Made by a program: the position numbers and the translations under genes. From Gammaproteobacteria bacterium (GTDB taxonomy: Bacteria > Pseudomonadota > Gammaproteobacteria > Enterobacterales > Kangiellaceae): a DNA stretch of 64,000 bases. Location of the stretch: the NCBI GenBank assembly GCA_013373375.1, contig JABXHY010000009.1, forward strand, positions 248,001 to 312,000, written 5' to 3'. Below the pieces are notes generated by a model that made no database searches, was not told where the DNA came from, and was given only the letters and a program-made list of their open reading frames with translations. Below, one piece after another: positions 1 to 64,000 of the stretch (position 1 is its first letter; each line of letters starts with the position of its first letter).

Positions 1-192
1 GTTAATACCCATGGCCTTGATGGAAAAGCCGTCTTTAACCGAATCGAAAATGCGGGTGTTACCGGCGACTGGCGATACCCGAATGTTATTCGAGTTGCCC
101 CTGTTCCTTTGTACAACACTTTCGAAGACTGTTATCGCTTTGTGCAAATTTTAAAGGAAAGTTTACAAACTGATGAACAAACGGCCAGCTAA
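1..192 (+). CDS. kynU: Kynureninase, C-terminal fragment
   Basis: An open frame enters from the left edge and ends at the TAA at 190-192, giving the last 63 residues. The segment with [20 protein letters not shown] and [13 protein letters not shown] reads as the C-terminal end of kynureninase, the PLP enzyme that cleaves kynurenine or 3-hydroxykynurenine to anthranilate or 3-hydroxyanthranilate plus alanine. The identification is supported by the next gene, 14 bases downstream on the same strand, which encodes the preceding enzyme of the pathway. The catalytic lysine lies outside the window, so activity cannot be judged here. Confidence 0.85.
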
Positions 193-206
193 AAGGATAA
201 ATCGCT

Positions 207-1571
207 ATGACTGATAAACACATCACTTTAATTGGTGCGGGCTTAGTGGGAAGTTTGACTGCCGTTTTTCTGGCGAAGCGTGGCTTCACCGTAGACGTTT
301 ACGAGCGCCGGCCTGACATGCGTAAAGAAAATATTTCCGCGGGCCGCTCGATCAATTTAGCATTAGCAAACCGTGGCATTCATCCGCTAGAAAAAGCCGG
401 ACTCATGGATGATGTATGGCCAATGCTAACGACGATGAAAGGTCGAATGATCCATGATAAGACTGGACAATGTCATTTACAGCCTTATGGCCAAAGACCT
501 GAAGAAGTCATTTATTCTGTGCCGAGAGCAGACTTAAATAAACTGTGCATGACTGCAGCAGAGCAACATGGCAACGTCACCATCCACTTTAATCATAAAT
601 GTAATCGAGTAGATTTTGAAAACAATACAGTCGAATTAGAAGACACGTTAACTAACACTGTTTTTGAGAAGCCTTTTACTCGAATTATCGGCACAGATGG
701 CAGTGCATCTTCAGTGCGAGAGGCCATTCATGAACGCACATCCAGTCACAATTTTGTTGAGCCATTAGGGCATGGGTATAAAGAGTTAACCATTCCTCGC
801 GGTCAACAAAATAAATTTCAAATCGAAGAGCAAGCATTGCACATTTGGCCTCGTGGTGGCTTCATGGTGATTGCATTACCCAATAAAGACGGTAGCTTTA
901 CGGTAACTCTTTTTATGCCCAATGAAGGGCCTGTCAGTTTTTCTGAAATTAATAACGAGCAAAAACTAAAAGACTTTTTCGCCCAAGAATTTCCAGATGC
1001 GTTGCCTCTTCTCCCTAATTTGGTCGAGGAATATTTTGAAAACCCGACAGGCAACCTTGCTACTGTTCGATGTAAGCCATGGCATTATCAAGACAAAGCG
1101 ATCATTATTGGCGACGCAGCACATGCCATAGTACCGTTTCACGGTCAGGGAATGAACTGTGGATTTGAGGATGCTTGGGAACTGACGCAACAAATTGATC
1201 AACATGGAGATGAGTGGATAAGAATATTCAGCAATACCGATAGTCAACGATATACCAATGGCAATGCAATCGCTGACATGGCGATCGAGAATTACATCGA
1301 AATGCGCGACTCAGTAAATGATCCTGTATTTCGTTTAAAAAAAGAACTGTCATTTGAACTTGAAAAACGTTGGCCAACGCTATTTATTCCGCGTTACTCG
1401 ATGGTTATGTTTCATCGACTACCCTATTCGGAAGCTCAGGCTCGCGGGAAAATTCAACAAGAAATATTAAGTCAATTGGTTGAAGACAAGACACAAGTTG
1501 AACAAGTCGATTTTAAACTTGCTGAAAAACTCATACACGATAAGCTATCAGAATTTGTTTTTACTCATTAA
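207..1571 (+). CDS. kmo: Kynurenine 3-monooxygenase
   Basis: This is an FAD- and NADPH-dependent aromatic hydroxylase that converts L-kynurenine to 3-hydroxykynurenine. The 454-residue length suits the family. The N terminus carries the FAD-binding GAGLVG at 10-15, with the ribose-binding Glu33 at the end of the second strand, followed by the KMO-typical AGRSINLAL block near 45-53. The second FAD motif GDAAH starts at residue 302 and runs into FHGQGMNCGFEDA, a block characteristic of KMO within the wider UbiH/PHBH-like hydroxylases. An AAGGA ribosome-binding site precedes the ATG. It follows kynU by 14 bases, so the two are probably cotranscribed. The product can feed NAD synthesis or aromatic catabolism; the genes needed to decide are not in the window. 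Confidence 0.93.
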   Translation: MTDKHITLIGAGLVGSLTAVFLAKRGFTVDVYERRPDMRKENISAGRSINLALANRGIHPLEKAGLMDDVWPMLTTMKGRMIHDKTGQCHLQPYGQRPEEVIYSVPRADLNKLCMTAAEQHGNVTIHFNHKCNRVDFENNTVELEDTLTNTVFEKPFTRIIGTDGSASSVREAIHERTSSHNFVEPLGHGYKELTIPRGQQNKFQIEEQALHIWPRGGFMVIALPNKDGSFTVTLFMPNEGPVSFSEINNEQKLKDFFAQEFPDALPLLPNLVEEYFENPTGNLATVRCKPWHYQDKAIIIGDAAHAIVPFHGQGMNCGFEDAWELTQQIDQHGDEWIRIFSNTDSQRYTNGNAIADMAIENYIEMRDSVNDPVFRLKKELSFELEKRWPTLFIPRYSMVMFHRLPYSEAQARGKIQQEILSQLVEDKTQVEQVDFKLAEKLIHDKLSEFVFTH

Positions 1572-1593
1572 ATAAGCAAGGATTGAAGCGAAT

Positions 1594-2559
1594 ATGTTGC
1601 TGCAAAAACTCGGTAAAGTATTACTGTGGGTCGCTGGTATATTGATCATCATTATTTCAGTACCGGTGATTATTTTTTGGCAACCCGATCAATCACTCGC
1701 AGAATTAAAACCCAAGTGGATCAACGAGCAGTCTGAATTTATCGATCTCGGCGGTATGCAAGTTCATATTAGAGACGAAGGCAACCCAGAGTCAGATCAT
1801 ACGCTAGTGTTAATTCATGGTACTGGCGCGTCTCTTCATACTTGGGAAGCCTGGGTCGAAGAGCTTGCGAGTTCATATCGAGTGATCAGTTTGGATTTGC
1901 CAGGATATGGTTTAACGGGACCGCATCCAGAGCACGATTATCGAGGTGAAAAATACGCTGATATTATTGCCCAACTCATCAAACAAAGAAATGCCAGCAA
2001 TGTTGTCTTAGCAGGTAATTCATTGGGGGGATACATAGCTTGGGTCACCGCGACGTTACACCCAGAAAGAATAAACGGCTTGGTCTTAATTGACTCCAGC
2101 GGCATGCCCTCAAAAGCAAAGTCGGTACCAGTCGGATTTAAGCTTGCCAGACTGCCAGGATTTAACTTTCTCTTAGAAAATGTATTACCTCGTAGAGTCA
2201 TACGTTCCAGTTTAGAAAATGTTTACGGTGATCCTGATAAAGTGACCGACCAACTTGTCGATCGTTACTTTGATATGGCAACACGAGAAGGTAATCGCAA
2301 TGCAATACGACAACCGCGTAAGCGCTCTCAGATAGAAGATTTAAGAACTAAGTTATCAAACCTCTCGGTCCCCTGCTTAATTCAATGGGGAGAAAAAGAT
2401 CAGTTGATACCAGTAGAGGCGGCCTACAAATTTAAAGAATTGATGCCGCACTGCGAACTCGTTACTTATCCTGAGCTTGGACATGTTCCCCATGAAGAAG
2501 ATCCAGCAGAAACGCTTACTGCACTAAAAACATTTATCGAAAGTTTAAAAACAAATTAA
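1594..2559 (+). CDS. Membrane-anchored alpha/beta hydrolase
   Basis: A 321-residue alpha/beta-hydrolase-fold protein with one hydrophobic N-terminal segment (about residues 7-29), so it is probably anchored with the catalytic domain in the periplasm. The oxyanion region LIHGTGAS is near residue 75. The nucleophile is Ser143 in GNSLGG, the likely acid is Asp269 in GEKD, and the base is His297 in GHVPHEEDP, so the triad is complete. An AAGGA site sits upstream of the ATG, and the gene follows kmo by 22 bases on the same strand, which suggests an operon. It does not look like the known kynurenine formamidases, and the substrate cannot be named. Its 3' end overlaps the converging HIT gene by 4 bases. 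Confidence 0.85.
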   Translation: MLLQKLGKVLLWVAGILIIIISVPVIIFWQPDQSLAELKPKWINEQSEFIDLGGMQVHIRDEGNPESDHTLVLIHGTGASLHTWEAWVEELASSYRVISLDLPGYGLTGPHPEHDYRGEKYADIIAQLIKQRNASNVVLAGNSLGGYIAWVTATLHPERINGLVLIDSSGMPSKAKSVPVGFKLARLPGFNFLLENVLPRRVIRSSLENVYGDPDKVTDQLVDRYFDMATREGNRNAIRQPRKRSQIEDLRTKLSNLSVPCLIQWGEKDQLIPVEAAYKFKELMPHCELVTYPELGHVPHEEDPAETLTALKTFIESLKTN

Positions 2560-2966
2560 AGAACAGGAACTAATTTTTGTTTTAGCTTTTTAATTAACTT
2601 TTCTTTTTCGTCTTGCGGATATGCTTTCGGAGGATGAGCTCCCCAAACTGGACCTGGCCAGGCAATGTCTTCTTTAAAACGAGCGACCACATGGACATGT
2701 AATTGCCTGACAATGTTTCCGAGTGCGCCTATGTTTAATTTGTCAGGATTGAAAATTTGTTTGAGAGCCTTCGAGGTTTCGGCCACTTCATCCCAAAGGT
2801 TATGTTGCTGTTCTCGAGTAAGTTCATAGACTTCTTCAATATCAGACACTTTTGGTACTAAAATTAGCCAAGGGTACTGTTTATCATTCATTAGGAGCAG
2901 CTGACAGAAATGCAGCTCCGTTACCAAATCGCAATCCTTACTCAATTTTTCATCAAGGCGAAACAT
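2556..2966 (-). CDS. HIT family hydrolase
   Basis: A 136-residue histidine-triad protein, a family of nucleotide hydrolases and transferases acting on dinucleoside polyphosphates or nucleotide conjugates. The motif is Q88-L-H90-V-H92-V-V: the first histidine of the canonical triad is glutamine, while the position equivalent to the catalytic middle histidine is kept. This variant, followed by ARFKEDIAWPGPVWG, is a recognisable gammaproteobacterial subgroup. A GGGAG site precedes the ATG by six bases. It is a single gene converging on the hydrolase gene. The specific substrate is unknown. Confidence 0.88.
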   Translation of the reverse strand: MFRLDEKLSKDCDLVTELHFCQLLLMNDKQYPWLILVPKVSDIEEVYELTREQQHNLWDEVAETSKALKQIFNPDKLNIGALGNIVRQLHVHVVARFKEDIAWPGPVWGAHPPKAYPQDEKEKLIKKLKQKLVPVL

Positions 2967-3064
2967 TGTTTTACTCCCTTATATGATTTAGCGCCAGTAG
3001 AATGCTCTGTAACTGTATTAATTTACCCAGTTACTTTAATATTTGCAATTAGTTACAGCACTTT

Positions 3065-5341
3065 TTAATTTGAACAAATCGAGAAACCTTCAGGTACAAA
3101 TCCATTAACAAAGGGCTCACAGTCGCCGAACCAGCCACTCTTTGCAGTGACAATTCCTCTCGGTTGAACGAGTTCTAAAGGCTTTTGCTCTGTCGACTTC
3201 ATAAAATCAGACCATACTTGCATTGCACCACTGCTACCAGTTAAATTCATTGGCTGATTATCATCTAAGCCTAGCCAAGCAACTGCAACATATTGTTGAC
3301 TAAACCCTGCAAACCAACTGTCTTTTAAATCGTCCGTTGTTCCCGTTTTTCCCGCAAGGGCTAAATTGCCAAGCTGTTGACCTAATCCTTTAGCAGTACC
3401 CTCTACTACAACTTTTTGTAAGGTACGATTCACAAGATAAACCGATTCTGGCGACACAGCCTGATGAGCGGTTACAGCGTATCGGTTTAGTAATTTACCA
3501 TTAGAATCGACAACGCTATGGATAATAGAAGACTCAACTCTCAGTCCGTTTGATGCGAGAACTTGATAAAGTTTAAGCAGTTCATAAGGAGACATCTCTT
3601 GTGCCCCTAGCGCTAAAGACGGAAATGCTTTTAGCTCTCGCTTAAAACCACTTTCATAAAGCAACTCAACAATATTTTCAATACCAACCGACATTGCAAG
3701 ACGTGCTGTCGACAAGTTGTAAGAGTGAACAAGCGCTTCTTCAAGACGAACCTCTCCATGTTGCTCACCGTCATAGTTTTTTGGTTGCCATAGCGATCCA
3801 TCCGTCGCTGTCAGGGAAAAACTTTGATCTTTTAATTCTGTTTGCAAAGAAAACCGCTGGGCACGTTGTAATGCTGCGAGATACACAAAAGGCTTGATGG
3901 CAGATCCCGTTTGTCGATACGCATCGATGGCTCGATTAAAACCATCGTACTTAGGATTTTTATCGCCGACGATTGCCAAAATATTCCCGGACAACCGATC
4001 ACTAACGATCAGAGCTCCTTGTAAATCTTCCGGTACCGATGGATAACTTTTTGTAAACCAGCTTACTCGCTGCGCCAAGGCTTGCTCAGCTGCGATTTGA
4101 ATATTTGGATCGATAGATGTAAAGACCGATAAATCGTCATGGTTTAGTTGGTCTAAAGAATAATGTTGCTGTAATTGTCGACGTACCATACTAATAGCAG
4201 CAGGCATACTCGAATTTACACTTTGACCTTTTGCAACAACTTGCAGAGAACGTTTTTTTGCTGCCGCTAATTGTTCCGAGGTGATTTTTCCAAATTCTGC
4301 TAATTGCTCAAGAATGAGGTCACGACGCTCAAGTGCTCTATTGGGATGACGCCTTGGCTCATAAAATGAAGGGCCGCGAACCAGAGCAACTAATGTTACT
4401 GTTTGCGCCAAATTCAATTGAGTTAAATCTTGGTCAAAATAAAAACGACTAGCTTTCGCAAAGCCGTGTATTGCACGGCCGCCATCTTGTCCAAGATAGA
4501 CCTCATTGATATAAGCTTCGAGAATTTCTGGTTTGCTGTAACGTTGCTCTAGAATCAATGCCATTACAGCTTCTCGAGCTTTTCTCCACAGAGTACGTTC
4601 GTTATTCAGAAAATAATTTTTTACCAACTGTTGAGTTAAGGTACTGCCTCCTTGAGTAATTTTGCCACTCGATACATTCTGTCCCAATGCCCTTGCGATA
4701 CCTTTAGCGGATATACCAATATGCTCAAAAAATTCTCTATCTTCAGAAATAATTAGAGCATCAATTAAATAGTGAGGAACCTTATCGATGGCAATAAGCT
4801 CACGGTCTTCTGAAACGAGGGGGTTAATACGATCAATAAAAACAGGTTCTAGGCGAAAAGGAGAATAAGTTCCATCTCCGGACAGCAGTCTAATTTTTTC
4901 AATTACATTTTGTCGTAAAGTTAGACTTACTTTTCGAGCTGGTTCGAAGTGGTCGGGAAATTGAAAGCCGCGTAAATAAATAATGTAATCATTATTGTAA
5001 CGTTCGTATTGTCCTGGTTGAGTGGCTTTGACCGAAATCCGATAGTTCAGTAATTTTAACTCCATCAACAACTGACGATGGTTAATCGACTCTCCTTCTA
5101 ATAAGCTAAGAGGTCTCGCATAAACTTTAGCAGGAACTAACCAGCGATTAGTCGCAAATTTTTCTTCAATTTCAGCATCGCTGTAAATAACAAGACCAAT
5201 CAGTGCAACCACTAACAAAATGAAGGTACGAACAATTAACTTTCGCCAACTAAACTTATGATTCTCTGTATTTTTTGAGCTTTTATTTAAAGGCTTATTA
5301 TTCTTTTTCTTACCTTCATTTTTATTCGATTTCTTAGTCAT
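3065..5341 (-). CDS. mrcB: Penicillin-binding protein 1B (bifunctional glycosyltransferase/transpeptidase)
   Basis: A class A PBP that polymerises lipid II and cross-links peptidoglycan in the periplasm. The 758 residues show a Lys/Asn-rich cytoplasmic tail, one membrane helix (about 35-53), a UB2H-like region before residue 150, and the GT51 domain with the catalytic Glu200 in SEDREFFEHIG and the conserved GGSTLTQQLVKNYFL block. The transpeptidase motifs are S480-A-I-K483, S540-Y-N542 and K665-T-G667. The UB2H region and overall order favour PBP1b over PBP1a, which would imply an LpoB-type activator elsewhere. It is transcribed alone, divergent from thpR. Confidence 0.93.
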   Translation of the reverse strand: MTKKSNKNEGKKKNNKPLNKSSKNTENHKFSWRKLIVRTFILLVVALIGLVIYSDAEIEEKFATNRWLVPAKVYARPLSLLEGESINHRQLLMELKLLNYRISVKATQPGQYERYNNDYIIYLRGFQFPDHFEPARKVSLTLRQNVIEKIRLLSGDGTYSPFRLEPVFIDRINPLVSEDRELIAIDKVPHYLIDALIISEDREFFEHIGISAKGIARALGQNVSSGKITQGGSTLTQQLVKNYFLNNERTLWRKAREAVMALILEQRYSKPEILEAYINEVYLGQDGGRAIHGFAKASRFYFDQDLTQLNLAQTVTLVALVRGPSFYEPRRHPNRALERRDLILEQLAEFGKITSEQLAAAKKRSLQVVAKGQSVNSSMPAAISMVRRQLQQHYSLDQLNHDDLSVFTSIDPNIQIAAEQALAQRVSWFTKSYPSVPEDLQGALIVSDRLSGNILAIVGDKNPKYDGFNRAIDAYRQTGSAIKPFVYLAALQRAQRFSLQTELKDQSFSLTATDGSLWQPKNYDGEQHGEVRLEEALVHSYNLSTARLAMSVGIENIVELLYESGFKRELKAFPSLALGAQEMSPYELLKLYQVLASNGLRVESSIIHSVVDSNGKLLNRYAVTAHQAVSPESVYLVNRTLQKVVVEGTAKGLGQQLGNLALAGKTGTTDDLKDSWFAGFSQQYVAVAWLGLDDNQPMNLTGSSGAMQVWSDFMKSTEQKPLELVQPRGIVTAKSGWFGDCEPFVNGFVPEGFSICSN

Positions 5342-5494
5342 TTTTTTCTTATCTTGTTTTTTATCTTGGCTTTATTGTCTTGAAACTGTAACTTGTTGTT
5401 CAAATCTTAGCTATAATTATACTTTTCGTACTATCTTGCTCAGATATCATTGAGAGTGTATTAGTTCATATTTAATTTACACAGCTTATTTATT

Positions 5495-6073
5495 ATGAAA
5501 CTTAGTTCTAGAGGTCAGCACCGACTGTTTTTTGCCATTGATATAGATGACTCTACTCGCCAATCTTTAGATGCGTGGAGTCAAAGTATCAACTTGAACG
5601 GCCGTCGAGTGCCATCAGATAATTATCATATCACACTACAGTTTTTAGGGAATATTTCAAATCATCAAGTGTTTGATGTGATAGACACTATTGAACAGCC
5701 TAATTTTTCTCCATTTCATATTACTTTCTCAAACACGGGCTATTATCCTAAAAATGAAATTTTATTTTTAGATGTCGAAGAAGGAAAAGAGCAAATATCG
5801 TCAATAGCAAAATACATCAACCGTTCATTGCAAAATCTAAATTTTATTAAGCGAGAAAAAAGGAATTTTCATCCTCATCTCACAATCGCCAGAGAGGCAA
5901 AACCACCGGTCGATTTTAATTGCGACGCCCCGATAAGAATGCTCGTGAAGTTTATTAGTTTGATGGAATCAATAACGATTAAGTCCGGTGTATATTATGA
6001 AACCGTTGAGCAGTGGCCTATTTTTCAGTTATCAGAAAAAGACATCATGTTAGGACTTAAACCAGACGAATAG
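5495..6073 (+). CDS. thpR: RNA 2',3'-cyclic phosphodiesterase
   Basis: A 2H phosphoesterase of the ThpR/LigT family that hydrolyses 2',3'-cyclic phosphate RNA ends. The two catalytic HxTx motifs are present, H45-I-T47 within YHITLQFLG and H128-L-T130 within HPHLTIAR, spaced as usual in a protein of 192 residues. The FFAID segment near the start and the RVP before the first motif are family features. The gene stands alone, divergent from mrcB and converging on the DUF945 gene, with a strong shared terminator after it. I see no good ribosome-binding site before the ATG. Confidence 0.9.
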   Translation: MKLSSRGQHRLFFAIDIDDSTRQSLDAWSQSINLNGRRVPSDNYHITLQFLGNISNHQVFDVIDTIEQPNFSPFHITFSNTGYYPKNEILFLDVEEGKEQISSIAKYINRSLQNLNFIKREKRNFHPHLTIAREAKPPVDFNCDAPIRMLVKFISLMESITIKSGVYYETVEQWPIFQLSEKDIMLGLKPDE

Positions 6074-6126
6074 AGAGCGGAGTTTTAAATTATCGATTCT
6101 GAGAATATTGTTTTTCTAATTATCTA

Positions 6127-6160
6127 ATAAAAAAAGGGAGCCACGTGCTCCCTTTTTTTT
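6127..6160. terminator. Bidirectional rho-independent terminator
   Basis: A G+C-rich stem (GGGAGC pairing with GCTCCC, loop CACGT) is flanked by an A-run on the left and a T-run on the right. It can therefore terminate transcripts from both converging genes, thpR and the DUF945 gene. Confidence 0.92.
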
Positions 6161-6181
6161 ATTTTGGAAAAGACGTTCCGT

Positions 6182-7480
6182 CTACATTCCTGGCATACCT
6201 TGCATTGGCTGACCGTTAATTAAAGGTTGTCCATTTTCAAACGCAGCATTTACTCGCAAGGTTCCGTTATCTTTTACAACATAATTAATTTGAGAATACT
6301 GCTCGATCATTGGACCTAAACCTTTATTGTTGAAAAAGGCTTCCGGACCTTCCGCTTCAAATTTAGCAGAAGTAGCCATCATTAAACTCATTGGATTTGA
6401 AGCGTCAACTTTACTTTGATCAACAACAACATCCATTTGGGCCTTTATCGCACCATCGGGTGTTACGATTTGCGTATCTTTCATCTGGAAAGAAGGCCCC
6501 TTTTGAACCAGCTGCATTAGTGTATTCATCATTTGCATTTGATAAGCAGATACATCCATGCCTTCAAGTGCAGCAGCTTGCATCTTCTGAGTTTGCTCCA
6601 TAAACTGCTCGAGTACAGCTAAGTCCAAGCCTTTAAAATATAACTTAATAGCATTATCGGTATACTTTTCGCCCATCGCGTTTAGTGACGCTATCGACAT
6701 TTCAAATGATGCATCTAGAGCATCTTTCTGCTCACCTGCTAATGCGCTATCAAATTTAGCCTTCATATCGTCAATTTGCATAAAATTATAATCTTCACGA
6801 TAAGAAATTGAATCAACCGAATAGCTACCGCCACCTTGATAAAGAGCTGTGCCTGCAAGCATGTTTCCAGAAATCAACTGTTGATCAAAATCCATTTTCA
6901 CGCCACTGATCGATAAGCCATTTTCGTCACCTTCCTTAAAAGTAATACCAGGCCAGTTAAGACCCCCGACGACTTCTTTAAACGACATATCAGTATCAAC
7001 GTGCATTTCACCTTCCGAAACATTAAGCTCACCACCATCTTTACTAAATGCTAAACCTTTAAAATAAACATCACCTTCTATTGCACCTGAAAAACCAGAA
7101 AAGAAATGAATATCAAACAAGTTATCAACATCGATATCTGATGGAAATTCAGATTTTAATTCATCCGAAAAAACTAATTCTGTGTTTAAAAAATACCAAC
7201 CAATCTTAAGCCCTTCTTCAGTAAACAGTATTGGACCATAAGACTGACTTTGATTAAGAGTTACTATCGTTTCCTGACTCATTTCATCTTTCAACGCAAT
7301 GTTTGCACTAGAACTGAAAAGGCCACCTGATTCGTCAACCAGGCTGGCAGAAACACCTGGCAATTTATTTAACTCTGAAATCTCTTGCGCAAAGACTCCC
7401 TGCGAATTGCTTTTCACAAAAAATAAAACGCCAATATAAGCGACAATTAAAACCACAACTCCAATGATAAGTTTTTTCAT
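6182..7480 (-). CDS. DUF945 (YdgA-like) family protein
   Basis: A 432-residue protein with one hydrophobic N-terminal segment (about 3-18), so it is likely tethered to the inner membrane or exported with an uncleaved signal anchor. The body is acidic with repeated beta-strand-like segments, and the overall pattern (N-terminal anchor, SQSYGPILF-like block near 85, AKFEAEGPEAF and the late NGQPLINGQP) matches the DUF945/YdgA family, whose function is not established. The last residues are rich in Met, Pro, Gly and Gln. A good AAGGA ribosome-binding site precedes the ATG. It converges on thpR. Confidence 0.75.
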   Translation of the reverse strand: MKKLIIGVVVLIVAYIGVLFFVKSNSQGVFAQEISELNKLPGVSASLVDESGGLFSSSANIALKDEMSQETIVTLNQSQSYGPILFTEEGLKIGWYFLNTELVFSDELKSEFPSDIDVDNLFDIHFFSGFSGAIEGDVYFKGLAFSKDGGELNVSEGEMHVDTDMSFKEVVGGLNWPGITFKEGDENGLSISGVKMDFDQQLISGNMLAGTALYQGGGSYSVDSISYREDYNFMQIDDMKAKFDSALAGEQKDALDASFEMSIASLNAMGEKYTDNAIKLYFKGLDLAVLEQFMEQTQKMQAAALEGMDVSAYQMQMMNTLMQLVQKGPSFQMKDTQIVTPDGAIKAQMDVVVDQSKVDASNPMSLMMATSAKFEAEGPEAFFNNKGLGPMIEQYSQINYVVKDNGTLRVNAAFENGQPLINGQPMQGMPGM

Positions 7481-7596
7481 ATTGTTTCCTTGATACTTAA
7501 CCCAAATTTAAAATAATAATATTTGTATCTGACTTTCTTATTTAAATTGATGAGACTATCGATAGTCATGAAAATCAACAATTTCTTACAGACGAT

Positions 7597-8886
7597 TTAT
7601 TCTTCTAGCATTACTCTGGCGATAGTTCTTATACCTTTCCCGGTTCCGCCAGCGGATAAATAACCCGATTCTGAACCATTCATGCAGGCCGCAAGATCAA
7701 AATGAGCCCAACGACATCCCTTGCCGACAAAGCGTGATAAAAATCCAGCGGCATTGCTCGCACCACCAGGTCCACCACCTTTAACAGGCCGGCTATTTGC
7801 TGTATCAGCATAATTTGACGGAGTCGCAGCAGCATGAAAAGGTTCTAATGGAAGGTTCCAATGTTTTTCATTTTCCCGCTTTGAACAGTTTAAAATGGTT
7901 TCCACTAAATGACTGTCAAATGAAAACACTGCGTTATAGTGTTCTCCGAGCGCAGTAACTGCAGCGCCCGTTAAAGTTGCTGCGTCGATAATTAATTCTG
8001 CTCCACTTTCGCTCGCCAGTATTAGGCCATCAGCCAACACCAAGCGGCCTTCCGCATCAGTATTTAAAATTTCAACACTAGTACCGTTTCGGTAAGTCAA
8101 AATATCACCAAGCTTGTAGGCATGGCCACTTATAAGATTTTCAGCACAACAAAGGTACAATTTGACTCTTTGTTTCAAACCATTCGCAATGGCCAGACCC
8201 AGCGCGCCAGCGACTGTCGCTGCTCCACCCATATCAGCTTTCATATGCAACATGGATTCGCTCGCTTTAATCGAGTAACCACCGCTATCGAAAGTAATTC
8301 CTTTTCCTACCAAAGCCACTTTTGGCGGCGCATCCCCCCAGCCATCTGGCGTATAGTCCAACTCTAAAAGTGCAGGTTCGCGATCGCTGCCTCGACCAAC
8401 GCCATGAATCCCGACCAATCCCTCATCAACCAGTTGTTGACCGGATAAAATTTTATAATTCACGTTTCCGGGAGCAAAGCTTGCGATAAACTCTGCGGTG
8501 TCTCTGGCGAGCACCATCGGAGACATTTCTTCGGGTGTACGGTTTACCTGTTCACGCGTCCAGTAACTGCTCTTAATCAATGCTTCAAGTTGAAGCTGTT
8601 GTTCTTGAGGCAGTTCGGCGTAGCTAACCTCCGGTATAAATTTAGGTGAATAGACACCTTGAGCGAAAGCAAATTGACGCTCCATATCCCATCCATCACC
8701 AACCAGTTCAAAGGCTTTAAAGCTCAAGGCTAATAACTGCCGACAGGATGTTTGGATTGACTCAAGTTGAAGATAATTCGCTAAGTGTAACGTTGCTGTA
8801 TCACCATTAAATGAAATCGGTGATTTTTCCGACCATACACCTTCTGCAGGTTTTTCCAGTATTTGCACCTTCAAGGCTGAGCTCAT
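7597..8886 (-). CDS. pepB: Aminopeptidase B (M17 family)
   Basis: A two-metal M17 leucyl-aminopeptidase-type enzyme. The 429 residues and the C-terminal catalytic sequence align by eye with enterobacterial PepB rather than the longer PepA. Metal and catalytic residues are visible: Lys195 and Asp200 in GKGITFDSGG, Lys207, Asp218 in DMGGAA, and Asp277, Glu279 and Arg281 in NTDAEGR. The YLCCAENLISG block after them is also PepB-like. GAGGAG precedes the ATG. It lies downstream of ribA on the same strand with a 177-base gap holding a hairpin. The expected role is late peptide breakdown in the cytoplasm. Confidence 0.9.
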   Translation of the reverse strand: MSSALKVQILEKPAEGVWSEKSPISFNGDTATLHLANYLQLESIQTSCRQLLALSFKAFELVGDGWDMERQFAFAQGVYSPKFIPEVSYAELPQEQQLQLEALIKSSYWTREQVNRTPEEMSPMVLARDTAEFIASFAPGNVNYKILSGQQLVDEGLVGIHGVGRGSDREPALLELDYTPDGWGDAPPKVALVGKGITFDSGGYSIKASESMLHMKADMGGAATVAGALGLAIANGLKQRVKLYLCCAENLISGHAYKLGDILTYRNGTSVEILNTDAEGRLVLADGLILASESGAELIIDAATLTGAAVTALGEHYNAVFSFDSHLVETILNCSKRENEKHWNLPLEPFHAAATPSNYADTANSRPVKGGGPGGASNAAGFLSRFVGKGCRWAHFDLAACMNGSESGYLSAGGTGKGIRTIARVMLEE

Positions 8887-8950
8887 CTTAACTCCTCGTA
8901 GACTAAGCGATAATTATTTCAATAAAGTTCAAGAAAACAGACTAGCAAGA

Positions 8951-8982
8951 ACCCTGACACTAGGCAAAGCTATTGTCAGGGT
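8951..8982. terminator. Perfect 9-bp stem-loop between ribA and pepB
   Basis: ACCCTGACA and TGTCAGGGT form a perfect stem with a 14-base loop, 82 bases after the ribA stop. There is no clean T-run on either side, so it may be a weak ribA terminator or an mRNA stability element, not a classical intrinsic terminator. Confidence 0.4.
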
Positions 8983-9063
8983 GTCTTTAAAATATCTTTA
9001 AATTGGGAAGTTGCGTAATCTTAGGCACTGAACATTTGTCAGCTTTCAATATGAAAGGCCACT

Positions 9064-9648
9064 TTAGAACATATGGCCAAGCTTGCCATGTTTGGTCGAT
9101 AAATATTTTTCGTTGTGCGGATTTTTACCATATTTCATTGGCACTCGCTCGACAACGGTAATGCCGGCCTGTTCTAACGCAGCAACTTTGCGTGGATTAT
9201 TCGTCATTAATTTTATATTAGTGACGCCAAGTGCTTTGAGTGTGAGCCCGGCGAGTGAAAAGTCTCGTGCATCAGCGGCAAAACCTAATTTTTCATTTGC
9301 CTCAACGGTGTCTAAGCCCTGATCTTGTAGCGCATAAGCTTTAATTTTATTGACCAACCCAATGCCTCGACCTTCCTGGCGAAGGTATAACAGCACGCCG
9401 CGGCCTGCTTCAGCTATCTTTTGCAAAGCCGCTTCCAGTTGCGGTCCACAGTCACATCGAGCGCTAAAAAGTGCATCTCCAGTTAAGCATTCAGAATGAA
9501 CTCTAACCAGCACAGGCTCAGCTCCATCTAGCGATCCCATGGTCAAGGCGACGTGCTCTTTTTGACTCGCGTTATCCTCAAGCGCATGAATTTGAAACTC
9601 ACCCCACTTGGTGGGCAATTTAGCCGAAGCAGCTTCAATGAATGACAT
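9064..9648 (-). CDS. ribA: GTP cyclohydrolase II
   Basis: This enzyme opens GTP in the first committed step of riboflavin synthesis, releasing formate and pyrophosphate. The 194-residue protein has the zinc-binding cysteines Cys54, Cys65 and Cys67 in [15 protein letters not shown], at the same numbers as E. coli RibA, and the RQEGRGIGL substrate loop at 90-98. It is a stand-alone RibA, with no fused RibB domain. A GGA-type ribosome-binding site precedes the ATG. I found no FMN riboswitch signature in the 211-base upstream gap. Confidence 0.95.
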
Positions 9649-9859
9649 ATTTTTTCCAATTAAATAAGGCGCTCTTCTCGACGGTTAAATAAAGCTCAAT
9701 AGTGGTCTTTACTCTTTATTTGTCGTTCTAGACACCAAAACGCAAGCGACTAAGGGAAGCACTCCTTTAAAGCACGCTAAACAGCGGTTTAAATCGCTCA
9801 TTACTACGAATACACCTAGTTTACATCATCGGCGCAGAAAGCTGAATTCTAAGACTCGA

Positions 9860-10687
9860 TTACTCTCGTGCAGATTTTCGATGAAATTCGACTACTAATT
9901 GCCAAAATGCATCCCAATCATTAGGCACTGAGTCGTGATCGCCCTGCTCCAGTACTAACTGGCAATTAGGATTGGCGCTTGCCAATGCCCTTGCATGGCT
10001 GACAGGAATTACATCGTCCTGATAGCCATGAAACACCAAAGTAGGAAATTTTGCCTGCTTTAGTTTAGAAAGAGTATCCAAAGGATCTCGCACCAACCAA
10101 CCAGGAATACCTTTTCGTTTAAAAAACGGCTTAACGCTAGTAAATGTCGACATCAAAATGAGGGTGCTTAGCTCTCGCCTGCCAATCAACTGACTGATGA
10201 CACCGCCCCCCATTGAACGTCCTACCCCAATAATTGCATCTGCGTTTACCTCAGTTTTTTTCTCGAGAAAGTCGTACGCCGCAGTAACCACGTCGGTTAA
10301 TGTCGCTTCATGACAGTCGCCTTCACTATCACCATATCCGGGATATTCAACCAATAAACAGTGGACTCCACGGTTAGTAAGCCCTTTCATCCGTTCATGC
10401 CAACTGTCAATGATGCCCAGTTGGCCGTGCAACACTATCGCGGCAGGTAATGGTCGCTCACTTTCACTCGGAGCCGACAATAAATGCGCCTCGGTTTTCC
10501 CCCAATCATGTGATAACCAAACAGTTTCAAACGCTTCGCCCTCGGAGCCATCTACAATACTTAAGCGCTGAACCTTGTGAGCTGGAAACAATTGCCTGCG
10601 TTGGCGCACGAAAGCTAACGTCCAGTAAATAACTATTAATACGCCAAAAGCCAGAAAACTACTTAATATCCAGAATAAACTACTCAA
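9860..10687 (-). CDS. Membrane-anchored alpha/beta hydrolase (DUF/BEM46-like)
   Basis: A 275-residue alpha/beta hydrolase with an N-terminal membrane helix (about 4-24). The triad is visible: Ser158 in GRSMGGG, an Asp in GYQDD (224 or 225) and His251 in GDHDS; LHGQLGI provides the oxyanion region. The layout resembles the BEM46/YfhR-type serine hydrolases, whose substrates are mostly unknown. The frame opens with a TTG codon preceded by a weak AGG; no in-frame ATG occurs before residue 100, so the TTG start is probably real. It lies upstream of ribA on the same strand and is divergent from the Rieske gene. Confidence 0.78.
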   Translation of the reverse strand: MSSLFWILSSFLAFGVLIVIYWTLAFVRQRRQLFPAHKVQRLSIVDGSEGEAFETVWLSHDWGKTEAHLLSAPSESERPLPAAIVLHGQLGIIDSWHERMKGLTNRGVHCLLVEYPGYGDSEGDCHEATLTDVVTAAYDFLEKKTEVNADAIIGVGRSMGGGVISQLIGRRELSTLILMSTFTSVKPFFKRKGIPGWLVRDPLDTLSKLKQAKFPTLVFHGYQDDVIPVSHARALASANPNCQLVLEQGDHDSVPNDWDAFWQLVVEFHRKSARE

Positions 10688-10846
10688 ACTAATGACCTGT
10701 CGCTGTTGGGCTACTTAATTAACGCGTATTATGCGAAACAAATATCGATACGCCAAACAAAAGAAAGTCTGCAACGATTAACGTTTGCAGATATCTTTTG
10801 CAAAAGCATGCAACCGACTCAAGCAAAAATTACTCCGAGAACATTA

Positions 10847-11197
10847 ATGACAGATGAAGTATTAGTTGGCCCAATTTGTCGCCGACAAGAAGTAACAGAG
10901 GTTCCAAAGGTATTTGCCGCTGAAGAAATCGCTAGAACTGGCGTCATAGTGGTGGAAAAAAATAACACAGTACGCGCTTTTGAAAACGTCTGCCCTCACG
11001 CGTTTGCACGATTGGATTTCGCCAACACACCAGTTGCTGCGTTAGATGGTTATCATATTTTGTGTAACGTTCACGGCGCCCAGTTCGATCCTGTAAGTGG
11101 AGTGTGTACGCTCGGTCCATGCGTTGGCGCCAAACTAACCTCTTTAAAAGTAAAAGAAGTTGAGCACGACATTTACATTGTAAAACGCGATGTTTAA
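10847..11197 (+). CDS. Rieske-type [2Fe-2S] ferredoxin-like protein
   Basis: A small soluble protein with one Rieske domain. From the ATG at 10847 it has 116 residues, with the cluster ligands Cys49-Pro-His51 and Cys73-Asn-Val-His76, the usual C-x-H and C-x2-H pairs. The frame is open back to 10706, but residues upstream of this ATG look non-coding and would overlap the promoter region of the divergent hydrolase; an ATG at 10808 is a second option. Similar proteins serve as electron carriers for oxygenases or as NirD-like subunits; no oxygenase lies next to it, so the partner is unknown. Confidence 0.75.
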   Translation: MTDEVLVGPICRRQEVTEVPKVFAAEEIARTGVIVVEKNNTVRAFENVCPHAFARLDFANTPVAALDGYHILCNVHGAQFDPVSGVCTLGPCVGAKLTSLKVKEVEHDIYIVKRDV

Positions 11198-11326
11198 ATC
11201 GACCAACTGAATACTGTAAATCGACTATCTGCACATCAACTACCGAAATGCACCGTTTAATAACAAAGTGCTTTAACCCAAATAAATTTAATCACTCACT
11301 TTGATCGACAATAATGGAAACAATTT

Positions 11327-12049
11327 ATGAACTTTGAGCCTCCACTGGAAACGGCAACTCTAGTTAAGCGCTATAAACGTTTTTTGGCAGACGTGACCTT
11401 AAGTAATGGCGAAGCTCTTACAGTACATTGCCCAAATACCGGCTCAATGAAAAACTGCTGGGAACCAGGTTGGAAGGTTTATCTCCAAGACTCGAATAAT
11501 CCCAAACGTAAATATCGCTACACCTGGATAATGGCTGAAAATCCTCAAGGTGAACGAATTGGTGTGAATACTCACTTAGCTAATAGCTTAGTAGAGGAGG
11601 CATTGAGCAAAGGTGTGATTAAAGAGCTGGCGAACTATGAGCAACTGCGCCGCGAGGTGAAATATGGCAATGAAAACAGTCGCATTGATTTTTTATTAGA
11701 CACCAAACATTTACCTTGGTACGTCGAAGTAAAAAGTGTCACGTTAAAAGATTCCGTGGAATCAAATCAGTCTGCCCAAGGTTATTTTCCGGACGCAGTG
11801 AGCACTAGAGGCCAAAAACATCTAAGAGAGTTAATCCAACTCCAAAAAAGTGGTCAAGCACGAGCAGCGTTGTTGTTTTGTGTGCAGCACTCGGGTATTA
11901 ACCAGGTTTCTGCTGCGGCACACATTGATCCAGATTACGCTACACTGTTAGATGAAGCCAAGCAGGCAGGGGTTAAACTGTTAGCTTATCGAGCAGAACT
12001 GTCGGATACTGAGATACGTCTAACCGAAGCGGTGCCAGTTATTGTTTAG
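11327..12049 (+). CDS. sfsA: DNA/RNA nuclease SfsA (sugar fermentation stimulation protein)
   Basis: A 240-residue protein matching SfsA throughout: the N-terminal [12 protein letters not shown] and [11 protein letters not shown] blocks, then a PD-(D/E)xK-like nuclease core with SRIDFLLD and YVEVKSVTL. SfsA was first linked to maltose metabolism and carries a nuclease-type fold. GGAA precedes the ATG. Its place immediately before dksA is the standard gammaproteobacterial order, which supports the assignment. Confidence 0.92.
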
Positions 12050-12095
12050 CAACTTATACTCGCGCACAAAACAATAAATTCTAAGTTAATAATAC

Positions 12096-12123
12096 TTGAA
12101 CTCTGGCGATTAATCCCCATAAT
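12096..12123 (+). promoter_or_regulatory. Possible sigma-70 promoter for dksA
   Basis: TTGAAC and CATAAT are separated by 16 bases, giving a start point near 12130 and a leader of about 150 bases before dksA. The leader contains an imperfect inverted repeat at 12132-12170 (TTGAAAC pairing with GTTTCAA, extended by CCC/GGG across a two-base bulge). Both are inferred from sequence only. Confidence 0.42.
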
Positions 12124-12278
12124 GCGGGTTTCCCTTTTTGAAACGTCCGACACACCTTTGTTTCAAAGGGGTTTGAGTCATTAACGGACAGCGGAATGTT
12201 CTGTTACTTTCCTCACTGCCCGACAATGACGATGTTTAAACCTTAGCAGTATCAACTTGAATTAGGCTGGAGCGGTCA

Positions 12279-12731
12279 ATGGCTCGTAAAACTCAAAAAG
12301 CAGCGACGTCAACCACATTAGGCAATCTAGGTATCGCACCTTATAAAGAAAAAAAGGGCGAAGAGTATATGAATGCGGAACAAAAAACGCATTTCAGAAA
12401 TATACTCGAAACTTGGAAAAAACAATTAATGGAAGAAGTCGATCGTACTGTGAACCACATGCAGGACGAAGCAGCAAACTTTCCTGATCCGGTTGACCGA
12501 GCAAGTCAGGAAGAAGAATTTAGTTTAGAACTACGCACTCGTGACCGTGAGCGAAAATTATTGAAAAAGATTGGCGGTTCAATCGGCAAAATTGACGATG
12601 ATGAATACGGATATTGCGAATCTTGCGGTGTTGAAATTGGAATTCGACGACTCGAAGCTCGTCCGACGGCTGACCTTTGCATCGATTGTAAAACACTCGA
12701 TGAAATCAAAGAAAAACAACTCGGCAAATAA
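12279..12731 (+). CDS. dksA: RNA polymerase-binding transcription factor DksA
   Basis: DksA binds the RNA polymerase secondary channel and, with ppGpp, mediates the stringent response. The 150-residue protein is close to E. coli DksA along its whole length: GEEYMN start of the globular domain, the coiled coil with its acidic tip DPVDRA (Asp70 and Asp73), and the four-cysteine zinc finger Cys113, Cys116, Cys134 and Cys137. GGAG precedes the ATG. It is followed by an intrinsic terminator and then gluQ, which is the conserved order. Confidence 0.97.
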   Translation: MARKTQKAATSTTLGNLGIAPYKEKKGEEYMNAEQKTHFRNILETWKKQLMEEVDRTVNHMQDEAANFPDPVDRASQEEEFSLELRTRDRERKLLKKIGGSIGKIDDDEYGYCESCGVEIGIRRLEARPTADLCIDCKTLDEIKEKQLGK

Positions 12732-12736
12732 AAATT

Positions 12737-12764
12737 AAAAGGCGCTAACTAAGGCGCCTTTTTT
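12737..12764 (+). terminator. Rho-independent terminator after dksA
   Basis: AAAGGCGC and GCGCCTTT form an 8-bp stem around an 8-base loop, followed by a T-run. It lies between the dksA stop and gluQ, so gluQ expression depends on read-through or its own promoter. Confidence 0.88.
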
Positions 12765-12800
12765 GATCCGCCATAAATACCAACTTAAATATCAGTGCCA

Positions 12801-13688
12801 ATGTATCGCGGAAGATTCGCCCCCTCACCAACTGGTCAACTTCATTTTGGTTCACTTGTGGCTGCCGTTGCCAGTTACTTAGACGCCAAAGCGCACAGTG
12901 GAGAGTGGATGGTCAGGATCGAAGATTTGGATCCGCCGAGAGAAGTCCCAGGCTCTGCAAAAGAAATACTTAACAAACTAGAAGCCTTTTCTCTGTTCTG
13001 GGACGGCGACATAATGTGGCAAAGCCAGCGCCATAAGCAATACGACCAGGCACTCAAGCAATTAGCGGAGCTAAAAGCCACCTACCTTTGCGACTGCACT
13101 CGTAAAATGATTCAAGAAAGTGGAGGAGTTTATCAAAATTCCTGTCGCGGTCGATTGGCAGAAAGCTTCACTCCAGATCGAGCTGCCGCTATTCGCTTAC
13201 AAGTGACTGAGCCACTCCACTTTTTTAGCGATCGCCTGCAGGGAAAAGTGATAAATCCTCCCGAGTCTGCAACCGAAGATTTTGTATTACGTCGCCGAGA
13301 CCAGCTTTACGCTTACCAACTCGCGGTGGTAGTGGACGATATCGAGCAGCAAATAACCCATGTGGTTCGGGGTGCCGATCTTATCGACTCAACTTTCAAG
13401 CATTGGCAGCTTTACCAATATTTTGGAGCTCCATTTCCTAGTTACCTGCACATCCCACTGGCGGTAAGCACTGCTGGACAAAAGCTGAGTAAGCAAAATT
13501 ATGCTCCGGCGATCAATTCAAAGAAGGCGCAACAAGCTCTAATCCAGGCATTTCATTTCCTTGGACTAACGCCTGAAAAGTCGATGGAAACTACTCGATG
13601 CAGCGAAATTTTGCAGTGGGGTGTTGAGCACTGGTCGGAAAATTCCATTCCTCCACAACTGTCCCAATCAGTACCAACCGATGATTAA
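12801..13688 (+). CDS. gluQ: Glutamyl-Q tRNA(Asp) synthetase
   Basis: A truncated glutamyl-tRNA synthetase paralogue that attaches glutamate to queuosine at position 34 of tRNA(Asp). It has the catalytic domain only (295 residues from this ATG), lacking an anticodon-binding domain. The HIGH-like block is APSPTGQLHFGSL, the KMSKS-like block is KLSKQN, and the zinc-site residues CDC (about 97-99) and Cys115 with the preceding tyrosine are present. A GTG at 12795 is an alternative start two codons earlier; neither has a good ribosome-binding site. Position after dksA is conserved. Confidence 0.93.
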   Translation: MYRGRFAPSPTGQLHFGSLVAAVASYLDAKAHSGEWMVRIEDLDPPREVPGSAKEILNKLEAFSLFWDGDIMWQSQRHKQYDQALKQLAELKATYLCDCTRKMIQESGGVYQNSCRGRLAESFTPDRAAAIRLQVTEPLHFFSDRLQGKVINPPESATEDFVLRRRDQLYAYQLAVVVDDIEQQITHVVRGADLIDSTFKHWQLYQYFGAPFPSYLHIPLAVSTAGQKLSKQNYAPAINSKKAQQALIQAFHFLGLTPEKSMETTRCSEILQWGVEHWSENSIPPQLSQSVPTDD

Positions 13689-13851
13689 TTCAGTGATAGG
13701 TTGCTACCAACTTCACGATTACTGCGCCGCTTGCGTTTTACTGGTATGATTCGCCCTCGATTGGCTTAGGCCAACGCAATACAGGCTGACTCCGAAATTT
13801 AGAAAAGCTTCGAATTGGTGTAACAATAATAAATTGAAGAACAACTAACGA

Positions 13852-15228
13852 ATGATTCCGACCTTCATTAATAAATGGTTTAGCAAAAAAAGCCGCCCCG
13901 AAAACACATCGGGACAATCGGTTGTGCTGTCTCGGGATCAACATCAAGTATCACGCAAGCAGATCAGCAGTAATGCATTAAAAGTGCTTAACCGGCTGCA
14001 TCGAGCAAACTTTGAAGCTTATCTTGTCGGTGGTGGAGTCAGAGATATTTTACTCGGATTACAGCCCAAAGATTTTGATATTGCAACCAATGCTCGCCCT
14101 GAGCAAATCAAACGCTTATTTCGGAATTGTCGGGTGATTGGTCGACGATTTCGTCTCGCACACATTTTGTTTGGCCACGAAATTATAGAGGTTGCGACTT
14201 TTCGCGCCAGCCACTCAGAAGAGTCGCCTCACGGACAGCAGCACGAATCCGGTATTTTAGTTCGCGACAATGTGTACGGTTCTCTTGAAGACGATGCGCG
14301 TCGACGCGACTTCACAATCAATGCTCTTTATTATTCCAGTTCAGATTTTACTGTTCGCGACTTTACCGGAGGTCTGGAAGATCTCAAAAAGCGCCAACTA
14401 AGATTAATTGGAGACCCTACGACTCGTTACGGGGAAGATCCGGTTCGAATGTTAAGGGCTGTAAGACTGGCAACTAAGCTTGAACTCGCGATCGAGCAGA
14501 GCACAGCCAAACCAATCGCCAGCCATGCACACCTGTTAAAGAACGTTTCGACCGCTCGCCTCTGGGACGAAAGCCACAAATTACTGCTCGCCGGCTATGC
14601 AAAAGCAACCGTTGAAGCATTACGACAATATGGCTTATTCGAATACTTATTTCCTGCCACTGACAAAGCCTTAAAAATAGCGCCGGATGATTCACTAAGC
14701 ACCTTCATTAATGAAGCTCTCGACAGCACTGACGAGCGTGCGCGGCAGGAAAAACCGATCACTCCGGCGTTCTTGTACGCTGTGTTCTTATGGCAGCCAT
14801 TACAAACTCGCGCTGAGCAATTATTGGCACAGGGAATGAGCCATAACGACGCTTACCATAAAGCCATGGGACAGGTCATTCAGGAGCAAAACAGTTTTAT
14901 TAGTATCCCAAAACGTTTTTCAATGGTTATCCGGGATATCTGGTCGTTACAACCCAGACTCGAATACCGAAACCACAAATCATTTAAATTATTGGAGCAT
15001 CCTAAATTTCGTGCGGCTTACGACTTTTTAGTTCTGCGCTCAAAAGCCGATGAGACTTTAGCATCGAGCGCTACCTGGTGGACCCGTTTTCAAGAAACAG
15101 GACCAGAAGGCCAACGCAGCATGACCCAGGCACTCAGTAAGCGCAAAAAACCAAAGAAGCGCCCTGGTGGTCGAAAACGAAATTTTAGAAGTAAACCTAG
15201 TAATAAAGACAGCAACCGGCACTCATGA
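13852..15228 (+). CDS. pcnB: Poly(A) polymerase I
   Basis: Adds 3' poly(A) tails that promote RNA decay. The nucleotidyltransferase motif is G60-G-G-V-R-D with the metal-binding D74-F-D76. The following IGRRFRLAHILF segment is the signature that separates bacterial poly(A) polymerases from CCA-adding enzymes. The C terminus (about 436-455) is strongly basic, as in PcnB proteins, and probably binds RNA. The stop overlaps the folK start (ATGA), so translation of the two is probably coupled. Confidence 0.94.
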   Translation: MIPTFINKWFSKKSRPENTSGQSVVLSRDQHQVSRKQISSNALKVLNRLHRANFEAYLVGGGVRDILLGLQPKDFDIATNARPEQIKRLFRNCRVIGRRFRLAHILFGHEIIEVATFRASHSEESPHGQQHESGILVRDNVYGSLEDDARRRDFTINALYYSSSDFTVRDFTGGLEDLKKRQLRLIGDPTTRYGEDPVRMLRAVRLATKLELAIEQSTAKPIASHAHLLKNVSTARLWDESHKLLLAGYAKATVEALRQYGLFEYLFPATDKALKIAPDDSLSTFINEALDSTDERARQEKPITPAFLYAVFLWQPLQTRAEQLLAQGMSHNDAYHKAMGQVIQEQNSFISIPKRFSMVIRDIWSLQPRLEYRNHKSFKLLEHPKFRAAYDFLVLRSKADETLASSATWWTRFQETGPEGQRSMTQALSKRKKPKKRPGGRKRNFRSKPSNKDSNRHS

Positions 15229-15710
15229 GTGAGCTAGTTTATATCGGACTTGGCAGTAATCTCGGGAATTCAGAGCAACATCTTTTGCTCGCCTTTGAAG
15301 CACTGGAAAAACTTTCATTAACGTTATCGTTTAAACGCTCTTCGCTGTACCGTTCTGCGCCTATGGGTCCACAAGACCAAAATGACTACCTAAATGCCGT
15401 CGCTGAGTTTAAATGCGATTTGCCGCCTATAGAATTGCTCGATCAATTGCAATCGATTGAGCAACAACACGATCGTAAGCGGCAAGGAGAACGTTGGGGA
15501 CCCAGAACACTTGATTTGGACTTGCTTTTATATGGTAACAAAGCGATTGACCTGCCGCGTTTGAAAGTGCCACACTACGGACTGAAAGAAAGAAACTTTG
15601 TCCTTTTACCATTATTTGAATTGGCCCCCAACCTGGAGCTTCCCGACGGTACTGGTGTAGCGCAACTGCTCGAGAATATTGGCCAACATGGAATAGAGAA
15701 GATAGCGTGA
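15225..15710 (+). CDS. folK: HPPK, 2-amino-4-hydroxy-6-hydroxymethyldihydropteridine pyrophosphokinase
   Basis: Transfers pyrophosphate from ATP to 6-hydroxymethyl-7,8-dihydropterin in folate synthesis. The 161 residues show YIGLGSNLG at the start, GPQDQNDYLNAV, and the signature RWGPRTLDLDLLLYG with the magnesium-binding Asp97 and Asp99. It overlaps pcnB by 4 bases and the next gene by 4 bases, so it sits in a tightly coupled operon. Confidence 0.95.
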   Translation: MSELVYIGLGSNLGNSEQHLLLAFEALEKLSLTLSFKRSSLYRSAPMGPQDQNDYLNAVAEFKCDLPPIELLDQLQSIEQQHDRKRQGERWGPRTLDLDLLLYGNKAIDLPRLKVPHYGLKERNFVLLPLFELAPNLELPDGTGVAQLLENIGQHGIEKIA

Positions 15711-16375
15711 TCGAAGCCAAAACAACTGAGACCAATACTAAGAAGTTTATTGCAGTTGAAGGCCCAATTGGGGTCGGAAAAACGACTCTGGCGCGAAAGT
15801 TAGCCGAATATTACAACGCAGAACTGTTATTAGAAGAAGCTGAAAAAAATCCATTCTTGCCTCGTTTCTATCAAGATCCAAAAGGCGGAGCATTGCCCAC
15901 CCAATTATTTTTTTTATTCCAGCGCGTGCAGCAACTCAAAGAGCTTAGACAAGGCGATATGTTTATTAACTCTTATGTTTCTGATTTTTTAATGGATAAA
16001 GATAAATTATTTGCGCAAGTCACACTGGATAATGATGAAATTAATTTATACCAGCAAGTGTACGACAATCTAACAATAGACACTCCTCAACCAGATTTGG
16101 TTATTTACCTGCAAGCGCCAGTTGATGTTCTATTAGAGCGTATTCGAAAGCGAGCAGTCGCACACGAAGCAATCATTCAGAAAGATTACCTACAGAAAAT
16201 CTCCGATGCTTACATGGAGTTTTTTCACTACTATCAAAACTCTCCATTATTAATTGTTAATGCGTCTGGTATCGACTTGGTTGAAAACTTAAATGACTAT
16301 CGTCAATTACTTGAAAGAATTAATGAGACCAACAATGGTCGTCATTACTTTAATCCAAAACCAGTCACTATTTAA
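15707..16375 (+). CDS. Deoxynucleoside kinase
   Basis: A 222-residue P-loop kinase of the deoxyadenosine/deoxyguanosine/deoxycytidine kinase family, which phosphorylates deoxynucleosides for salvage. The P-loop GPIGVGKT is at 19-26, followed by LLEEAEKNPFLPRFYQDP and the helical FFLFQRVQQL typical of the family, and a lid segment RIRKRAVAHE. The start is a GTG that overlaps the folK stop. Its place between folk and pan genes is seen in some gammaproteobacteria. Specificity cannot be read from sequence. Confidence 0.86.
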   Translation: MIEAKTTETNTKKFIAVEGPIGVGKTTLARKLAEYYNAELLLEEAEKNPFLPRFYQDPKGGALPTQLFFLFQRVQQLKELRQGDMFINSYVSDFLMDKDKLFAQVTLDNDEINLYQQVYDNLTIDTPQPDLVIYLQAPVDVLLERIRKRAVAHEAIIQKDYLQKISDAYMEFFHYYQNSPLLIVNASGIDLVENLNDYRQLLERINETNNGRHYFNPKPVTI

Positions 16376-16431
16376 ATCCATTAAAGCCCAGTAGTTGGAA
16401 TTTAATCATCAGGAACTCAACACAAACGATT

Positions 16432-17229
16432 ATGAAAAAAGTAACTCTGCATACCTTACAACAGCAAAAATTAAATAAAGAACCTTTTGCTGTTTTAACC
16501 GCTTACGATGCTACTTTTGCCAAACTCATCGAGAGTGCAGGCGTCGAAGTCATTCTGGTGGGCGACTCACTTGGCAATGTGATCCAAGGCCAAAAGTCGA
16601 CCGTACCTGTCACTATGGATCATATGTGTTACCACGTTGAAAATGTCGCTCGAGGCGTTAGCACGACACTCATAATTGCCGACATGCCTTACATGAGTTA
16701 CGCAACTACCGAGCAAACGTTTCACAATGCCGCTCGACTGATGCAAGCCGGTGCTAACATGGTCAAAGTCGAAGGCGGATCCTGGTTAAACGACACCATT
16801 GAAGGACTCACACAACGAGGTATTCCTGTTTGCGGGCATTTAGGTTTAACTCCTCAGTCTGTCGATGCTCTCGGCGGATATAAAGTTCAGGGGCGCGACG
16901 ATGCACAAGCAGAAAAGCTTTTAAACGACGCTAAGTCTTTAGAAAAGTCAGGCGCTTCTTTACTTGTTTTGGAATGCGTTCCTTCAGCATTAGCTAAAAA
17001 GGTCTCTGAAGCTTTATCGATTCCTGTGATTGGCATTGGTGCAGGTTCTGATTGCGACGCACAAGTTTTAGTATTGCATGACATGCTAGGTCTAAATGAA
17101 GAGTTTCAACCTAAGTTTGTTGAAAACTTTATGGCACTCGCCAAGGGTAATGTAAAAGATGCTATTGAATTATTTGTTAAGCAAGTAAAAGACCGCTCCT
17201 TTCCAGCAGAAAAGCACAGCTTTAATTAA
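16432..17229 (+). CDS. panB: 3-methyl-2-oxobutanoate hydroxymethyltransferase
   Basis: The first step towards pantothenate: transfers a hydroxymethyl group from methylenetetrahydrofolate to 2-oxoisovalerate. The 265-residue protein has the family blocks LTAYDATFAKL, LVGDSLGNVIQG with the metal-binding aspartate, MVKVEGG, and VIGIGAGSDCDAQVLV. It is followed by panC after 18 bases, so the two form an operon. panD is not in the window. Confidence 0.96.
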   Translation: MKKVTLHTLQQQKLNKEPFAVLTAYDATFAKLIESAGVEVILVGDSLGNVIQGQKSTVPVTMDHMCYHVENVARGVSTTLIIADMPYMSYATTEQTFHNAARLMQAGANMVKVEGGSWLNDTIEGLTQRGIPVCGHLGLTPQSVDALGGYKVQGRDDAQAEKLLNDAKSLEKSGASLLVLECVPSALAKKVSEALSIPVIGIGAGSDCDAQVLVLHDMLGLNEEFQPKFVENFMALAKGNVKDAIELFVKQVKDRSFPAEKHSFN

Positions 17230-17247
17230 ATAAAGAATCTCTCATTT

Positions 17248-18102
17248 ATGGAAATTTTTACTGACAAAGACTTGTTGCAAGACTCACTCATAAAACAAAA
17301 GCTATCGGGCAAAACTATTGGATTCGTTCCAACTATGGGCAACTTACACGATGGACATTTAAGTTTAGTCGATATTGCTGAGCAAAAATGTGATTTAACA
17401 GTTGTCAGTATATTTGTTAATCCTTTGCAGTTTGGACCTAATGAAGACTTTGATGCCTATCCTCGAACATTGGAAGCCGACCAACAAAAACTCGAAGATA
17501 AAAATGTCGACTACTTATTTTTACCGACAACAAATACTATTTACCCAAGTGGAATGGAAAAGCACACTAAAGTCGAAGCAATAGATTCATTGACCAATAA
17601 GCTGTGTGGTGCAAGTCGACCAGGGCATTTTCTTGGTGTCACCACAGTGGTCAATATTTTATTTAATATCGTTCAACCCGATGTTGCGGTTTTTGGTAAA
17701 AAAGACTTTCAACAGTTTATGATCTTAAAACGTATGGCTGACGATTTATGCATGCCAGTGGACGTGATTGGTGCCGATATTTTGCGCGAACCAAATGGCC
17801 TTGCCATGAGTTCTCGCAATGGCTACTTATCGGACATAGAGAAAGATCACGCCTCTCATTTGCGTGCTAATATTATTGCTATACAAAAGCAAATCGAAGC
17901 GGGCGATTCAAATTACAGCAGTCTTGAAAATCACGCAAAACAGCAACTGACACGTGAAGGATTTAAAGTCGATTACTTTAACATTGTTAATCAATCCACT
18001 TTAGAACCAGCGACACCGTCAGATAAGAAGTTACTCATCGCTGCTGCAGCCTGGTTAGGGCAGCCTAGATTAATAGACAATCAAGAAGTTAACTTAATGT
18101 AA
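17248..18102 (+). CDS. panC: Pantothenate synthetase (pantoate-beta-alanine ligase)
   Basis: Joins pantoate to beta-alanine using ATP through a pantoyl-adenylate. The 284 residues carry the nucleotidyltransferase motif HDGH in PTMGNLHDGHLSL, the VFGKKDFQQ block and SSRNGYLS near residue 190, which takes the KMSKS-like place. It lies directly after panB, and the next gene starts 15 bases downstream. Confidence 0.96.
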   Translation: MEIFTDKDLLQDSLIKQKLSGKTIGFVPTMGNLHDGHLSLVDIAEQKCDLTVVSIFVNPLQFGPNEDFDAYPRTLEADQQKLEDKNVDYLFLPTTNTIYPSGMEKHTKVEAIDSLTNKLCGASRPGHFLGVTTVVNILFNIVQPDVAVFGKKDFQQFMILKRMADDLCMPVDVIGADILREPNGLAMSSRNGYLSDIEKDHASHLRANIIAIQKQIEAGDSNYSSLENHAKQQLTREGFKVDYFNIVNQSTLEPATPSDKKLLIAAAAWLGQPRLIDNQEVNLM

Positions 18103-18117
18103 CAAAAGGAAATACCG

Positions 18118-19053
18118 ATGGAGATACTTGTTTTACTGGTGGGTTGGTTTGCCTATGCCTCTGTCTTTATCGGATTTATTAAGTCTTATTTAACCGTTAA
18201 TAAAATTTGGTCTCGCAAACACGATAAAAATGTTGCAGAAAGTATCTCTGTTTATGCAGCACTTTTAGGGCTGGTCTCTGCTCTACCATTTTTTATAAAG
18301 TACCTGATAATCGATCAAGACTATGCCAGTGCGTTACAAACTGGCGTGGGTTTGCTAGTCGGCTCTTTTTTTCTAATGGTTGGCATAGGTTTTTGGACCA
18401 AACAAAAAAAAGGACAAGGTTCTTTTTGGCGCAAACTTTTAAATGCCATTAAAAAAGAAAATAACGAGGCAACCGACCTACTAAAAGCATTGGTGAAACC
18501 CAAGCATGTGGAAAGAATTAGCAAAATATTTACTCAACTCGTTTTGATAGATGGAAAAATTGATCAAAAAGAACGTGACTTACTCAGCACTTTCCACAAA
18601 CTCTGGAAGCTTGATGTGAATATTGATGAGATTCAATCGGAAAGTAGCGGTGTCAGCTTTATTCAGTTAAGGGATTCGGTCGTTGATTACCTTGATTATG
18701 CGCCCCCTATTGAACAAGCAACTGAAGTAAAAGATTTATTAGAAACGATCGCTAATGTTGATGACCACTTCTCTGAAGATGAACAGTTTATTCTGAAAGA
18801 AATTTATGGTGTATTCGACGATTACCTCAATGGCGATGACGATCTTCCAAAATACGAAGTACTGATTGCACCACAGAATCAAGATCAACAAGATATGATC
18901 GAACACTTAGTTAAAGCTTTAACAAAACTAACCGACAAAGGCGGTGTTTGTTATAAGGTGGGTGAATATTACTCGCTTGATTATGCGCAAATGATTTGTA
19001 AGAAGTATCGGAGCATGAATATCTTTACAGCAATAGAACAAGTCAGTCATTAG
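18118..19053 (+). CDS. Membrane protein with a TerB-like C-terminal domain
   Basis: A 311-residue protein of unknown role. Three hydrophobic segments lie at about 1-22, 44-62 and 74-92, followed by a soluble region of about 200 residues. Within it, ISKIFTQLVLIDGKIDQKERDLL and a second acidic repeat VDDHFSEDEQFIL look like the paired helices and DG..D..E pattern of the TerB-like fold, which is often tethered to membranes. An AAAGGA site precedes the ATG and the gene follows panC by 15 bases, so it may ride on the pan transcript without sharing its function. The fold call is by pattern only. Confidence 0.6.
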   Translation: MEILVLLVGWFAYASVFIGFIKSYLTVNKIWSRKHDKNVAESISVYAALLGLVSALPFFIKYLIIDQDYASALQTGVGLLVGSFFLMVGIGFWTKQKKGQGSFWRKLLNAIKKENNEATDLLKALVKPKHVERISKIFTQLVLIDGKIDQKERDLLSTFHKLWKLDVNIDEIQSESSGVSFIQLRDSVVDYLDYAPPIEQATEVKDLLETIANVDDHFSEDEQFILKEIYGVFDDYLNGDDDLPKYEVLIAPQNQDQQDMIEHLVKALTKLTDKGGVCYKVGEYYSLDYAQMICKKYRSMNIFTAIEQVSH

Positions 19054-19213
19054 AGCATAGGTAAATTAATGTAACCTTGAAGTTCTGGGTATATAAAAGC
19101 GTGTTTAATGAGACTCAACTGCACATTATTTTATTCAGTCAAGTCTCTATTTATCTTATCCGTTCAAGATTTAAATACAAAGATAAAAAAATTTAAGGCT
19201 GACACATTAAAAC

Positions 19214-20143
19214 TTAACCGTCTTTGTTAATCTGTGCAATTAATTCTTGTAACGTTTTTTCTGACTCTTCATGAGGAACCTGGCAAGTGCCCGCCGCCTG
19301 GTGCCCACCACCACCGTACTTCAACATCAGCTCTCCAACATTCGTTTTGGAACTTCGATCAAAAATCGATTTTCCTGTTGCAAATACTGTGTTTTGCTTT
19401 TGAAATCCCCACATTACATGGATAGAAATATTACATTGAGGAAAGACAGCATAAATGACAAACCGATTACCCGCGTGAATGACGTCTTCTTCTCTTAAAT
19501 CAAGCACAACAAGGTTGCCATGGACAGTAGAGCACCTTTCAAGCTGTTCTTTAAAAAGCTTATCTTGTTCATTGTACAACTCAATTCGTTCCACGACATC
19601 TGGCAGTTGCATAATTTCGTCAATCGTATGATTCGCGCAGTAGTCAATTAAGTCCATCATTAAATTATAATTAGAAATTCTGAACTCACGAAAACGACCA
19701 AGGCCGGTTCGAGCATCCATTAAAAAATTAAGCAGATCCCAGCCTTGTGGATTTAACACTTGCTCTTTATTAAATTGTGCAGAATCCCCTCTGTCACAGG
19801 CTTCCATCATTTCTGTCCAGCTCTCTGGAAAAGTATCCAGTCCACCATAATAATCCCATACAACTCTCGCTGCCGACGGCGCCTTCGGATCAATAATGTG
19901 ATTATCAACTTTCTCATTTCTAATCGTTTCTGATAAATGATGGTCAAAAGCGAGATGAACGCCTGGCACATAGGGCAAATTGGTAGAAATGTCACGATCT
20001 GACACTTCAATTTTACCGTCCTGCATATCTTTTGGATGTACAAACTTAATATCATCGATCATGTCCAAATGCTTCAATAAGACGGCACACACGAGTCCAT
20101 CAAAGTCGCTGCGGGTGATCAGACGGTATTGACTATCAGCCAT
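19214..20143 (-). CDS. DHH family phosphoesterase (exopolyphosphatase-like)
   Basis: A 309-residue DHH/DHHA1 protein. The metal-binding motifs are D13-F-D15 in RSDFDGLVCA, and D67-H-H69 in FDHHLSE; the C-terminal GGGGHQAAGTCQ is the DHHA1 nucleotide- or RNA-binding loop. The family includes nanoRNases, cyclic-di-AMP phosphodiesterases and exopolyphosphatases, and the exact substrate is uncertain. GAGGAG precedes the ATG. It is a single gene, convergent with the TerB-like gene. Confidence 0.82.
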   Translation of the reverse strand: MADSQYRLITRSDFDGLVCAVLLKHLDMIDDIKFVHPKDMQDGKIEVSDRDISTNLPYVPGVHLAFDHHLSETIRNEKVDNHIIDPKAPSAARVVWDYYGGLDTFPESWTEMMEACDRGDSAQFNKEQVLNPQGWDLLNFLMDARTGLGRFREFRISNYNLMMDLIDYCANHTIDEIMQLPDVVERIELYNEQDKLFKEQLERCSTVHGNLVVLDLREEDVIHAGNRFVIYAVFPQCNISIHVMWGFQKQNTVFATGKSIFDRSSKTNVGELMLKYGGGGHQAAGTCQVPHEESEKTLQELIAQINKDG

Positions 20144-20568
20144 TTAAAACTCCTCGGGTCTTTAATCTTTTATTTGATGAGAAACAGTATAGTCAACAAA
20201 TTGAGATTCGACATTGAAAGGCATTGCATTCGCGTGATGGATAATAAGGATGTAACCACGAATATTGGAGCAATCAAATTACAAACCGTAAATTTTAATT
20301 TTAAGTGACAGCCTCTCTCAACCTCAGCTCTCAGCCTTAGCACTCGGCCTTAGCACTCGGCCTTAGCCTTCAGGTATCCTATATTGCAATATAGTTTTAC
20401 TATTTATTTGTGTTTGCTTGACGCATTTAAAAGGGTAAGCCAGTATAAATTCAACGTTACTCGGTCCGCTTATCTCATACCAATCGAGTTATGGAAAAGA
20501 ACAGCTAAACAAGATATCGACTTATGTAATATCTCGTTAGTTTTCAATTCAATTTTATGGAGGAATAT
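20144..20568. other. 425-base gap with short tandem repeats and a palindrome
   Basis: No convincing gene. It holds a 13-base tandem repeat CCTTAGCACTCGG (20335-20347 and 20348-20360, with a partial third copy to 20366), followed 12 bases later by the perfect 16-base palindrome CTATATTGCAATATAG (20379-20394). The upstream part is the promoter side of the DHH gene and the downstream part leads to the cytochrome gene. Confidence 0.7.
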
Positions 20569-23500
20569 ATGAGGTATCTAAGTTATTTTGTTATTTTCAG
20601 CCTTTTATTACTGACACTTGGTTGCCAAGAATCCGATACCAGTTCCATTCAAAAGTCCACATCGAACTCGCCACAAACTGAAACGGTCAAGATTGACAAT
20701 ACACAACTTAGTATATTGGACGTTAATACAAAGTCGCTCGGGCAACCCTCAAACTTGCCATTACCTCATACAGAACCCTACTTAGACTACAAAGAAAAAC
20801 TTGATCGATTTATTCAGAGTCGAGAATACGTTCAACTTGGCTGGATGCACGACAAAGAAGTAAGAGACACAGGTCCATTTTTAGATGGCCAATATTACGG
20901 CACGCATCCCGCTGTTTTTATTTATTATTCGCCAGAGGCTATGCAGTGGTTAGCGAATGGACGTACTGGAACTATGCCAGACGGCGCTATGATCATTAAA
21001 GAAATGTTCACGCCGCCAGCAGCGATTTACAAAGAACTCAACCTACATTTAGGTGATGCCGAGTATTCAAAGTTACAGCCTGAGTTAATCGGCTCCTGGA
21101 CAGTGATGATTAAAGATTCTTCCGGCTCACAGGATGGTTGGTATTGGGCATCTGTTTCGAGAGACACTAAGCCATGTCCATCAACGGATACTATTCAAGC
21201 AACCGCTGCAGCAAATCCATTTGACGCACAGAGTCGCGACCAGGGATTCGCGTTACCCTGTATGCGCTGTCATGCTTCAGCAAAAATTGAATCAACCTTT
21301 ATTTCCACTCGCAACATTGCAGGGCTCAGCCCCGACGAAGATCCTCTGCGCTTTTTGAGTGATACATCGTGGCGCAGAGAAGATTATTTAAACACCTCTC
21401 CACTTTGTCACTTTCAATCCAAATTTCCGAAAACCTTCTTTTTGCCAAACCATCAGTTACCTTGGTCTGTTCAATCAAAACAAACCGCTGACGGTAGCGA
21501 TGATTTCCGAACCGAGCATGATAAAGTTTCTCCAAAGTTACAGAAGAAAAAATCAAAAGCAGCAACCGACGATTATATTAATCAAGATTTCATCAATACT
21601 TTTGGCAGTTTGTTTAAAACAATACCAGATTCAGCAAAGGCTTTCCCATCACAATGGTTTGATCATATTGTGCAAAACGGCGGAGAGCCTTCAAAGTATA
21701 TTACATCCGATAATTGCATAGGCTGCCATGGCGGCCTCGCTGGCGATAATTATGCCGTAACAATGTTTGTAAAAACTGGTGAAAAGTATGGTGCGGGTTA
21801 CGATGTATCAGAATACTCAGAGTGGCGCTGGTCTCCTATGGGACTTGCCGGTCGCGACCCAATTTTCCATGCTCAGCTTGAGTCAGAAATGGCGTATCTG
21901 GTACGTGATTCTAAAAATCCAAACTCAGGACTAAAAGGAACATTAGAGGATAATCAAAATGCAATAAGAAATACTTGCTTAAGTTGCCATGGAGCTATGG
22001 GACAAAGAACTCTGGCGGCCGATGCAAAAACTAATCCTCATTTGGATGCTAACTTTAAAGTCGACTACTTCTATTTTACTGAACAACTATCGTCGAAAAA
22101 ACCTCAAACAAAAGAAGAAGCCACCTATCATGAATACGGAGCATTGGCGAGAGACGGTATTAGTTGCATGATTTGCCATCATATAGCTGAACCCTCACAA
22201 GATGCAGTCGCCAATTGGAATCCTACAGAAAATAATTGGATAAACAATAAAACTCCAAAAGAACTCGCTTACCTATTGTTCCATAACAATACTGGACATT
22301 TCGATACGACTCCCAGTGATGTTGTGCATGGTCCGTATGACGTTAAAACAAAACCAATGGAACACACACTTGCGGTAAAGCCTGAAAAAAATAGCTTTAT
22401 TCAAGATTCACAATTATGCGGAACGTGCCATACCATAAATTTGCCAAACATCGGGGCAACCGAAAGTGAGTTTCCAGTGTTGGATGCAGCAGAGCAAAAC
22501 CCTGCTTTAAAGCAATACAGTCACTCGATAGAGCAAGCTACTTTTCTTGAGTGGCAAAACAGTAAATTCGCGCAACCTTCTGGCTTTCAAAGTTGTCAGG
22601 ATTGTCATATGTCGGGCAGCTTTGAGTCTTTAGATGGCGACATAAAAATCGGCCAGCTGATGACACAAATTGCGACTATTGAAGATTCAAGTTATCCAGA
22701 GGTTGATAAAAGCTTACCCAATGAAGAGATTGATATAGCGATTAGAGACGAATACTCTCGCCATACCTTGGTCGGTTTAAATGGTTTTCTTGTCAAAATG
22801 TTTGAGCAATTTGAATCGATATTAGGCGTTAGTTTGCAAAATGAAATGACCACACCATCGATTCCCTCTTATCAAGTTGCACTTGAAAGCATGATCCAGA
22901 ATGCACGAGACAAAACGGTAGATGTGGATCTAAAGCAGTTGTCATTCAACAACCAACAATTAAAACTTCAAGTAACCGTAAACAATAAAACTGGTCATCG
23001 ATTTCCAAGTGGTGTAGCTTTCCGTCGAGCTTTTATCGAGTTGAAAGTTAATCAAGGTGACAAAGTAATCTGGAGCTCAGGTGCCACTAATGATGCAGGC
23101 GTTATTGTTGATATGCAGGGCAACCCTCTGACAACAGAGTTTTTAACAACACCTGACGGTTATCAACCTCATCATCAGATAATTACCAAGGATACGCAGG
23201 TACAAATATACGAAGAGTTAACGCAAAACAATGCCGACCAGTTTACGACTAGCTTTGTTCATCGAGTCAATCATATTAAAGATAACCGATTACTACCGGA
23301 TGGATGGCGGCAATCATCTTTCTTTAAAGATCAGGGCGAGGTGATGCATCAATTTATGCAGGCAACCGATCCGTTAGGAGTCGGTAACGATCCAGATTAT
23401 CAAGATTCAGGAAATAGTTTTATTGGAAAAGACTCACTGTTGTACCAAATAGACTTAAAAAATATTAATGCCTCTGTGCCGCTAACGGCATCTGCGACAT

Positions 23501-23670
23501 TGTACTTTCAGGCAATTCCACCGTACTGGTTAAAGCAACGATTTGAAGCCGCACCAGATGGCGATGCTACTAAACGACTTTTCTACATTTCTAGCCGACT
23601 CGAATTGGAGAACTCTCCGCTACAGCAATGGAAGTTTAAGTTGGTCAGTAAATCTGTTGCAATTAAGTAA
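20569..23670 (+). CDS. Multihaem cytochrome c lipoprotein (six CxxCH)
   Basis: A 1033-residue exported cytochrome. A lipobox LTLGC puts the lipidated cysteine at residue 19. Six CxxCH haem-binding motifs start at residues 231, 383, 470, 533, 617 and 676 (CMRCH, CIGCH, CLSCH, CMICH, CGTCH, CQDCH). The region after residue 760 has no haem motif and contains NKTGHRFPSGVAFRRAF, a pattern seen in other large multihaem proteins. The ATG at 20569 is chosen because GGAGG ends five bases before it; an ATG at 20557 lies upstream of that site. No partner cytochrome, porin or maturation gene is adjacent. The substrate is unknown; a respiratory reductase or electron conduit is inferred. Confidence 0.85.
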   Translation: MRYLSYFVIFSLLLLTLGCQESDTSSIQKSTSNSPQTETVKIDNTQLSILDVNTKSLGQPSNLPLPHTEPYLDYKEKLDRFIQSREYVQLGWMHDKEVRDTGPFLDGQYYGTHPAVFIYYSPEAMQWLANGRTGTMPDGAMIIKEMFTPPAAIYKELNLHLGDAEYSKLQPELIGSWTVMIKDSSGSQDGWYWASVSRDTKPCPSTDTIQATAAANPFDAQSRDQGFALPCMRCHASAKIESTFISTRNIAGLSPDEDPLRFLSDTSWRREDYLNTSPLCHFQSKFPKTFFLPNHQLPWSVQSKQTADGSDDFRTEHDKVSPKLQKKKSKAATDDYINQDFINTFGSLFKTIPDSAKAFPSQWFDHIVQNGGEPSKYITSDNCIGCHGGLAGDNYAVTMFVKTGEKYGAGYDVSEYSEWRWSPMGLAGRDPIFHAQLESEMAYLVRDSKNPNSGLKGTLEDNQNAIRNTCLSCHGAMGQRTLAADAKTNPHLDANFKVDYFYFTEQLSSKKPQTKEEATYHEYGALARDGISCMICHHIAEPSQDAVANWNPTENNWINNKTPKELAYLLFHNNTGHFDTTPSDVVHGPYDVKTKPMEHTLAVKPEKNSFIQDSQLCGTCHTINLPNIGATESEFPVLDAAEQNPALKQYSHSIEQATFLEWQNSKFAQPSGFQSCQDCHMSGSFESLDGDIKIGQLMTQIATIEDSSYPEVDKSLPNEEIDIAIRDEYSRHTLVGLNGFLVKMFEQFESILGVSLQNEMTTPSIPSYQVALESMIQNARDKTVDVDLKQLSFNNQQLKLQVTVNNKTGHRFPSGVAFRRAFIELKVNQGDKVIWSSGATNDAGVIVDMQGNPLTTEFLTTPDGYQPHHQIITKDTQVQIYEELTQNNADQFTTSFVHRVNHIKDNRLLPDGWRQSSFFKDQGEVMHQFMQATDPLGVGNDPDYQDSGNSFIGKDSLLYQIDLKNINASVPLTASATLYFQAIPPYWLKQRFEAAPDGDATKRLFYISSRLELENSPLQQWKFKLVSKSVAIK

Positions 23671-23712
23671 AGGTTAACGTTTAGTGATTCTAAATTAAAC
23701 TATCGCTGACTC

Positions 23713-23753
23713 AAAAATGAAAGCCTTTGAGTTTACTCCAACGGCTTTCATTT
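23713..23753 (-). terminator. Terminator between the cytochrome and YkgJ genes
   Basis: AATGAAAGCC and GGCTTTCATT form a perfect 10-bp stem with a 17-base loop. On the - strand it runs into a T-rich stretch, so it best serves the ykgJ-like gene, though it may also act on the cytochrome transcript. Confidence 0.65.
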
Positions 23754-23784
23754 GCTAAATAATTGTTCGAATTAACGATTAACA

Positions 23785-24120
23785 TTATGCGATTAACTTA
23801 TCTGAATTATCAAGTCCGTGCGCCCGACGAGCTTTTAAACATTCCTCCGTTCCTGCTTCAAAATTTCGACAGGCAGAGGAACGCTTATCATAAATAGTAC
23901 AAGCAACATAGCTTCCGATAGTTCCATCTAAAGCCACGCATCGCGGCGCGATTGATTTGATTCCTTTCATACAGACCAAAAAAGGATTGACTGTTTCAAC
24001 AAGTTCAGTAGGAACGTAGCCTTGGGGATTAAAATCACACTCGCCATTATAAAAAGATACTCGATAATGTGAACAGCAGGCACCACAACTTTGACAATCT
24101 AAGTTAGAAACTTGATCCAT
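23785..24120 (-). CDS. YkgJ family cysteine-cluster protein
   Basis: A 111-residue cytoplasmic protein rich in cysteine: Cys9, Cys12, Cys15 and Cys16 in CQSCGACC, then further cysteines in GECDFNP, LVCMKG, VACTIYDKRSSAC and EECLKAR. The arrangement is that of the YkgJ (zinc- or iron-chelating) family, whose biochemical role is uncertain. It is transcribed away from the lipoprotein gene upstream and converges on the cytochrome gene. Confidence 0.85.
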   Translation of the reverse strand: MDQVSNLDCQSCGACCSHYRVSFYNGECDFNPQGYVPTELVETVNPFLVCMKGIKSIAPRCVALDGTIGSYVACTIYDKRSSACRNFEAGTEECLKARRAHGLDNSDKLIA

Positions 24121-24307
24121 CTTATAAAATCGTTTTCAAATCAAAGAACTAAAGACCGAGGATTTTCTCTCAAAATAGCGTGGATAAACAAGGAGATTTA
24201 TATAAGGTTTATTGAAATATTTTTATCGTGACAATCGATTTCGATGAAGACAAAATATATCAATAAACCCACTAATTTGAAAAATACAATAAAAAAGCCT
24301 TTAATTT

Positions 24308-24649
24308 TTAATCAGCATTATCGAGTCGTTGCCAGCCTTTTTTTGTGAGACAAGAGGATTGATTCGACGCCAGTTGATAACCTTTCTTTAATAACAAAGC
24401 AGAAAGAGCAACATTGCTAACCGAATTTTCTTCCATGGCCCTAGTTACTGTGCCAGCGGTTGCCAAAGCCACATCAGCTTTATCAAGTTGATGTGCTGAG
24501 TTTCGAGCAAAACAGTCTTGACTGTCGATAATGAGCTGTTGATTATTGCCGTCAACCACACCTAAGTTTGGGTGATAGAAACGAGCATTTTGCGAACTGA
24601 CACAACCTGTTAAAAATAATGTTACAAGCATGACGCTTTTATTCATCAT
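24308..24649 (-). CDS. Small lipoprotein of unknown function
   Basis: A 113-residue protein with a lipoprotein signal: hydrophobic VMLVTLFLTG then Cys16 in LTGC. The start is the first of two adjacent ATG codons, five bases after AGGAAGAG; the open frame extends further upstream but without such a site. The mature part has two cysteines (in DSQDCFA and SSCLTKKG), which could form a disulphide. I recognise no family. Confidence 0.6.
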   Translation of the reverse strand: MMNKSVMLVTLFLTGCVSSQNARFYHPNLGVVDGNNQQLIIDSQDCFARNSAHQLDKADVALATAGTVTRAMEENSVSNVALSALLLKKGYQLASNQSSCLTKKGWQRLDNAD

Positions 24650-24828
24650 AATATCTCTTCCTAAATTGAGGTTATCAGCCAACCGCACTGAGTATCACTT
24701 ATGAAGAACACTATACCAGTTAACACTAGAGTAAGACGTGATAATAATCACTCTAGTAATGCCAACTAAATTCAATTATTAATCATAAAAACCTAGGTCG
24801 TCTTAAATGTTTGTTAGACTGACCATTA

Positions 24829-27150
24829 TTAGCTGAAACTAACTCTTTCAAACTTCTTTTCTTTAAATTGCAAAAAGTCGAGTCGTTGGAATTTAAATAT
24901 CTTTGCTAAAATCACATCTGGAAAGACTTCAACTCGAGTATTGTAATACTCGACTGCATCGTTAAATCCTTCTCTCATCAACGATATTTCATTTTCCAGA
25001 TCGACAAGCTTATTCATTACGTTAATAACCAGCTGATTACTCTTTAAATCAGGGTATTTCTCTAACAACATTATCGTTTTATTCAAAACCTTTTGTTCAT
25101 ACTGCACCAGCTTTCCGATACGCTTGGGATCATTTTCATTTGCACCAAGATTTTTTCTTAGGCGAGTTATATGAGTCAATAACCGTTTCTCATGCTCCAT
25201 ATGTGTTTTGACCACCTTCTCCAAGTTTGGGATTAAGTCAAAACGTTTTTGCATGGACACTTCAATATTAGAGAAGTTTCGTTGGGCGCGTTGCTTTAAA
25301 AATATCAAATCGTTGTAATGCAGAATAAGCATAAAAGAAAACATATACGCAGGTGCTATAAGAGCCGCTATCAAATAGTCGATGGGAGCAAAACTGCCTT
25401 GCATCCCCAAGTAAAATAGAGAACCAAACATTAAACAAGCAAACGCCACACACAAGCTCAGCATTCCACCATAGGCTTTGCGATACATCAACGCGTCCTC
25501 GGCATAATTTGTAAAGATATAAGGCGTTCCCTTTTCATGGCGAATCTCAAGCTTATCGCCTTTCTCTTGATCAATTAAGGCAGGCCCTAGAAGATATACT
25601 TTGTCATTAATTTCAATTAGCTTTTCTGTGTACCTTCTGCTCCCTCTCCTTTCTGTATGCTTGGTTTTGCTTAATACTTCGGCATTCAGTAAATCTACTT
25701 TTATTTGTCCCGAGTGATCGTCAACCACAAACTCAGTGTGTGCGGTATCGTCTGTAATAGTCACCCACTTGGCGTCATCTCCGCTCCCTCGGCGCTCTTC
25801 AACAATGTATCGATACCAACAGCATGACGAAGACGTCAACGGACTTTTCATCGATTGATAGTCACTCAAGGTTTTAACTCTACCTTTTATTTCCGATAGT
25901 CCATAAGCTAACGCAGACAGTTTTGACGTAGGTAAATTCTCAATGTGTCGCTTCATCCTGATAAGTTTAAACGCCCAGAAAGATAAACCGCCGCAAACTA
26001 AAAAGCATACCATCATTATCCAGAATGAATAACCACCCGAAGTTTTTGTCGCATGGAAATCTGAAAGTTTTACATCTACAACAGCTTTTAACTCATTAGG
26101 AAGGGATTTATATATAGAAGGAATGTTTGTATCAATTAACCAGGCAATTGTATTGTTTGGAAATTGATGAAGTTGAGTTTCAAATTGTCTTTGTAAAAAT
26201 GCAGTGTCGGTTAACATATCATCTACTTGAGAGTTTCTAAGACGATTATCTTCCAAGTATTCAATTATGTCCCGCCACTGAGTACCATCACTAAATTCCT
26301 CTCCGACAGTTTCAAGAATTCGTTTCCGCATTTCCGCTTCACGTTGAATCAACAGGTCACTGGTACCGGAAACATCAAAGTAAATCATACTATACCCTTG
26401 ATTAACCAAAGGGATGATTGCAGAAAAACTTAAAATCATCAAAAAAGCCAATATTCTATGAATGCCAAGAGTGACCACTAAAGTCAGTGCAGCCAAAGCA
26501 AATAATGAAATACCACCACATACTTTTAAAATGACTGCTAAGCCGATGTCTTCTTTTTCCTGATCTTCGGAATATTTGGATAAAAGAGCTGGAAACTGCC
26601 CTTCTGTTAAAAAAGAAACTTCCGCAGGCTTCGACAGGTCATCTTGAGGCTCCCTGTAACCGAGTAAGAATAGAGTATCATTAGGTTCAATTCGCCACTC
26701 GGTGTAGCGCATATCCCCTTTCGTTGATCGTTGTGAGATCGGCAATGAAAATTGCGTGTCAGAATCAGCAGCAGACCACGCTTTTATTAATACTCGTCCA
26801 GATTCATCATACGCGTAAAAATTAATCGCTTTTGAATTTGAGTAGACTGTATTCCAGGAGGTATTGCCATCAGAGTCGACTTCTTCTTCCTCTTGTCGAT
26901 AATCGTAATAAACACTTGGCGTTTGAAAAAACTCACTGGTAACAAATTTCTGTTTAGGATCAACCGTAACTTTTAGCTTAACCGGACCTGGTAATGAAGA
27001 AGCCACTTTGCTAATGGGATAGCGCTCAATTTGATACAGAGATCTTATTTCCTGAACACCCGATTGTGTTAACAACCAGGCGACTATTCCAAATCCAAGC
27101 GTTAAAACACCAAATAATAATTTTTGGAAAATACTTCCATGCAGCAACAT
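24829..27150 (-). CDS. Large membrane protein with two GIDE/BAM-like modules and a C-terminal LemA domain
   Basis: A 773-residue protein with about six membrane helices (10-28, 203-225, 230-252, 374-396, 562-584, 590-612). Two soluble modules, about 40-190 and 405-545, share a pattern (SP-like start, CCWYRYIVEER or VYYDYRQEEEE, then a strand ending DTLFLLG or DKVYLLG) like the GIDE/BAM domain of the mitochondrial E3 ligase MULAN and its bacterial relatives, but no RING finger is present. Residues 610-765 match LemA (RAQRNFSNIEVSMQKRFDLIPNL, then EGFNDAVEYYNTRVEVFPD). GGAG precedes the ATG. It is the last gene of the ATP-grasp/alpha-E operon, 54 bases after the alpha-E stop. The function is unknown. 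Confidence 0.7.
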   Translation of the reverse strand: MLLHGSIFQKLLFGVLTLGFGIVAWLLTQSGVQEIRSLYQIERYPISKVASSLPGPVKLKVTVDPKQKFVTSEFFQTPSVYYDYRQEEEEVDSDGNTSWNTVYSNSKAINFYAYDESGRVLIKAWSAADSDTQFSLPISQRSTKGDMRYTEWRIEPNDTLFLLGYREPQDDLSKPAEVSFLTEGQFPALLSKYSEDQEKEDIGLAVILKVCGGISLFALAALTLVVTLGIHRILAFLMILSFSAIIPLVNQGYSMIYFDVSGTSDLLIQREAEMRKRILETVGEEFSDGTQWRDIIEYLEDNRLRNSQVDDMLTDTAFLQRQFETQLHQFPNNTIAWLIDTNIPSIYKSLPNELKAVVDVKLSDFHATKTSGGYSFWIMMVCFLVCGGLSFWAFKLIRMKRHIENLPTSKLSALAYGLSEIKGRVKTLSDYQSMKSPLTSSSCCWYRYIVEERRGSGDDAKWVTITDDTAHTEFVVDDHSGQIKVDLLNAEVLSKTKHTERRGSRRYTEKLIEINDKVYLLGPALIDQEKGDKLEIRHEKGTPYIFTNYAEDALMYRKAYGGMLSLCVAFACLMFGSLFYLGMQGSFAPIDYLIAALIAPAYMFSFMLILHYNDLIFLKQRAQRNFSNIEVSMQKRFDLIPNLEKVVKTHMEHEKRLLTHITRLRKNLGANENDPKRIGKLVQYEQKVLNKTIMLLEKYPDLKSNQLVINVMNKLVDLENEISLMREGFNDAVEYYNTRVEVFPDVILAKIFKFQRLDFLQFKEKKFERVSFS

Positions 27151-27204
27151 CGCTTACTCCAGACCTACAACCGCTAATTTTTGTGCATCTACACCAAAGA
27201 AGTA

Positions 27205-28125
27205 TCAAAAATAACTCTGAGACACCTCTGAGTCAATTTCAATTAATCCTTGCTGCATTCGGTCAATAAACTCGTGGAGCTTGTCTTGCTTTAATTTGGC
27301 TGGCTCAGCACCCAGTAAGTAAGATTTTATCTGCTTTACTTTCTCAGTTGCAGCTTTGTTGTTCGGTAACTCTTCAATCGACTGTTCAACTTGTTCTACG
27401 GCGTGAATTAGAGAACGAGGGAAACGAGGTTCAAGTAACAAAAACGAAAGAACATCGTCGCGATTGATTCTCACCCGCACTTTTCTTCGATACATTTGGT
27501 AAGCTGTCATCGACTTTAAAACTCCCATCCATTGAATGTTCTTAAAAGTTCGAAGCTCATTATCAACATCAGGTAACAAAGACGCCGAACGTACATCAAC
27601 TAATCGAGTTGACATGTCGCCGCGCTCTAAATTTCGTCCCATTCGAATAAATGAATAAGCTTCATCATGAGTCATGGTTCCGGCAAGTAAACCCGTAATA
27701 GTTTGATGAGCCAAAATTATGTTGGATAAATAACTGTAACGAGTGCTGCGCGTAAATGCATCTGATTTATTGTCGACGACCTGTAAATAAATATTATTTA
27801 TTTGCTCCCAAGCTTCTCGCGGAATAATCTCTCTCACGGTTCGTGCATTTTCGCGAGCAAAGTACAGCGAATTAATAATGGAGCCTGGATTACTCTGGTC
27901 AAGCACCATAAAATTCACAACACTTTTTTCATCCGCTTCTTTATAATTTTGATAGAAGATGTCTCGAAATGAAAGAATATCAATAATCGGCTGCCAACCT
28001 AATTTTATATTTTTGGGCAAGTCCAACAGTAAGTGAGAATTTACGTTTATGAGTCTTGCTGTGTTTTCTGCACGCTCCAGGTATCTTGCCAACCAATAAA
28101 GATTATTCGCGACTCTCGATAACAT
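27205..28125 (-). CDS. Alpha-E domain protein (DUF403/COG2307)
   Basis: A 306-residue, mostly helical protein starting MLSRVANNLYWLARYLERAEN, the hallmark of the alpha-E family. These proteins almost always sit beside circularly permuted ATP-grasp enzymes and are thought to act with them in peptide or amide-bond synthesis. GGAGGAG lies seven bases before the chosen ATG, which follows the ATP-grasp stop by a single base, so translation is probably coupled. The open frame extends further upstream but only by overlapping its neighbour. Confidence 0.88.
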   Translation of the reverse strand: MLSRVANNLYWLARYLERAENTARLINVNSHLLLDLPKNIKLGWQPIIDILSFRDIFYQNYKEADEKSVVNFMVLDQSNPGSIINSLYFARENARTVREIIPREAWEQINNIYLQVVDNKSDAFTRSTRYSYLSNIILAHQTITGLLAGTMTHDEAYSFIRMGRNLERGDMSTRLVDVRSASLLPDVDNELRTFKNIQWMGVLKSMTAYQMYRRKVRVRINRDDVLSFLLLEPRFPRSLIHAVEQVEQSIEELPNNKAATEKVKQIKSYLLGAEPAKLKQDKLHEFIDRMQQGLIEIDSEVSQSYF

Positions 28126-28126
28126 G

Positions 28127-29581
28127 TTAAGACTCCTCCATATCGACAATCCAAGTATCTTTGCTTCCACCACCTTGCGAAGAATTCACCACAGTAGAAC
28201 CTTCGACAAGTGCCACTCGAGTAAGGCCTCCAGCCGTTACTTTGATGTCTTTACCAGATAGAATAAAAGGTCTTAAGTCAAGATGACGAGGGGCAACTCG
28301 ATTTCCGACCATAGTTGGTGCAGTAGAAAGAATCAGCATTGGCTGAGCAACATAGTTACGCGGATCTTTTTTTATCAATCGTCGAAATTTTTCATGTTCT
28401 TTTGGTTTCGCATGGGGACCGATTAACATCCCGTAACCTCCCGACTCATTGGCCGGCTTGACCACCATATCAGCAATGTTCTCAAGCACGTACTCTCGTT
28501 CTTTTTTATTGTTGCACTTATAAGTCGGAACGTTAGGCAATATTGCTTCTTCTCCAAGATAATACTGAATAATTTGAGGGACAAACGCGTAGACAACTTT
28601 ATCATCGGCAACTCCAGATCCAGGAGCATTAGCCAGTGCGACATTACCCGCTTTCCATGCTCTAATAAGTCCGGGCACACCCAATACAGAATCTGGATTA
28701 AAAGCCTCCGGATCAATAAACCAATCGTCGATTCTTCGATAGATAACATCAACTCTCTCTAAGCCTCTAATCGTGCGCATATAAACACAATCATCTTTAC
28801 CAACGACTAAGTCATCTCCTTGAACTAACTCTGCACCCATCTGTTGTGCTAAGTAGGCATGTTCGAAATAAGCGGAGTTATAAATACCGGGAGTCAGAAC
28901 AACTATTTCTGGCTCTTCAATTTGACGAGGAGACATTTCAACCAACATGTCATACAACTGAGAGGGGTAATCATCGACCGGCAAAATATTATATTGCTCG
29001 AACATTTCAGGTAATACACGCTTCATCACCTGACGATTTTCAAGCATGTAGGAAACACCCGATGGGACCCTTAAGTTATCTTCTAAAACATATATTTGTC
29101 CTTCGTTATCACGGACTAAATCAGAACCACAAATATGAGCCCAAATACCATGTGGAGGATGCACTCCGCGACATTCTTCTAGAAAGTTTTTCGATTTTTT
29201 TAATAAGCTGGCAGGAAAGACACCATCTTTTATTATTTTTTGATCGTTATATAAATCATCAATAAATAAATTAAGCGCTTTAACTCTTTGCTTTAGTCCT
29301 CGCTCAACAACTTCCCACTCTTTCTTATCGATCAATCTCGGCACAAGATCGAATGGCCATGCGCGATCAATGGAGCCTTCTTCTTGATGATAAACCCGGA
29401 ATGTAATCCCCATAACATGGATGGTACTGTCTGAAGCAGCTTTCAGTCGAGTGAGCTCTTTATCCGTTAGTGATTTTAAGTGCTCACAGAGTTCAAATGA
29501 ATAGGCCCTTGGTTTTCCAGCCTTTAACATTAGTTCATCATGAAATGGTCCGACTTTGTAGCTTCCCCATCTAATTGCCAT
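28127..29581 (-). CDS. Circularly permuted ATP-grasp protein (COG2308)
   Basis: A 484-residue member of the circularly permuted ATP-grasp family (DUF404/DUF407), proposed to ligate amino acids or peptides with ATP. Visible motifs are the YVLEDNLRVPSGVSYMLENR block (about 165-183), YRRIDDWFID near 281-290, and the nucleotide-binding KPANESGGYG at about 375-384. The chosen ATG follows an AAAGG site; an ATG eleven codons earlier is possible. It is followed immediately by the alpha-E gene, as in the known pairing. The acceptor substrate is unknown. Confidence 0.9.
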   Translation of the reverse strand: MAIRWGSYKVGPFHDELMLKAGKPRAYSFELCEHLKSLTDKELTRLKAASDSTIHVMGITFRVYHQEEGSIDRAWPFDLVPRLIDKKEWEVVERGLKQRVKALNLFIDDLYNDQKIIKDGVFPASLLKKSKNFLEECRGVHPPHGIWAHICGSDLVRDNEGQIYVLEDNLRVPSGVSYMLENRQVMKRVLPEMFEQYNILPVDDYPSQLYDMLVEMSPRQIEEPEIVVLTPGIYNSAYFEHAYLAQQMGAELVQGDDLVVGKDDCVYMRTIRGLERVDVIYRRIDDWFIDPEAFNPDSVLGVPGLIRAWKAGNVALANAPGSGVADDKVVYAFVPQIIQYYLGEEAILPNVPTYKCNNKKEREYVLENIADMVVKPANESGGYGMLIGPHAKPKEHEKFRRLIKKDPRNYVAQPMLILSTAPTMVGNRVAPRHLDLRPFILSGKDIKVTAGGLTRVALVEGSTVVNSSQGGGSKDTWIVDMEES

Positions 29582-29663
29582 TTGATTACCTTTCGTTTTA
29601 TTCGATTCGATCAAGCAACTGAAAATTTTGTGCGGTCTATTGCACTAATGACTCCTAAGAAAC

Positions 29664-30758
29664 TTAACGACTCAAGTCATTATTAAATTTGTGTATCACC
29701 TGATGCACAAACCTCAGTTTATTTAATGACGACAGTGAAATGATAAACGGATAGGCGTCATCCATTCCCATACTGCGATTCAAGCCATTGAGAACACGAG
29801 CAAGACCACACCAATGGTTAAACATTTCTGTAAAGCCTTCTTCTATTTGTACGTCATTTTTAAATTCTTTATGCACATATGGATTTGATATTAATTGACT
29901 ACCAATACTCAACTCTAAATTGTTCGCTGTTTCGAGAGTATCGACCATATGTAAATAATGAGCCCATGTTTCTGCCCAGTCTTCCCATGGATGCATTGAT
30001 GCATAAGCACTTATCCATGTTTCTTGCCAATTGTTTGCCGGACCATTTTTATAGTAATGGGACAAAGACTCTTGATAGTCTATGCGTTCATCGCCAAATA
30101 AAGCTCGAAACTCTGTAATTTTTTCCGTTTCGTTAATCAACCGATCCCAATAATAATGTCCAGACTCGTGCCGTAAATGACCAACCAATGTTCGATAACT
30201 CTCTTTCATTTTTTCTCGCATATCGATACGAAAGGCATGGTCTGCTTCTTTTAAATTAATAGTAATTAACCCATTATTATGACCTGTTATTACAAACTCT
30301 TTTATGGTTAACTCATTTCCAAAACTGTCTTCAACTAAATCTTCTAAAAAAGCAAATTCAAGTCCTGCTTCAGGATCATCAACTTTGTTTTTTACCGGTA
30401 AATTTAACTTAATAACCGAATACAACAGCCGACGCTTCGCTTGTTCTAACAAAAACCACAACCGTAAATTATTGTCTTTGGCAATATCCGGTGTTCGCTG
30501 CGTTAATCGACAAGACATGCAATAGTCGGTGTTGTCTTCCAGATCGACCATCCAGTTGCAAACGTCGTTATTTTTGTAATTTTTGCATGGGCGATAACGC
30601 TTGTTATCGAAACTTGACAACCATACTTCTTGATCGGTTTCAGTGAACGCACTTAAATACTGCACTCTCGGAATAAAGCCTAACGCAAGGCCACACTTCA
30701 CACACTTAGTGTTTGGAAAATGCAATTCATTACCGCACTGACATGAAAACGTTAACAA
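29664..30758 (-). CDS. Zinc-ribbon putative metallopeptidase (COG4307)
   Basis: A 364-residue cytoplasmic protein with an N-terminal zinc ribbon (Cys6, Cys8, Cys19, Cys22), a second cysteine set (Cys58, Cys67, Cys80, Cys83) and a gluzincin-like active site H197-E-S-G-H201 in LRHESGHYYW, with a likely third ligand in EDWAETWAHYLH near 260. This is the uncharacterised zinc-binding metallopeptidase family that often accompanies alpha-E/ATP-grasp genes. It is the first gene of the four-gene operon, 82 bases before the ATP-grasp start, and may trim or release a peptide product. Confidence 0.85.
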   Translation of the reverse strand: MLTFSCQCGNELHFPNTKCVKCGLALGFIPRVQYLSAFTETDQEVWLSSFDNKRYRPCKNYKNNDVCNWMVDLEDNTDYCMSCRLTQRTPDIAKDNNLRLWFLLEQAKRRLLYSVIKLNLPVKNKVDDPEAGLEFAFLEDLVEDSFGNELTIKEFVITGHNNGLITINLKEADHAFRIDMREKMKESYRTLVGHLRHESGHYYWDRLINETEKITEFRALFGDERIDYQESLSHYYKNGPANNWQETWISAYASMHPWEDWAETWAHYLHMVDTLETANNLELSIGSQLISNPYVHKEFKNDVQIEEGFTEMFNHWCGLARVLNGLNRSMGMDDAYPFIISLSSLNKLRFVHQVIHKFNNDLSR

Positions 30759-31206
30759 TCAACTACTCCAATTTCAAGTTGCAACAGCTAACTCTATTGT
30801 ATACCTAATTGGGATAAATCTTTAATTATTCACAAGCTTTCTTAAAAGATGTTTCGTAAAACTCTCTGCACATAACCTAAAATAACAAGAGTTCTATTCA
30901 CAAATATAAAATAAACTTATATAGCAATATACGATAAAACTTTAATTAAAAACGCTTCAAGAGATTCCATATAACGATTATCAATAAAAAGTTGAGATGT
31001 TATTGAAATACTTAAAACATTCAAACTAATATTTTACTTAGTCACAATCCAAACCTGTATAAAACTTCGTACCAGTATCAATACAACAATAGTTAAACAT
31101 CCCGCCTCGCAGTAAATGCCACGCAGTCCTTTGGCTGAGAAGGCAAATGTAAAAAGTTTGTCGTTTATTTAATTATTAAAATAACTCTCTAAAGAGGATC
31201 AAAGCT
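30759..31206. other. 448-base AT-rich divergent intergenic region
   Basis: No gene is supported. It must hold the promoters of the leftward metallopeptidase operon and the rightward amidohydrolase operon. A TATAAA is visible near 31058 but its upstream -35 match is poor. The only firm element is the ribosome-binding site AGAGGA before the amidohydrolase ATG. Confidence 0.6.
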
Positions 31207-32397
31207 ATGTCTCTCGTTAGTAACTATTTAATCTTTCAAAAACGTTTTTTACTGTGCTCACTGTCTCTTCTTATTTTATCAGGATGTATGTCGGGCAATT
31301 CTTGGAAAACAGGAGAGTTAACGCCAGAAGTCAAAGCTTTAGCTGAACCCACCCGTAGCCTGGCATCATTCAAGAAGGGCAGCGATGCAATGTGTTATGA
31401 CCGCGCAAAAGAGCCCTATACGGCAGTGGTAGATACTCATTTTCACCCACGCCCTTTCGGAGGTCCTGCGCTTTCAACACCAGAGTTAATTAATTACTTT
31501 GACAGTCTAGGTGTTCGGTTCGTCAATTACTTTGGTATCGGCCAAGTACTCGAACTCGACTCTGGATGTACCTATTATCTCGATTGTAAAGGTGTAGCGG
31601 CAAAACCCAGTATTAAAAATGACTTTGTAAATGGAATGGACGCAGTTGCCTTTAAAAGCGACAACCTGCACATCACATTGTCCATGACGTTTATGGATTT
31701 AGCGAATCCAGAAGATATAGTGAGTAAAATAAAGCTTTACGACGCAGAGTATCCCGGAATGTTCAAATGGGCAGGCGAAGTTAACCTAATGAAACAAGCT
31801 TTGGTTGGCAACCTGCATGAACCAGCGACAAAAGAGGACATCAAAGCTTGGGCTCCTTTTATGAAAATTTTAGCAGAGCGTGGTATCCCCATTACGATTC
31901 ATTCTGACTTGGGTAACGACGCCAATCCTACTGAATTTTTATACTTAATGGAGTACGTACTTAAGCAATATCCTAAAAATAAAATTGTTTGGGCACACAT
32001 GGGTTTATCGAAAGAGCTCACTAAAATGGCACCCAATAAACATGTCGAAATTATGGAAGGCTTGCTAAAAAACCATCCTAACCTTTATTTGGATATTTCA
32101 TGGGATGTACTTTTCAACGCCTATCACAGATGGGGTGGTATTTTTATCGACTTTTTCAACCGAAACCCAACACGCATTTTACCAGGATCGGATTTCGTTG
32201 CTGCTGATAACAAAAGTTATGGTATTTACGCAAAAGAATTAGAAATAACAAGTCGTGCATTAAAGTTTTTAAATGATGAGGCCTTTCAAAATATCGCATT
32301 AGGCGGCAATTATTTTCGCATTTTAAATTTAAATTATGAAGCTCTAAAAATTTGTAGTGGTTATGTTCCTCCTGTTGCAAAAACTGAAGCAATGTAG
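31207..32397 (+). CDS. Lipoprotein amidohydrolase (amidohydrolase-2-like)
   Basis: A 396-residue TIM-barrel metal hydrolase with a lipoprotein signal; the lipobox LILSGC places the lipidated cysteine at 27. Metal ligands of the amidohydrolase superfamily are visible: H78-F-H80 in DTHFHPRPFGG, His232 in ITIHSDLG, His264 in VWAHMGLS, and Asp329 in LPGSDF. An exported, lipid-anchored member is unusual because most relatives are cytoplasmic. AGAGGA precedes the ATG. It heads an operon with two porins (10-base and 22-base gaps), which suggests hydrolysis of a substrate at the envelope followed or preceded by uptake. The substrate is unknown. Confidence 0.82.
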   Translation: MSLVSNYLIFQKRFLLCSLSLLILSGCMSGNSWKTGELTPEVKALAEPTRSLASFKKGSDAMCYDRAKEPYTAVVDTHFHPRPFGGPALSTPELINYFDSLGVRFVNYFGIGQVLELDSGCTYYLDCKGVAAKPSIKNDFVNGMDAVAFKSDNLHITLSMTFMDLANPEDIVSKIKLYDAEYPGMFKWAGEVNLMKQALVGNLHEPATKEDIKAWAPFMKILAERGIPITIHSDLGNDANPTEFLYLMEYVLKQYPKNKIVWAHMGLSKELTKMAPNKHVEIMEGLLKNHPNLYLDISWDVLFNAYHRWGGIFIDFFNRNPTRILPGSDFVAADNKSYGIYAKELEITSRALKFLNDEAFQNIALGGNYFRILNLNYEALKICSGYVPPVAKTEAM

Positions 32398-32406
32398 GTA
32401 ATCGCC

Positions 32407-33933
32407 ATGCTTAGACTAAGTAAGGCACGGTTTCGTTGGTCAACTTACTGTGCCGCTTGCCTGATGGTAAGTGCTGCACAGGCAACGAGTGAATCAGTTG
32501 AATCAGCTTCTGCCGAAACTATTCAAAAAATTAATCCTTCAAGTGAGAGCTCAAATTCGAATTCAAACCAAGCATCTAACTTTCAGTATGCGAGTAACTA
32601 TGGAACCACAATAACTGCGAGTTCGGGTTCTCTCTCCGCTTCAGCAGCAGGATTTTTTTCGCAAGATGGCGATTCTGGTCTGGGAGGATGGCGAGCGCCT
32701 GATGCAATGTTATTTGTTGGTTTTTATGATTTTGAGCCCAATCAGCAAAGTGATATTGATGCCTTTGAAGTCGAAGATACTGAGCTCACCGACTTTTGGG
32801 ACGACTCACAATTAATCTTCAAACCTCGGTCTTACTATCTTAACCGTAATCGCGATGAAACAGCTGATAGCAAAGGCTGGGCACTTGGTGGTGAACTTCA
32901 ATTCAGTTCAGGCTGGTGGAACGATACCGTTCGGTTTAACGCATCGGCTTTCACCTCACAAAAACTCTACGGCCCCGACAATAAAGATGGAACAACATTG
33001 TTCAAACCGGGGCCTGAATCCTTTTCAGTTCTTGGCGAGGCAAATGTAACGGTTCGATTTGCCGAAGAGCAAGGGTTGCGCATCGGTCGACAACGCTTTG
33101 AGTTACCTTACCTCGGAAGCCACGATATTCGAATGGTGCCTAATACGTTCGAAGCAGTTGCGGTTGGTAAACCGTCAAAAGTTGGATTCGGTTATATGCT
33201 TGGTTACGTCGATAGCATCAAACGAAAAAATGATGATGAGTTTATTTCCATGTCAGAAGCGGCTGGAGCTGCGGATACTGACGAAGGCCTTTTATTTGCT
33301 GGTGCTCAATATATTATTGATGGTCAAACGACAGTGGCTGGCACCTATCAAAAAACAGAGAACGTTTTTGATACCACTTTTGCCAAAATTGAACACTCCT
33401 TCGGTTTGTCTGAAACCAGTGCTTTAAAAGCCTTTTTTCAATACACAGGACAAAGTAGTGTCGGCGATGAACTCATCGGTAATTTCACAACATCAATGAT
33501 GGCCGGAAAACTCGAATATGTCGTGGGTGATGTAAAGTGGCGTGTCGCGTTAAGCTCCACAGATGAAGAAAGTGGACTGCAAAAACCATTTGGTAACCCA
33601 TCAAATTATTTGTCGGTAATTGTTGATGATTTTGATCGTGCTGGAGAAGATGCCTGGCTAATTGGCGTGAGTTATAACTTTAAACAAATAGGTCCGGGTG
33701 AGCTGAGTATGTTCGCCAATGTGGTCGAAGGTGACACACCAGAAACCGGAATCGCCGCCAGTCCAGATGAAACCGAATACGATATTACTTTTGACTATCG
33801 AGTGAAAGAAGGCTGGGCTGATGGCCTTTGGCTTCGCGTGCGAGGTGCCTGGGTCGATCGTGATGAAGATTTTGGCGGCGAAGACTTCTTCGACTTTCGA
33901 ATTATCGCCAATTACGAAGTGAAAATATTTTAA
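32407..33933 (+). CDS. OprD-like outer membrane porin
   Basis: A 508-residue exported beta-barrel protein. A signal peptide ends near residue 26 (AAQA), followed by a Ser/Asn/Ala-rich stretch to about 70. The body has alternating barrel strands, with LRIGRQRFELPYLGSHDIRMVPNTFEA near the middle, a block typical of the OprD family (substrate-specific channels for small acidic or peptide-like solutes), and it ends in phenylalanine (NYEVKIF), the usual terminal residue of outer membrane barrels. It lies between the amidohydrolase and the second porin. Confidence 0.75.
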   Translation: MLRLSKARFRWSTYCAACLMVSAAQATSESVESASAETIQKINPSSESSNSNSNQASNFQYASNYGTTITASSGSLSASAAGFFSQDGDSGLGGWRAPDAMLFVGFYDFEPNQQSDIDAFEVEDTELTDFWDDSQLIFKPRSYYLNRNRDETADSKGWALGGELQFSSGWWNDTVRFNASAFTSQKLYGPDNKDGTTLFKPGPESFSVLGEANVTVRFAEEQGLRIGRQRFELPYLGSHDIRMVPNTFEAVAVGKPSKVGFGYMLGYVDSIKRKNDDEFISMSEAAGAADTDEGLLFAGAQYIIDGQTTVAGTYQKTENVFDTTFAKIEHSFGLSETSALKAFFQYTGQSSVGDELIGNFTTSMMAGKLEYVVGDVKWRVALSSTDEESGLQKPFGNPSNYLSVIVDDFDRAGEDAWLIGVSYNFKQIGPGELSMFANVVEGDTPETGIAASPDETEYDITFDYRVKEGWADGLWLRVRGAWVDRDEDFGGEDFFDFRIIANYEVKIF

Positions 33934-33955
33934 GTAGCTATTCAGGAATAAAAAT

Positions 33956-35254
33956 ATGAATAAATTTAAATTCAAAACAAACTTTGTTAAAAAAGTTCTG
34001 CCTGGCTTATTAAGTTTCGCTGCATTGACCTCAAGTCATCATATTAAGGCAGAGGGCAATTCCGAAGGATATGTTCCCGGAAAGGGCTTTAATTTGGTAT
34101 CAGACGAATTTGGTGAGGTTAACTTCAGCGTTTTTACTTATGCACGTTATCTCAACCAAACAGATTTAGAAGAGTCTTACACTGACTCGTTCGGGAGAAC
34201 ATCAGCAATCGATATTCGAAATGATATTCAGTTTCAGAAAGTCACCTTAAATTTTAAAGGTTGGTTTATGGTCCCCAAGTTAAGCTACCTGTTTTACACT
34301 TGGACATCGAATACCAGCCAGGGGGATCCAGCACAAGTGGTCGTAGCTGGTAATTTAGGTTATGCCTTTAGTGATTCTTTCAAGCTTCACGCTGGCATTG
34401 GTTCACTACCCAGTACTCGCTCGACCAATTACACTTTCCCAAACTGGCTGAAAAATGATCATCGCACCATTGCCGATGAATATTTCCGAGGCTCTTATAC
34501 CACTGGCATATGGGCTGCCGGAAAACTAAGCGATACGGTTGAATATCGAGCCATGCTGGGTAATAACTTAAGTCAACTCGGAGTCAATGCCTCCCAGCTG
34601 GATGATAAATTTAATACCGTGTCAGCAGCCTTTTGGTGGATGCCAACAACAGGTGAGTATGGACCAGGCAAAGGCTTTGGAGACTACGAGTTTCATGAAG
34701 AAATGGCAACCTTGTTTGGGGTTCACATGACCCGCAGTCGTGAAGACGCCCAAGCCCAACCTGGCACCGAAGGGTTTGAAAACTCACAGATTCGTTTATC
34801 GGATGGAACTCGAATATTCAGCAGCGACCCATTTGGAACTGGAGGTGATATTCGCAAAGCTTCTTATCAAATGGCTGCGATTAATGGAGGCTTCAAATAT
34901 AAAGGTTGGTTTCTTGAAGCCGAACTTTATAAACGGTGGGTTGATGACTTTGTAACGACAGGCCCTATTCCTGTCACGGAATTAGAAGATGATGGCTTTC
35001 AAATACAAAGCTCTTATATGATCAAGCCGAAAGAACTGGAAGTTTACCTAGGTTACTCGAAAATAAATGGTGAATATGGCGAGCCAACTGATACCAGTGT
35101 CGGTATTAATTACTATCCAATGAAAAGAAAACAGATCCGAATCAATGTTCAAGCACTTTATCTTGAAGACTCTCCTGTTGGCTACAGCAGTGTGCCATTT
35201 ACAGTGGGAGGCAACGGCTGGGTATTCACGACCGATTGGATAGTCACTATTTAA
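33956..35254 (+). CDS. Outer membrane beta-barrel protein (porin O/P-like)
   Basis: A 432-residue exported protein with a signal peptide to about residue 32 (HHIKA). The mature sequence is rich in aromatic residues and alternating strands, with RNDIQFQKVTLNFKGWFM and YRAMLGNNL patterns like phosphate-selective porin O/P relatives; the C terminus TDWIVTI lacks a terminal Phe. It follows the OprD-like porin by 22 bases, so the operon makes two different channels. Substrate unknown; the family call is by general appearance. Confidence 0.65.
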   Translation: MNKFKFKTNFVKKVLPGLLSFAALTSSHHIKAEGNSEGYVPGKGFNLVSDEFGEVNFSVFTYARYLNQTDLEESYTDSFGRTSAIDIRNDIQFQKVTLNFKGWFMVPKLSYLFYTWTSNTSQGDPAQVVVAGNLGYAFSDSFKLHAGIGSLPSTRSTNYTFPNWLKNDHRTIADEYFRGSYTTGIWAAGKLSDTVEYRAMLGNNLSQLGVNASQLDDKFNTVSAAFWWMPTTGEYGPGKGFGDYEFHEEMATLFGVHMTRSREDAQAQPGTEGFENSQIRLSDGTRIFSSDPFGTGGDIRKASYQMAAINGGFKYKGWFLEAELYKRWVDDFVTTGPIPVTELEDDGFQIQSSYMIKPKELEVYLGYSKINGEYGEPTDTSVGINYYPMKRKQIRINVQALYLEDSPVGYSSVPFTVGGNGWVFTTDWIVTI

Positions 35255-35293
35255 AGTTTGATAAAAATCATTTTTGTAGTTTATTAGTTCCCT

Positions 35294-35350
35294 GGCAAAA
35301 AAAGACTCCTTGAAACAGATTAAATTCTTGTACTGTTTCCGGGAGTCTTT
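35294..35350. terminator. Bidirectional terminator hairpin
   Basis: AAAGACTCC..GAAACAG pairs with CTGTTTC..GGAGTCTTT across a two-base internal mismatch, forming a long stem. The left flank is a run of A, so on the - strand the hairpin ends in a T-run and terminates the PH-like gene; on the + strand it closes the porin operon with a weaker T-rich tail. Confidence 0.8.
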
Positions 35351-35425
35351 CCCTCTTAATAGGCAGAACTTAACATTTATAGTCCTGAACCAATCATCAA
35401 TATCGACAGCCGCTTTCGCGGTTCC

Positions 35426-35854
35426 TTAATGAGTCAGTTTTGACTCTATTACATTAACTAAATTTTCAGAATCATTTGTTCCCAAGTTGATCTTAGTGCC
35501 ATCATTAAGTTCAAGTTGGACAGCGGTTGTACCCGACACTGTGTACAACCAGCCAGAAGGAATGTATCGAATACCTAATCCATAGTACCATTTTGTATTA
35601 ATAACTCTTACAGACTTAATATCAGTAATCTTCAGAGTCTTCTTCCAAAAACCGGGACCAAACGACCAATTAATTTCGTTATCAGAAACTTTAATATTTA
35701 ATGAATGGAATAAAAATGAAACTAGGCCAAGCGTTATAATGGCTGGCCACAAAACATAATCTCGGCTATCAGGTGCTAATACTAAAATAATAACGGCAAT
35801 ACTCACCGTGACGAATAACAGAGCTGTCCCTGTTTGTTTATTTTGATAGTCCAC
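35426..35854 (-). CDS. Small membrane protein with a PH-like domain
   Basis: A 142-residue protein with two hydrophobic segments (about 8-28 and 31-50) followed by a beta-rich part, IKVSDNEINWSFGPGFWKKTLKITDIKSVRV, that resembles bacterial PH-like membrane proteins. The start is a GTG preceded by AGGA. It is a single gene converging on the porin operon; its role is unknown. Confidence 0.55.
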   Translation of the reverse strand: MDYQNKQTGTALLFVTVSIAVIILVLAPDSRDYVLWPAIITLGLVSFLFHSLNIKVSDNEINWSFGPGFWKKTLKITDIKSVRVINTKWYYGLGIRYIPSGWLYTVSGTTAVQLELNDGTKINLGTNDSENLVNVIESKLTH

Positions 35855-36063
35855 TTGGTAATTTCCTGAGTTAAGATCAATACAGTCGTCAATATCATTG
35901 AGTTCTAGACTATATCAAATAAAGAGATGTGCATTCGATGGTATTTTTTACGTTGGGTGTAATATATGATTTCGATGTGAGCTCAAAACTTTTTTCGACC
36001 GGGAGTGAACTCACAATAGTCACCCTGACAACCACAGTTTATTAAAGAACACCTAAAATTATT

Positions 36064-38232
36064 TTATTTAATTAGGTAATGATAGGTCACCATCAACCGT
36101 CGTTCGCCGAGAGCAGGCGTTCCCGGGGTGATATTAGCCGACCCCCTCGCTCTTACCGGATATAAACTACGTTGATCCCACACATTATGGGCTTGTAAGC
36201 TTAATTCACTTTTATCACTGACTGTCCAATTCATGGAAACACTTCCCCAGCCAAAGCCCGAAACTTCTTCGTTTGTAGCAGGGGCCCACCAACTTCCAGT
36301 CACTAAATGTTGATAGCTCGCTATTAGTGAGTCGGATATATTCCAGCGTCCATGGTATCGTATAATAAGCTCGGGAATACCATTTGAGTGTAAATCATTT
36401 TCAGTCCCCGCAACTGGCGACTTTTGCCCAAGTTCAAATCCGTTTGCCGATAAAATTTGACTGTTACTAATCGACAAACGATGCTCAAATAGTCGTGAGT
36501 AATAACGAGCAGAAAACTCAATTCCGGCGATTTCTAAATCAGCGTCAGCATTAGTAAAATAAAACATTCCACCCCAATCGCCAACCAGATCCGTTCCGAC
36601 AAAAGTATTGGGCGTACCGTTACGGGTTGATTCTGTAATGATAATATTTTTAAATCGGTTATGGTAAAGCACACTTTCAAAGAACCAGAGATCCGTCAAA
36701 CTAAAACTCCATCCAAGTTCTGCGCTTTTCAACGTCTCAGGGTTAGTTTTTGATATATTGGTTATCAGATCCCCAGTAGTTGATGATGTCATGCCACTGC
36801 TACCAATATCTGAAAACGAAGATTCCGAAAGCAGTCCGTCACGTAAAAAGCCACCTGTGTAATGCACACCTGACGCCCCATGAAACCCTTCTGAAAAAGA
36901 CACTCTCCATAGTTGATTTGAGTTTTCTGGCCGATATAAAGCACTGACCCGAGGACTAAGATGACTGCCCCACTTTGGATGTTCATCGAGACGAGCACCA
37001 AGATTAAAATCCAACTGATGACTTGTTTCTAACTTTAATTCAGAGTACAAAGCTCTCGACCAAAAGCTATCCCTAAATGCCCAAGTATTTTCCGAGTTGT
37101 TTTGATTGTTAACATTTGATATTCGATTAACAATAAAATTATCGCCTTGCCAATTCCTTTTCCCTTGTTCAAACTCAGACAATTCAACACCATTCACCCA
37201 TTGAATTAGGCGTGATGGTTGCCAGTATACTTCTGCGTTAATATGCGTACGTTGTTCACGCGCTCCACCGGTTGTGATGTAAAAACTGTGATCATAAAGC
37301 GCATAATCATCTTGTTGCCAATCGATCTCCAAATTGGCTTCCCAACTATTGGACGCGAAAATAGACCAATGAAGACCTATCATTGTCAGACGATTTTCAA
37401 CCTGGTCTCGATCCTTGGTCCAATTATATAAATGACGTGTTTGTCGGTGATGTTGGACATCGACGGCAATATCATCCATTTGTAGCTGCAGTAGTAAGCG
37501 TGACGCGTCAGCTTGGCCATACCGATTACCTCGTTGATAAGGTGTCGAAGGATGATCAGAGTCACTTTCCGAAACTTCGGCGCCCCAACCTCGATTCGCC
37601 ATTCGTTCTCCCTGCTGAACCTGTCGAGAAGTAAACCAGTTAAGTCGATAGCCATTTAAGAATTCAGAGTTTCCACCAACTGAAAATTGATACAAACCTT
37701 GTTGTCCAATACTCGTATTCACTTCTGTATCAGAAAACTTGCGTGTAATAATATTAATAGCGCCCAGCTGTGCACCTTGACCCAGAGTGACACTTCCCGG
37801 TCCTCTGACTACCTCAACTCGCTCAATATAATTAAGGTCAATACCATTTAAAATGGCGTCCGCTGGCCCCCAAAACCAATCCGCGTTAACTTTTCGTCCA
37901 TTAATCAATAATAAGACTTTACTATTATTATCCGGGGCCACACCTCGAAAAGAAGCAATAGTATCATCCTTATCTTCGGCTCTAAAATATCCTGGAACAT
38001 ACAAAGTGAGTAAATCACTTAACGTATTAACGAAAGAACGTTCTATTTCATCACGTTGTATAACCGTAACCGACGCGGGTTGATTTAAGAGCTTTGGTTC
38101 GGTGCGAGACGAGACCGAAACCGGCACTTCCAGTAACTCTTCCAAAGACAAGTTAAAGGTATCCTGACCTAGTCCCGCAGGACAGTAAAAGCTAATCACT
38201 GAAACAAAAAAACAAAGACAATAACGCGTCAC
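36064..38232 (-). CDS. TonB-dependent outer membrane receptor
   Basis: A 722-residue receptor with a signal peptide to about residue 23. The plug is visible: LEELLEVPVSVSSRTEPKLL, then SVTVIQRDEIERS, and the ending EVVRGPGSVTLGQGAQLGAINIITR; the barrel follows to the C terminus, closing in ELSLQAHNVWDQR and VTYHYLIK. Such receptors import siderophores, cobalamin or carbohydrates using TonB energy. I cannot assign a ligand: no partner transporter or biosynthesis gene is adjacent, and no clear Fur box or riboswitch is seen upstream. Confidence 0.9.
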   Translation of the reverse strand: MTRYCLCFFVSVISFYCPAGLGQDTFNLSLEELLEVPVSVSSRTEPKLLNQPASVTVIQRDEIERSFVNTLSDLLTLYVPGYFRAEDKDDTIASFRGVAPDNNSKVLLLINGRKVNADWFWGPADAILNGIDLNYIERVEVVRGPGSVTLGQGAQLGAINIITRKFSDTEVNTSIGQQGLYQFSVGGNSEFLNGYRLNWFTSRQVQQGERMANRGWGAEVSESDSDHPSTPYQRGNRYGQADASRLLLQLQMDDIAVDVQHHRQTRHLYNWTKDRDQVENRLTMIGLHWSIFASNSWEANLEIDWQQDDYALYDHSFYITTGGAREQRTHINAEVYWQPSRLIQWVNGVELSEFEQGKRNWQGDNFIVNRISNVNNQNNSENTWAFRDSFWSRALYSELKLETSHQLDFNLGARLDEHPKWGSHLSPRVSALYRPENSNQLWRVSFSEGFHGASGVHYTGGFLRDGLLSESSFSDIGSSGMTSSTTGDLITNISKTNPETLKSAELGWSFSLTDLWFFESVLYHNRFKNIIITESTRNGTPNTFVGTDLVGDWGGMFYFTNADADLEIAGIEFSARYYSRLFEHRLSISNSQILSANGFELGQKSPVAGTENDLHSNGIPELIIRYHGRWNISDSLIASYQHLVTGSWWAPATNEEVSGFGWGSVSMNWTVSDKSELSLQAHNVWDQRSLYPVRARGSANITPGTPALGERRLMVTYHYLIK

Positions 38233-38460
38233 ATTACCAACCAGCAGAAAAAATAAGGTACACCTAACGCAAATTGTAGACCATTTTTTGAATTATTATC
38301 GCTCAGAATTATAATTAGCACGACGCCTAACGGTAAGTTACTTATTCTGTCCTGTCAGATTGTTGATTATTTAGCCGAAAACCTCTTCATCTCGCCTGTT
38401 TTTATTAATCCGATTAATGTCGAAGTCAGTCAGAACATAAACTGTAGGGCTAGCGATTAG

Positions 38461-38979
38461 CTATAAGTGGTTAGACTTGGCATTATAAAACGCCGATATG
38501 AGTTCAGAAAACTCAGATACAGACAGTCCTAACGAAACCTCAGCCAGATTGAAATGAGTATCGCCCTCCCATTTACAAAACATACTGCAATTTTGATTAT
38601 CGTCACCCTCACCTAATTCAAGTGTAAAAAAATCGAATTTACCCGTATGGTCATCATCGACTTCAGTGAGTGCTTTAGAACTTACAACCGCACAATAAAA
38701 ACATTCAATATAAGCTTTTGGCTCTGGTAACTGAATGATCATTGTCATGTGCGAGTCAATTGAGCACGGATAAAAGCTAAGTTGCTGCTGAGTAAACACC
38801 TCACCATTACCTGGAAGCTGATTGGTTTGCTGAATAACTTGCTCAATAAATTTCTCGCGAACGTCTGAAGCCATGATTTTAAAAAACATTTCCAGATCTT
38901 GTTCAGCGGCTTGCCGAAAAGCCTCGTGTCCCAAAAAATAATGTGAGTGTCTTGGCTCGGTTATCGTATTGGTTGTCAT
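38461..38979 (-). CDS. Hypothetical protein downstream of the biotin operon
   Basis: A 172-residue soluble, acidic protein without signal peptide or membrane segment. I recognise no family. Five cysteines occur, two of them close together in IECFYCAVV. The ATG chosen is two codons after a TTG that would also fit the open frame. It lies 102 bases after bioD on the same strand and could be cotranscribed, but nothing links it to biotin. Confidence 0.6.
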   Translation of the reverse strand: MTTNTITEPRHSHYFLGHEAFRQAAEQDLEMFFKIMASDVREKFIEQVIQQTNQLPGNGEVFTQQQLSFYPCSIDSHMTMIIQLPEPKAYIECFYCAVVSSKALTEVDDDHTGKFDFFTLELGEGDDNQNCSMFCKWEGDTHFNLAEVSLGLSVSEFSELISAFYNAKSNHL

Positions 38980-39081
38980 AAACAAGTTACTCTTTACTTA
39001 AATTTTTCTTACTATAAAATTTTCTTATTATTATTTCTTTACTTAAATTTCGTTACTTCATTTCTTCGTTAAATTAGTTTG

Positions 39082-39741
39082 CTATAAGTTTAGCTCCGGT
39101 AAAACCTGACTATTATGTGTCACTTCTGCTATTAATGGACAGGGCATTTGTAACTCTAATGTTGCTAAGTTTTGCTGATACACATCCATATTAGGTTGAA
39201 CCTGATTCGCGATCCACCCAACCAACTCGGCTCCTTGATTAATAATAGACTGAGCGGTTAGCAAAGCGTGGTTAATACAACCTAGCTTCATGCCAACCAC
39301 AAGAATAACTTTAGAATTAACAGCTTTAGGAATGTCAGAAAACGACTCTTCTTTGTTAAGTGGAACTAACCATCCTCCAGCGCCTTCTACAAAAAAAGTA
39401 TCCACTTTAGAGTAATCGTTGACAACTTTTATTAGATGTTGTCTTACTTGTTCCAAAGTAACTTGAGTATGATTTAATTCTGCCGCGATATGTGGCGCTA
39501 TAGCCTGAGGAAAACAAAAAGGATTAATTTGTTCGTAATCTAGACTTATTGAACTCGCATCCATTAACTTTAAGGCATCGTCATTTTGCCATTGATTTTT
39601 ATTTAGCACAGCACCTGCAGCCACAGGTTTTAGACCAACTACTGACTGTCCACGTTGTTGCAAAGTTTGCATAAGTACATTGCAAACATAAGTTTTGCCA
39701 ACGTCTGTGTCAGTTCCAGTTACAAAGTAAACATCTGACAT
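39082..39741 (-). CDS. bioD: Dethiobiotin synthetase
   Basis: Closes the ureido ring of dethiobiotin from diaminopelargonic acid using CO2 and ATP. The 219-residue protein has the P-loop GTDTDVGKT at 9-17, LKPVAAGA near 37-44 and the FVEGAGGWLVPL block. It is the last biotin gene of the bioB-bioF-bioH-bioC-bioD operon, 73 bases after bioC. Confidence 0.94.
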   Translation of the reverse strand: MSDVYFVTGTDTDVGKTYVCNVLMQTLQQRGQSVVGLKPVAAGAVLNKNQWQNDDALKLMDASSISLDYEQINPFCFPQAIAPHIAAELNHTQVTLEQVRQHLIKVVNDYSKVDTFFVEGAGGWLVPLNKEESFSDIPKAVNSKVILVVGMKLGCINHALLTAQSIINQGAELVGWIANQVQPNMDVYQQNLATLELQMPCPLIAEVTHNSQVLPELNL

Positions 39742-39814
39742 TTAATAATTCCTTAACCATTGACTCAGATACAATTTATTAGAATGATTGTTGACCTACT
39801 GTTAGCACCAACGG

Positions 39815-40666
39815 CTACAGTGACACTTTGTAGACATCTGAAGTCATCGACTTTTTATTCTCCGTGCCCCACGCCAATCCATATACTGCTTCATAAGTCG
39901 CTGGGTAATCACCGCCTTTAGTTTTCATTGCAGAGTATGCATTTTCAAGCGTTTGCCACTTTGAGCGAGTCATTAAACCTCTGGACCGATCATGATTTAA
40001 ATTATGAGCACCGATTCCTTTTAGATCTTTCATTAATCCTTTTAAGGATTGATATTCAAAGGTCAGTTTTTCCATATCCATGACCGGGTCATAAAGCCCT
40101 GAACCAATTAGAAAGTCTCCAACATCGTGCATATCTAAAAAATTATTAACATGCGTATGCTCATCGACTGACGACCATGCTTGTTTAAGTTCAATTAAGG
40201 TGTCAGGCCCTAAAGTAGAAAACAGTAGTAAACCACCGGGCTTTAAAATTCGACACAATTCATTAAAGGTATGCTTAGGGTTTACACTCCACTGCACAGC
40301 TAAATTCGAAAAAATTAAGTCGACTGATTTATCCGCAAATGGCAGCCAATCCATATCCGCCACCTGATAATCAATTCGGTTAAACCAACCTTGTTGGGAT
40401 TTTGCCTGCTGAATCATTCCTCCGGCGATATCACAACCAAATACTTTTGATTTCTTATAACGTTGCTTTAGTTGCCGAGTGAAATGTCCTGTTCCACAGC
40501 CAACATCAACCACAATTTTTGGTGATACTTTCATAAACGGTAAGCGTTCAATTAAACGGTCACCTATTTCTCTTTGCACAAAAGCGAATTCGTCGTAATG
40601 CACTGCTGCCTTAGAAAAACTTGCTGCCACAGACTGTTTATCGAAAGGTGAAAATTCTTGTGTCAT
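39815..40666 (-). CDS. bioC: Malonyl-ACP O-methyltransferase
   Basis: Methylates the malonyl-ACP carboxyl to start pimelate assembly on the fatty acid machinery. The 283 residues show the SAM-binding VVDVGCGTGHFTRQL, FSNLAVQW, and the RILKPGGLLLFSTLGPDTL block typical of BioC. It lies 11 bases after bioH and 73 bases before bioD, and BioH removes the methyl group that BioC adds, so the gene order matches the pathway. Confidence 0.93.
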   Translation of the reverse strand: MTQEFSPFDKQSVAASFSKAAVHYDEFAFVQREIGDRLIERLPFMKVSPKIVVDVGCGTGHFTRQLKQRYKKSKVFGCDIAGGMIQQAKSQQGWFNRIDYQVADMDWLPFADKSVDLIFSNLAVQWSVNPKHTFNELCRILKPGGLLLFSTLGPDTLIELKQAWSSVDEHTHVNNFLDMHDVGDFLIGSGLYDPVMDMEKLTFEYQSLKGLMKDLKGIGAHNLNHDRSRGLMTRSKWQTLENAYSAMKTKGGDYPATYEAVYGLAWGTENKKSMTSDVYKVSL

Positions 40667-40677
40667 ATAATTCTATT

Positions 40678-41460
40678 TCATACCGCTTTTGGATGACGAT
40701 TTAAAAATTCAATAACCGTGTCTACAAACTCTTTTGCGTGAGAAAGAAACGGAGCATGGCTAGCTTTTCGGAATACGACTTGTTCGCTCTTGGGCATCAA
40801 AGCGGCAATTTTTTCTGCTGCTTTTAATGGAACCAGTCCATCGAGTCTACCATAAACTCTTAGAGTGTCGTGATTAATACTGGCTACCTGTGAACGCAAA
40901 TCAGAATTACGTAAAATACTGAGTCCACCACGCAGTGCTTGCTTTGCCGGTTGGCCGTGAACAAATACCGTTTGCTTTAATCGTTGAATATCTTGCTTTT
41001 GTGTTTCACTGCCCATTGTTTGAATTGCCAAAAACTTAATCAATGTGCCTTCATAATCTTCTTCTAACAAGCTTATAAATTTTTCCATAACGTGCACTTC
41101 CATAGCAAATGGCCAATCGTCCTGAACTAAAAACTGAGGATTGCTAGCAACAGTAATTAATTTATTCACTCTCTCAGGATTATTCACAGCAATGTGTGAA
41201 GCAATTAATCCACCCATCGACCAACCAAGATAATGCGCTTTTTTAGGAGCTACTTTTAAAACTTCTTTCGATAGCAACTCTAGAGTGTAATCTTCATTGG
41301 GTAAGGGGCTTCTCCCAAATCCAGGTAAATCAATATTGGTAACACGAAACTGCTCACCTAAGTCTTGGTACAAATGTTCAAATATACCACCGTGAATACC
41401 CCATCCATGAAGTAAAACTAAGTCTTCGCCTTCTCCGAATTGTTCAAAATAAGGTTTCAT
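40678..41460 (-). CDS. bioH: Pimeloyl-ACP methyl ester carboxylesterase
   Basis: Removes the methyl ester from pimeloyl-ACP and so ends chain extension. The 260-residue alpha/beta hydrolase has its triad at Ser81 (GWSMGG), Asp207 (GRLDGLVP) and His235 (ASHAPF), close to the E. coli BioH positions. The ATG overlaps the bioF stop by 4 bases. Unlike E. coli, where bioH is remote, it is inside the operon here. Confidence 0.93.
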   Translation of the reverse strand: MKPYFEQFGEGEDLVLLHGWGIHGGIFEHLYQDLGEQFRVTNIDLPGFGRSPLPNEDYTLELLSKEVLKVAPKKAHYLGWSMGGLIASHIAVNNPERVNKLITVASNPQFLVQDDWPFAMEVHVMEKFISLLEEDYEGTLIKFLAIQTMGSETQKQDIQRLKQTVFVHGQPAKQALRGGLSILRNSDLRSQVASINHDTLRVYGRLDGLVPLKAAEKIAALMPKSEQVVFRKASHAPFLSHAKEFVDTVIEFLNRHPKAV

Positions 41461-42647
41461 TTATTCATTACTTTATTGTCTTTCTCGTCATGTTTATCCA
41501 GTATTTCAGACAAGCTTGAAACGAGGTTTTGAATCATCGTTACACTATGATGAGATGATAACGTAATACGTAACCGGCAAGTATTCTCAGGCACAGTTGG
41601 AGGGCGAATCGCTCCCACCAGGAACCCCTGCAACTCCAATTCTTTTGCAACAGACAAACACTTTCTTTCTGTCCCTACGAGCACAGGTTGGATTGCTGTA
41701 TCCGATGGCATTAATTGAATATTGTAATGAAGCGCGAGCTGTTTAAACTGAACAATGTTATGTCTGAGCTTTTCAGTTCGCTCTGGAGTTTTACGAATAA
41801 TATTCACAGCTTCGTTGGCCACCTGAGCATTCGCAGGTGGCATCGCTGTTGTGTAAATATAGGGTCGAGCAAACTGTTTAAGAGCATCCGCAACCAATTG
41901 ACTGCTCGCAACGAAAGCACCGGCAACGCCAAGTGCTTTTCCCATGGTTCCCATCATAATAACATTATCAACCGGCTTAACATTGTAGTGCGCTAAGGTT
42001 CCTGAGCCTTCATGTCCCAAAACACCAATGCCATGCGCATCATCAATATAAACTGATGCTTTTTCCTCGGAAGCAATCGACATGAGTTCAGTTAAATTAA
42101 CCGCATCTCCGTCCATGCTGAAAACACCATCAGATACAATCATCTTACTGTTGAAGTCGCCTTTGAGCTGTTGCAAAAGCGATTGGTAATCACAATGTCG
42201 GTAGCGCTTGTTCGCTGCCTGAGACATTAAACCTGCGTCAATTAAAGAGGCATGATTAAGTTTGTCTTGAACAATTAGATCGCCTTTACCCACCAAAGTT
42301 GTCAGTACCGCAAGATTCGCCTGATAACCGCTGGAGAATAATGTAATGGCCTCACACTGCAGCCAATCCACCAAGGTTTCTTCTAATGCCTGGTGTGACG
42401 CAAGATGTCCACTAATAAGATGAGAGGCGCCACTGCCGCAACCATACTTATCAATCGCTTGATGCATCGCCTTTATCATCAATGGATCATTTGCTAACGA
42501 TAAGTAATCATTACTACTAAAGTTAACCAGAGATCGACCTAGCCGCGATACTTCAATGCCCTGTGGTGAATCGATCGTGATTTCCTGTCGCCAACGATCT
42601 TTTAACCGTTGTTGGTTAAGCCGATCGGTTAAGTGACGAGACAACAT
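41457..42647 (-). CDS. bioF: 8-amino-7-oxononanoate synthase
   Basis: A PLP enzyme joining pimeloyl-ACP and alanine. The 396 residues carry the alpha-oxoamine synthase features: SSNDYLSLAN at 44-53, GSGASHLISGH, DDAHGIGVLG with Asp203 and His206, and the PLP lysine Lys237 in GTMGKALG. It lies 47 bases after bioB and overlaps bioH by 4 bases. Confidence 0.95.
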   Translation of the reverse strand: MLSRHLTDRLNQQRLKDRWRQEITIDSPQGIEVSRLGRSLVNFSSNDYLSLANDPLMIKAMHQAIDKYGCGSGASHLISGHLASHQALEETLVDWLQCEAITLFSSGYQANLAVLTTLVGKGDLIVQDKLNHASLIDAGLMSQAANKRYRHCDYQSLLQQLKGDFNSKMIVSDGVFSMDGDAVNLTELMSIASEEKASVYIDDAHGIGVLGHEGSGTLAHYNVKPVDNVIMMGTMGKALGVAGAFVASSQLVADALKQFARPYIYTTAMPPANAQVANEAVNIIRKTPERTEKLRHNIVQFKQLALHYNIQLMPSDTAIQPVLVGTERKCLSVAKELELQGFLVGAIRPPTVPENTCRLRITLSSHHSVTMIQNLVSSLSEILDKHDEKDNKVMNK

Positions 42648-42694
42648 TTACATTCCAGAATCGATTGAGCAACGACGCAATCACAAACCAACGA

Positions 42695-43798
42695 TTAACT
42701 TGCCGCATTGGTAAACTTTACTTCTGCCATCGGAGTATTAACTTCAGATGCTTGATCAGCCTTCCTTAATTGAATAGCAGCTGACACTCGCTCACTTTCA
42801 TGGTGATGTTCACTTTCAGAAATGTCACGTCGCTCAGGATTTATTCCAAGTTTTTTGAGTAAGTTTCTATCAGCGTCTTGATCTGGATTCGCCGTCGTTA
42901 GTAATTTTTCTCCATAAAAAATAGAGTTGGCTCCTGCCATAAAACACAAAGCTTGCGTTTCTTCGTTCATGTCTTCGCGTCCAGCAGACAACCGAACATA
43001 AGACAGCGGCATAATAATTCGCGCGGTCGCAATTGTTCTCACAAACTCTATTGGGTCGAGTTGTTCGACGTCTTGCAAAGGCGTACCTTCTACCGCGACA
43101 AGCATATTAATAGGTACACTTTGCGGATGTTCCGGCATATTCGCCAGTTCCATCAACAGTCCGTAGCGATCGTTTTGTTGCTCACCCATTCCAACGATTC
43201 CACCACTGCAGACGTTTATACCGGCATCTCTTACATGCTGTAATGTATTGAGTCGGTCTTGATAGGTACGAGTTGTGATTATTTTGTCGTAATAGTCTTG
43301 TGAGGTATCAAGATTATGATTGTAATAATCCAGGCCTGCATCTTTAAGTTGTTCAGCTTGATCGCCATCTAACATTCCTAAGGTAACACAAGTCTCAAGG
43401 CCTAACGCTTTAACGCTTCGAATCATCTCCAATACGACAGGAAGATCTTTTTCTCGCGGTGAACGCCAGGCTGCGCCCATGCAGAACCTTGTTGCTCCAG
43501 TTTCTTTTGCCCGCTGTGCATTAGCAACCACTTCTTCAATCGCCATTAACTGTTCTTTCGAGAGTCCAGTATTGTAATGACCACTTTGTGGACAGTAAGC
43601 GCAATCTTCAGGACAGGCGCCTGTTTTAATGCTTAAAAGAGTCGAGGTTTGAACTTCGTTAGGATTAAAAAAACGCCGATGGATTAGTTGGGCATAAAAC
43701 AGTAAATCATTGAAGGGTAGAGAAAAAATCTGTTTTACTTGGTCGATAGTCCAGTCATGCTTGAGTTCTGGGTTTTGCGCGTATTTTATAATATCCAT
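42695..43798 (-). CDS. bioB: Biotin synthase
   Basis: A radical SAM enzyme that inserts sulphur into dethiobiotin. The 367-residue protein has the [4Fe-4S] motif Cys62-x3-Cys66-x2-Cys69 in ACPEDCAYC, and the YNHNLDTS and SGGIVGMGE blocks of BioB. The C terminus beyond about 330 is a charged extension. It is the first gene of the operon; bioA, which supplies the substrate of BioD, is not in the window. Confidence 0.96.
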
Positions 43799-43938
43799 TA
43801 TTCTGGCTACTTGAAGACTCGGAAGGCAGCCAGTTTAACTAACAAGGTATTAATATCAATCCAACTCGCCACATCAGTTTACAATCGTATATTTTTCAAC
43901 CAAGCCTCTACTTCAACTTTTAAAATTAGTTAAGCGGT

Positions 43939-44244
43939 TTATGACAAAACAGTGCTTAATGAAAAATAGACTAATAAACTACTGAAACCGATGATGGTCA
44001 GTTTTACCCCATTCTTTAGATGCCTTTGCTGCCACAAAATACACAACAACATCGAAGAGAAAAATGTCGTGGCGGCCAATAAGAGTAATATAAACACCAG
44101 CAACAATTGGATTAGATTGCCATTGCCTTCAGCGCCACCGGAAATCCACCAATAAGTAATTCCTTGATAAATTAACCCAAGGATCACCAGTATCATGAGT
44201 AGAATTGCGGTGATGTTTCCCAGGCGTTTAATAAATGATTCCAT
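43939..44244 (-). CDS. Small membrane protein of unknown function
   Basis: A 101-residue protein with three hydrophobic segments (about 10-33, 44-70 and 80-99) joined by short polar loops. I recognise no family. It is transcribed divergently from comF and ends 140 bases before bioB starts on the same strand. Confidence 0.55.
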   Translation of the reverse strand: MESFIKRLGNITAILLMILVILGLIYQGITYWWISGGAEGNGNLIQLLLVFILLLLAATTFFSSMLLCILWQQRHLKNGVKLTIIGFSSLLVYFSLSTVLS

Positions 44245-44379
44245 ACCAAATAAGTAATAACTCTTTGTTGTGATTGCAGGATAGACTACTCAGTCGAATA
44301 AGGAACAACAAGTTTTGTGTTCTTTTTGCGTGAGTTTTTGATTACTATTAAGACTGGATAACGAAAAAATCTCAATGGA

Positions 44380-45144
44380 ATGACGTTTAATTTATCTGCT
44401 CGCTGTGCTTTTTGCCAGTACCCAATTGATTCGACCGACGATACCGATCCGCCTGAAAAATATCATTCAACAACGGAAGTGGCCTCCTTTCATAAGAAAG
44501 ATTCGACACCTTGGGTGTGCACTTATTGCGAGCCTGAGCTACCCAGATTAGATTGCGTATGCGCTACCTGCGGACAGGATCTTCCAACCAACGCAGCTTT
44601 GGAAAAATGTGGAGCCTGTTTAACAATGGCCCCGGCGATTGATCAACTAATTGCCGCGTTCGATTATGACTTTCCGATCAATCAATGGCTGCCTCAATTA
44701 AAGTTTAACCGTCATACCGCATTAGCTCATTGGTTCGGCAAAATGCTGGCACAAGTCGCGCATGCACAATTGGTCAGCCCGCCAGATATCATCATTCCGG
44801 TTCCTTTGCACCCTAAGCGACTGCGCAGCAGAGGTTACAACCAGGCCGAATTAATTGCCCGAGCATTGCTCAAGCACTTGCCTCAGTCATCCTCAATAAT
44901 GCTCGACACTCATTCTTGTCGACGGGCTATTTACACTCAGGCGCAATCCGGTCTGTCATTAAAACAACGACAACACAATATAAAGGCAGCGTTTGAATCA
45001 GCACAGTTGCAAGAATTGCACGTCGCAATTGTTGACGATGTTTATACCAGCGGCAGTACGGTGAATGCTCTGGCAAAAAGCTTGAAACATGCAGGTGCAA
45101 GCCGAGTAACTGCCCTGGTTGCTGCACACGCCGCTTTAAAATAG
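44380..45144 (+). CDS. comF: ComF family phosphoribosyltransferase-like protein
   Basis: A ComF/GntX-type protein linked to use of external DNA. The 254 residues begin with cysteine pairs (Cys9/Cys12, Cys47/Cys50, Cys61/Cys64, Cys77/Cys80) forming zinc ribbons, then a phosphoribosyltransferase domain with IPVPLHPKRLRSRGYNQ and the PRPP-binding VAIVDDVYTSGST. The gene is divergent from a small membrane protein, close to the biotin operon as in many gammaproteobacteria. Confidence 0.9.
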   Translation: MTFNLSARCAFCQYPIDSTDDTDPPEKYHSTTEVASFHKKDSTPWVCTYCEPELPRLDCVCATCGQDLPTNAALEKCGACLTMAPAIDQLIAAFDYDFPINQWLPQLKFNRHTALAHWFGKMLAQVAHAQLVSPPDIIIPVPLHPKRLRSRGYNQAELIARALLKHLPQSSSIMLDTHSCRRAIYTQAQSGLSLKQRQHNIKAAFESAQLQELHVAIVDDVYTSGSTVNALAKSLKHAGASRVTALVAAHAALK

Positions 45145-45262
45145 CCCATCCACTATGTTCGGTCGTACTAATGACTAATTTATTTCTGAAGTGTCCGTCA
45201 TCATTAACTGGATGAGTCAGATTCTGCTACCATAGCGTCAGTTTTTAATAGAGAGAATACGA

Positions 45263-46588
45263 GTGGATCAAAAAGACCGCTACAAGCATATTTGGGCGCT
45301 AGCTTTACCAATCATTGGTGGCATGATGTCGCAAAATATTCTCAATTTAGTTGATGCAGGGATGGTCGGACAGCTAGGCACCGCTCAACTAGCAGCGGTA
45401 GGATTAGCGAGCTTTATTAATTTTGTGGCAGCAGCAGCCTTTATGGGATTGTCAGCCGGGGTACAAGCAATGGTCTCTCGGAGAATGGGCGAAGGTAAAA
45501 CCAACGAAGCTGCCAATCCTCTCAATGGTGCTATCGTCACTATATTAGTCGTTGCTACACCAGTCGCTATAGCTCTAATAATGGCCGCTGAGCATATCGT
45601 TGAGTGGCTCAACGATGATCCAGAAGTTGTTCAATACGGTACCGAATACTTACAGGTAAGACTCGCCGCGATAATGTTTGTGGGTATGAACTTTTGTTAC
45701 CGAGGTTACTGGAGCGCGATAAAACGCACCGGTTTTTACCTTCGAACATTACTGATAATGCACTCCCTCAATATAGTGCTGAACTACCTGCTCATTTTTG
45801 GCAATTTTGGATTTCCCGAAATGGGGGTTATGGGAGCAGGACTGGGAACAGCAATCTCAATGGCAGGCGGCACTTTAATTTATACCTATCTTGCATTAAG
45901 ACACACTCGACAATTCGGTTTTGGCTTGCATTTGCCTAAAAAAGAAACCTTGATGACGGTGGTGCGTATTTCAATTCCTTCCTCAGCCCAACAATTATTT
46001 TTCGCTCTTGGATTTACCACTCTTTTCTGGATTGTCGGGCAAGTGGGGACTAATGAGCTGGCGGCAGCCAATGTTCTGACCAACATTACACTAGTTGCAA
46101 TTTTGCCCTGTATTGCGTTTGGAATTTCCTCCGCGACTTTAGTTGGTCACGCTCTGGGTAAAAAAGATCCGGAGGACGCTCATCGCTGGGCTTGGGAAAC
46201 CGTTCGAATTGCAATGCTGGTTGTCTTTTTAATTGGACTGCCAATGCTGCTAGTACCGGAATTACTTTTGTCAGTATTTTTACAAGAGCCAGAGGCATTG
46301 AAAATTGCAATTACTCCATTGCGGTTAGTTGGTGTTGGGATTTTAATTGATGCGTTAGGCCTTGTATTAATGAACTCATTACAAGGTGCAGGTGCGACAA
46401 AAACAACGCTCACCGTTTCGTTAGTCATGCAGTGGTTTTTATTTTTACCCATTGCCTATTTAACGGGGCCAGTGCTTGGTCTTGGACTTACCGCAATTTG
46501 GTTAATGCAATTTGTTTATCGAGGTTTGCAAGCGGGCATTTACGTTTGGCTGTGGAACAAACGTGATTGGGCCAGTATTAAACTTTAA
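45263..46588 (+). CDS. MATE family efflux transporter
   Basis: A 441-residue inner membrane protein with about twelve hydrophobic segments and the two-fold repeat of the MATE (multidrug and toxin extrusion) family: LALPIIGGMMSQNILNLVDAGMVGQLGT in the first half and VRISIPSSAQQLFFALGF in the second. These proteins export drugs or metabolites using sodium or proton gradients. The start is a GTG seven bases after AGAGAG. It is followed by srkA, whose start lies 35 bases after its stop. Confidence 0.9.
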   Translation: MDQKDRYKHIWALALPIIGGMMSQNILNLVDAGMVGQLGTAQLAAVGLASFINFVAAAAFMGLSAGVQAMVSRRMGEGKTNEAANPLNGAIVTILVVATPVAIALIMAAEHIVEWLNDDPEVVQYGTEYLQVRLAAIMFVGMNFCYRGYWSAIKRTGFYLRTLLIMHSLNIVLNYLLIFGNFGFPEMGVMGAGLGTAISMAGGTLIYTYLALRHTRQFGFGLHLPKKETLMTVVRISIPSSAQQLFFALGFTTLFWIVGQVGTNELAAANVLTNITLVAILPCIAFGISSATLVGHALGKKDPEDAHRWAWETVRIAMLVVFLIGLPMLLVPELLLSVFLQEPEALKIAITPLRLVGVGILIDALGLVLMNSLQGAGATKTTLTVSLVMQWFLFLPIAYLTGPVLGLGLTAIWLMQFVYRGLQAGIYVWLWNKRDWASIKL

Positions 46589-46622
46589 GCATCACGAATA
46601 TACTTTGGAGATTTGCTCGCTC

Positions 46623-47621
46623 ATGTCGCAAGACGATTTACAAAATGATTTTTATCAACTTGATCCGGACACCATTCTTGATGCGCTCGACAGTATTAAC
46701 TTATATGTTGAAGCGGCGTTGCTGCCACTAAACAGTTACGAAAATAGAGTTTACCAAGTCAGAGACGAACACCAGAAAAAATACGTTGTAAAATTTTATC
46801 GACCCGCTCGATGGACCGATGAGCAAATTCTTGAAGAACACCAATTCTGTCATGAAATGGAACAAGCTGAAATTCCAGTCGTTGCACCGCTTCAGTTTGA
46901 TGGAAAAACCTTACTCAATTATCAGCAATTTCGGTTTGCTGTTTTCCCTAATCGTGGTGGGCGACACCCTAACCTGGACGATCACGACACTCTCACCTGG
47001 TTAGGTCGCTTTATAGCAAGAATTCACACCGTTGGTGAAACATCTGCCTATCAACATCGATTGACCATTTCACCTGAAGCTTACGCACAACAAAGTTATC
47101 AGTTTTTGCAAGATAACCATTTTATTCCCGCGGAACTGCGGGTATCAATGGACAGCGTTTGCCTGCCATTAGTGGAGCAATGTTTAAAAAGTTTCCATCG
47201 TTTTAGCGACATTGCACAACTGCGTATTCATGGTGATTGTCACCCTTCTAATGTAATGTGGACACCCGATGGACCTCATTTTGTTGATTTAGATGACAGC
47301 CGAATGGGACCCGCAGTTCAGGATATCTGGATGTTACTGACTGGCGATGAACAAGAAAAAATTCAACAACAAAACGCGCTATTGGAAGGCTATGAAGAAT
47401 TTAGAGAATTTGATGACCGAGAACTGATGTTAGTCGAAGCCCTTCGCGGCATGAGGATGTTGCACTATATGGGATGGCTGGCGCAGCGTTGGGACGACCC
47501 CAGCTTTCAACATAATTTTCCCTGGTTTAACACACCACGCTACTGGGAAGAACAGCTGCTTAATCTGAAAGAGCAACTCGGCACCTTACAAAACCAACCC
47601 ACCAGTCAATTGTGGCAATGA
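46623..47621 (+). CDS. srkA: Stress response Ser/Thr kinase SrkA (YihE)
   Basis: A 332-residue kinase-like protein of the YihE/SrkA family, which protects against stress-induced death in E. coli. Lys57 in VVKFYRP is the ATP-binding lysine; the catalytic loop is H203-G-D205 in HGDCHPSNVMW, and D222-L-D224 is the metal site. The ATG at 46623 is used because the upstream part of the open frame overlaps the MATE gene. It is separated from the MATE gene by 34 bases. Confidence 0.9.
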   Translation: MSQDDLQNDFYQLDPDTILDALDSINLYVEAALLPLNSYENRVYQVRDEHQKKYVVKFYRPARWTDEQILEEHQFCHEMEQAEIPVVAPLQFDGKTLLNYQQFRFAVFPNRGGRHPNLDDHDTLTWLGRFIARIHTVGETSAYQHRLTISPEAYAQQSYQFLQDNHFIPAELRVSMDSVCLPLVEQCLKSFHRFSDIAQLRIHGDCHPSNVMWTPDGPHFVDLDDSRMGPAVQDIWMLLTGDEQEKIQQQNALLEGYEEFREFDDRELMLVEALRGMRMLHYMGWLAQRWDDPSFQHNFPWFNTPRYWEEQLLNLKEQLGTLQNQPTSQLWQ

Positions 47622-47861
47622 TTATTTTTTATTGTGGGTGCCATCGCAGATTGGCGCATTACCGGTAGCTTTGCACCCGCAAAAATACACCGTCCGAGTT
47701 TGAGATGCTTCATAAGACACGGGAGTAATGCCGGTTCCCTTATGGCTTCCATCGCAAAAGGGTTGGTTTTTACTCCGACCGCAAGCACACCAAAAGTAAG
47801 TTTTATCTTTTTCAACCTCAAACGCATACGGCGCATTATTGGCAGGAATTCGCTCTGACAT
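47622..47861 (-). CDS. Double CDGSH iron-sulphur protein
   Basis: A 79-residue protein with two CDGSH-type [2Fe-2S] motifs: Cys25, Cys27, Cys36 and His40 in [16 protein letters not shown], and Cys61, Cys63, Cys72 and His76 in [16 protein letters not shown]. Two motifs in one short chain resemble the Miner2-like type, unlike the single-motif dimer of mitoNEET. Each motif should hold one redox-active cluster. The stop codon abuts that of srkA; no gene partner is evident. Confidence 0.88.
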
Positions 47862-48028
47862 AGCTTCGCCTTTTAACAGTCAACTCACGCAACCATTTCG
47901 AACAATCGAAAATAATGATTATTCATAATAGTCGCTGTAAGGGCTAATTCCTATAAAAGAATCCTGTCGATTAACGAATCCGTCGATAAAAATTTTTTTA
48001 GATAAAAACCAGGAGGAAAATCAAATCA

Positions 48029-48053
48029 CAAAAAAGCCCCACCGAAGTGAGGC
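48029..48053 (-). terminator. Rho-independent terminator after amtB
   Basis: On the - strand, GCCTCAC, a TTCG tetraloop and GTGGGGC form a stem with one G-T wobble, followed by six T. It lies 82 bases past the amtB stop and ends the glnK-amtB transcript. Confidence 0.9.
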
Positions 48054-48134
48054 AAACACAGTAGACACATTGCAGTTCTTATTATTTTGAATCTTACGAC
48101 GAGTGTCTCTTAACTAATGAAGAGTCTCTCTTAA

Positions 48135-49385
48135 CTAATTTCCGTTGGTCGAGGTCACTCGAGCAAATTCCGGATAGGCTTCTAAACCGCAATCAACTTT
48201 ATCCAATCCAACGTACTCTTCTTCTTCGGTTACACGAAGACCCATCACAGCTTTGATAATGAACCAAGTAACAAAAGAAGCGACGAATACCCAGGCGAAA
48301 ATAACGAGCAAACCAATTAACTGAGTGACAAACGATACACCATCACCATGATTAGTTAGCGGCACAGCTAATACGCCAAAAATACCCACAGTTCCGTGAA
48401 CGGAGATAGCTCCAACAGGATCATCGATTTTTAATTTATCTAATAGGCTTACCGACACAGAAGCAATTATGCCACCGACAGCTCCTATCAAGGTCGCTAT
48501 TGCAGGCGTAGGCGTTAGGGGCTCTGCGGTGATGGCCACTAAGCCTGCCAATGCACCATTGAGAATTAAGGTTAAGTCTGCTTTCTTAAATAAAATTTTG
48601 GTGTATAAAAATACTGCGATAACACCACCGGCGGCTGCAGCATTTGTATTCACAAAAATTCGCGATACTGCATTAGCATCATCGACATTAGATAGTGCTA
48701 ATTGAGAACCACCATTAAATCCAAACCAACCTAGCCATAAAATAAAAGTACCAAGTGTCGCCAGTGGTAAATTGGCACCAGGAATACCTTTGGCATTGCC
48801 TTTGGCATCGTACTTCCCTTTACGAGGTCCAAGTAAAATAACGCCAGCTAAAGCCGCTGATGCACCGGCCATATGCACAATCGCTGAGCCAGCGAAGTCT
48901 TGGAATCCCATCGCATGGAGGAAACCTTCACCCCATTTCCAGTAACCTTCAACAGGATAAATAAAGCCCGTTAAAACAACACAGAAAATAAGAAACGCGG
49001 TAAGCTTCATTCGCTCTGCAACAGCACCAGAAACAATCGACATAGCGGTTGCTACAAACACAACTTGAAAGAAAAAGTCAGAATATAGGGAGTGACTCGC
49101 TTCACCAGCGTTAACTTTATCAACACCATTTTCGGTTCCTAACAAGGCACCAAAACTTGGTAACCAACCGCCCTCTGGGCTACCATACATGATCGCGTAA
49201 CCAAACAATAAATACATAGTGCAGGCAATAGCAAACAGCGCTACGTTTTTAGTAAGAATTTCAGTTGTATTTTTTGATCGGACTAAACCAGCTTCCAACA
49301 TTGCGAAACCAGCTGCCATCCACATTACTAAGGCCCCAGATACTAAAAAATAAAAGGTATCTAACGCGTATTTTAATTCGCTCAT
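48135..49385 (-). CDS. amtB: Ammonium transporter AmtB
   Basis: A channel-like transporter for ammonium in the inner membrane. From the ATG at 49385 the 416 residues form about eleven hydrophobic segments, with the twin pore histidines in AIVHMAGASAALAG and ISVHGTVGIFG. GGGGAG precedes the ATG. The open frame extends upstream, but only into the glnK region. It follows glnK by 19 bases in the same operon, the classical pairing in which the PII protein can block the channel. Confidence 0.95.
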   Translation of the reverse strand: MSELKYALDTFYFLVSGALVMWMAAGFAMLEAGLVRSKNTTEILTKNVALFAIACTMYLLFGYAIMYGSPEGGWLPSFGALLGTENGVDKVNAGEASHSLYSDFFFQVVFVATAMSIVSGAVAERMKLTAFLIFCVVLTGFIYPVEGYWKWGEGFLHAMGFQDFAGSAIVHMAGASAALAGVILLGPRKGKYDAKGNAKGIPGANLPLATLGTFILWLGWFGFNGGSQLALSNVDDANAVSRIFVNTNAAAAGGVIAVFLYTKILFKKADLTLILNGALAGLVAITAEPLTPTPAIATLIGAVGGIIASVSVSLLDKLKIDDPVGAISVHGTVGIFGVLAVPLTNHGDGVSFVTQLIGLLVIFAWVFVASFVTWFIIKAVMGLRVTEEEEYVGLDKVDCGLEAYPEFARVTSTNGN

Positions 49386-49404
49386 TATTATTATCTCCCC
49401 AACC

Positions 49405-49761
<357 letters not shown>

Positions 49762-49793
49762 TTACATTGTTTTTGGTTAACAGGCTTGGGTGT

Positions 49794-49809
49794 TGCAGGG
49801 GACGTGCCA
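49794..49809 (-). promoter_or_regulatory. Sigma-54 promoter for glnK-amtB
   Basis: Read on the - strand, TGGCAC-N5-CTGCA matches the -24/-12 consensus (GG and GC spaced correctly) with one mismatch in the -12 box. It predicts a start near 49783, about 40 bases before glnK. Confidence 0.82.
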
Positions 49810-49872
49810 ACTTTTAAATTAGCAACGCTTTCGCACAAAATAGGTCCATTAAACGCAACTAAATATAAAAAC

Positions 49873-49889
49873 TGCACTCTAATCGTGCA
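49873..49889 (-). promoter_or_regulatory. NtrC-type binding site
   Basis: TGCAC-N7-GTGCA, a 17-base palindrome matching the NtrC site pattern, is centred about 98 bases upstream of the predicted glnK start, a normal enhancer distance. NtrC itself is not encoded in the window. Confidence 0.72.
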
Positions 49890-49997
49890 CATATACATCC
49901 TTCATATTTATAAGGGATCAATAAAGTGCAATGAAACAAAACTTTTATTTTGTGGCATAATGCACGCCCTTCTCAGTCATCTGGAGCTGATTTGTCT

Positions 49998-50849
49998 ATG
50001 ACCAACATAGTTTTTGCGGGATTTGGAAAACTTGCTCGTTCGCTTGCATCACAATTCGATAGTGCAGAAATTAATTTATGGGGAATTGCTCGAACACCAT
50101 TGAGCATTAATGGTATCAAAACCATAATGGGGGATCTTAGTTTACCTTTAGATGACCAACTGACCGCTACTGATCGACAACAACTTGATCAAATAGACTA
50201 TGTAATTGTTACTCTATCGCCTGATGAAATTTCCGACGACAGTTATCAAAAAACTTATTGGCAAAGTGCAAAAAACATCACTCATTTTTTTTCTAAAACC
50301 AGTAAAAAACCTATCATTATTTACATTTCTTCGACACGAGTCTACGCCGAAAACGATGGTGAATGGGTAAGTGAAGCAACTCAAGTTACTGCTAACAACA
50401 AAAAATCCGAATCGTTAATTGCAGCAGAAAATGAAATTTTGGCGCACAACACGAAAAATATCATTGTGAGGTTTTCTGGTATTTATGGTGGAGAACGTCA
50501 ATATTTAATGAAAAAAGTAGAAGCCGGAATAAAAGTTCAAAAGCGTCCAGCTCAATACACTAATCGAATTCATCAAGAAGATTGTGTCGGCATCATTTGT
50601 TTTTTAATTAAAATGTTAGAGCAAGGTGAATCTCTTGATTCAATTTACATTGGTACTGACGATGATCCAGCAACACTTTTAGACGTTACAAACCACATAG
50701 CAAAAGAATTTGGCTACCCAAAACCCACCGTTATCATTAATGATGATGATCTAGCCCCAAAAGGCAAACGTTGCAAAAACGATAAAATAAAATCTCTTGG
50801 ATATAACTTTAAATATCCGAGTTATAAAAACGGTTATCGAAACAGGTAA
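49998..50849 (+). CDS. YeeZ-like NAD(P)-binding epimerase-family protein
   Basis: A 283-residue short-chain dehydrogenase/epimerase-fold protein. The Rossmann start is VFAGFGKLARSLA, later YISSTRVYAENDGEWV follows the extended-SDR strand order, and VRFSGIYGGERQYL is characteristic of YeeZ-type proteins. The ATG at 49998 is used; the frame is open upstream but GGAG sits 12 bases before this codon. It is divergent from glnK. The substrate is unknown. Confidence 0.7.
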   Translation: MTNIVFAGFGKLARSLASQFDSAEINLWGIARTPLSINGIKTIMGDLSLPLDDQLTATDRQQLDQIDYVIVTLSPDEISDDSYQKTYWQSAKNITHFFSKTSKKPIIIYISSTRVYAENDGEWVSEATQVTANNKKSESLIAAENEILAHNTKNIIVRFSGIYGGERQYLMKKVEAGIKVQKRPAQYTNRIHQEDCVGIICFLIKMLEQGESLDSIYIGTDDDPATLLDVTNHIAKEFGYPKPTVIINDDDLAPKGKRCKNDKIKSLGYNFKYPSYKNGYRNR

Positions 50850-50983
50850 ATTAACTATTATTTAAATTTCTATACTTTTAAGCTAACTCAAAGCTTAGTG
50901 TATCTCGTAAAATTGTGTACTAAGTTTACGAAAGCGACGATAATTTTAGAATGGTTTCCTAAGGCCAAGAAAGTTTTCGGAAA

Positions 50984-51496
50984 CTACGGTACATCGCTAA
51001 TTGCTTTAAGTAGTTTAACTAATAAATTTTTTATCTGTTTTTTTTCAACCACAGTTAATTTTTCAATTAGCTTTGAGCATAGTTGATAGCGGCTTGTAGT
51101 GATTTCATCGATCAACTGCTTGCCCTTCGAAGTCAATGCGAGCTGCTTTGATCGGCGATCATTAATATCATTCCAACGACTTACCAAGCCACGCTTAATC
51201 AAACGGTTTGCCAGAGATGTCAGCGCGCCAGATGTTATCAACATTTCATCTAATAGCTGTTTCGGTGTTGCTGCAAAAGGCTTTCCCTTTCGTCTTAAAC
51301 ATGCCAGTAAATCATGTTCGCTCGTGATCAGGTCAAAGGGCTTTAGTGCATGCTCACCAATAGTGATTAGCTTTAATCCGGCACCTGTCAGTAGCCCAAT
51401 TAATGCGGCATCTTCCACAGGAAGCTCCGGTCGTTGCAGCTTCCACTCCTGCTCCATCGACAATAGCTTTTCAGGATCCATGTTCATTTTATTCAC
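50984..51496 (-). CDS. MarR family transcriptional regulator
   Basis: A 170-residue winged-helix regulator with the MarR pattern: SEHDLLACLRRKG, then MLITSGALTSLANRLIKRGLVSRWNDINDRRSKQLALT, which spans the recognition helix and wing. The GTG chosen lies six bases after AAGG; ATG codons three and five residues later are alternatives. It overlaps the end of the upstream hydrolase gene by 8 bases, so the two form an operon, and it probably controls that operon through the inverted repeat upstream. Confidence 0.87.
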   Translation of the reverse strand: MNKMNMDPEKLLSMEQEWKLQRPELPVEDAALIGLLTGAGLKLITIGEHALKPFDLITSEHDLLACLRRKGKPFAATPKQLLDEMLITSGALTSLANRLIKRGLVSRWNDINDRRSKQLALTSKGKQLIDEITTSRYQLCSKLIEKLTVVEKKQIKNLLVKLLKAISDVP

Positions 51497-52781
51497 AGCT
51501 AACACCTTCTTCTATGGATAGCCTTTCGGTTGCAAATTCGGCACCACCCATTGCAAAAATTGAAAAGGAAACTGCAATATTTCCTTCCCATTTTATTTTT
51601 AGATAATCCATTGCGGTTGGATCACTGTACAAAATATCACGAGACTCAAAAAATAGCCGTTCAGGTTTTGGAGAGTTAGATTTGGGAGAGCCTGGTTTAG
51701 AAATATCAACTAAAATCAGTCCCTCTTTATCGCAGGTTAATTTAAATACCTGGCCATTGACCTTCAAGCGATACTCACCAATTAATTGCATGGCAATGTC
51801 CGTTTGAAACGCGATTGACTTTCGTTGAACAAGACGGGGAATTGAAACTCTGTTTCCCGCAAGCATCTGCTTTAGGTCCTGTATAACCTGTGTGATTGGA
51901 ACTGATGCCAAGTTACTCAACATAACGACACTTTTACCTGTTTGATTTCGATAAACAAAGCTTCGATAACCACGTTTGGCACCAGCATGCTCGATAACGC
52001 CATCTTTAGAAAAAGCGGCAGGATCAATCTGTTCAAGAAACTTCATCATATCGCTTGCAGTTGAAAAAACATCCCCTGAAGGAAATCGCTCAAACTCAGA
52101 AAACTCAGCTTCTATCCACTTTTCTTCCTTTTGATAAATTCCTTTTGCACGCAAAGGATGTGACTTAGCTTCTTTAGCATTTAGAGTCGCACTCATCCCC
52201 AGCGGCTGATAAACCTTGTCGCGATAAACTTCGATCGCAGGCTTCTTATATAGCTCTGCCAAAGCTATATCAGCCATTAAATAACCAAAGTTAGAATAAT
52301 GATATTCGGCTCCAGGCTCGTGAAGTAATTGTTGTCTTACAATCAATTGCTTTAGCTGAGCCTCGTCATAACGGATTTGGTCAAAATCGAATTGCTCCCC
52401 TCTGGGTAGTCCAGATTGATGCTGAAGTAGCATTTCCAGTGTCCATTTTGGATTCAATCCATGCATCTTCACCCATTGCACGATGGGTCGAGTAGCCAGC
52501 TGAGAATTATTGCTCCCTTGATAGACCAGATATTGAGTGAACAACTTTCTTACTGACGCAATATGAAACAAGCTCCTTTCTTCAATTTGTCCCCACTTCG
52601 GTAAGTCAACTCCATGGTACGCTTTATACAAAATAACTCCATCAGCATCTTTGACCAGAAGAACTCCGTTGAACTGGTTGATTAATGCTAATTCTCTAAA
52701 ATACTCGTCAATACTAGAGGTCGTTTCAGCAAACGATGAAGCGCAAATCAAACTAAATAAAAACCCATGAATCCATTTCAT
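51489..52781 (-). CDS. Serine beta-lactamase-fold hydrolase (class C-like), exported
   Basis: A 430-residue periplasmic protein of the beta-lactamase/esterase/DD-peptidase fold. A signal peptide ends near residue 18 (SSFA). The active-site motifs are S76-V-R-K79, Y162-S-N164 and H265-A-G267, the last replacing K-T/S-G as in many class C-like esterases. The ATG at 52781 is preferred over a GTG four codons earlier. A C-terminal beta-rich part from about 325 may be a lipocalin-like appendage. It heads an operon with a MarR regulator. Whether it hydrolyses beta-lactams is not decided by sequence. Confidence 0.82.
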   Translation of the reverse strand: MKWIHGFLFSLICASSFAETTSSIDEYFRELALINQFNGVLLVKDADGVILYKAYHGVDLPKWGQIEERSLFHIASVRKLFTQYLVYQGSNNSQLATRPIVQWVKMHGLNPKWTLEMLLQHQSGLPRGEQFDFDQIRYDEAQLKQLIVRQQLLHEPGAEYHYSNFGYLMADIALAELYKKPAIEVYRDKVYQPLGMSATLNAKEAKSHPLRAKGIYQKEEKWIEAEFSEFERFPSGDVFSTASDMMKFLEQIDPAAFSKDGVIEHAGAKRGYRSFVYRNQTGKSVVMLSNLASVPITQVIQDLKQMLAGNRVSIPRLVQRKSIAFQTDIAMQLIGEYRLKVNGQVFKLTCDKEGLILVDISKPGSPKSNSPKPERLFFESRDILYSDPTAMDYLKIKWEGNIAVSFSIFAMGGAEFATERLSIEEGVSCE

Positions 52782-52796
52782 GTTCAATACCACATT

Positions 52797-52844
52797 TCTT
52801 TACATGAAGATATAATCTAAAATAACTTTATCTTCATGTAAAGA
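52797..52844 (-). promoter_or_regulatory. Operator: 16-bp inverted repeat upstream of the hydrolase-MarR operon
   Basis: TCTTTACATGAAGATA at 52797-52812 is repeated in perfect inverse form at 52829-52844, with centres about 32 bases apart (three helical turns). Each arm contains TTACATGAA, itself nearly palindromic. The distal arm covers a TTTACA -35-like box and the proximal arm covers the region just after the -10, the usual layout of a repressor operator. Confidence 0.72.
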
Positions 52845-52977
52845 TATTTTCATTCTCGAAAATATTACTCACCATGCTCCATCGCACCTGAGTTTTTGCA
52901 GAAAGCGAAATTGTTTCTCTAAAAACAACGTGGGGATTACACGCCTTAAAGACGAGCCAAATAGATGAAGTAAGTAT

Positions 52978-53619
52978 TTACTTATTGTTAATATCCGAAC
53001 ATCTTTGGTATATAGCAGAAGATAATGAGATCCGAGCTGCGGACATTTGTCTGATTAAGCGTCTTGCCTTTTCTTTTTCCTTACCGCTATCGTATTGCAT
53101 AAAGTCGGTATATTGGGCGCGAGTTCCTATTGACGCCAAATAAGCCGAGTGAGCTTCACCCAGCGATACCAGCTTTTTCGAAGGAGTAACCAATTCATTC
53201 ACCCGATTACGGACTGCTTCACAAAATAGTGGCAATGATTCCTCAATAAAGCCTTCTAGTTCTGATAAACGCTTTTCAACCAGTTCATACGCTTCATTAA
53301 ATTTGAGCCTACCTTCAAGCCATCGCTTAAACACCATTTCTGATGCATTAAATATTTGCTGCGATTTTCTCCAAGCGTTGAGGTAGGCGGAGAATTCTTG
53401 CTGTGAAACAAAGTGACGACTCGCTCGCTCTGGCTCACCTTGAGCTTTTGGAACATCGTCTTTAATCGGCTCAACCGCACTAGCCACCGTTATTTCAGGC
53501 GGTTTAGATATAAACTTTATTGCGATAAAAACAATAAAGCCAAAAAATAGAATGAGCCCCAGAACAATAATCGATATGAACTGCCAAAATTCAGAGTAGG
53601 TAAGATATGTTGCTTCCAT
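52978..53619 (-). CDS. Single-pass membrane protein of unknown function
   Basis: A 213-residue protein with one hydrophobic segment (about 11-36) and a long soluble part that looks mainly helical and charged (SELEGFIEESLPLFCEAV, EKARRLIRQMSAARISL). I recognise no family. The linker after the membrane segment is Pro/Glu rich. It is the next gene upstream of the hydrolase-MarR operon, which has its own promoter, so it is probably separate. Confidence 0.55.
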   Translation of the reverse strand: MEATYLTYSEFWQFISIIVLGLILFFGFIVFIAIKFISKPPEITVASAVEPIKDDVPKAQGEPERASRHFVSQQEFSAYLNAWRKSQQIFNASEMVFKRWLEGRLKFNEAYELVEKRLSELEGFIEESLPLFCEAVRNRVNELVTPSKKLVSLGEAHSAYLASIGTRAQYTDFMQYDSGKEKEKARRLIRQMSAARISLSSAIYQRCSDINNK

Positions 53620-53716
53620 CGAGATCTTTTAAATACAGTTATTAAACTAATGTTAGTTCAACAACTGGTTAAGGCAAATGCTTAACTTACCAGTTTGAAG
53701 CCTATAAAAATTGCGA

Positions 53717-54142
53717 CTAAATCAAAACTTTAAGAATTGGGAATTTATTTACGCCAAAAAACAAGCGCATGGTGAAGACTTCTCCCCCTTTAAACTTTCG
53801 TTCAAAACTCTTTGGATTAATTCGAGCACAATCACCAAGAATAGCCAGAATATCGCCTTGCTTTAGAATCCTAAAGCCACTGGAGGTATTTTTGATGGTT
53901 GCCAAAATATATCGTTCGCCGTCTTCTGAGCTCATAGCGCTGTAATCAATGAACTCAAAATCATTTTCATCGGGATAAATATTATCGTCATTCTCACAAT
54001 AGACTTTTGCATTTTTATAAGGAAGGTCTTCAAACTTTAGAGCCTGGTTGTTATCAGCAGAAAAACCAAAACTTGATACAACTACAAGTGTAAAACTCAA
54101 AAGAACTTTTATTTTACTGTTAAATGATCGATGCAGAACCAT
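53717..54142 (-). CDS. Small exported protein of unknown function
   Basis: A 141-residue protein with a signal peptide (hydrophobic VLLSFTLVVVSSFGFSA, cleavage near residue 28). The mature part holds two cysteines (VYCENDDN and LGDCARIN) that could pair. The ATG follows AAGGGAG by five bases; an ATG seven codons earlier lacks such a site. No family is recognised. Confidence 0.58.
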   Translation of the reverse strand: MVLHRSFNSKIKVLLSFTLVVVSSFGFSADNNQALKFEDLPYKNAKVYCENDDNIYPDENDFEFIDYSAMSSEDGERYILATIKNTSSGFRILKQGDILAILGDCARINPKSFERKFKGGEVFTMRLFFGVNKFPILKVLI

Positions 54143-54169
54143 GTACGCTCCCTTTTTTTCCATCTTAAT

Positions 54170-54200
54170 TATCTAATCTCAATTATTTAATCTCAATAAA
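54170..54200. repeat. Short AT-rich tandem repeat
   Basis: TAATCTCAAT occurs twice with a 14-base period, in the gap between two unknown genes. It is close to the 5' side of the small exported gene. Confidence 0.45.
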
Positions 54201-54353
54201 GTCGAATCTTAATAATATCTATTCTCAAGACTATCATCTTTAAATATCGTCGTAATTCGGTATCTTAATTTTTCAAATATACTGATTATTTCAGATAAAC
54301 CTGAACGCTCGCTTAACTAAATGGTTATTTAGTTAAGCGAGGTCATTCAATCG

Positions 54354-54420
54354 AATTTTATTAACCTAGGAGATCTTAACGTAGAAGATCTTAACGTAAG
54401 ATATCTTAACGTAAGAAATC
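54354..54420. repeat. 15-base tandem repeats abutting the SUKH gene stop
   Basis: Three 15-base units sharing TCTTAACGTA (54369-54383, 54384-54398, 54399-54413), a degenerate unit before them (54354-54368) and a partial unit after them that reaches the TGA of the SUKH gene. Confidence 0.75.
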
Positions 54421-54844
54421 ACTCAGAATGGTCAAAAGGAAGGTTACCATTCAGCCAAACATCTTCCACCCAGTGCCAGACGGACTCCCATTCATCTTCT
54501 AAAAACTCACCATCTTGCCAGTACTTCACTTCGCCGGTTTCACAAACACCAAAATAATTGCCGTTAAATTCACATATCGGTATGTACTCTCTCGGCAATC
54601 CTTCATTCCAGGCATTAGCAGCGACTTCTGGTAAATAAGTATTCAAATTAGGATCGGTAGCTGTAACTGGCTCCAGACTACCAAAAACAACGTCACTGAC
54701 TGTTAATAAAAACTCTTTAAATTCTTTAGGTAATCCAATCAGTATTTGCTCTTCTATTTCGACCAGCTGGTCTAGCTCTGGTAACTCAACAGAACCGAAC
54801 CTATCCTCATTTCTTTCACGTAATTCATCGACAATGTCGTTCAT
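54419..54844 (-). CDS. SMI1/KNR4 (SUKH) family protein
   Basis: A 141-residue acidic protein with the SUKH pattern: an N-terminal helix, the LPKEFKEFLLTVSDVVFG block near 39-55, IPICEFNGNYFGVCETGEVKYW near 86-108 with the GEV motif, and a C-terminal aromatic helix. SUKH proteins are often immunity proteins of toxin systems but also occur as housekeeping regulators. No toxin gene is adjacent. It starts 30 bases after tmcA on the same strand, so it may be cotranscribed. Confidence 0.75.
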   Translation of the reverse strand: MNDIVDELRERNEDRFGSVELPELDQLVEIEEQILIGLPKEFKEFLLTVSDVVFGSLEPVTATDPNLNTYLPEVAANAWNEGLPREYIPICEFNGNYFGVCETGEVKYWQDGEFLEDEWESVWHWVEDVWLNGNLPFDHSE

Positions 54845-54874
54845 TCTTTTACGCCTTATTACCAGTTAAAATTA

Positions 54875-57136
54875 CTATTTCGAGATATCATTAAGATAAA
54901 GTTTTTTCTGCAATATATTTCGGACTGCTGACTTAATTTGTTGTTCAACTTCTTTTTTGCCATTAAGGGCAAACTCGATATTAAGTTGTTTGATAGTTTT
55001 TTTCTGCCAGCATTTTGCAATTAGCAAAGCCATATCTTTTGCTAGAAGAACATCATGTTCCTGCTGATTTTCATACCGCCGATTTATACAATATTGTTCA
55101 ATTGCACTATCTAACAATTCTAAAACAATCAAACTAGCATCTTCCAACGACTGATGATTGAGGGAAAATCGCTGCAAATTATCAAGATGACTTTGATTTA
55201 ATTTTCGTAGTTGCTTTTTAACAAACTCTTTTTCACACCAGAACAATCGTAAAACATCCGCAGAAACTGTTTGATAACAGCCCGAAGATAAATGTCTCGT
55301 GCGCTCATAAAACTCATCAATTAATTGATTTATCTTCTCTTCAGTCTGGATTGCGTAAACCATTAAACAGCTGTGACATCCCGACACTCTATCCAACGAG
55401 AGACCTAGCCGAATAGGTTGAAATCGATTCCTAAGCCAAAATGTCAAAACGTCTTGAGTAACAGCGTAAGTGGTCGATAAGAAACTAACGTCTGCAGCAG
55501 AGGCTTGTTCTTTCAATTGCGATAATAACTTAGAACCCAAACCTTTCGATTGATATTCAGGTGCCACCGCGATTCTCTGAACTCGCCAACTAATTAATGT
55601 TGCTAACTCAGGCTGTTGACAATGAAACGCTAAGGATTGTGCGACCAAATGCCCACGTAAACGCCTTTCACCATGAGCAATTTGACTCAATACAGGATTG
55701 CGCAAGCCGCCTTCTTGTAAAACCAAAATAACCGCAACGACCTGCTCGCTCTTGTTTTTTAAGACACCCAGGTAGCGGCTAGGGTGCTCAAGCAGCTGCC
55801 TAAAGTCATCTGGAGTAGTCTGATAGTGTGCATCAACGAGTAATTGAAAAGAATCGATTAAAATATCATCTTTGACTTCTTGATCAGGTGAAAACCAGTC
55901 GAAACTCAAATTCGCCACTTCTACTGAACCATTGTTAATAATTGAATCTGGTTTTGATTGTGGTTTTAATATAAATAAATTATTTATCCATTGCTCTAAT
56001 GGGTCACCATTCGCCCATCGTATTGGTTGCTTCAGTTCAAGTATTTTTGCCTGAGGTGCATGATTTAATAACGATGGTAAAAATCGATATGTAAAGCCTC
56101 TGCCCGTTCCCTCGTAACCGTGTACCGTTGAGGTAAACACGATTCGATTATAATGAGTCACTAAAGTTTCAAGTTGATGCACAGGAATAGCCGCAGCTTC
56201 ATCAACTATTAATCCATCATACGAAAAACCATTACTCTGAAGTAACTCAATCACCTGATCCATAGGTACAAACGTAAGTCGATCAATGCATTCTGCGTAC
56301 ACACCTTGCTCAAACCACTCGAAAACTTGCTTAACCGCTGTTCGAGAAAAGGCGGTAATACAAAACATTTTATCCGAACGAGAAACAAGGTCAGCGATAG
56401 CCATACCAAGTGCGGAACTTTTTCCTCTCCCACGATCCGCCAATAATGCCAAGTGCCTTTTAGCGTGCCCAGTAAATACTCGCTTTATCGCTTCAATTGC
56501 ACCTTGCTGTTCAACCGTATTCAACTTAAATGTTGATGAAGGTGAGTCGATCAAAAATGGATTGGGAGATACTAATTCTTTTTCAAGAGCTGTCTCGAGC
56601 TGCTGTGTGACAGTGTCTTTGTTGGTATAACTTATGGTGAGGTGTATACATTCTTGTGCTTCAAAGAAATCACCCACTCGATTTAAAAATCGACTCTCCG
56701 TAATAAGATTTTCACCAAATAACCTTTGCTGCTCAGGTTGAGCTGATGTCGACCAACGTGACTGCTCTGGCACCAAAATTAGCAGAATTCCGCCAGCTTT
56801 AAGTGTTCCTGATAATGCAGCGACAGCATTTGCGGAAAAATCATAACTACCATCCACAATAATAAAATTAAGTTCTCGCCCTAACCACTCTCGGTAACCA
56901 GTGCTTTCAATTACGCATAACTCAGACCAGTCACCTGAACTCACAACAAGACCACTTTCTTTTTCAAAAGCACTTGTTAGCCAATTAGCAATCTCGTATT
57001 TGAAAGATTGGGTAAATTGATAGCACTCATCTTGCGCCTGGCATAAATAGGAAGGACAGCGAACCGCAACTGGCAACCGAAATCCTTTCTCTTGCAATGC
57101 CGAACTCAGTTTTTTTAGGTTTGAAGATGAACTCAA
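54875..57136 (-). CDS. tmcA: tRNA(Met) cytidine acetyltransferase
   Basis: Makes N4-acetylcytidine at the wobble position of elongator tRNA(Met). The 753 residues show the N-terminal domain, an RNA helicase-like module with Walker A ADRGRGKS at 233-240 and D312-E-A-A, a GNAT acetyltransferase module (RVQRIAVAPEYQSKGLGSKLL), and a C-terminal tRNA-binding part. The frame opens with TTG and lacks a strong ribosome-binding site; no in-frame ATG exists near. The gene is followed by the SUKH gene. Confidence 0.94.
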   Translation of the reverse strand: MSSSSNLKKLSSALQEKGFRLPVAVRCPSYLCQAQDECYQFTQSFKYEIANWLTSAFEKESGLVVSSGDWSELCVIESTGYREWLGRELNFIIVDGSYDFSANAVAALSGTLKAGGILLILVPEQSRWSTSAQPEQQRLFGENLITESRFLNRVGDFFEAQECIHLTISYTNKDTVTQQLETALEKELVSPNPFLIDSPSSTFKLNTVEQQGAIEAIKRVFTGHAKRHLALLADRGRGKSSALGMAIADLVSRSDKMFCITAFSRTAVKQVFEWFEQGVYAECIDRLTFVPMDQVIELLQSNGFSYDGLIVDEAAAIPVHQLETLVTHYNRIVFTSTVHGYEGTGRGFTYRFLPSLLNHAPQAKILELKQPIRWANGDPLEQWINNLFILKPQSKPDSIINNGSVEVANLSFDWFSPDQEVKDDILIDSFQLLVDAHYQTTPDDFRQLLEHPSRYLGVLKNKSEQVVAVILVLQEGGLRNPVLSQIAHGERRLRGHLVAQSLAFHCQQPELATLISWRVQRIAVAPEYQSKGLGSKLLSQLKEQASAADVSFLSTTYAVTQDVLTFWLRNRFQPIRLGLSLDRVSGCHSCLMVYAIQTEEKINQLIDEFYERTRHLSSGCYQTVSADVLRLFWCEKEFVKKQLRKLNQSHLDNLQRFSLNHQSLEDASLIVLELLDSAIEQYCINRRYENQQEHDVLLAKDMALLIAKCWQKKTIKQLNIEFALNGKKEVEQQIKSAVRNILQKKLYLNDISK

Positions 57137-57394
57137 ATCATCACAATAATGTTAGTTGCTCTCGAACAACAATGTTACCTAATTTTTGGCTAAGCAGCTA
57201 ATGTTTCGGCAGTTCTTCTAATGCCGTAATTTAAATTTAATGCGTTGTCGCTATTTAAAGGTTAGCTAAAAATGATATTAGAGAGACACAGTCGAGGTTT
57301 TATAGTCGGTATACTATGCATATTAAATCGTAATGGCCTACAATACGGTCTTCAAACGAATATTCAAACCGGTTAAATTACAGAGTGATTAAGG

Positions 57395-57859
57395 ATGACC
57401 AACACTGTTGAAGTAATACAAGCAACACTTGACCATATCGAGCAGCTAGCTCCAATGTTTAATGAGTATCGCCAATTTTATAAACAACCCGATAATTTGA
57501 ATGGTTGCAAAGAGTTTTTGACAGCTCGGATTGAACGGCAAGAGTCGGTTGCTTTTATTGCGTTTGTCGATGGGGCCCCTTCTGGGTTTATTCATTTGTA
57601 CCCTGGCTTCTCCTCTGTCTATATGAAACCACTATGGACTATGAATGATCTCTATGTACGCTCAAGTGCCAGACGTCAAGGAGTGGGCTTTGCTTTACTC
57701 GATCAAGCTAAAGCTATGGCCTTAGAGACAGGCGCTATCTTGGTTAAGTTATCGACAGAGCAACGCAATATAGCCGCGCAAAAAGTTTATGAATCAAAAG
57801 GGTATAAAAAGGATACAACTTTTCTTCACTACATTTTGCCACTCAAAGAAAATCTTTAA
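57395..57859 (+). CDS. GNAT family N-acetyltransferase
   Basis: A 154-residue acetyltransferase. The acetyl-CoA loop is ARRQGVGFALLDQAKAMA, preceded by the DLYVRSSA strand, and the C terminus has the LSTEQRNIAAQKVYESKGYKKD pattern in which NIAAQKVYES marks the end of the fold. The substrate is unknown. It is divergent from tmcA and stands alone. Confidence 0.85.
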   Translation: MTNTVEVIQATLDHIEQLAPMFNEYRQFYKQPDNLNGCKEFLTARIERQESVAFIAFVDGAPSGFIHLYPGFSSVYMKPLWTMNDLYVRSSARRQGVGFALLDQAKAMALETGAILVKLSTEQRNIAAQKVYESKGYKKDTTFLHYILPLKENL

Positions 57860-57861
57860 GC

Positions 57862-57886
57862 AAAAAAATGGCACCTATTGGTGCCA
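57862..57886 (-). terminator. Rho-independent terminator after the small coiled-coil gene
   Basis: TGGCACC and GGTGCCA form a perfect 7-bp stem with a 4-base loop; on the - strand it runs into seven T. It may also serve the converging GNAT gene weakly. Confidence 0.88.
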
Positions 57887-57924
57887 AAGTATTGTATCGA
57901 GAGGTCGTTAATTAGTTAAAGCAG

Positions 57925-58128
57925 CTAAGAGGATAGCTTAGAGTCTATTTTCTCGATTTCTTTCAAAGCATGTTGCATCAGTGCATTCAACACATCCGCA
58001 TTTTCAAGCTGTTGGGCTCGTTCTTCTGAATCCGCAGGCAGTCCACTTTTGAAATCTTGTTTAATTGCTTCAACTCTTTCTTGAAGTGTTTGCCTTTGTC
58101 GCAATAGTTTTTCTCGTTCGCTGCTCAT
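57925..58128 (-). CDS. Small helical protein of unknown function
   Basis: A 67-residue, highly charged, probably coiled-coil protein (repeated Glu/Lys/Gln, heptad-like leucines in QRQTLQERVEAIKQDFK and LNALMQHALKEIEKID). The ATG is two codons after a TTG that would extend the frame; AAGAG lies eight bases before it. It has its own terminator. No family is recognised. Confidence 0.6.
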   Translation of the reverse strand: MSSEREKLLRQRQTLQERVEAIKQDFKSGLPADSEERAQQLENADVLNALMQHALKEIEKIDSKLSS

Positions 58129-58258
58129 AGTCAATGCTCTTGTTTAAATCTTCAATACAAAGTGAGTCCAACAGAAGCTCACTTTCGCTTTAGTGTAAAG
58201 ATTTAATCAGATCTGCCATTGACTCAGATCAACTCGGTATTACTTATGCACTCTAAGA

Positions 58259-59437
58259 TTATGTCAGTTGCATAGCCGACTTTATGCCTTTAACCGCTTG
58301 CTTTATGCGATGTTCGTTTTCGATAAGTGCTATACGAACATACTCGTCCCCGTATTCACCAAATCCAATGCCAGGAGACACAGCTACTTTAGCTTCTTTT
58401 AATAACCATTTCGCAAACTCCAAGGATCCCATAGCACGATACGGCTCTGGAATTTTCGCCCAGACAAACATAGTCGCTTTTGGCTTTTCGACCGCCCATC
58501 CAATCCTATTTAAGCCTTCACAAAGTGCATCTCGGCGACGCTTGTAGCGTTGGCGAATTTCTTCAACGCAATCTTGAGGTCCTTCGAGAGCTTGAATAGC
58601 CGCAACCTGCATTGGTGTAAATATCCCATAGTCCAGGTAAGACTTGAGTCGTGCAAGCGCGTGAATTAACGTTGGGTTTCCGCAGCAAAATCCTAACCTC
58701 CAGCCTGGCATGTTGTAACTTTTGGATAATGAATAAAATTCGACCGCAACATCTTTGGCGCCCTCGACCTGTAATATTGACGGTGCCTTATAACCGTCAA
58801 ACACTATGTCGGCATAGGCGAGATCTTGCACCACCCAGATCTCATGTTGTTTCGCTAATGCAACGACTCGTTCAAAAAAACTGATATCAACAGTGTCCGT
58901 AGTGGGGTTTGCAGGAAAGTTGAGCAGCAACATTTTCGGCTTAGGCCAGGTCATTCGTAGCGTTTTCTCAACATCGTTAAAAAACTGCTCTCGCTCAATC
59001 GCTGGAACATGAAGGATTTCAGCTCCCGCAATCACAAAGCCATACGGATGAATCGGGTATGCTGGGTTGGGCACAATCACAGAGTCACCCCGCTCCATAG
59101 TTGCTAGCGCCAGATGCGCCAGACCCTCTTTAGAACCTATGGTGACAATGGCCTCAGTTTCAAAATCAAGTTCAACCTGGTAATTTCTTTGGTACCAGTT
59201 ACAAATAGCTTTCCGCAAACGCGGGATCCCTTTTGATTGCGAATAACGATGCGTTCGCGGATCTTGAGTTGCCTCTATCATTTTATCGACAATGTGCTGC
59301 GGCGTTGGCTGATCAGGGTTGCCCATACTAAAATCGATAATATCTTCGCCACGCGCTCGAGCCGCCTGCTTGAGCTCTCCTACGACATTGAAGACATAAG
59401 GCGGTAAACGTTTAATTCGCCCGAATTCTCGCTCCAT
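58259..59437 (-). CDS. alaC: Alanine transaminase (AlaC)
   Basis: A class I/II PLP aminotransferase closely matching AlaC (YfdZ), which interconverts pyruvate and alanine with glutamate. The 392 residues begin [11 protein letters not shown], include [12 protein letters not shown] and the PLP lysine Lys239 in [11 protein letters not shown], and follow E. coli AlaC through the ALIEN block near the C terminus. AGGAG precedes the ATG. It is a single gene. Confidence 0.94.
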
Positions 59438-59635
59438 ACTGGACTCCTAATATTTTTAATATCGAATTCTTATTAAAACGACCTTCTAACTAAGTATTAC
59501 TGACCTATGAACGTATTGAAAATAGCCATTTGTTACTAGACCTTCATATTTATTTTGAACGTTTAGTATTTATTAAGTCTTTGTTCAGTTTACTTTTCCT
59601 AAACTGTGCTTAACAGTGAATAGGAGGACTTATTT

Positions 59636-60442
59636 ATGAAACTATCAGCTTTAGTAGCAAGTTCAGCACTTGCTCTGATGTTGGTTCAACCAACGGTTGA
59701 AGCACGAGACAATGGTGATCGTGGCAACCGAGCCAGCAGCAGTCATCAACAGCACAGCCGACAGCATAATCGACAACAGCGTCGTAGCGAACATCGCTCT
59801 CAACGACAAAACAGCCGTGTTGAAAGCAATCGACGAGATTCCAGCTACCGCGACTCTAGCCGACTCAATGCAAGCGAGCGAGATAGCCACGTTCGAGATC
59901 AGCGCAGCGAAAGACATCAAAATAGAGTTGGAGAACCTGATCGACAGGTAACGCAAAGAGATAATAGTCGTCAAGACAATCGCGCCCACCGTGATCGTAA
60001 AGATTCAAAGGTAAGGCATGAGCGTCATTCTCGAAAACACGATGCGAAGCATCGCGAGTCGAATCGACGTCATGGAAATCATTCGGAAAAGCGAAAACAT
60101 CGAAGTGAATGGAGACAATCGCACCAAACTGGTTTGCAGAAAAAGTATCGACACTACGATCGACATCGCAATGGCTGGCATCGTGACCACTACAAACATT
60201 GGCGAAAAAAATACCGTCACGCAAGCCACTACCATAACTATTACCGAAATGGTTACTACTATCGCCCTTATCATGGGCACTATGTAAGAGTTCACACGCA
60301 CTATCCGGTATGGGTTTACGATTATTACTACGACTATTTGGATGCCCACTATCACAACCACTTATGCCCACACTGGCACTTTAAAGTGGACTGGGAAGAC
60401 GTAGCGTTTGGTGTGATTCTTGGTGCTCTACTGGTTGATTAA
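59636..60442 (+). CDS. His/Arg/Tyr-rich exported protein
   Basis: A 268-residue protein with a clear signal peptide (to about residue 23, ending VEA). The mature part has three zones: an Arg/Ser/Gln/Asn/Asp-rich stretch (about 24-130), a Lys/Arg/His-rich stretch (about 130-195), and a Tyr/His-rich stretch (about 195-250, with HSHYHNYYRNGYYYRPY-type sequence), ending in a conserved-looking hydrophobic tail VAFGVILGALLVD. The end resembles small exported proteins of the RcnB or YXWGXW type, but no family is assigned. AGGAG lies upstream. A role in metal or nucleic acid binding is inferred from composition only. Confidence 0.7.
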   Translation: MKLSALVASSALALMLVQPTVEARDNGDRGNRASSSHQQHSRQHNRQQRRSEHRSQRQNSRVESNRRDSSYRDSSRLNASERDSHVRDQRSERHQNRVGEPDRQVTQRDNSRQDNRAHRDRKDSKVRHERHSRKHDAKHRESNRRHGNHSEKRKHRSEWRQSHQTGLQKKYRHYDRHRNGWHRDHYKHWRKKYRHASHYHNYYRNGYYYRPYHGHYVRVHTHYPVWVYDYYYDYLDAHYHNHLCPHWHFKVDWEDVAFGVILGALLVD

Positions 60443-60455
60443 TCAACCAGAGAGC
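60426..60455. repeat. Palindrome over the stop codon
   Basis: CTGGTTGATTAATCAACCAG (60431-60450) is a perfect palindrome whose centre includes the TAA stop of the exported protein gene. Short flanking GCTCT/AGAGC arms extend it across a one-base bulge. There is no T-run, so it is not a classical terminator. Confidence 0.7.
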
Positions 60456-60555
60456 CAGTTAAAAATAAACAACGGTTTTTCATAGGTAGTCCCCAACCCC
60501 TTGGCCGAGCCAACATTGAGTTACTCTCCATCAAAGCCGGCCTTTTTTATTCTCT

Positions 60556-60587
60556 AACCATGATGAGTTCACTTTCTCATCATGGTT
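60556..60587. repeat. Perfect 12-bp stem-loop
   Basis: AACCATGATGAG and CTCATCATGGTT pair perfectly around an 8-base loop. No T-run follows on either strand. Confidence 0.75.
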
Positions 60588-60597
60588 ACTTTCGAAT

Positions 60598-60664
60598 ACG
60601 GTCGCTCTCAAACTCAGCAATGAGTCAAAAACGTAACAACCAAGACGCGTATGAGAGCGACCGT
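60598..60664. repeat. 13-bp inverted repeat with 41-base spacer
   Basis: ACGGTCGCTCTCA and TGAGAGCGACCGT are perfect inverse copies. The spacer contains a small nested CTCA/TGAG pairing, so the whole could fold as one branched structure. Confidence 0.75.
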
Positions 60665-60759
60665 GCTAAATTTCATCATCTGAATAAGAATAGAAAAGTT
60701 GGACGTGTAAGTTCTAGTTAAAACGCTCGCTAAAATTAACTGTTTTGTATCAGGACGGT

Positions 60760-61068
60760 TTATTTACTTGTTAATTTGATTACCAGTTTAACGATTAGTA
60801 CAGTAAACCCAGCTAATATAAGTGCTTGCGCGAGTATCATACTTCCTGATTTATAGTCGATACAGCTATCAATAGCCTCGATAAAATTACTGGCAATATA
60901 AAACTCACACTTTTCACTTTTACTATTAAAATATGCTTCTAAAAAATGAAGAGAAATTCCAATTTTAATAACAAAAATAGAGTAGCTATAAGCACGCTTT
61001 TGATTTGAAAGCTTAATCGAATAATAGATTGCTACAATCACCGTTAAGATATTAACAACCCATATCAT
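60760..61068 (-). CDS. Small membrane protein of unknown function
   Basis: A 102-residue protein with hydrophobic segments at about 3-18, 29-47 and 76-97, and two cysteines (KCEFY and SCIDYK) between them. AGGAATAA precedes the ATG. It follows the lipoprotein gene by 20 bases on the same strand. No family is recognised. Confidence 0.5.
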   Translation of the reverse strand: MIWVVNILTVIVAIYYSIKLSNQKRAYSYSIFVIKIGISLHFLEAYFNSKSEKCEFYIASNFIEAIDSCIDYKSGSMILAQALILAGFTVLIVKLVIKLTSK

Positions 61069-61088
61069 TTTAATTATTCCTGCTCAGC

Positions 61089-61514
61089 CTATCTAGAAGT
61101 CACTTCGAAGGAAGCTTTTTCGATCAACTGCTCGCCTGAATACTTTTGTGCACTAAGTTCCTTTCCATCCATAGCTAAAACAAATTTATAGGCGCCATTT
61201 TCTTCTTGGCTAAAAAAACTGCCATCAATATTCATAGAAAAATAGTTACCTTCAAAGCCTTTCCATTTCAATTTTACGCCTTTCGATAAATCAAAAGTAT
61301 TCATTATCGCAGTATTCGAGTAACCATATTCGATATCCCCAAACTCATAAACTTTCCCATCAGCATCTAATGTAACATCATAAATATTACTAGCACTATA
61401 ATTACTGAACATAAGATCATTTTCCCAACCACTGCAACTGGTCAGCACCAACACGAAGGTTGAAACAAGAAGAGTCTTATAAAGAGCTTGGAATGTGGGA
61501 ATTTGCTGTTTCAT
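61089..61514 (-). CDS. Lipoprotein of unknown function
   Basis: A 141-residue protein with a lipoprotein signal ending in LVLTSC (lipidated Cys27). The mature part appears beta-rich and acidic, with repeats of aromatic residues. GAGA precedes the ATG. It lies between the PH-domain pair and a small membrane protein on the same strand. I recognise no family. Confidence 0.58.
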   Translation of the reverse strand: MKQQIPTFQALYKTLLVSTFVLVLTSCSGWENDLMFSNYSASNIYDVTLDADGKVYEFGDIEYGYSNTAIMNTFDLSKGVKLKWKGFEGNYFSMNIDGSFFSQEENGAYKFVLAMDGKELSAQKYSGEQLIEKASFEVTSR

Positions 61515-61593
61515 TTTTTGAATCTCATTCTTTTCAAAGCCTAAGTCAGATTATTCAAATAGAGTAAAGCCACACATTAAACATCTTTCATAC

Positions 61594-63321
61594 TCACTTC
61601 CAAGTATATTGTGTATGACTCACTCGGTCGTAAAGATCATCTATTAGCTTCTGAGCTATATGAGTATCAAGGAAACGAACGGACACTAAATGACGGCCTA
61701 AATCTAATCCGGCAACATCAACCGCTACATTTGCCATATTATTACGACGATCAAAAAAGCCTTGATTAAACTCAACCGATTGAATTTTAGTAAGCGGTAC
61801 GATAGTTCGATGTTTTATAAGCCAACCACTCTCGTAAATTAATGCATTAGATGTCCAACCATAACGCATATTAGCCACTGTCTTTTTTGAATAGAGAATA
61901 ATAAGTGGTACCAGCGCGGCTAAACTGAAAGTCCACCAATGAAATTGAAACGCCAAAGGAACGCTAACCAACAGTAAAACTAAACAGTAAATACGGGTCA
62001 GTCTTCGCCAGGCTCGTTGCGCGACAGGTTGCCATTGTTTCACCTCATAATCGATGCTCGGTTGAAGCTGCATACAAAACTCATCAACTTTGCTTCGCTC
62101 AATAATCGGAGCAACCCATCTGAATACTTTTTTCTGTTCACCTTGAGATGAATTTGCGTTTCCTCCAGCCGTCGCAACTCGAATAGCAGCACGTTCAAAG
62201 TATCGATGTAAAATATTCTCTGACATTGATATCAATTGAATTCTCTGTTGCGGGACTGTTGCGTGTATTTGCGTAATAAGTCCGTAAGAAGCTGCGAGTT
62301 TATCGCTATGATTAATTAACTTGAAGCCATAGTATGTAACTACCATAAAGATAATTGATAGCGTTCGTATAAAAATAACAAACGCGATAACACCAAACAA
62401 TATTCCTGCAAAAATGCCAAGTGGATGACTAAAGTCAATATCCACAGAGTCAAACCAAGGGTTAATATAGTCTTCCAATCGTTCAAAAAATTTATCCAGA
62501 GTCCTCGTTTGCCCTAGAATACCAAACGCAAATGCAACGACAACCATTCCTTTGTTAGAAATCAAACCCGCTTTAACCAGCTCAATTAAAGGCAGTTGAA
62601 GTAGTTCTTTTTGCTGTGAATTATCTTTTATAAAAGAACTGCTTTCTTCAACAGAACCCTTCTCATCAAAAAAACCGCTTGTTTGATCGTTTTGAGAAAT
62701 TGATTCTTTATCGTCATTAGATGATTCGGCAGCCGCTTTTGCCGAGAGTATTTTTGCTCTAATTTGCTCGACTGCACTCAAAGAAATAACTCGCATCACA
62801 GCCTCAGCTTTTCCTCCACTCGCAGATTCGAGCTCAAGCTGTGCAACACCGAGTATTCGATGCAAAGGATTTCGAGATAGATTTAAATTTTGGATTCGCT
62901 CATACTTAACATGACGAACATTTTTTACAAATACGCCTTCCTTGATAACAATTTCATTTTCTTCGAGTGAATAACGATAAACCCAATATTGAATTATCGC
63001 GAAGCCAACTGCAGGTATTACAAAAAAAGTTCCTATAAACTCAAAGTTATCACCACCTCCTGCAAAAATGGCAATGAGAATAGGAATGAAAAAGCTTTTA
63101 ACAAACTCTATTACAATGAACAACCACGACATTGGATGAAGCCGTAAACCCTCCGTCAATGAATCATTTTTAGAACCTGATGCCATTGGCACTCTCTTTG
63201 GGTTTACAGATTCATCATTCATTCTCGAAGAAGAGCCAAGGTTATTTTCTTGTGGTGATTTTTCCAAAGTATCTACCCTTCCATGAATTTCAGAGCTGTC
63301 GTCGCTTACTTGCTTGTTCAT
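61594..63321 (-). CDS. YdbT-like membrane protein with repeated PH (bPH2) domains
   Basis: A 575-residue inner membrane protein. Paired hydrophobic segments recur (about 70-110, 245-335, 430-465), each followed by a bacterial PH-like domain: one with VKYERIQNLNLSRNPLHRILGVAQLEL, one with ATVPQQRIQLISMSENILHRYFERAAIRV, and one with RTIVPLTKIQSVEFNQGFFDRRNNMANVAVDVAG. This three-domain layout matches YdbT-type proteins. Its ATG overlaps the stop of the upstream YdbS-like gene by 4 bases, so the two likely form a complex. A charged linker near 195-235 is unusually long. Confidence 0.8.
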   Translation of the reverse strand: MNKQVSDDSSEIHGRVDTLEKSPQENNLGSSSRMNDESVNPKRVPMASGSKNDSLTEGLRLHPMSWLFIVIEFVKSFFIPILIAIFAGGGDNFEFIGTFFVIPAVGFAIIQYWVYRYSLEENEIVIKEGVFVKNVRHVKYERIQNLNLSRNPLHRILGVAQLELESASGGKAEAVMRVISLSAVEQIRAKILSAKAAAESSNDDKESISQNDQTSGFFDEKGSVEESSSFIKDNSQQKELLQLPLIELVKAGLISNKGMVVVAFAFGILGQTRTLDKFFERLEDYINPWFDSVDIDFSHPLGIFAGILFGVIAFVIFIRTLSIIFMVVTYYGFKLINHSDKLAASYGLITQIHATVPQQRIQLISMSENILHRYFERAAIRVATAGGNANSSQGEQKKVFRWVAPIIERSKVDEFCMQLQPSIDYEVKQWQPVAQRAWRRLTRIYCLVLLLVSVPLAFQFHWWTFSLAALVPLIILYSKKTVANMRYGWTSNALIYESGWLIKHRTIVPLTKIQSVEFNQGFFDRRNNMANVAVDVAGLDLGRHLVSVRFLDTHIAQKLIDDLYDRVSHTQYTWK

Positions 63322-63977
63322 ACCGCATCATGTTGCTCTTGATTTAGCAGCTTATCTCGAACATCAACAGCGGTACCGAAAGCAATGCCAGTTAAGTTAA
63401 CCGATGCATTCATAGTTCCAGCAGTATGTATTACTAGCTCTGCGATTGAGTAGTTTCGTTGAATGGGCCCTTGGGTAACATCAATGTGCTGAACACGGCT
63501 TCTCGGTACAGCGTATTGTTTTCGAAAAATAATGCCTTGGTAAATAAATAGGCCCTGATCGTCAAAGCGCCATCGCGTTCTTAAAAACTTTAATTTCGGA
63601 TAAGCAAACACAAGCCAATAGAAGAATCCGATTAGCCCTATGATCTCCAAAGCTATCCACCACCACTCAGGCCAAATCGCTTTTGAAATTAAGAAAATTA
63701 TCTGGCCAATCATTAAGGCAACAAAAATGACAGCAAAAACAATTGCTTCAGAAATTTTAAAATAGGGTAACGCGCCGGGAGCAAGTGGCAATGTTGGCTT
63801 TTGTCCAGCTTCAAAAACGGTATGTTTTTCATCCACAATGGTGTGATGTTGAGCACCGACCGTATCAGATCCACTCCAGCTTGCAGCAACAAATTCATTA
63901 TCAACAACATTAGAACTTTCAGCAGAGTTATCTACCGTTTCAGCTTCTGTAATTGAAGACTCTTTACCGCCAGTCAT
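63318..63977 (-). CDS. YdbS-like membrane protein with a PH (bPH2) domain
   Basis: A 219-residue protein with two membrane helices (about 77-97 and 103-123), then one PH-like domain with PRSRVQHIDVTQGPIQRNYSIAELVIHTAG, the YdbS pattern. The first 60 residues are acidic and low in complexity, longer than usual for the family. The gene overlaps the YdbT-like gene, forming the standard pair. Function is unknown; related proteins are linked to membrane stress or secretion. Confidence 0.8.
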   Translation of the reverse strand: MTGGKESSITEAETVDNSAESSNVVDNEFVAASWSGSDTVGAQHHTIVDEKHTVFEAGQKPTLPLAPGALPYFKISEAIVFAVIFVALMIGQIIFLISKAIWPEWWWIALEIIGLIGFFYWLVFAYPKLKFLRTRWRFDDQGLFIYQGIIFRKQYAVPRSRVQHIDVTQGPIQRNYSIAELVIHTAGTMNASVNLTGIAFGTAVDVRDKLLNQEQHDAV

Positions 63978-64000
63978 ATTGCTTATCCTATTCTACCGTT

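Follow-up and report, generated by a model that had tools for sequence, protein, structure and literature searches.

Genes and features at the locus

In the window (the whole stretch of 64,000 nucleotides that was analysed), an intact open reading frame (ORF) at 24829–27150 on the minus strand, starting with ATG, encodes a 773-aa protein, and a likely ribosome-binding site, GGAG, was read from the sequence six bases 5′ of the start codon (27157–27160, minus strand). The encoded chain runs from transmembrane (TM) helix 1 through GIDE module 1, TM2/3, a helical middle domain, TM4, GIDE module 2 and TM5/6 to a LemA domain. Upstream of and co-directional with this fusion gene is a trio of genes (27205–30758, minus strand) that Pfam assigned to Peptidase_Mx with a zinc ribbon, CP_ATPgrasp_2 and Alpha-E. 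The genes of the trio and the fusion gene are separated by about 50 bp or overlap, and the fusion gene follows 54 bp behind the Alpha-E gene, with no terminator-like site listed between the two. A promoter-like site was found just before the fusion gene (27236–27208, minus strand); note that such sites were not commoner than expected by chance (20 observed against 18.8 in shuffles).

The Pfam LemA model matched residues 626–766 with an E-value of 2.2e-38 and 131.9 bits (curated cut-off 26.2), and the Pfam GIDE model matched the whole protein with an E-value of 9.8e-12 and 45.1 bits (curated cut-off 23.6) in two stretches, the best of which, residues 458–559, lies in module 2. Both families were matched by all seven full-length proteins, the window protein included. 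A C-terminal RING finger of the MULAN/MAPL type gave no Pfam match in the window protein or in the seven full-length proteins, and none of the seven full-length fusion proteins has a CxxC pair. An E3 ligase identity of the window protein was rejected because of the missing RING, and the Pfam label of the GIDE family, "E3 Ubiquitin ligase", is misleading here since the proteins are RING-less. No kinase, cyclase or DNA-binding output domain scored over the Pfam cut-off in the fusion chain. The PADLOC models of anti-phage defence, applied at E ≤ 0.01, returned 0 families for the fusion and the three upstream genes, and a known anti-phage defence system was therefore also rejected.

Module 1 (residues about 45–195; 26566–27018, minus strand) and module 2 (residues 400–562; 25465–25953, minus strand) are homologous. 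When profiles of the seven proteins were compared by hhalign, module 1 (residues 32–200) aligned with module 2 (residues 400–562) at 99.5% probability and an E-value of 4.2e-23 over 150 columns with 25% identity, and the value was 99.7% when their helices were included, as compared with at most 5.3% in five control comparisons (the middle domain with module 1, module 2 and LemA, and LemA with each of the modules). Furthermore, module 1 alone matched Pfam GIDE at E ≤ 1e-3 in the relatives G112, G177 and G016. A preliminary description of this DNA had put forward two related GIDE modules and a LemA domain in one six-helix chain that lacks a RING finger, and each of these features was recovered; modules without relation to GIDE, or modules unrelated to each other, were outcomes that we looked for and did not obtain. 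The helical middle domain (residues 253–372; 26035–26394, minus strand), for which no relative was identified, changes fastest: its mean pairwise identity is 22%, and module 1 (40%), LemA (48%) and module 2 (49%) are all better conserved. We regard this structural description of the fusion protein as highly probable.

The AlphaFold model of the whole protein had a mean pLDDT of 78.9 and a pTM of 0.66; it contains helices in the middle domain and strands in both modules, with the main strands in the same order. Module 2 modelled alone with 48 aligned sequences reached a pLDDT of 84.3. The predicted model of the LemA four-helix domain (residues 613–766; 24853–25314, minus strand) superimposed on the structure 2etd with a Z of 16.8 and an rmsd of 1.9 over 140 residues of the 141-residue chain, and with a TM-score of 0.88 by target length. 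For the GIDE modules, Foldseek gave no match at E ≤ 0.001, and its top matches, antibody chains with TM-scores of about 0.1, were ignored. A second-look structural aligner, in which the absence of a family from the rows does not exclude that family, gave a best Z of 8.9 (rmsd 5.4 over 94) for module 2 and of 7.7 (rmsd 6.5 over 91) for module 1, both in or near the warning range of the tool, and its rows were largely single-strand-binding, RPA, tRNA-synthetase and MCM chains, which we take to be OB-folds. Both modules thus model as beta-barrels, and their likeness to an OB-fold is a lead that is no more than suggestive. A sequence search found no solved GIDE structure, and an OB-fold did not occur alongside the MAPL names among the literature matches listed.

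Hydropathy placed TM1 at residues about 11–29 (27064–27120; helix 7–43 in the model), TM2 and TM3 at residues about 210–251 (26398–26523), TM4 at residues about 376–394 (25969–26025), followed by the basic stretch KLIRMKRHIENLP, and TM5 and TM6 at residues 563–610 (25321–25464; helix 589–650 in the model), all on the minus strand. Six membrane helices were predicted in six of the seven fusions, and in the remaining one an additional segment was predicted within LemA. Hydropathy and the model helices together predict a GIDE module between two membrane helices. If there are six, LemA is predicted to share a membrane face with module 2, opposite to the face that carries module 1 and the middle domain. 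The net charge after TM4 in the seven fusions was +2, +2, +2, +2, +2, +1 and +1, that after TM6 was +1 to +2, and the charge before TM2 and after TM3 was mostly negative or zero; charges around TM1 were weak. The positive charge after TM4 and TM6 and the negative charge before TM2 favour an orientation in which module 2 and LemA would be cytoplasmic and module 1 periplasmic. However, the weak TM1 charges count against this placement of LemA, as does a passage of a review (PMC3905215) that predicts the C-terminal domain of LemA on the outer/lumen side. Single GIDE proteins agree with the charge-based orientation: among 29 examined, 22 have two predicted helices, and the charge averaged +1.9 on each of the two sides facing GIDE and −1.0 ahead of TM1.

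Distribution and origin of the fusion

The preliminary description had called the architecture unusual and had proposed a search for it elsewhere. We found it at full length in six other genomes and, with the own genome included, in 5 of 41 near relatives, 3 of 274 genomes of the class and 2 of 295 genomes of the order. The fusion is conserved end to end, with 30–57% identity to the six relatives, indicating that the ORF is not a chance frame, and its full-length occurrence in six other genomes indicates a family that is real, though rare. Its distribution is patchy, yet the architecture is conserved. In the GIDE tree, modules 1 and modules 2 each formed one clade, and in both clades G112 and then G177 branched outside the rest; the sister relation of the two clades had a low support of 45. 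This shared deep order fits a single old origin of the fusion, as far as can be read from "quick" trees with single support values, and note that in the LemA tree long branches (G112 and G177) meet.

Among the plasmid and phage records with a match (89 and 15, respectively), no place covered 80% of the protein, and the plasmid and phage matches listed (20 and 10, respectively) lay in or around LemA. Two plasmid records were matched when the module 2 unit was used as the query. As a side observation, four of the 15 phage records that match the window protein are Listeria phages, and the ten listed matches are in the LemA part.

Separate lemA and gide genes in related bacteria

LemA and GIDE are families already known, and the link between them is the more interesting part. 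In the literature on LemA with GIDE, we found no paper linking the two families, and an earlier mention may nevertheless exist. In the sample of 274 genomes of the class, Pfam GIDE matched 59 genomes; GIDE counts are lower bounds, since the same model fails to detect the window protein when run on six-frame translations. A lemA match on the same strand and no more than 1.2 kb upstream accompanied at least 49 of the 59 places with a single GIDE, which remained of 64 GIDE rows after removal of four that belong to fusions and of one that was a further stretch of a gene already counted. All 59 GIDE genomes were also matched by the window protein, a result that was set aside because this query contains GIDE. 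Loci with a fusion, rows that were duplicates and L107, which is broken, were excluded from the single-gene counts and trees. Among the 30 best loci of the class, lemA lies directly upstream of gide in 26, with gaps of −74 to 98 bp, and L075 holds both genes, with the gap hidden by an over-extended ORF. GIDE genes without lemA within the flanks were found at L065, L078 and L091, and likewise at L113 and in the archaeal record L140; in most loci the pairing labels take in only some 1.5 kb to either side. In the phylum sample, GIDE matched 11 of 398 genomes, 10 of which belong to the same class, and the newly fetched intact single-GIDE loci (L100–L105 and L108) were paired with lemA in seven of seven cases, a count from which the broken, sub-cut-off L107 was left out. 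This relation between pair and fusion, like the domains, the module homology and the conservation, was obtained directly by computation.

The gammaproteobacterial pair combines the same two families as the fusion, and the two-helix layout of a single GIDE protein is that of the module 2 unit. It differs from the fusion in that it consists of two genes, lacks a second module and a helical domain, and usually has the order lemA-gide, the reverse of that in the fusion. At three loci of the same order of bacteria (L114, L115 and L117), gide is directly followed by lemA, as in the fusion, and the GIDEs of these loci are diverged and lie on a long branch of the GIDE tree. A Burkholderiales contig (L003:5662–8409) carries lemA-gide-gide, i.e., one LemA and two GIDEs together as in the fusion; however, these are three genes, and the two GIDEs group together (97), indicating an independent tandem duplication. 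Two further arrangements were noted. A diverged GIDE-like gene stands between two lemA genes in the same-order genome G605 (L112:767–2661) and on a Providencia alcalifaciens plasmid (L139:3092–5261), where the GIDE-like gene is under the Pfam cut-off.

An EF-hand loop follows the GIDE domain in 28 of 30 class loci (L062–L091) and in 44 of 55 single GIDEs overall, as compared with none of the seven fusions; Pfam EF-hand_5 was over its cut-off in L127 and just under it in L137. The absence of this loop suggests that the function of the fusion may differ from that of the single GIDEs.

Separate LemA proteins (PF04011) are mostly about 190 aa and share with the fusion the C-terminal fold and a TM helix directly before the domain, whereas the LemA of the window protein is the tail of a six-helix chain, and the fused LemAs have a clade of their own. 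In a tree of 90 LemA domains, the seven fused domains formed one clade (99) on a long branch outside both other groups. One of these groups consists of 50 non-fused domains, all from loci with a GIDE gene; 46 are labelled paired, and L075, L114, L115 and L117 are labelled unpaired though they hold a GIDE gene. The other 33 domains, from loci without a GIDE gene, form the other branch. A gene for an M48 peptidase adjoins LemA in 27 of 33 unpaired loci (the exceptions being L026, L030, L032, L037, L040 and L045, of which two, L030 and L045, are truncated by the end of their contig) versus 0 of 45 paired loci. By this tree, the GIDE-associated LemAs are a branch apart from the LemAs beside M48 peptidases. 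The genome of the window itself has, in addition to the fusion, an ordinary lemA with an M48 peptidase gene behind it (L061:6541–9061). Homologues of M3 oligopeptidase (Pfam-confirmed for one) were found in 11 of 20 wider pair loci; M3 is the next gene downstream in six clear layouts (L120, L127, L128, L134, L136 and L137), and in L121 two small ORFs lie between.

Possible role of the fusion protein

We propose, with a probability of about 0.5, that the fusion is the single-chain form of a lemA + gide membrane complex and acts as a non-catalytic inner-membrane scaffold, probably in membrane proteostasis or stress. The fusion would be a one-chain version of a complex that related bacteria make from two genes. 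In this arrangement, TM4-module 2-TM5 would be the counterpart of a single GIDE protein and TM6-LemA that of an ordinary LemA, with TM6 replacing its N-terminal TM helix, and a second unit (TM1-module 1-TM2/3-helical domain) would have been added at the N-terminus. The GIDE modules, next to the membrane, may recognise a client or sense a condition of the membrane, and partners may be gathered by the LemA bundle, most likely in membrane proteostasis or a stress response. The pair/fusion relation, a Rosetta-stone case, indicates a shared process for LemA and GIDE and a probable contact between them, and the chain has no recognisable catalytic domain, which makes a scaffold or adaptor most likely; a physical LemA–GIDE complex and a scaffold role in proteostasis are inferred. 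On the other hand, the usual gene order is the reverse of that in the fusion and the loci in fusion order carry diverged GIDEs, both of which count against the one-chain reading, as do the GIDE loci without a nearby lemA and the position of the fused LemA clade outside both groups. Proteostasis is favoured by the metallopeptidase genes that recur beside LemA; however, genes of both the M3 and the M48 type are common, and proximity is no proof that genes serve the same process. The cellular role assigned to the fusion is a tentative one.

The GIDE domain is best known from mitochondrial MULAN/MAPL. As predicted for the fusion, the BAM domain (GIDE/BAM, PF12483) lies between two membrane helices in MAPL, according to the part of PMC4457424 that treats it, and the prokaryotic sequences described there as used in that study have no RING. 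The fusion differs from MAPL in having two modules on predicted opposite sides of the membrane, no RING, and LemA instead. The natural fusion and the dense gene pairing place LemA and GIDE/BAM, both without settled function, in one process; their occurrence as separate neighbouring genes in relatives suggests that the partners work together and gives a lead on the first role of the mitochondrial domain. It is possible, though in our estimate doubtful, that BAM/GIDE is a membrane-side OB-type barrel with LemA as its ancestral bacterial partner. LemA–GIDE would then be a membrane complex of bacteria that has gone unrecognised and often carries a loop for calcium binding, and MAPL would have been derived late, with a RING finger as the effector part in the place of LemA. 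The pair, the fusion and the EF-hand variant are simple bacterial systems for testing the role of BAM/GIDE.

Other functions of the fusion are conceivable. LemA and GIDE could shape or sort patches of the inner membrane (invagination, vesicles), so that the fusion would be a one-chain membrane-shaping unit, which we consider unlikely. MamQ (NF040966), a member of the LemA family in magnetosome bacteria, is needed for normal magnetosome membranes and has been proposed as an organising hub, as stated in a portion of PMC4902198, and mitochondria-derived vesicles carry MAPL, which also has an effect on the shape of mitochondria, as stated in a portion of PMC4457424. The LemA part of the fusion matches the MamQ model partially; nevertheless, it scored 87 bits where 250 are needed, and MamQ membership was rejected. 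Moreover, the same portion of PMC4457424 notes that most MAPL studies concern the RING domain, which the fusion lacks, and the seven neighbours identified at four of the six other fusion loci (two molybdopterin/complex-I-like oxidoreductase subunits, a THAP4-like heme-binding protein, an M4 peptidase, an acyltransferase, an FKBP and a DEAD-box helicase) include no membrane-shaping genes. A role in transmembrane signalling, in which module 1 and the helical domain would sense one side and relay to module 2 and LemA, and the EF-hand loop would make the two-gene systems calcium-responsive, would agree with modules on opposite sides of the membrane and with the loop in 28 of 30 single GIDEs, including the EF-hand_5 matches. 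However, the chain has no output domain of the kinds sought, the loop is missing from the fusions, and the opposite sides are themselves a prediction from sequence; we judge this role quite improbable.

The preliminary description had further suggested that the ligand of the GIDE modules could be a modified peptide or protein that the operon produces, i.e., a product of the upstream Peptidase_Mx, ATP-grasp and Alpha-E genes. The co-directional genes, their tight gaps and the missing terminator-like site agree with this, and a role of such systems in peptide synthesis or modification is stated, by citation, in a passage of PMC3597751. The promoter-like site before the fusion gene speaks against it, with the reservation that such sites occur at shuffle frequency. 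No ORF matched the trio genes in 18–19 kb around the six other full-length fusions, and the ATP-grasp gene was found in only two of the seven fusion genomes. In G001, of the same genus, the trio is intact with 73–91% identity and stands on contig C21 (L146) without a fusion behind it, the fusion being on C18. Thus, the link of the fusion to the upstream ATP-grasp genes was rejected, the idea of an operon product as ligand is very unlikely, and the closeness of trio and fusion in the window is most likely a local event; the interpretation given in the preliminary description is, overall, partly supported. Among the six other fusion loci, only three of one genus (L052–L054) share neighbours, and the fusion alone is common to all.

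Two other genes of the window were noted. Downstream of the fusion gene, 24308–24688 (minus strand) encodes 126 aa with a lipoprotein-like start, as judged by eye, and no family over the cut-off. At 20557–23670 (plus strand), a 1037-aa protein is encoded that has a Cytochrome_P460 match and several weaker matches to multihaem cytochromes.
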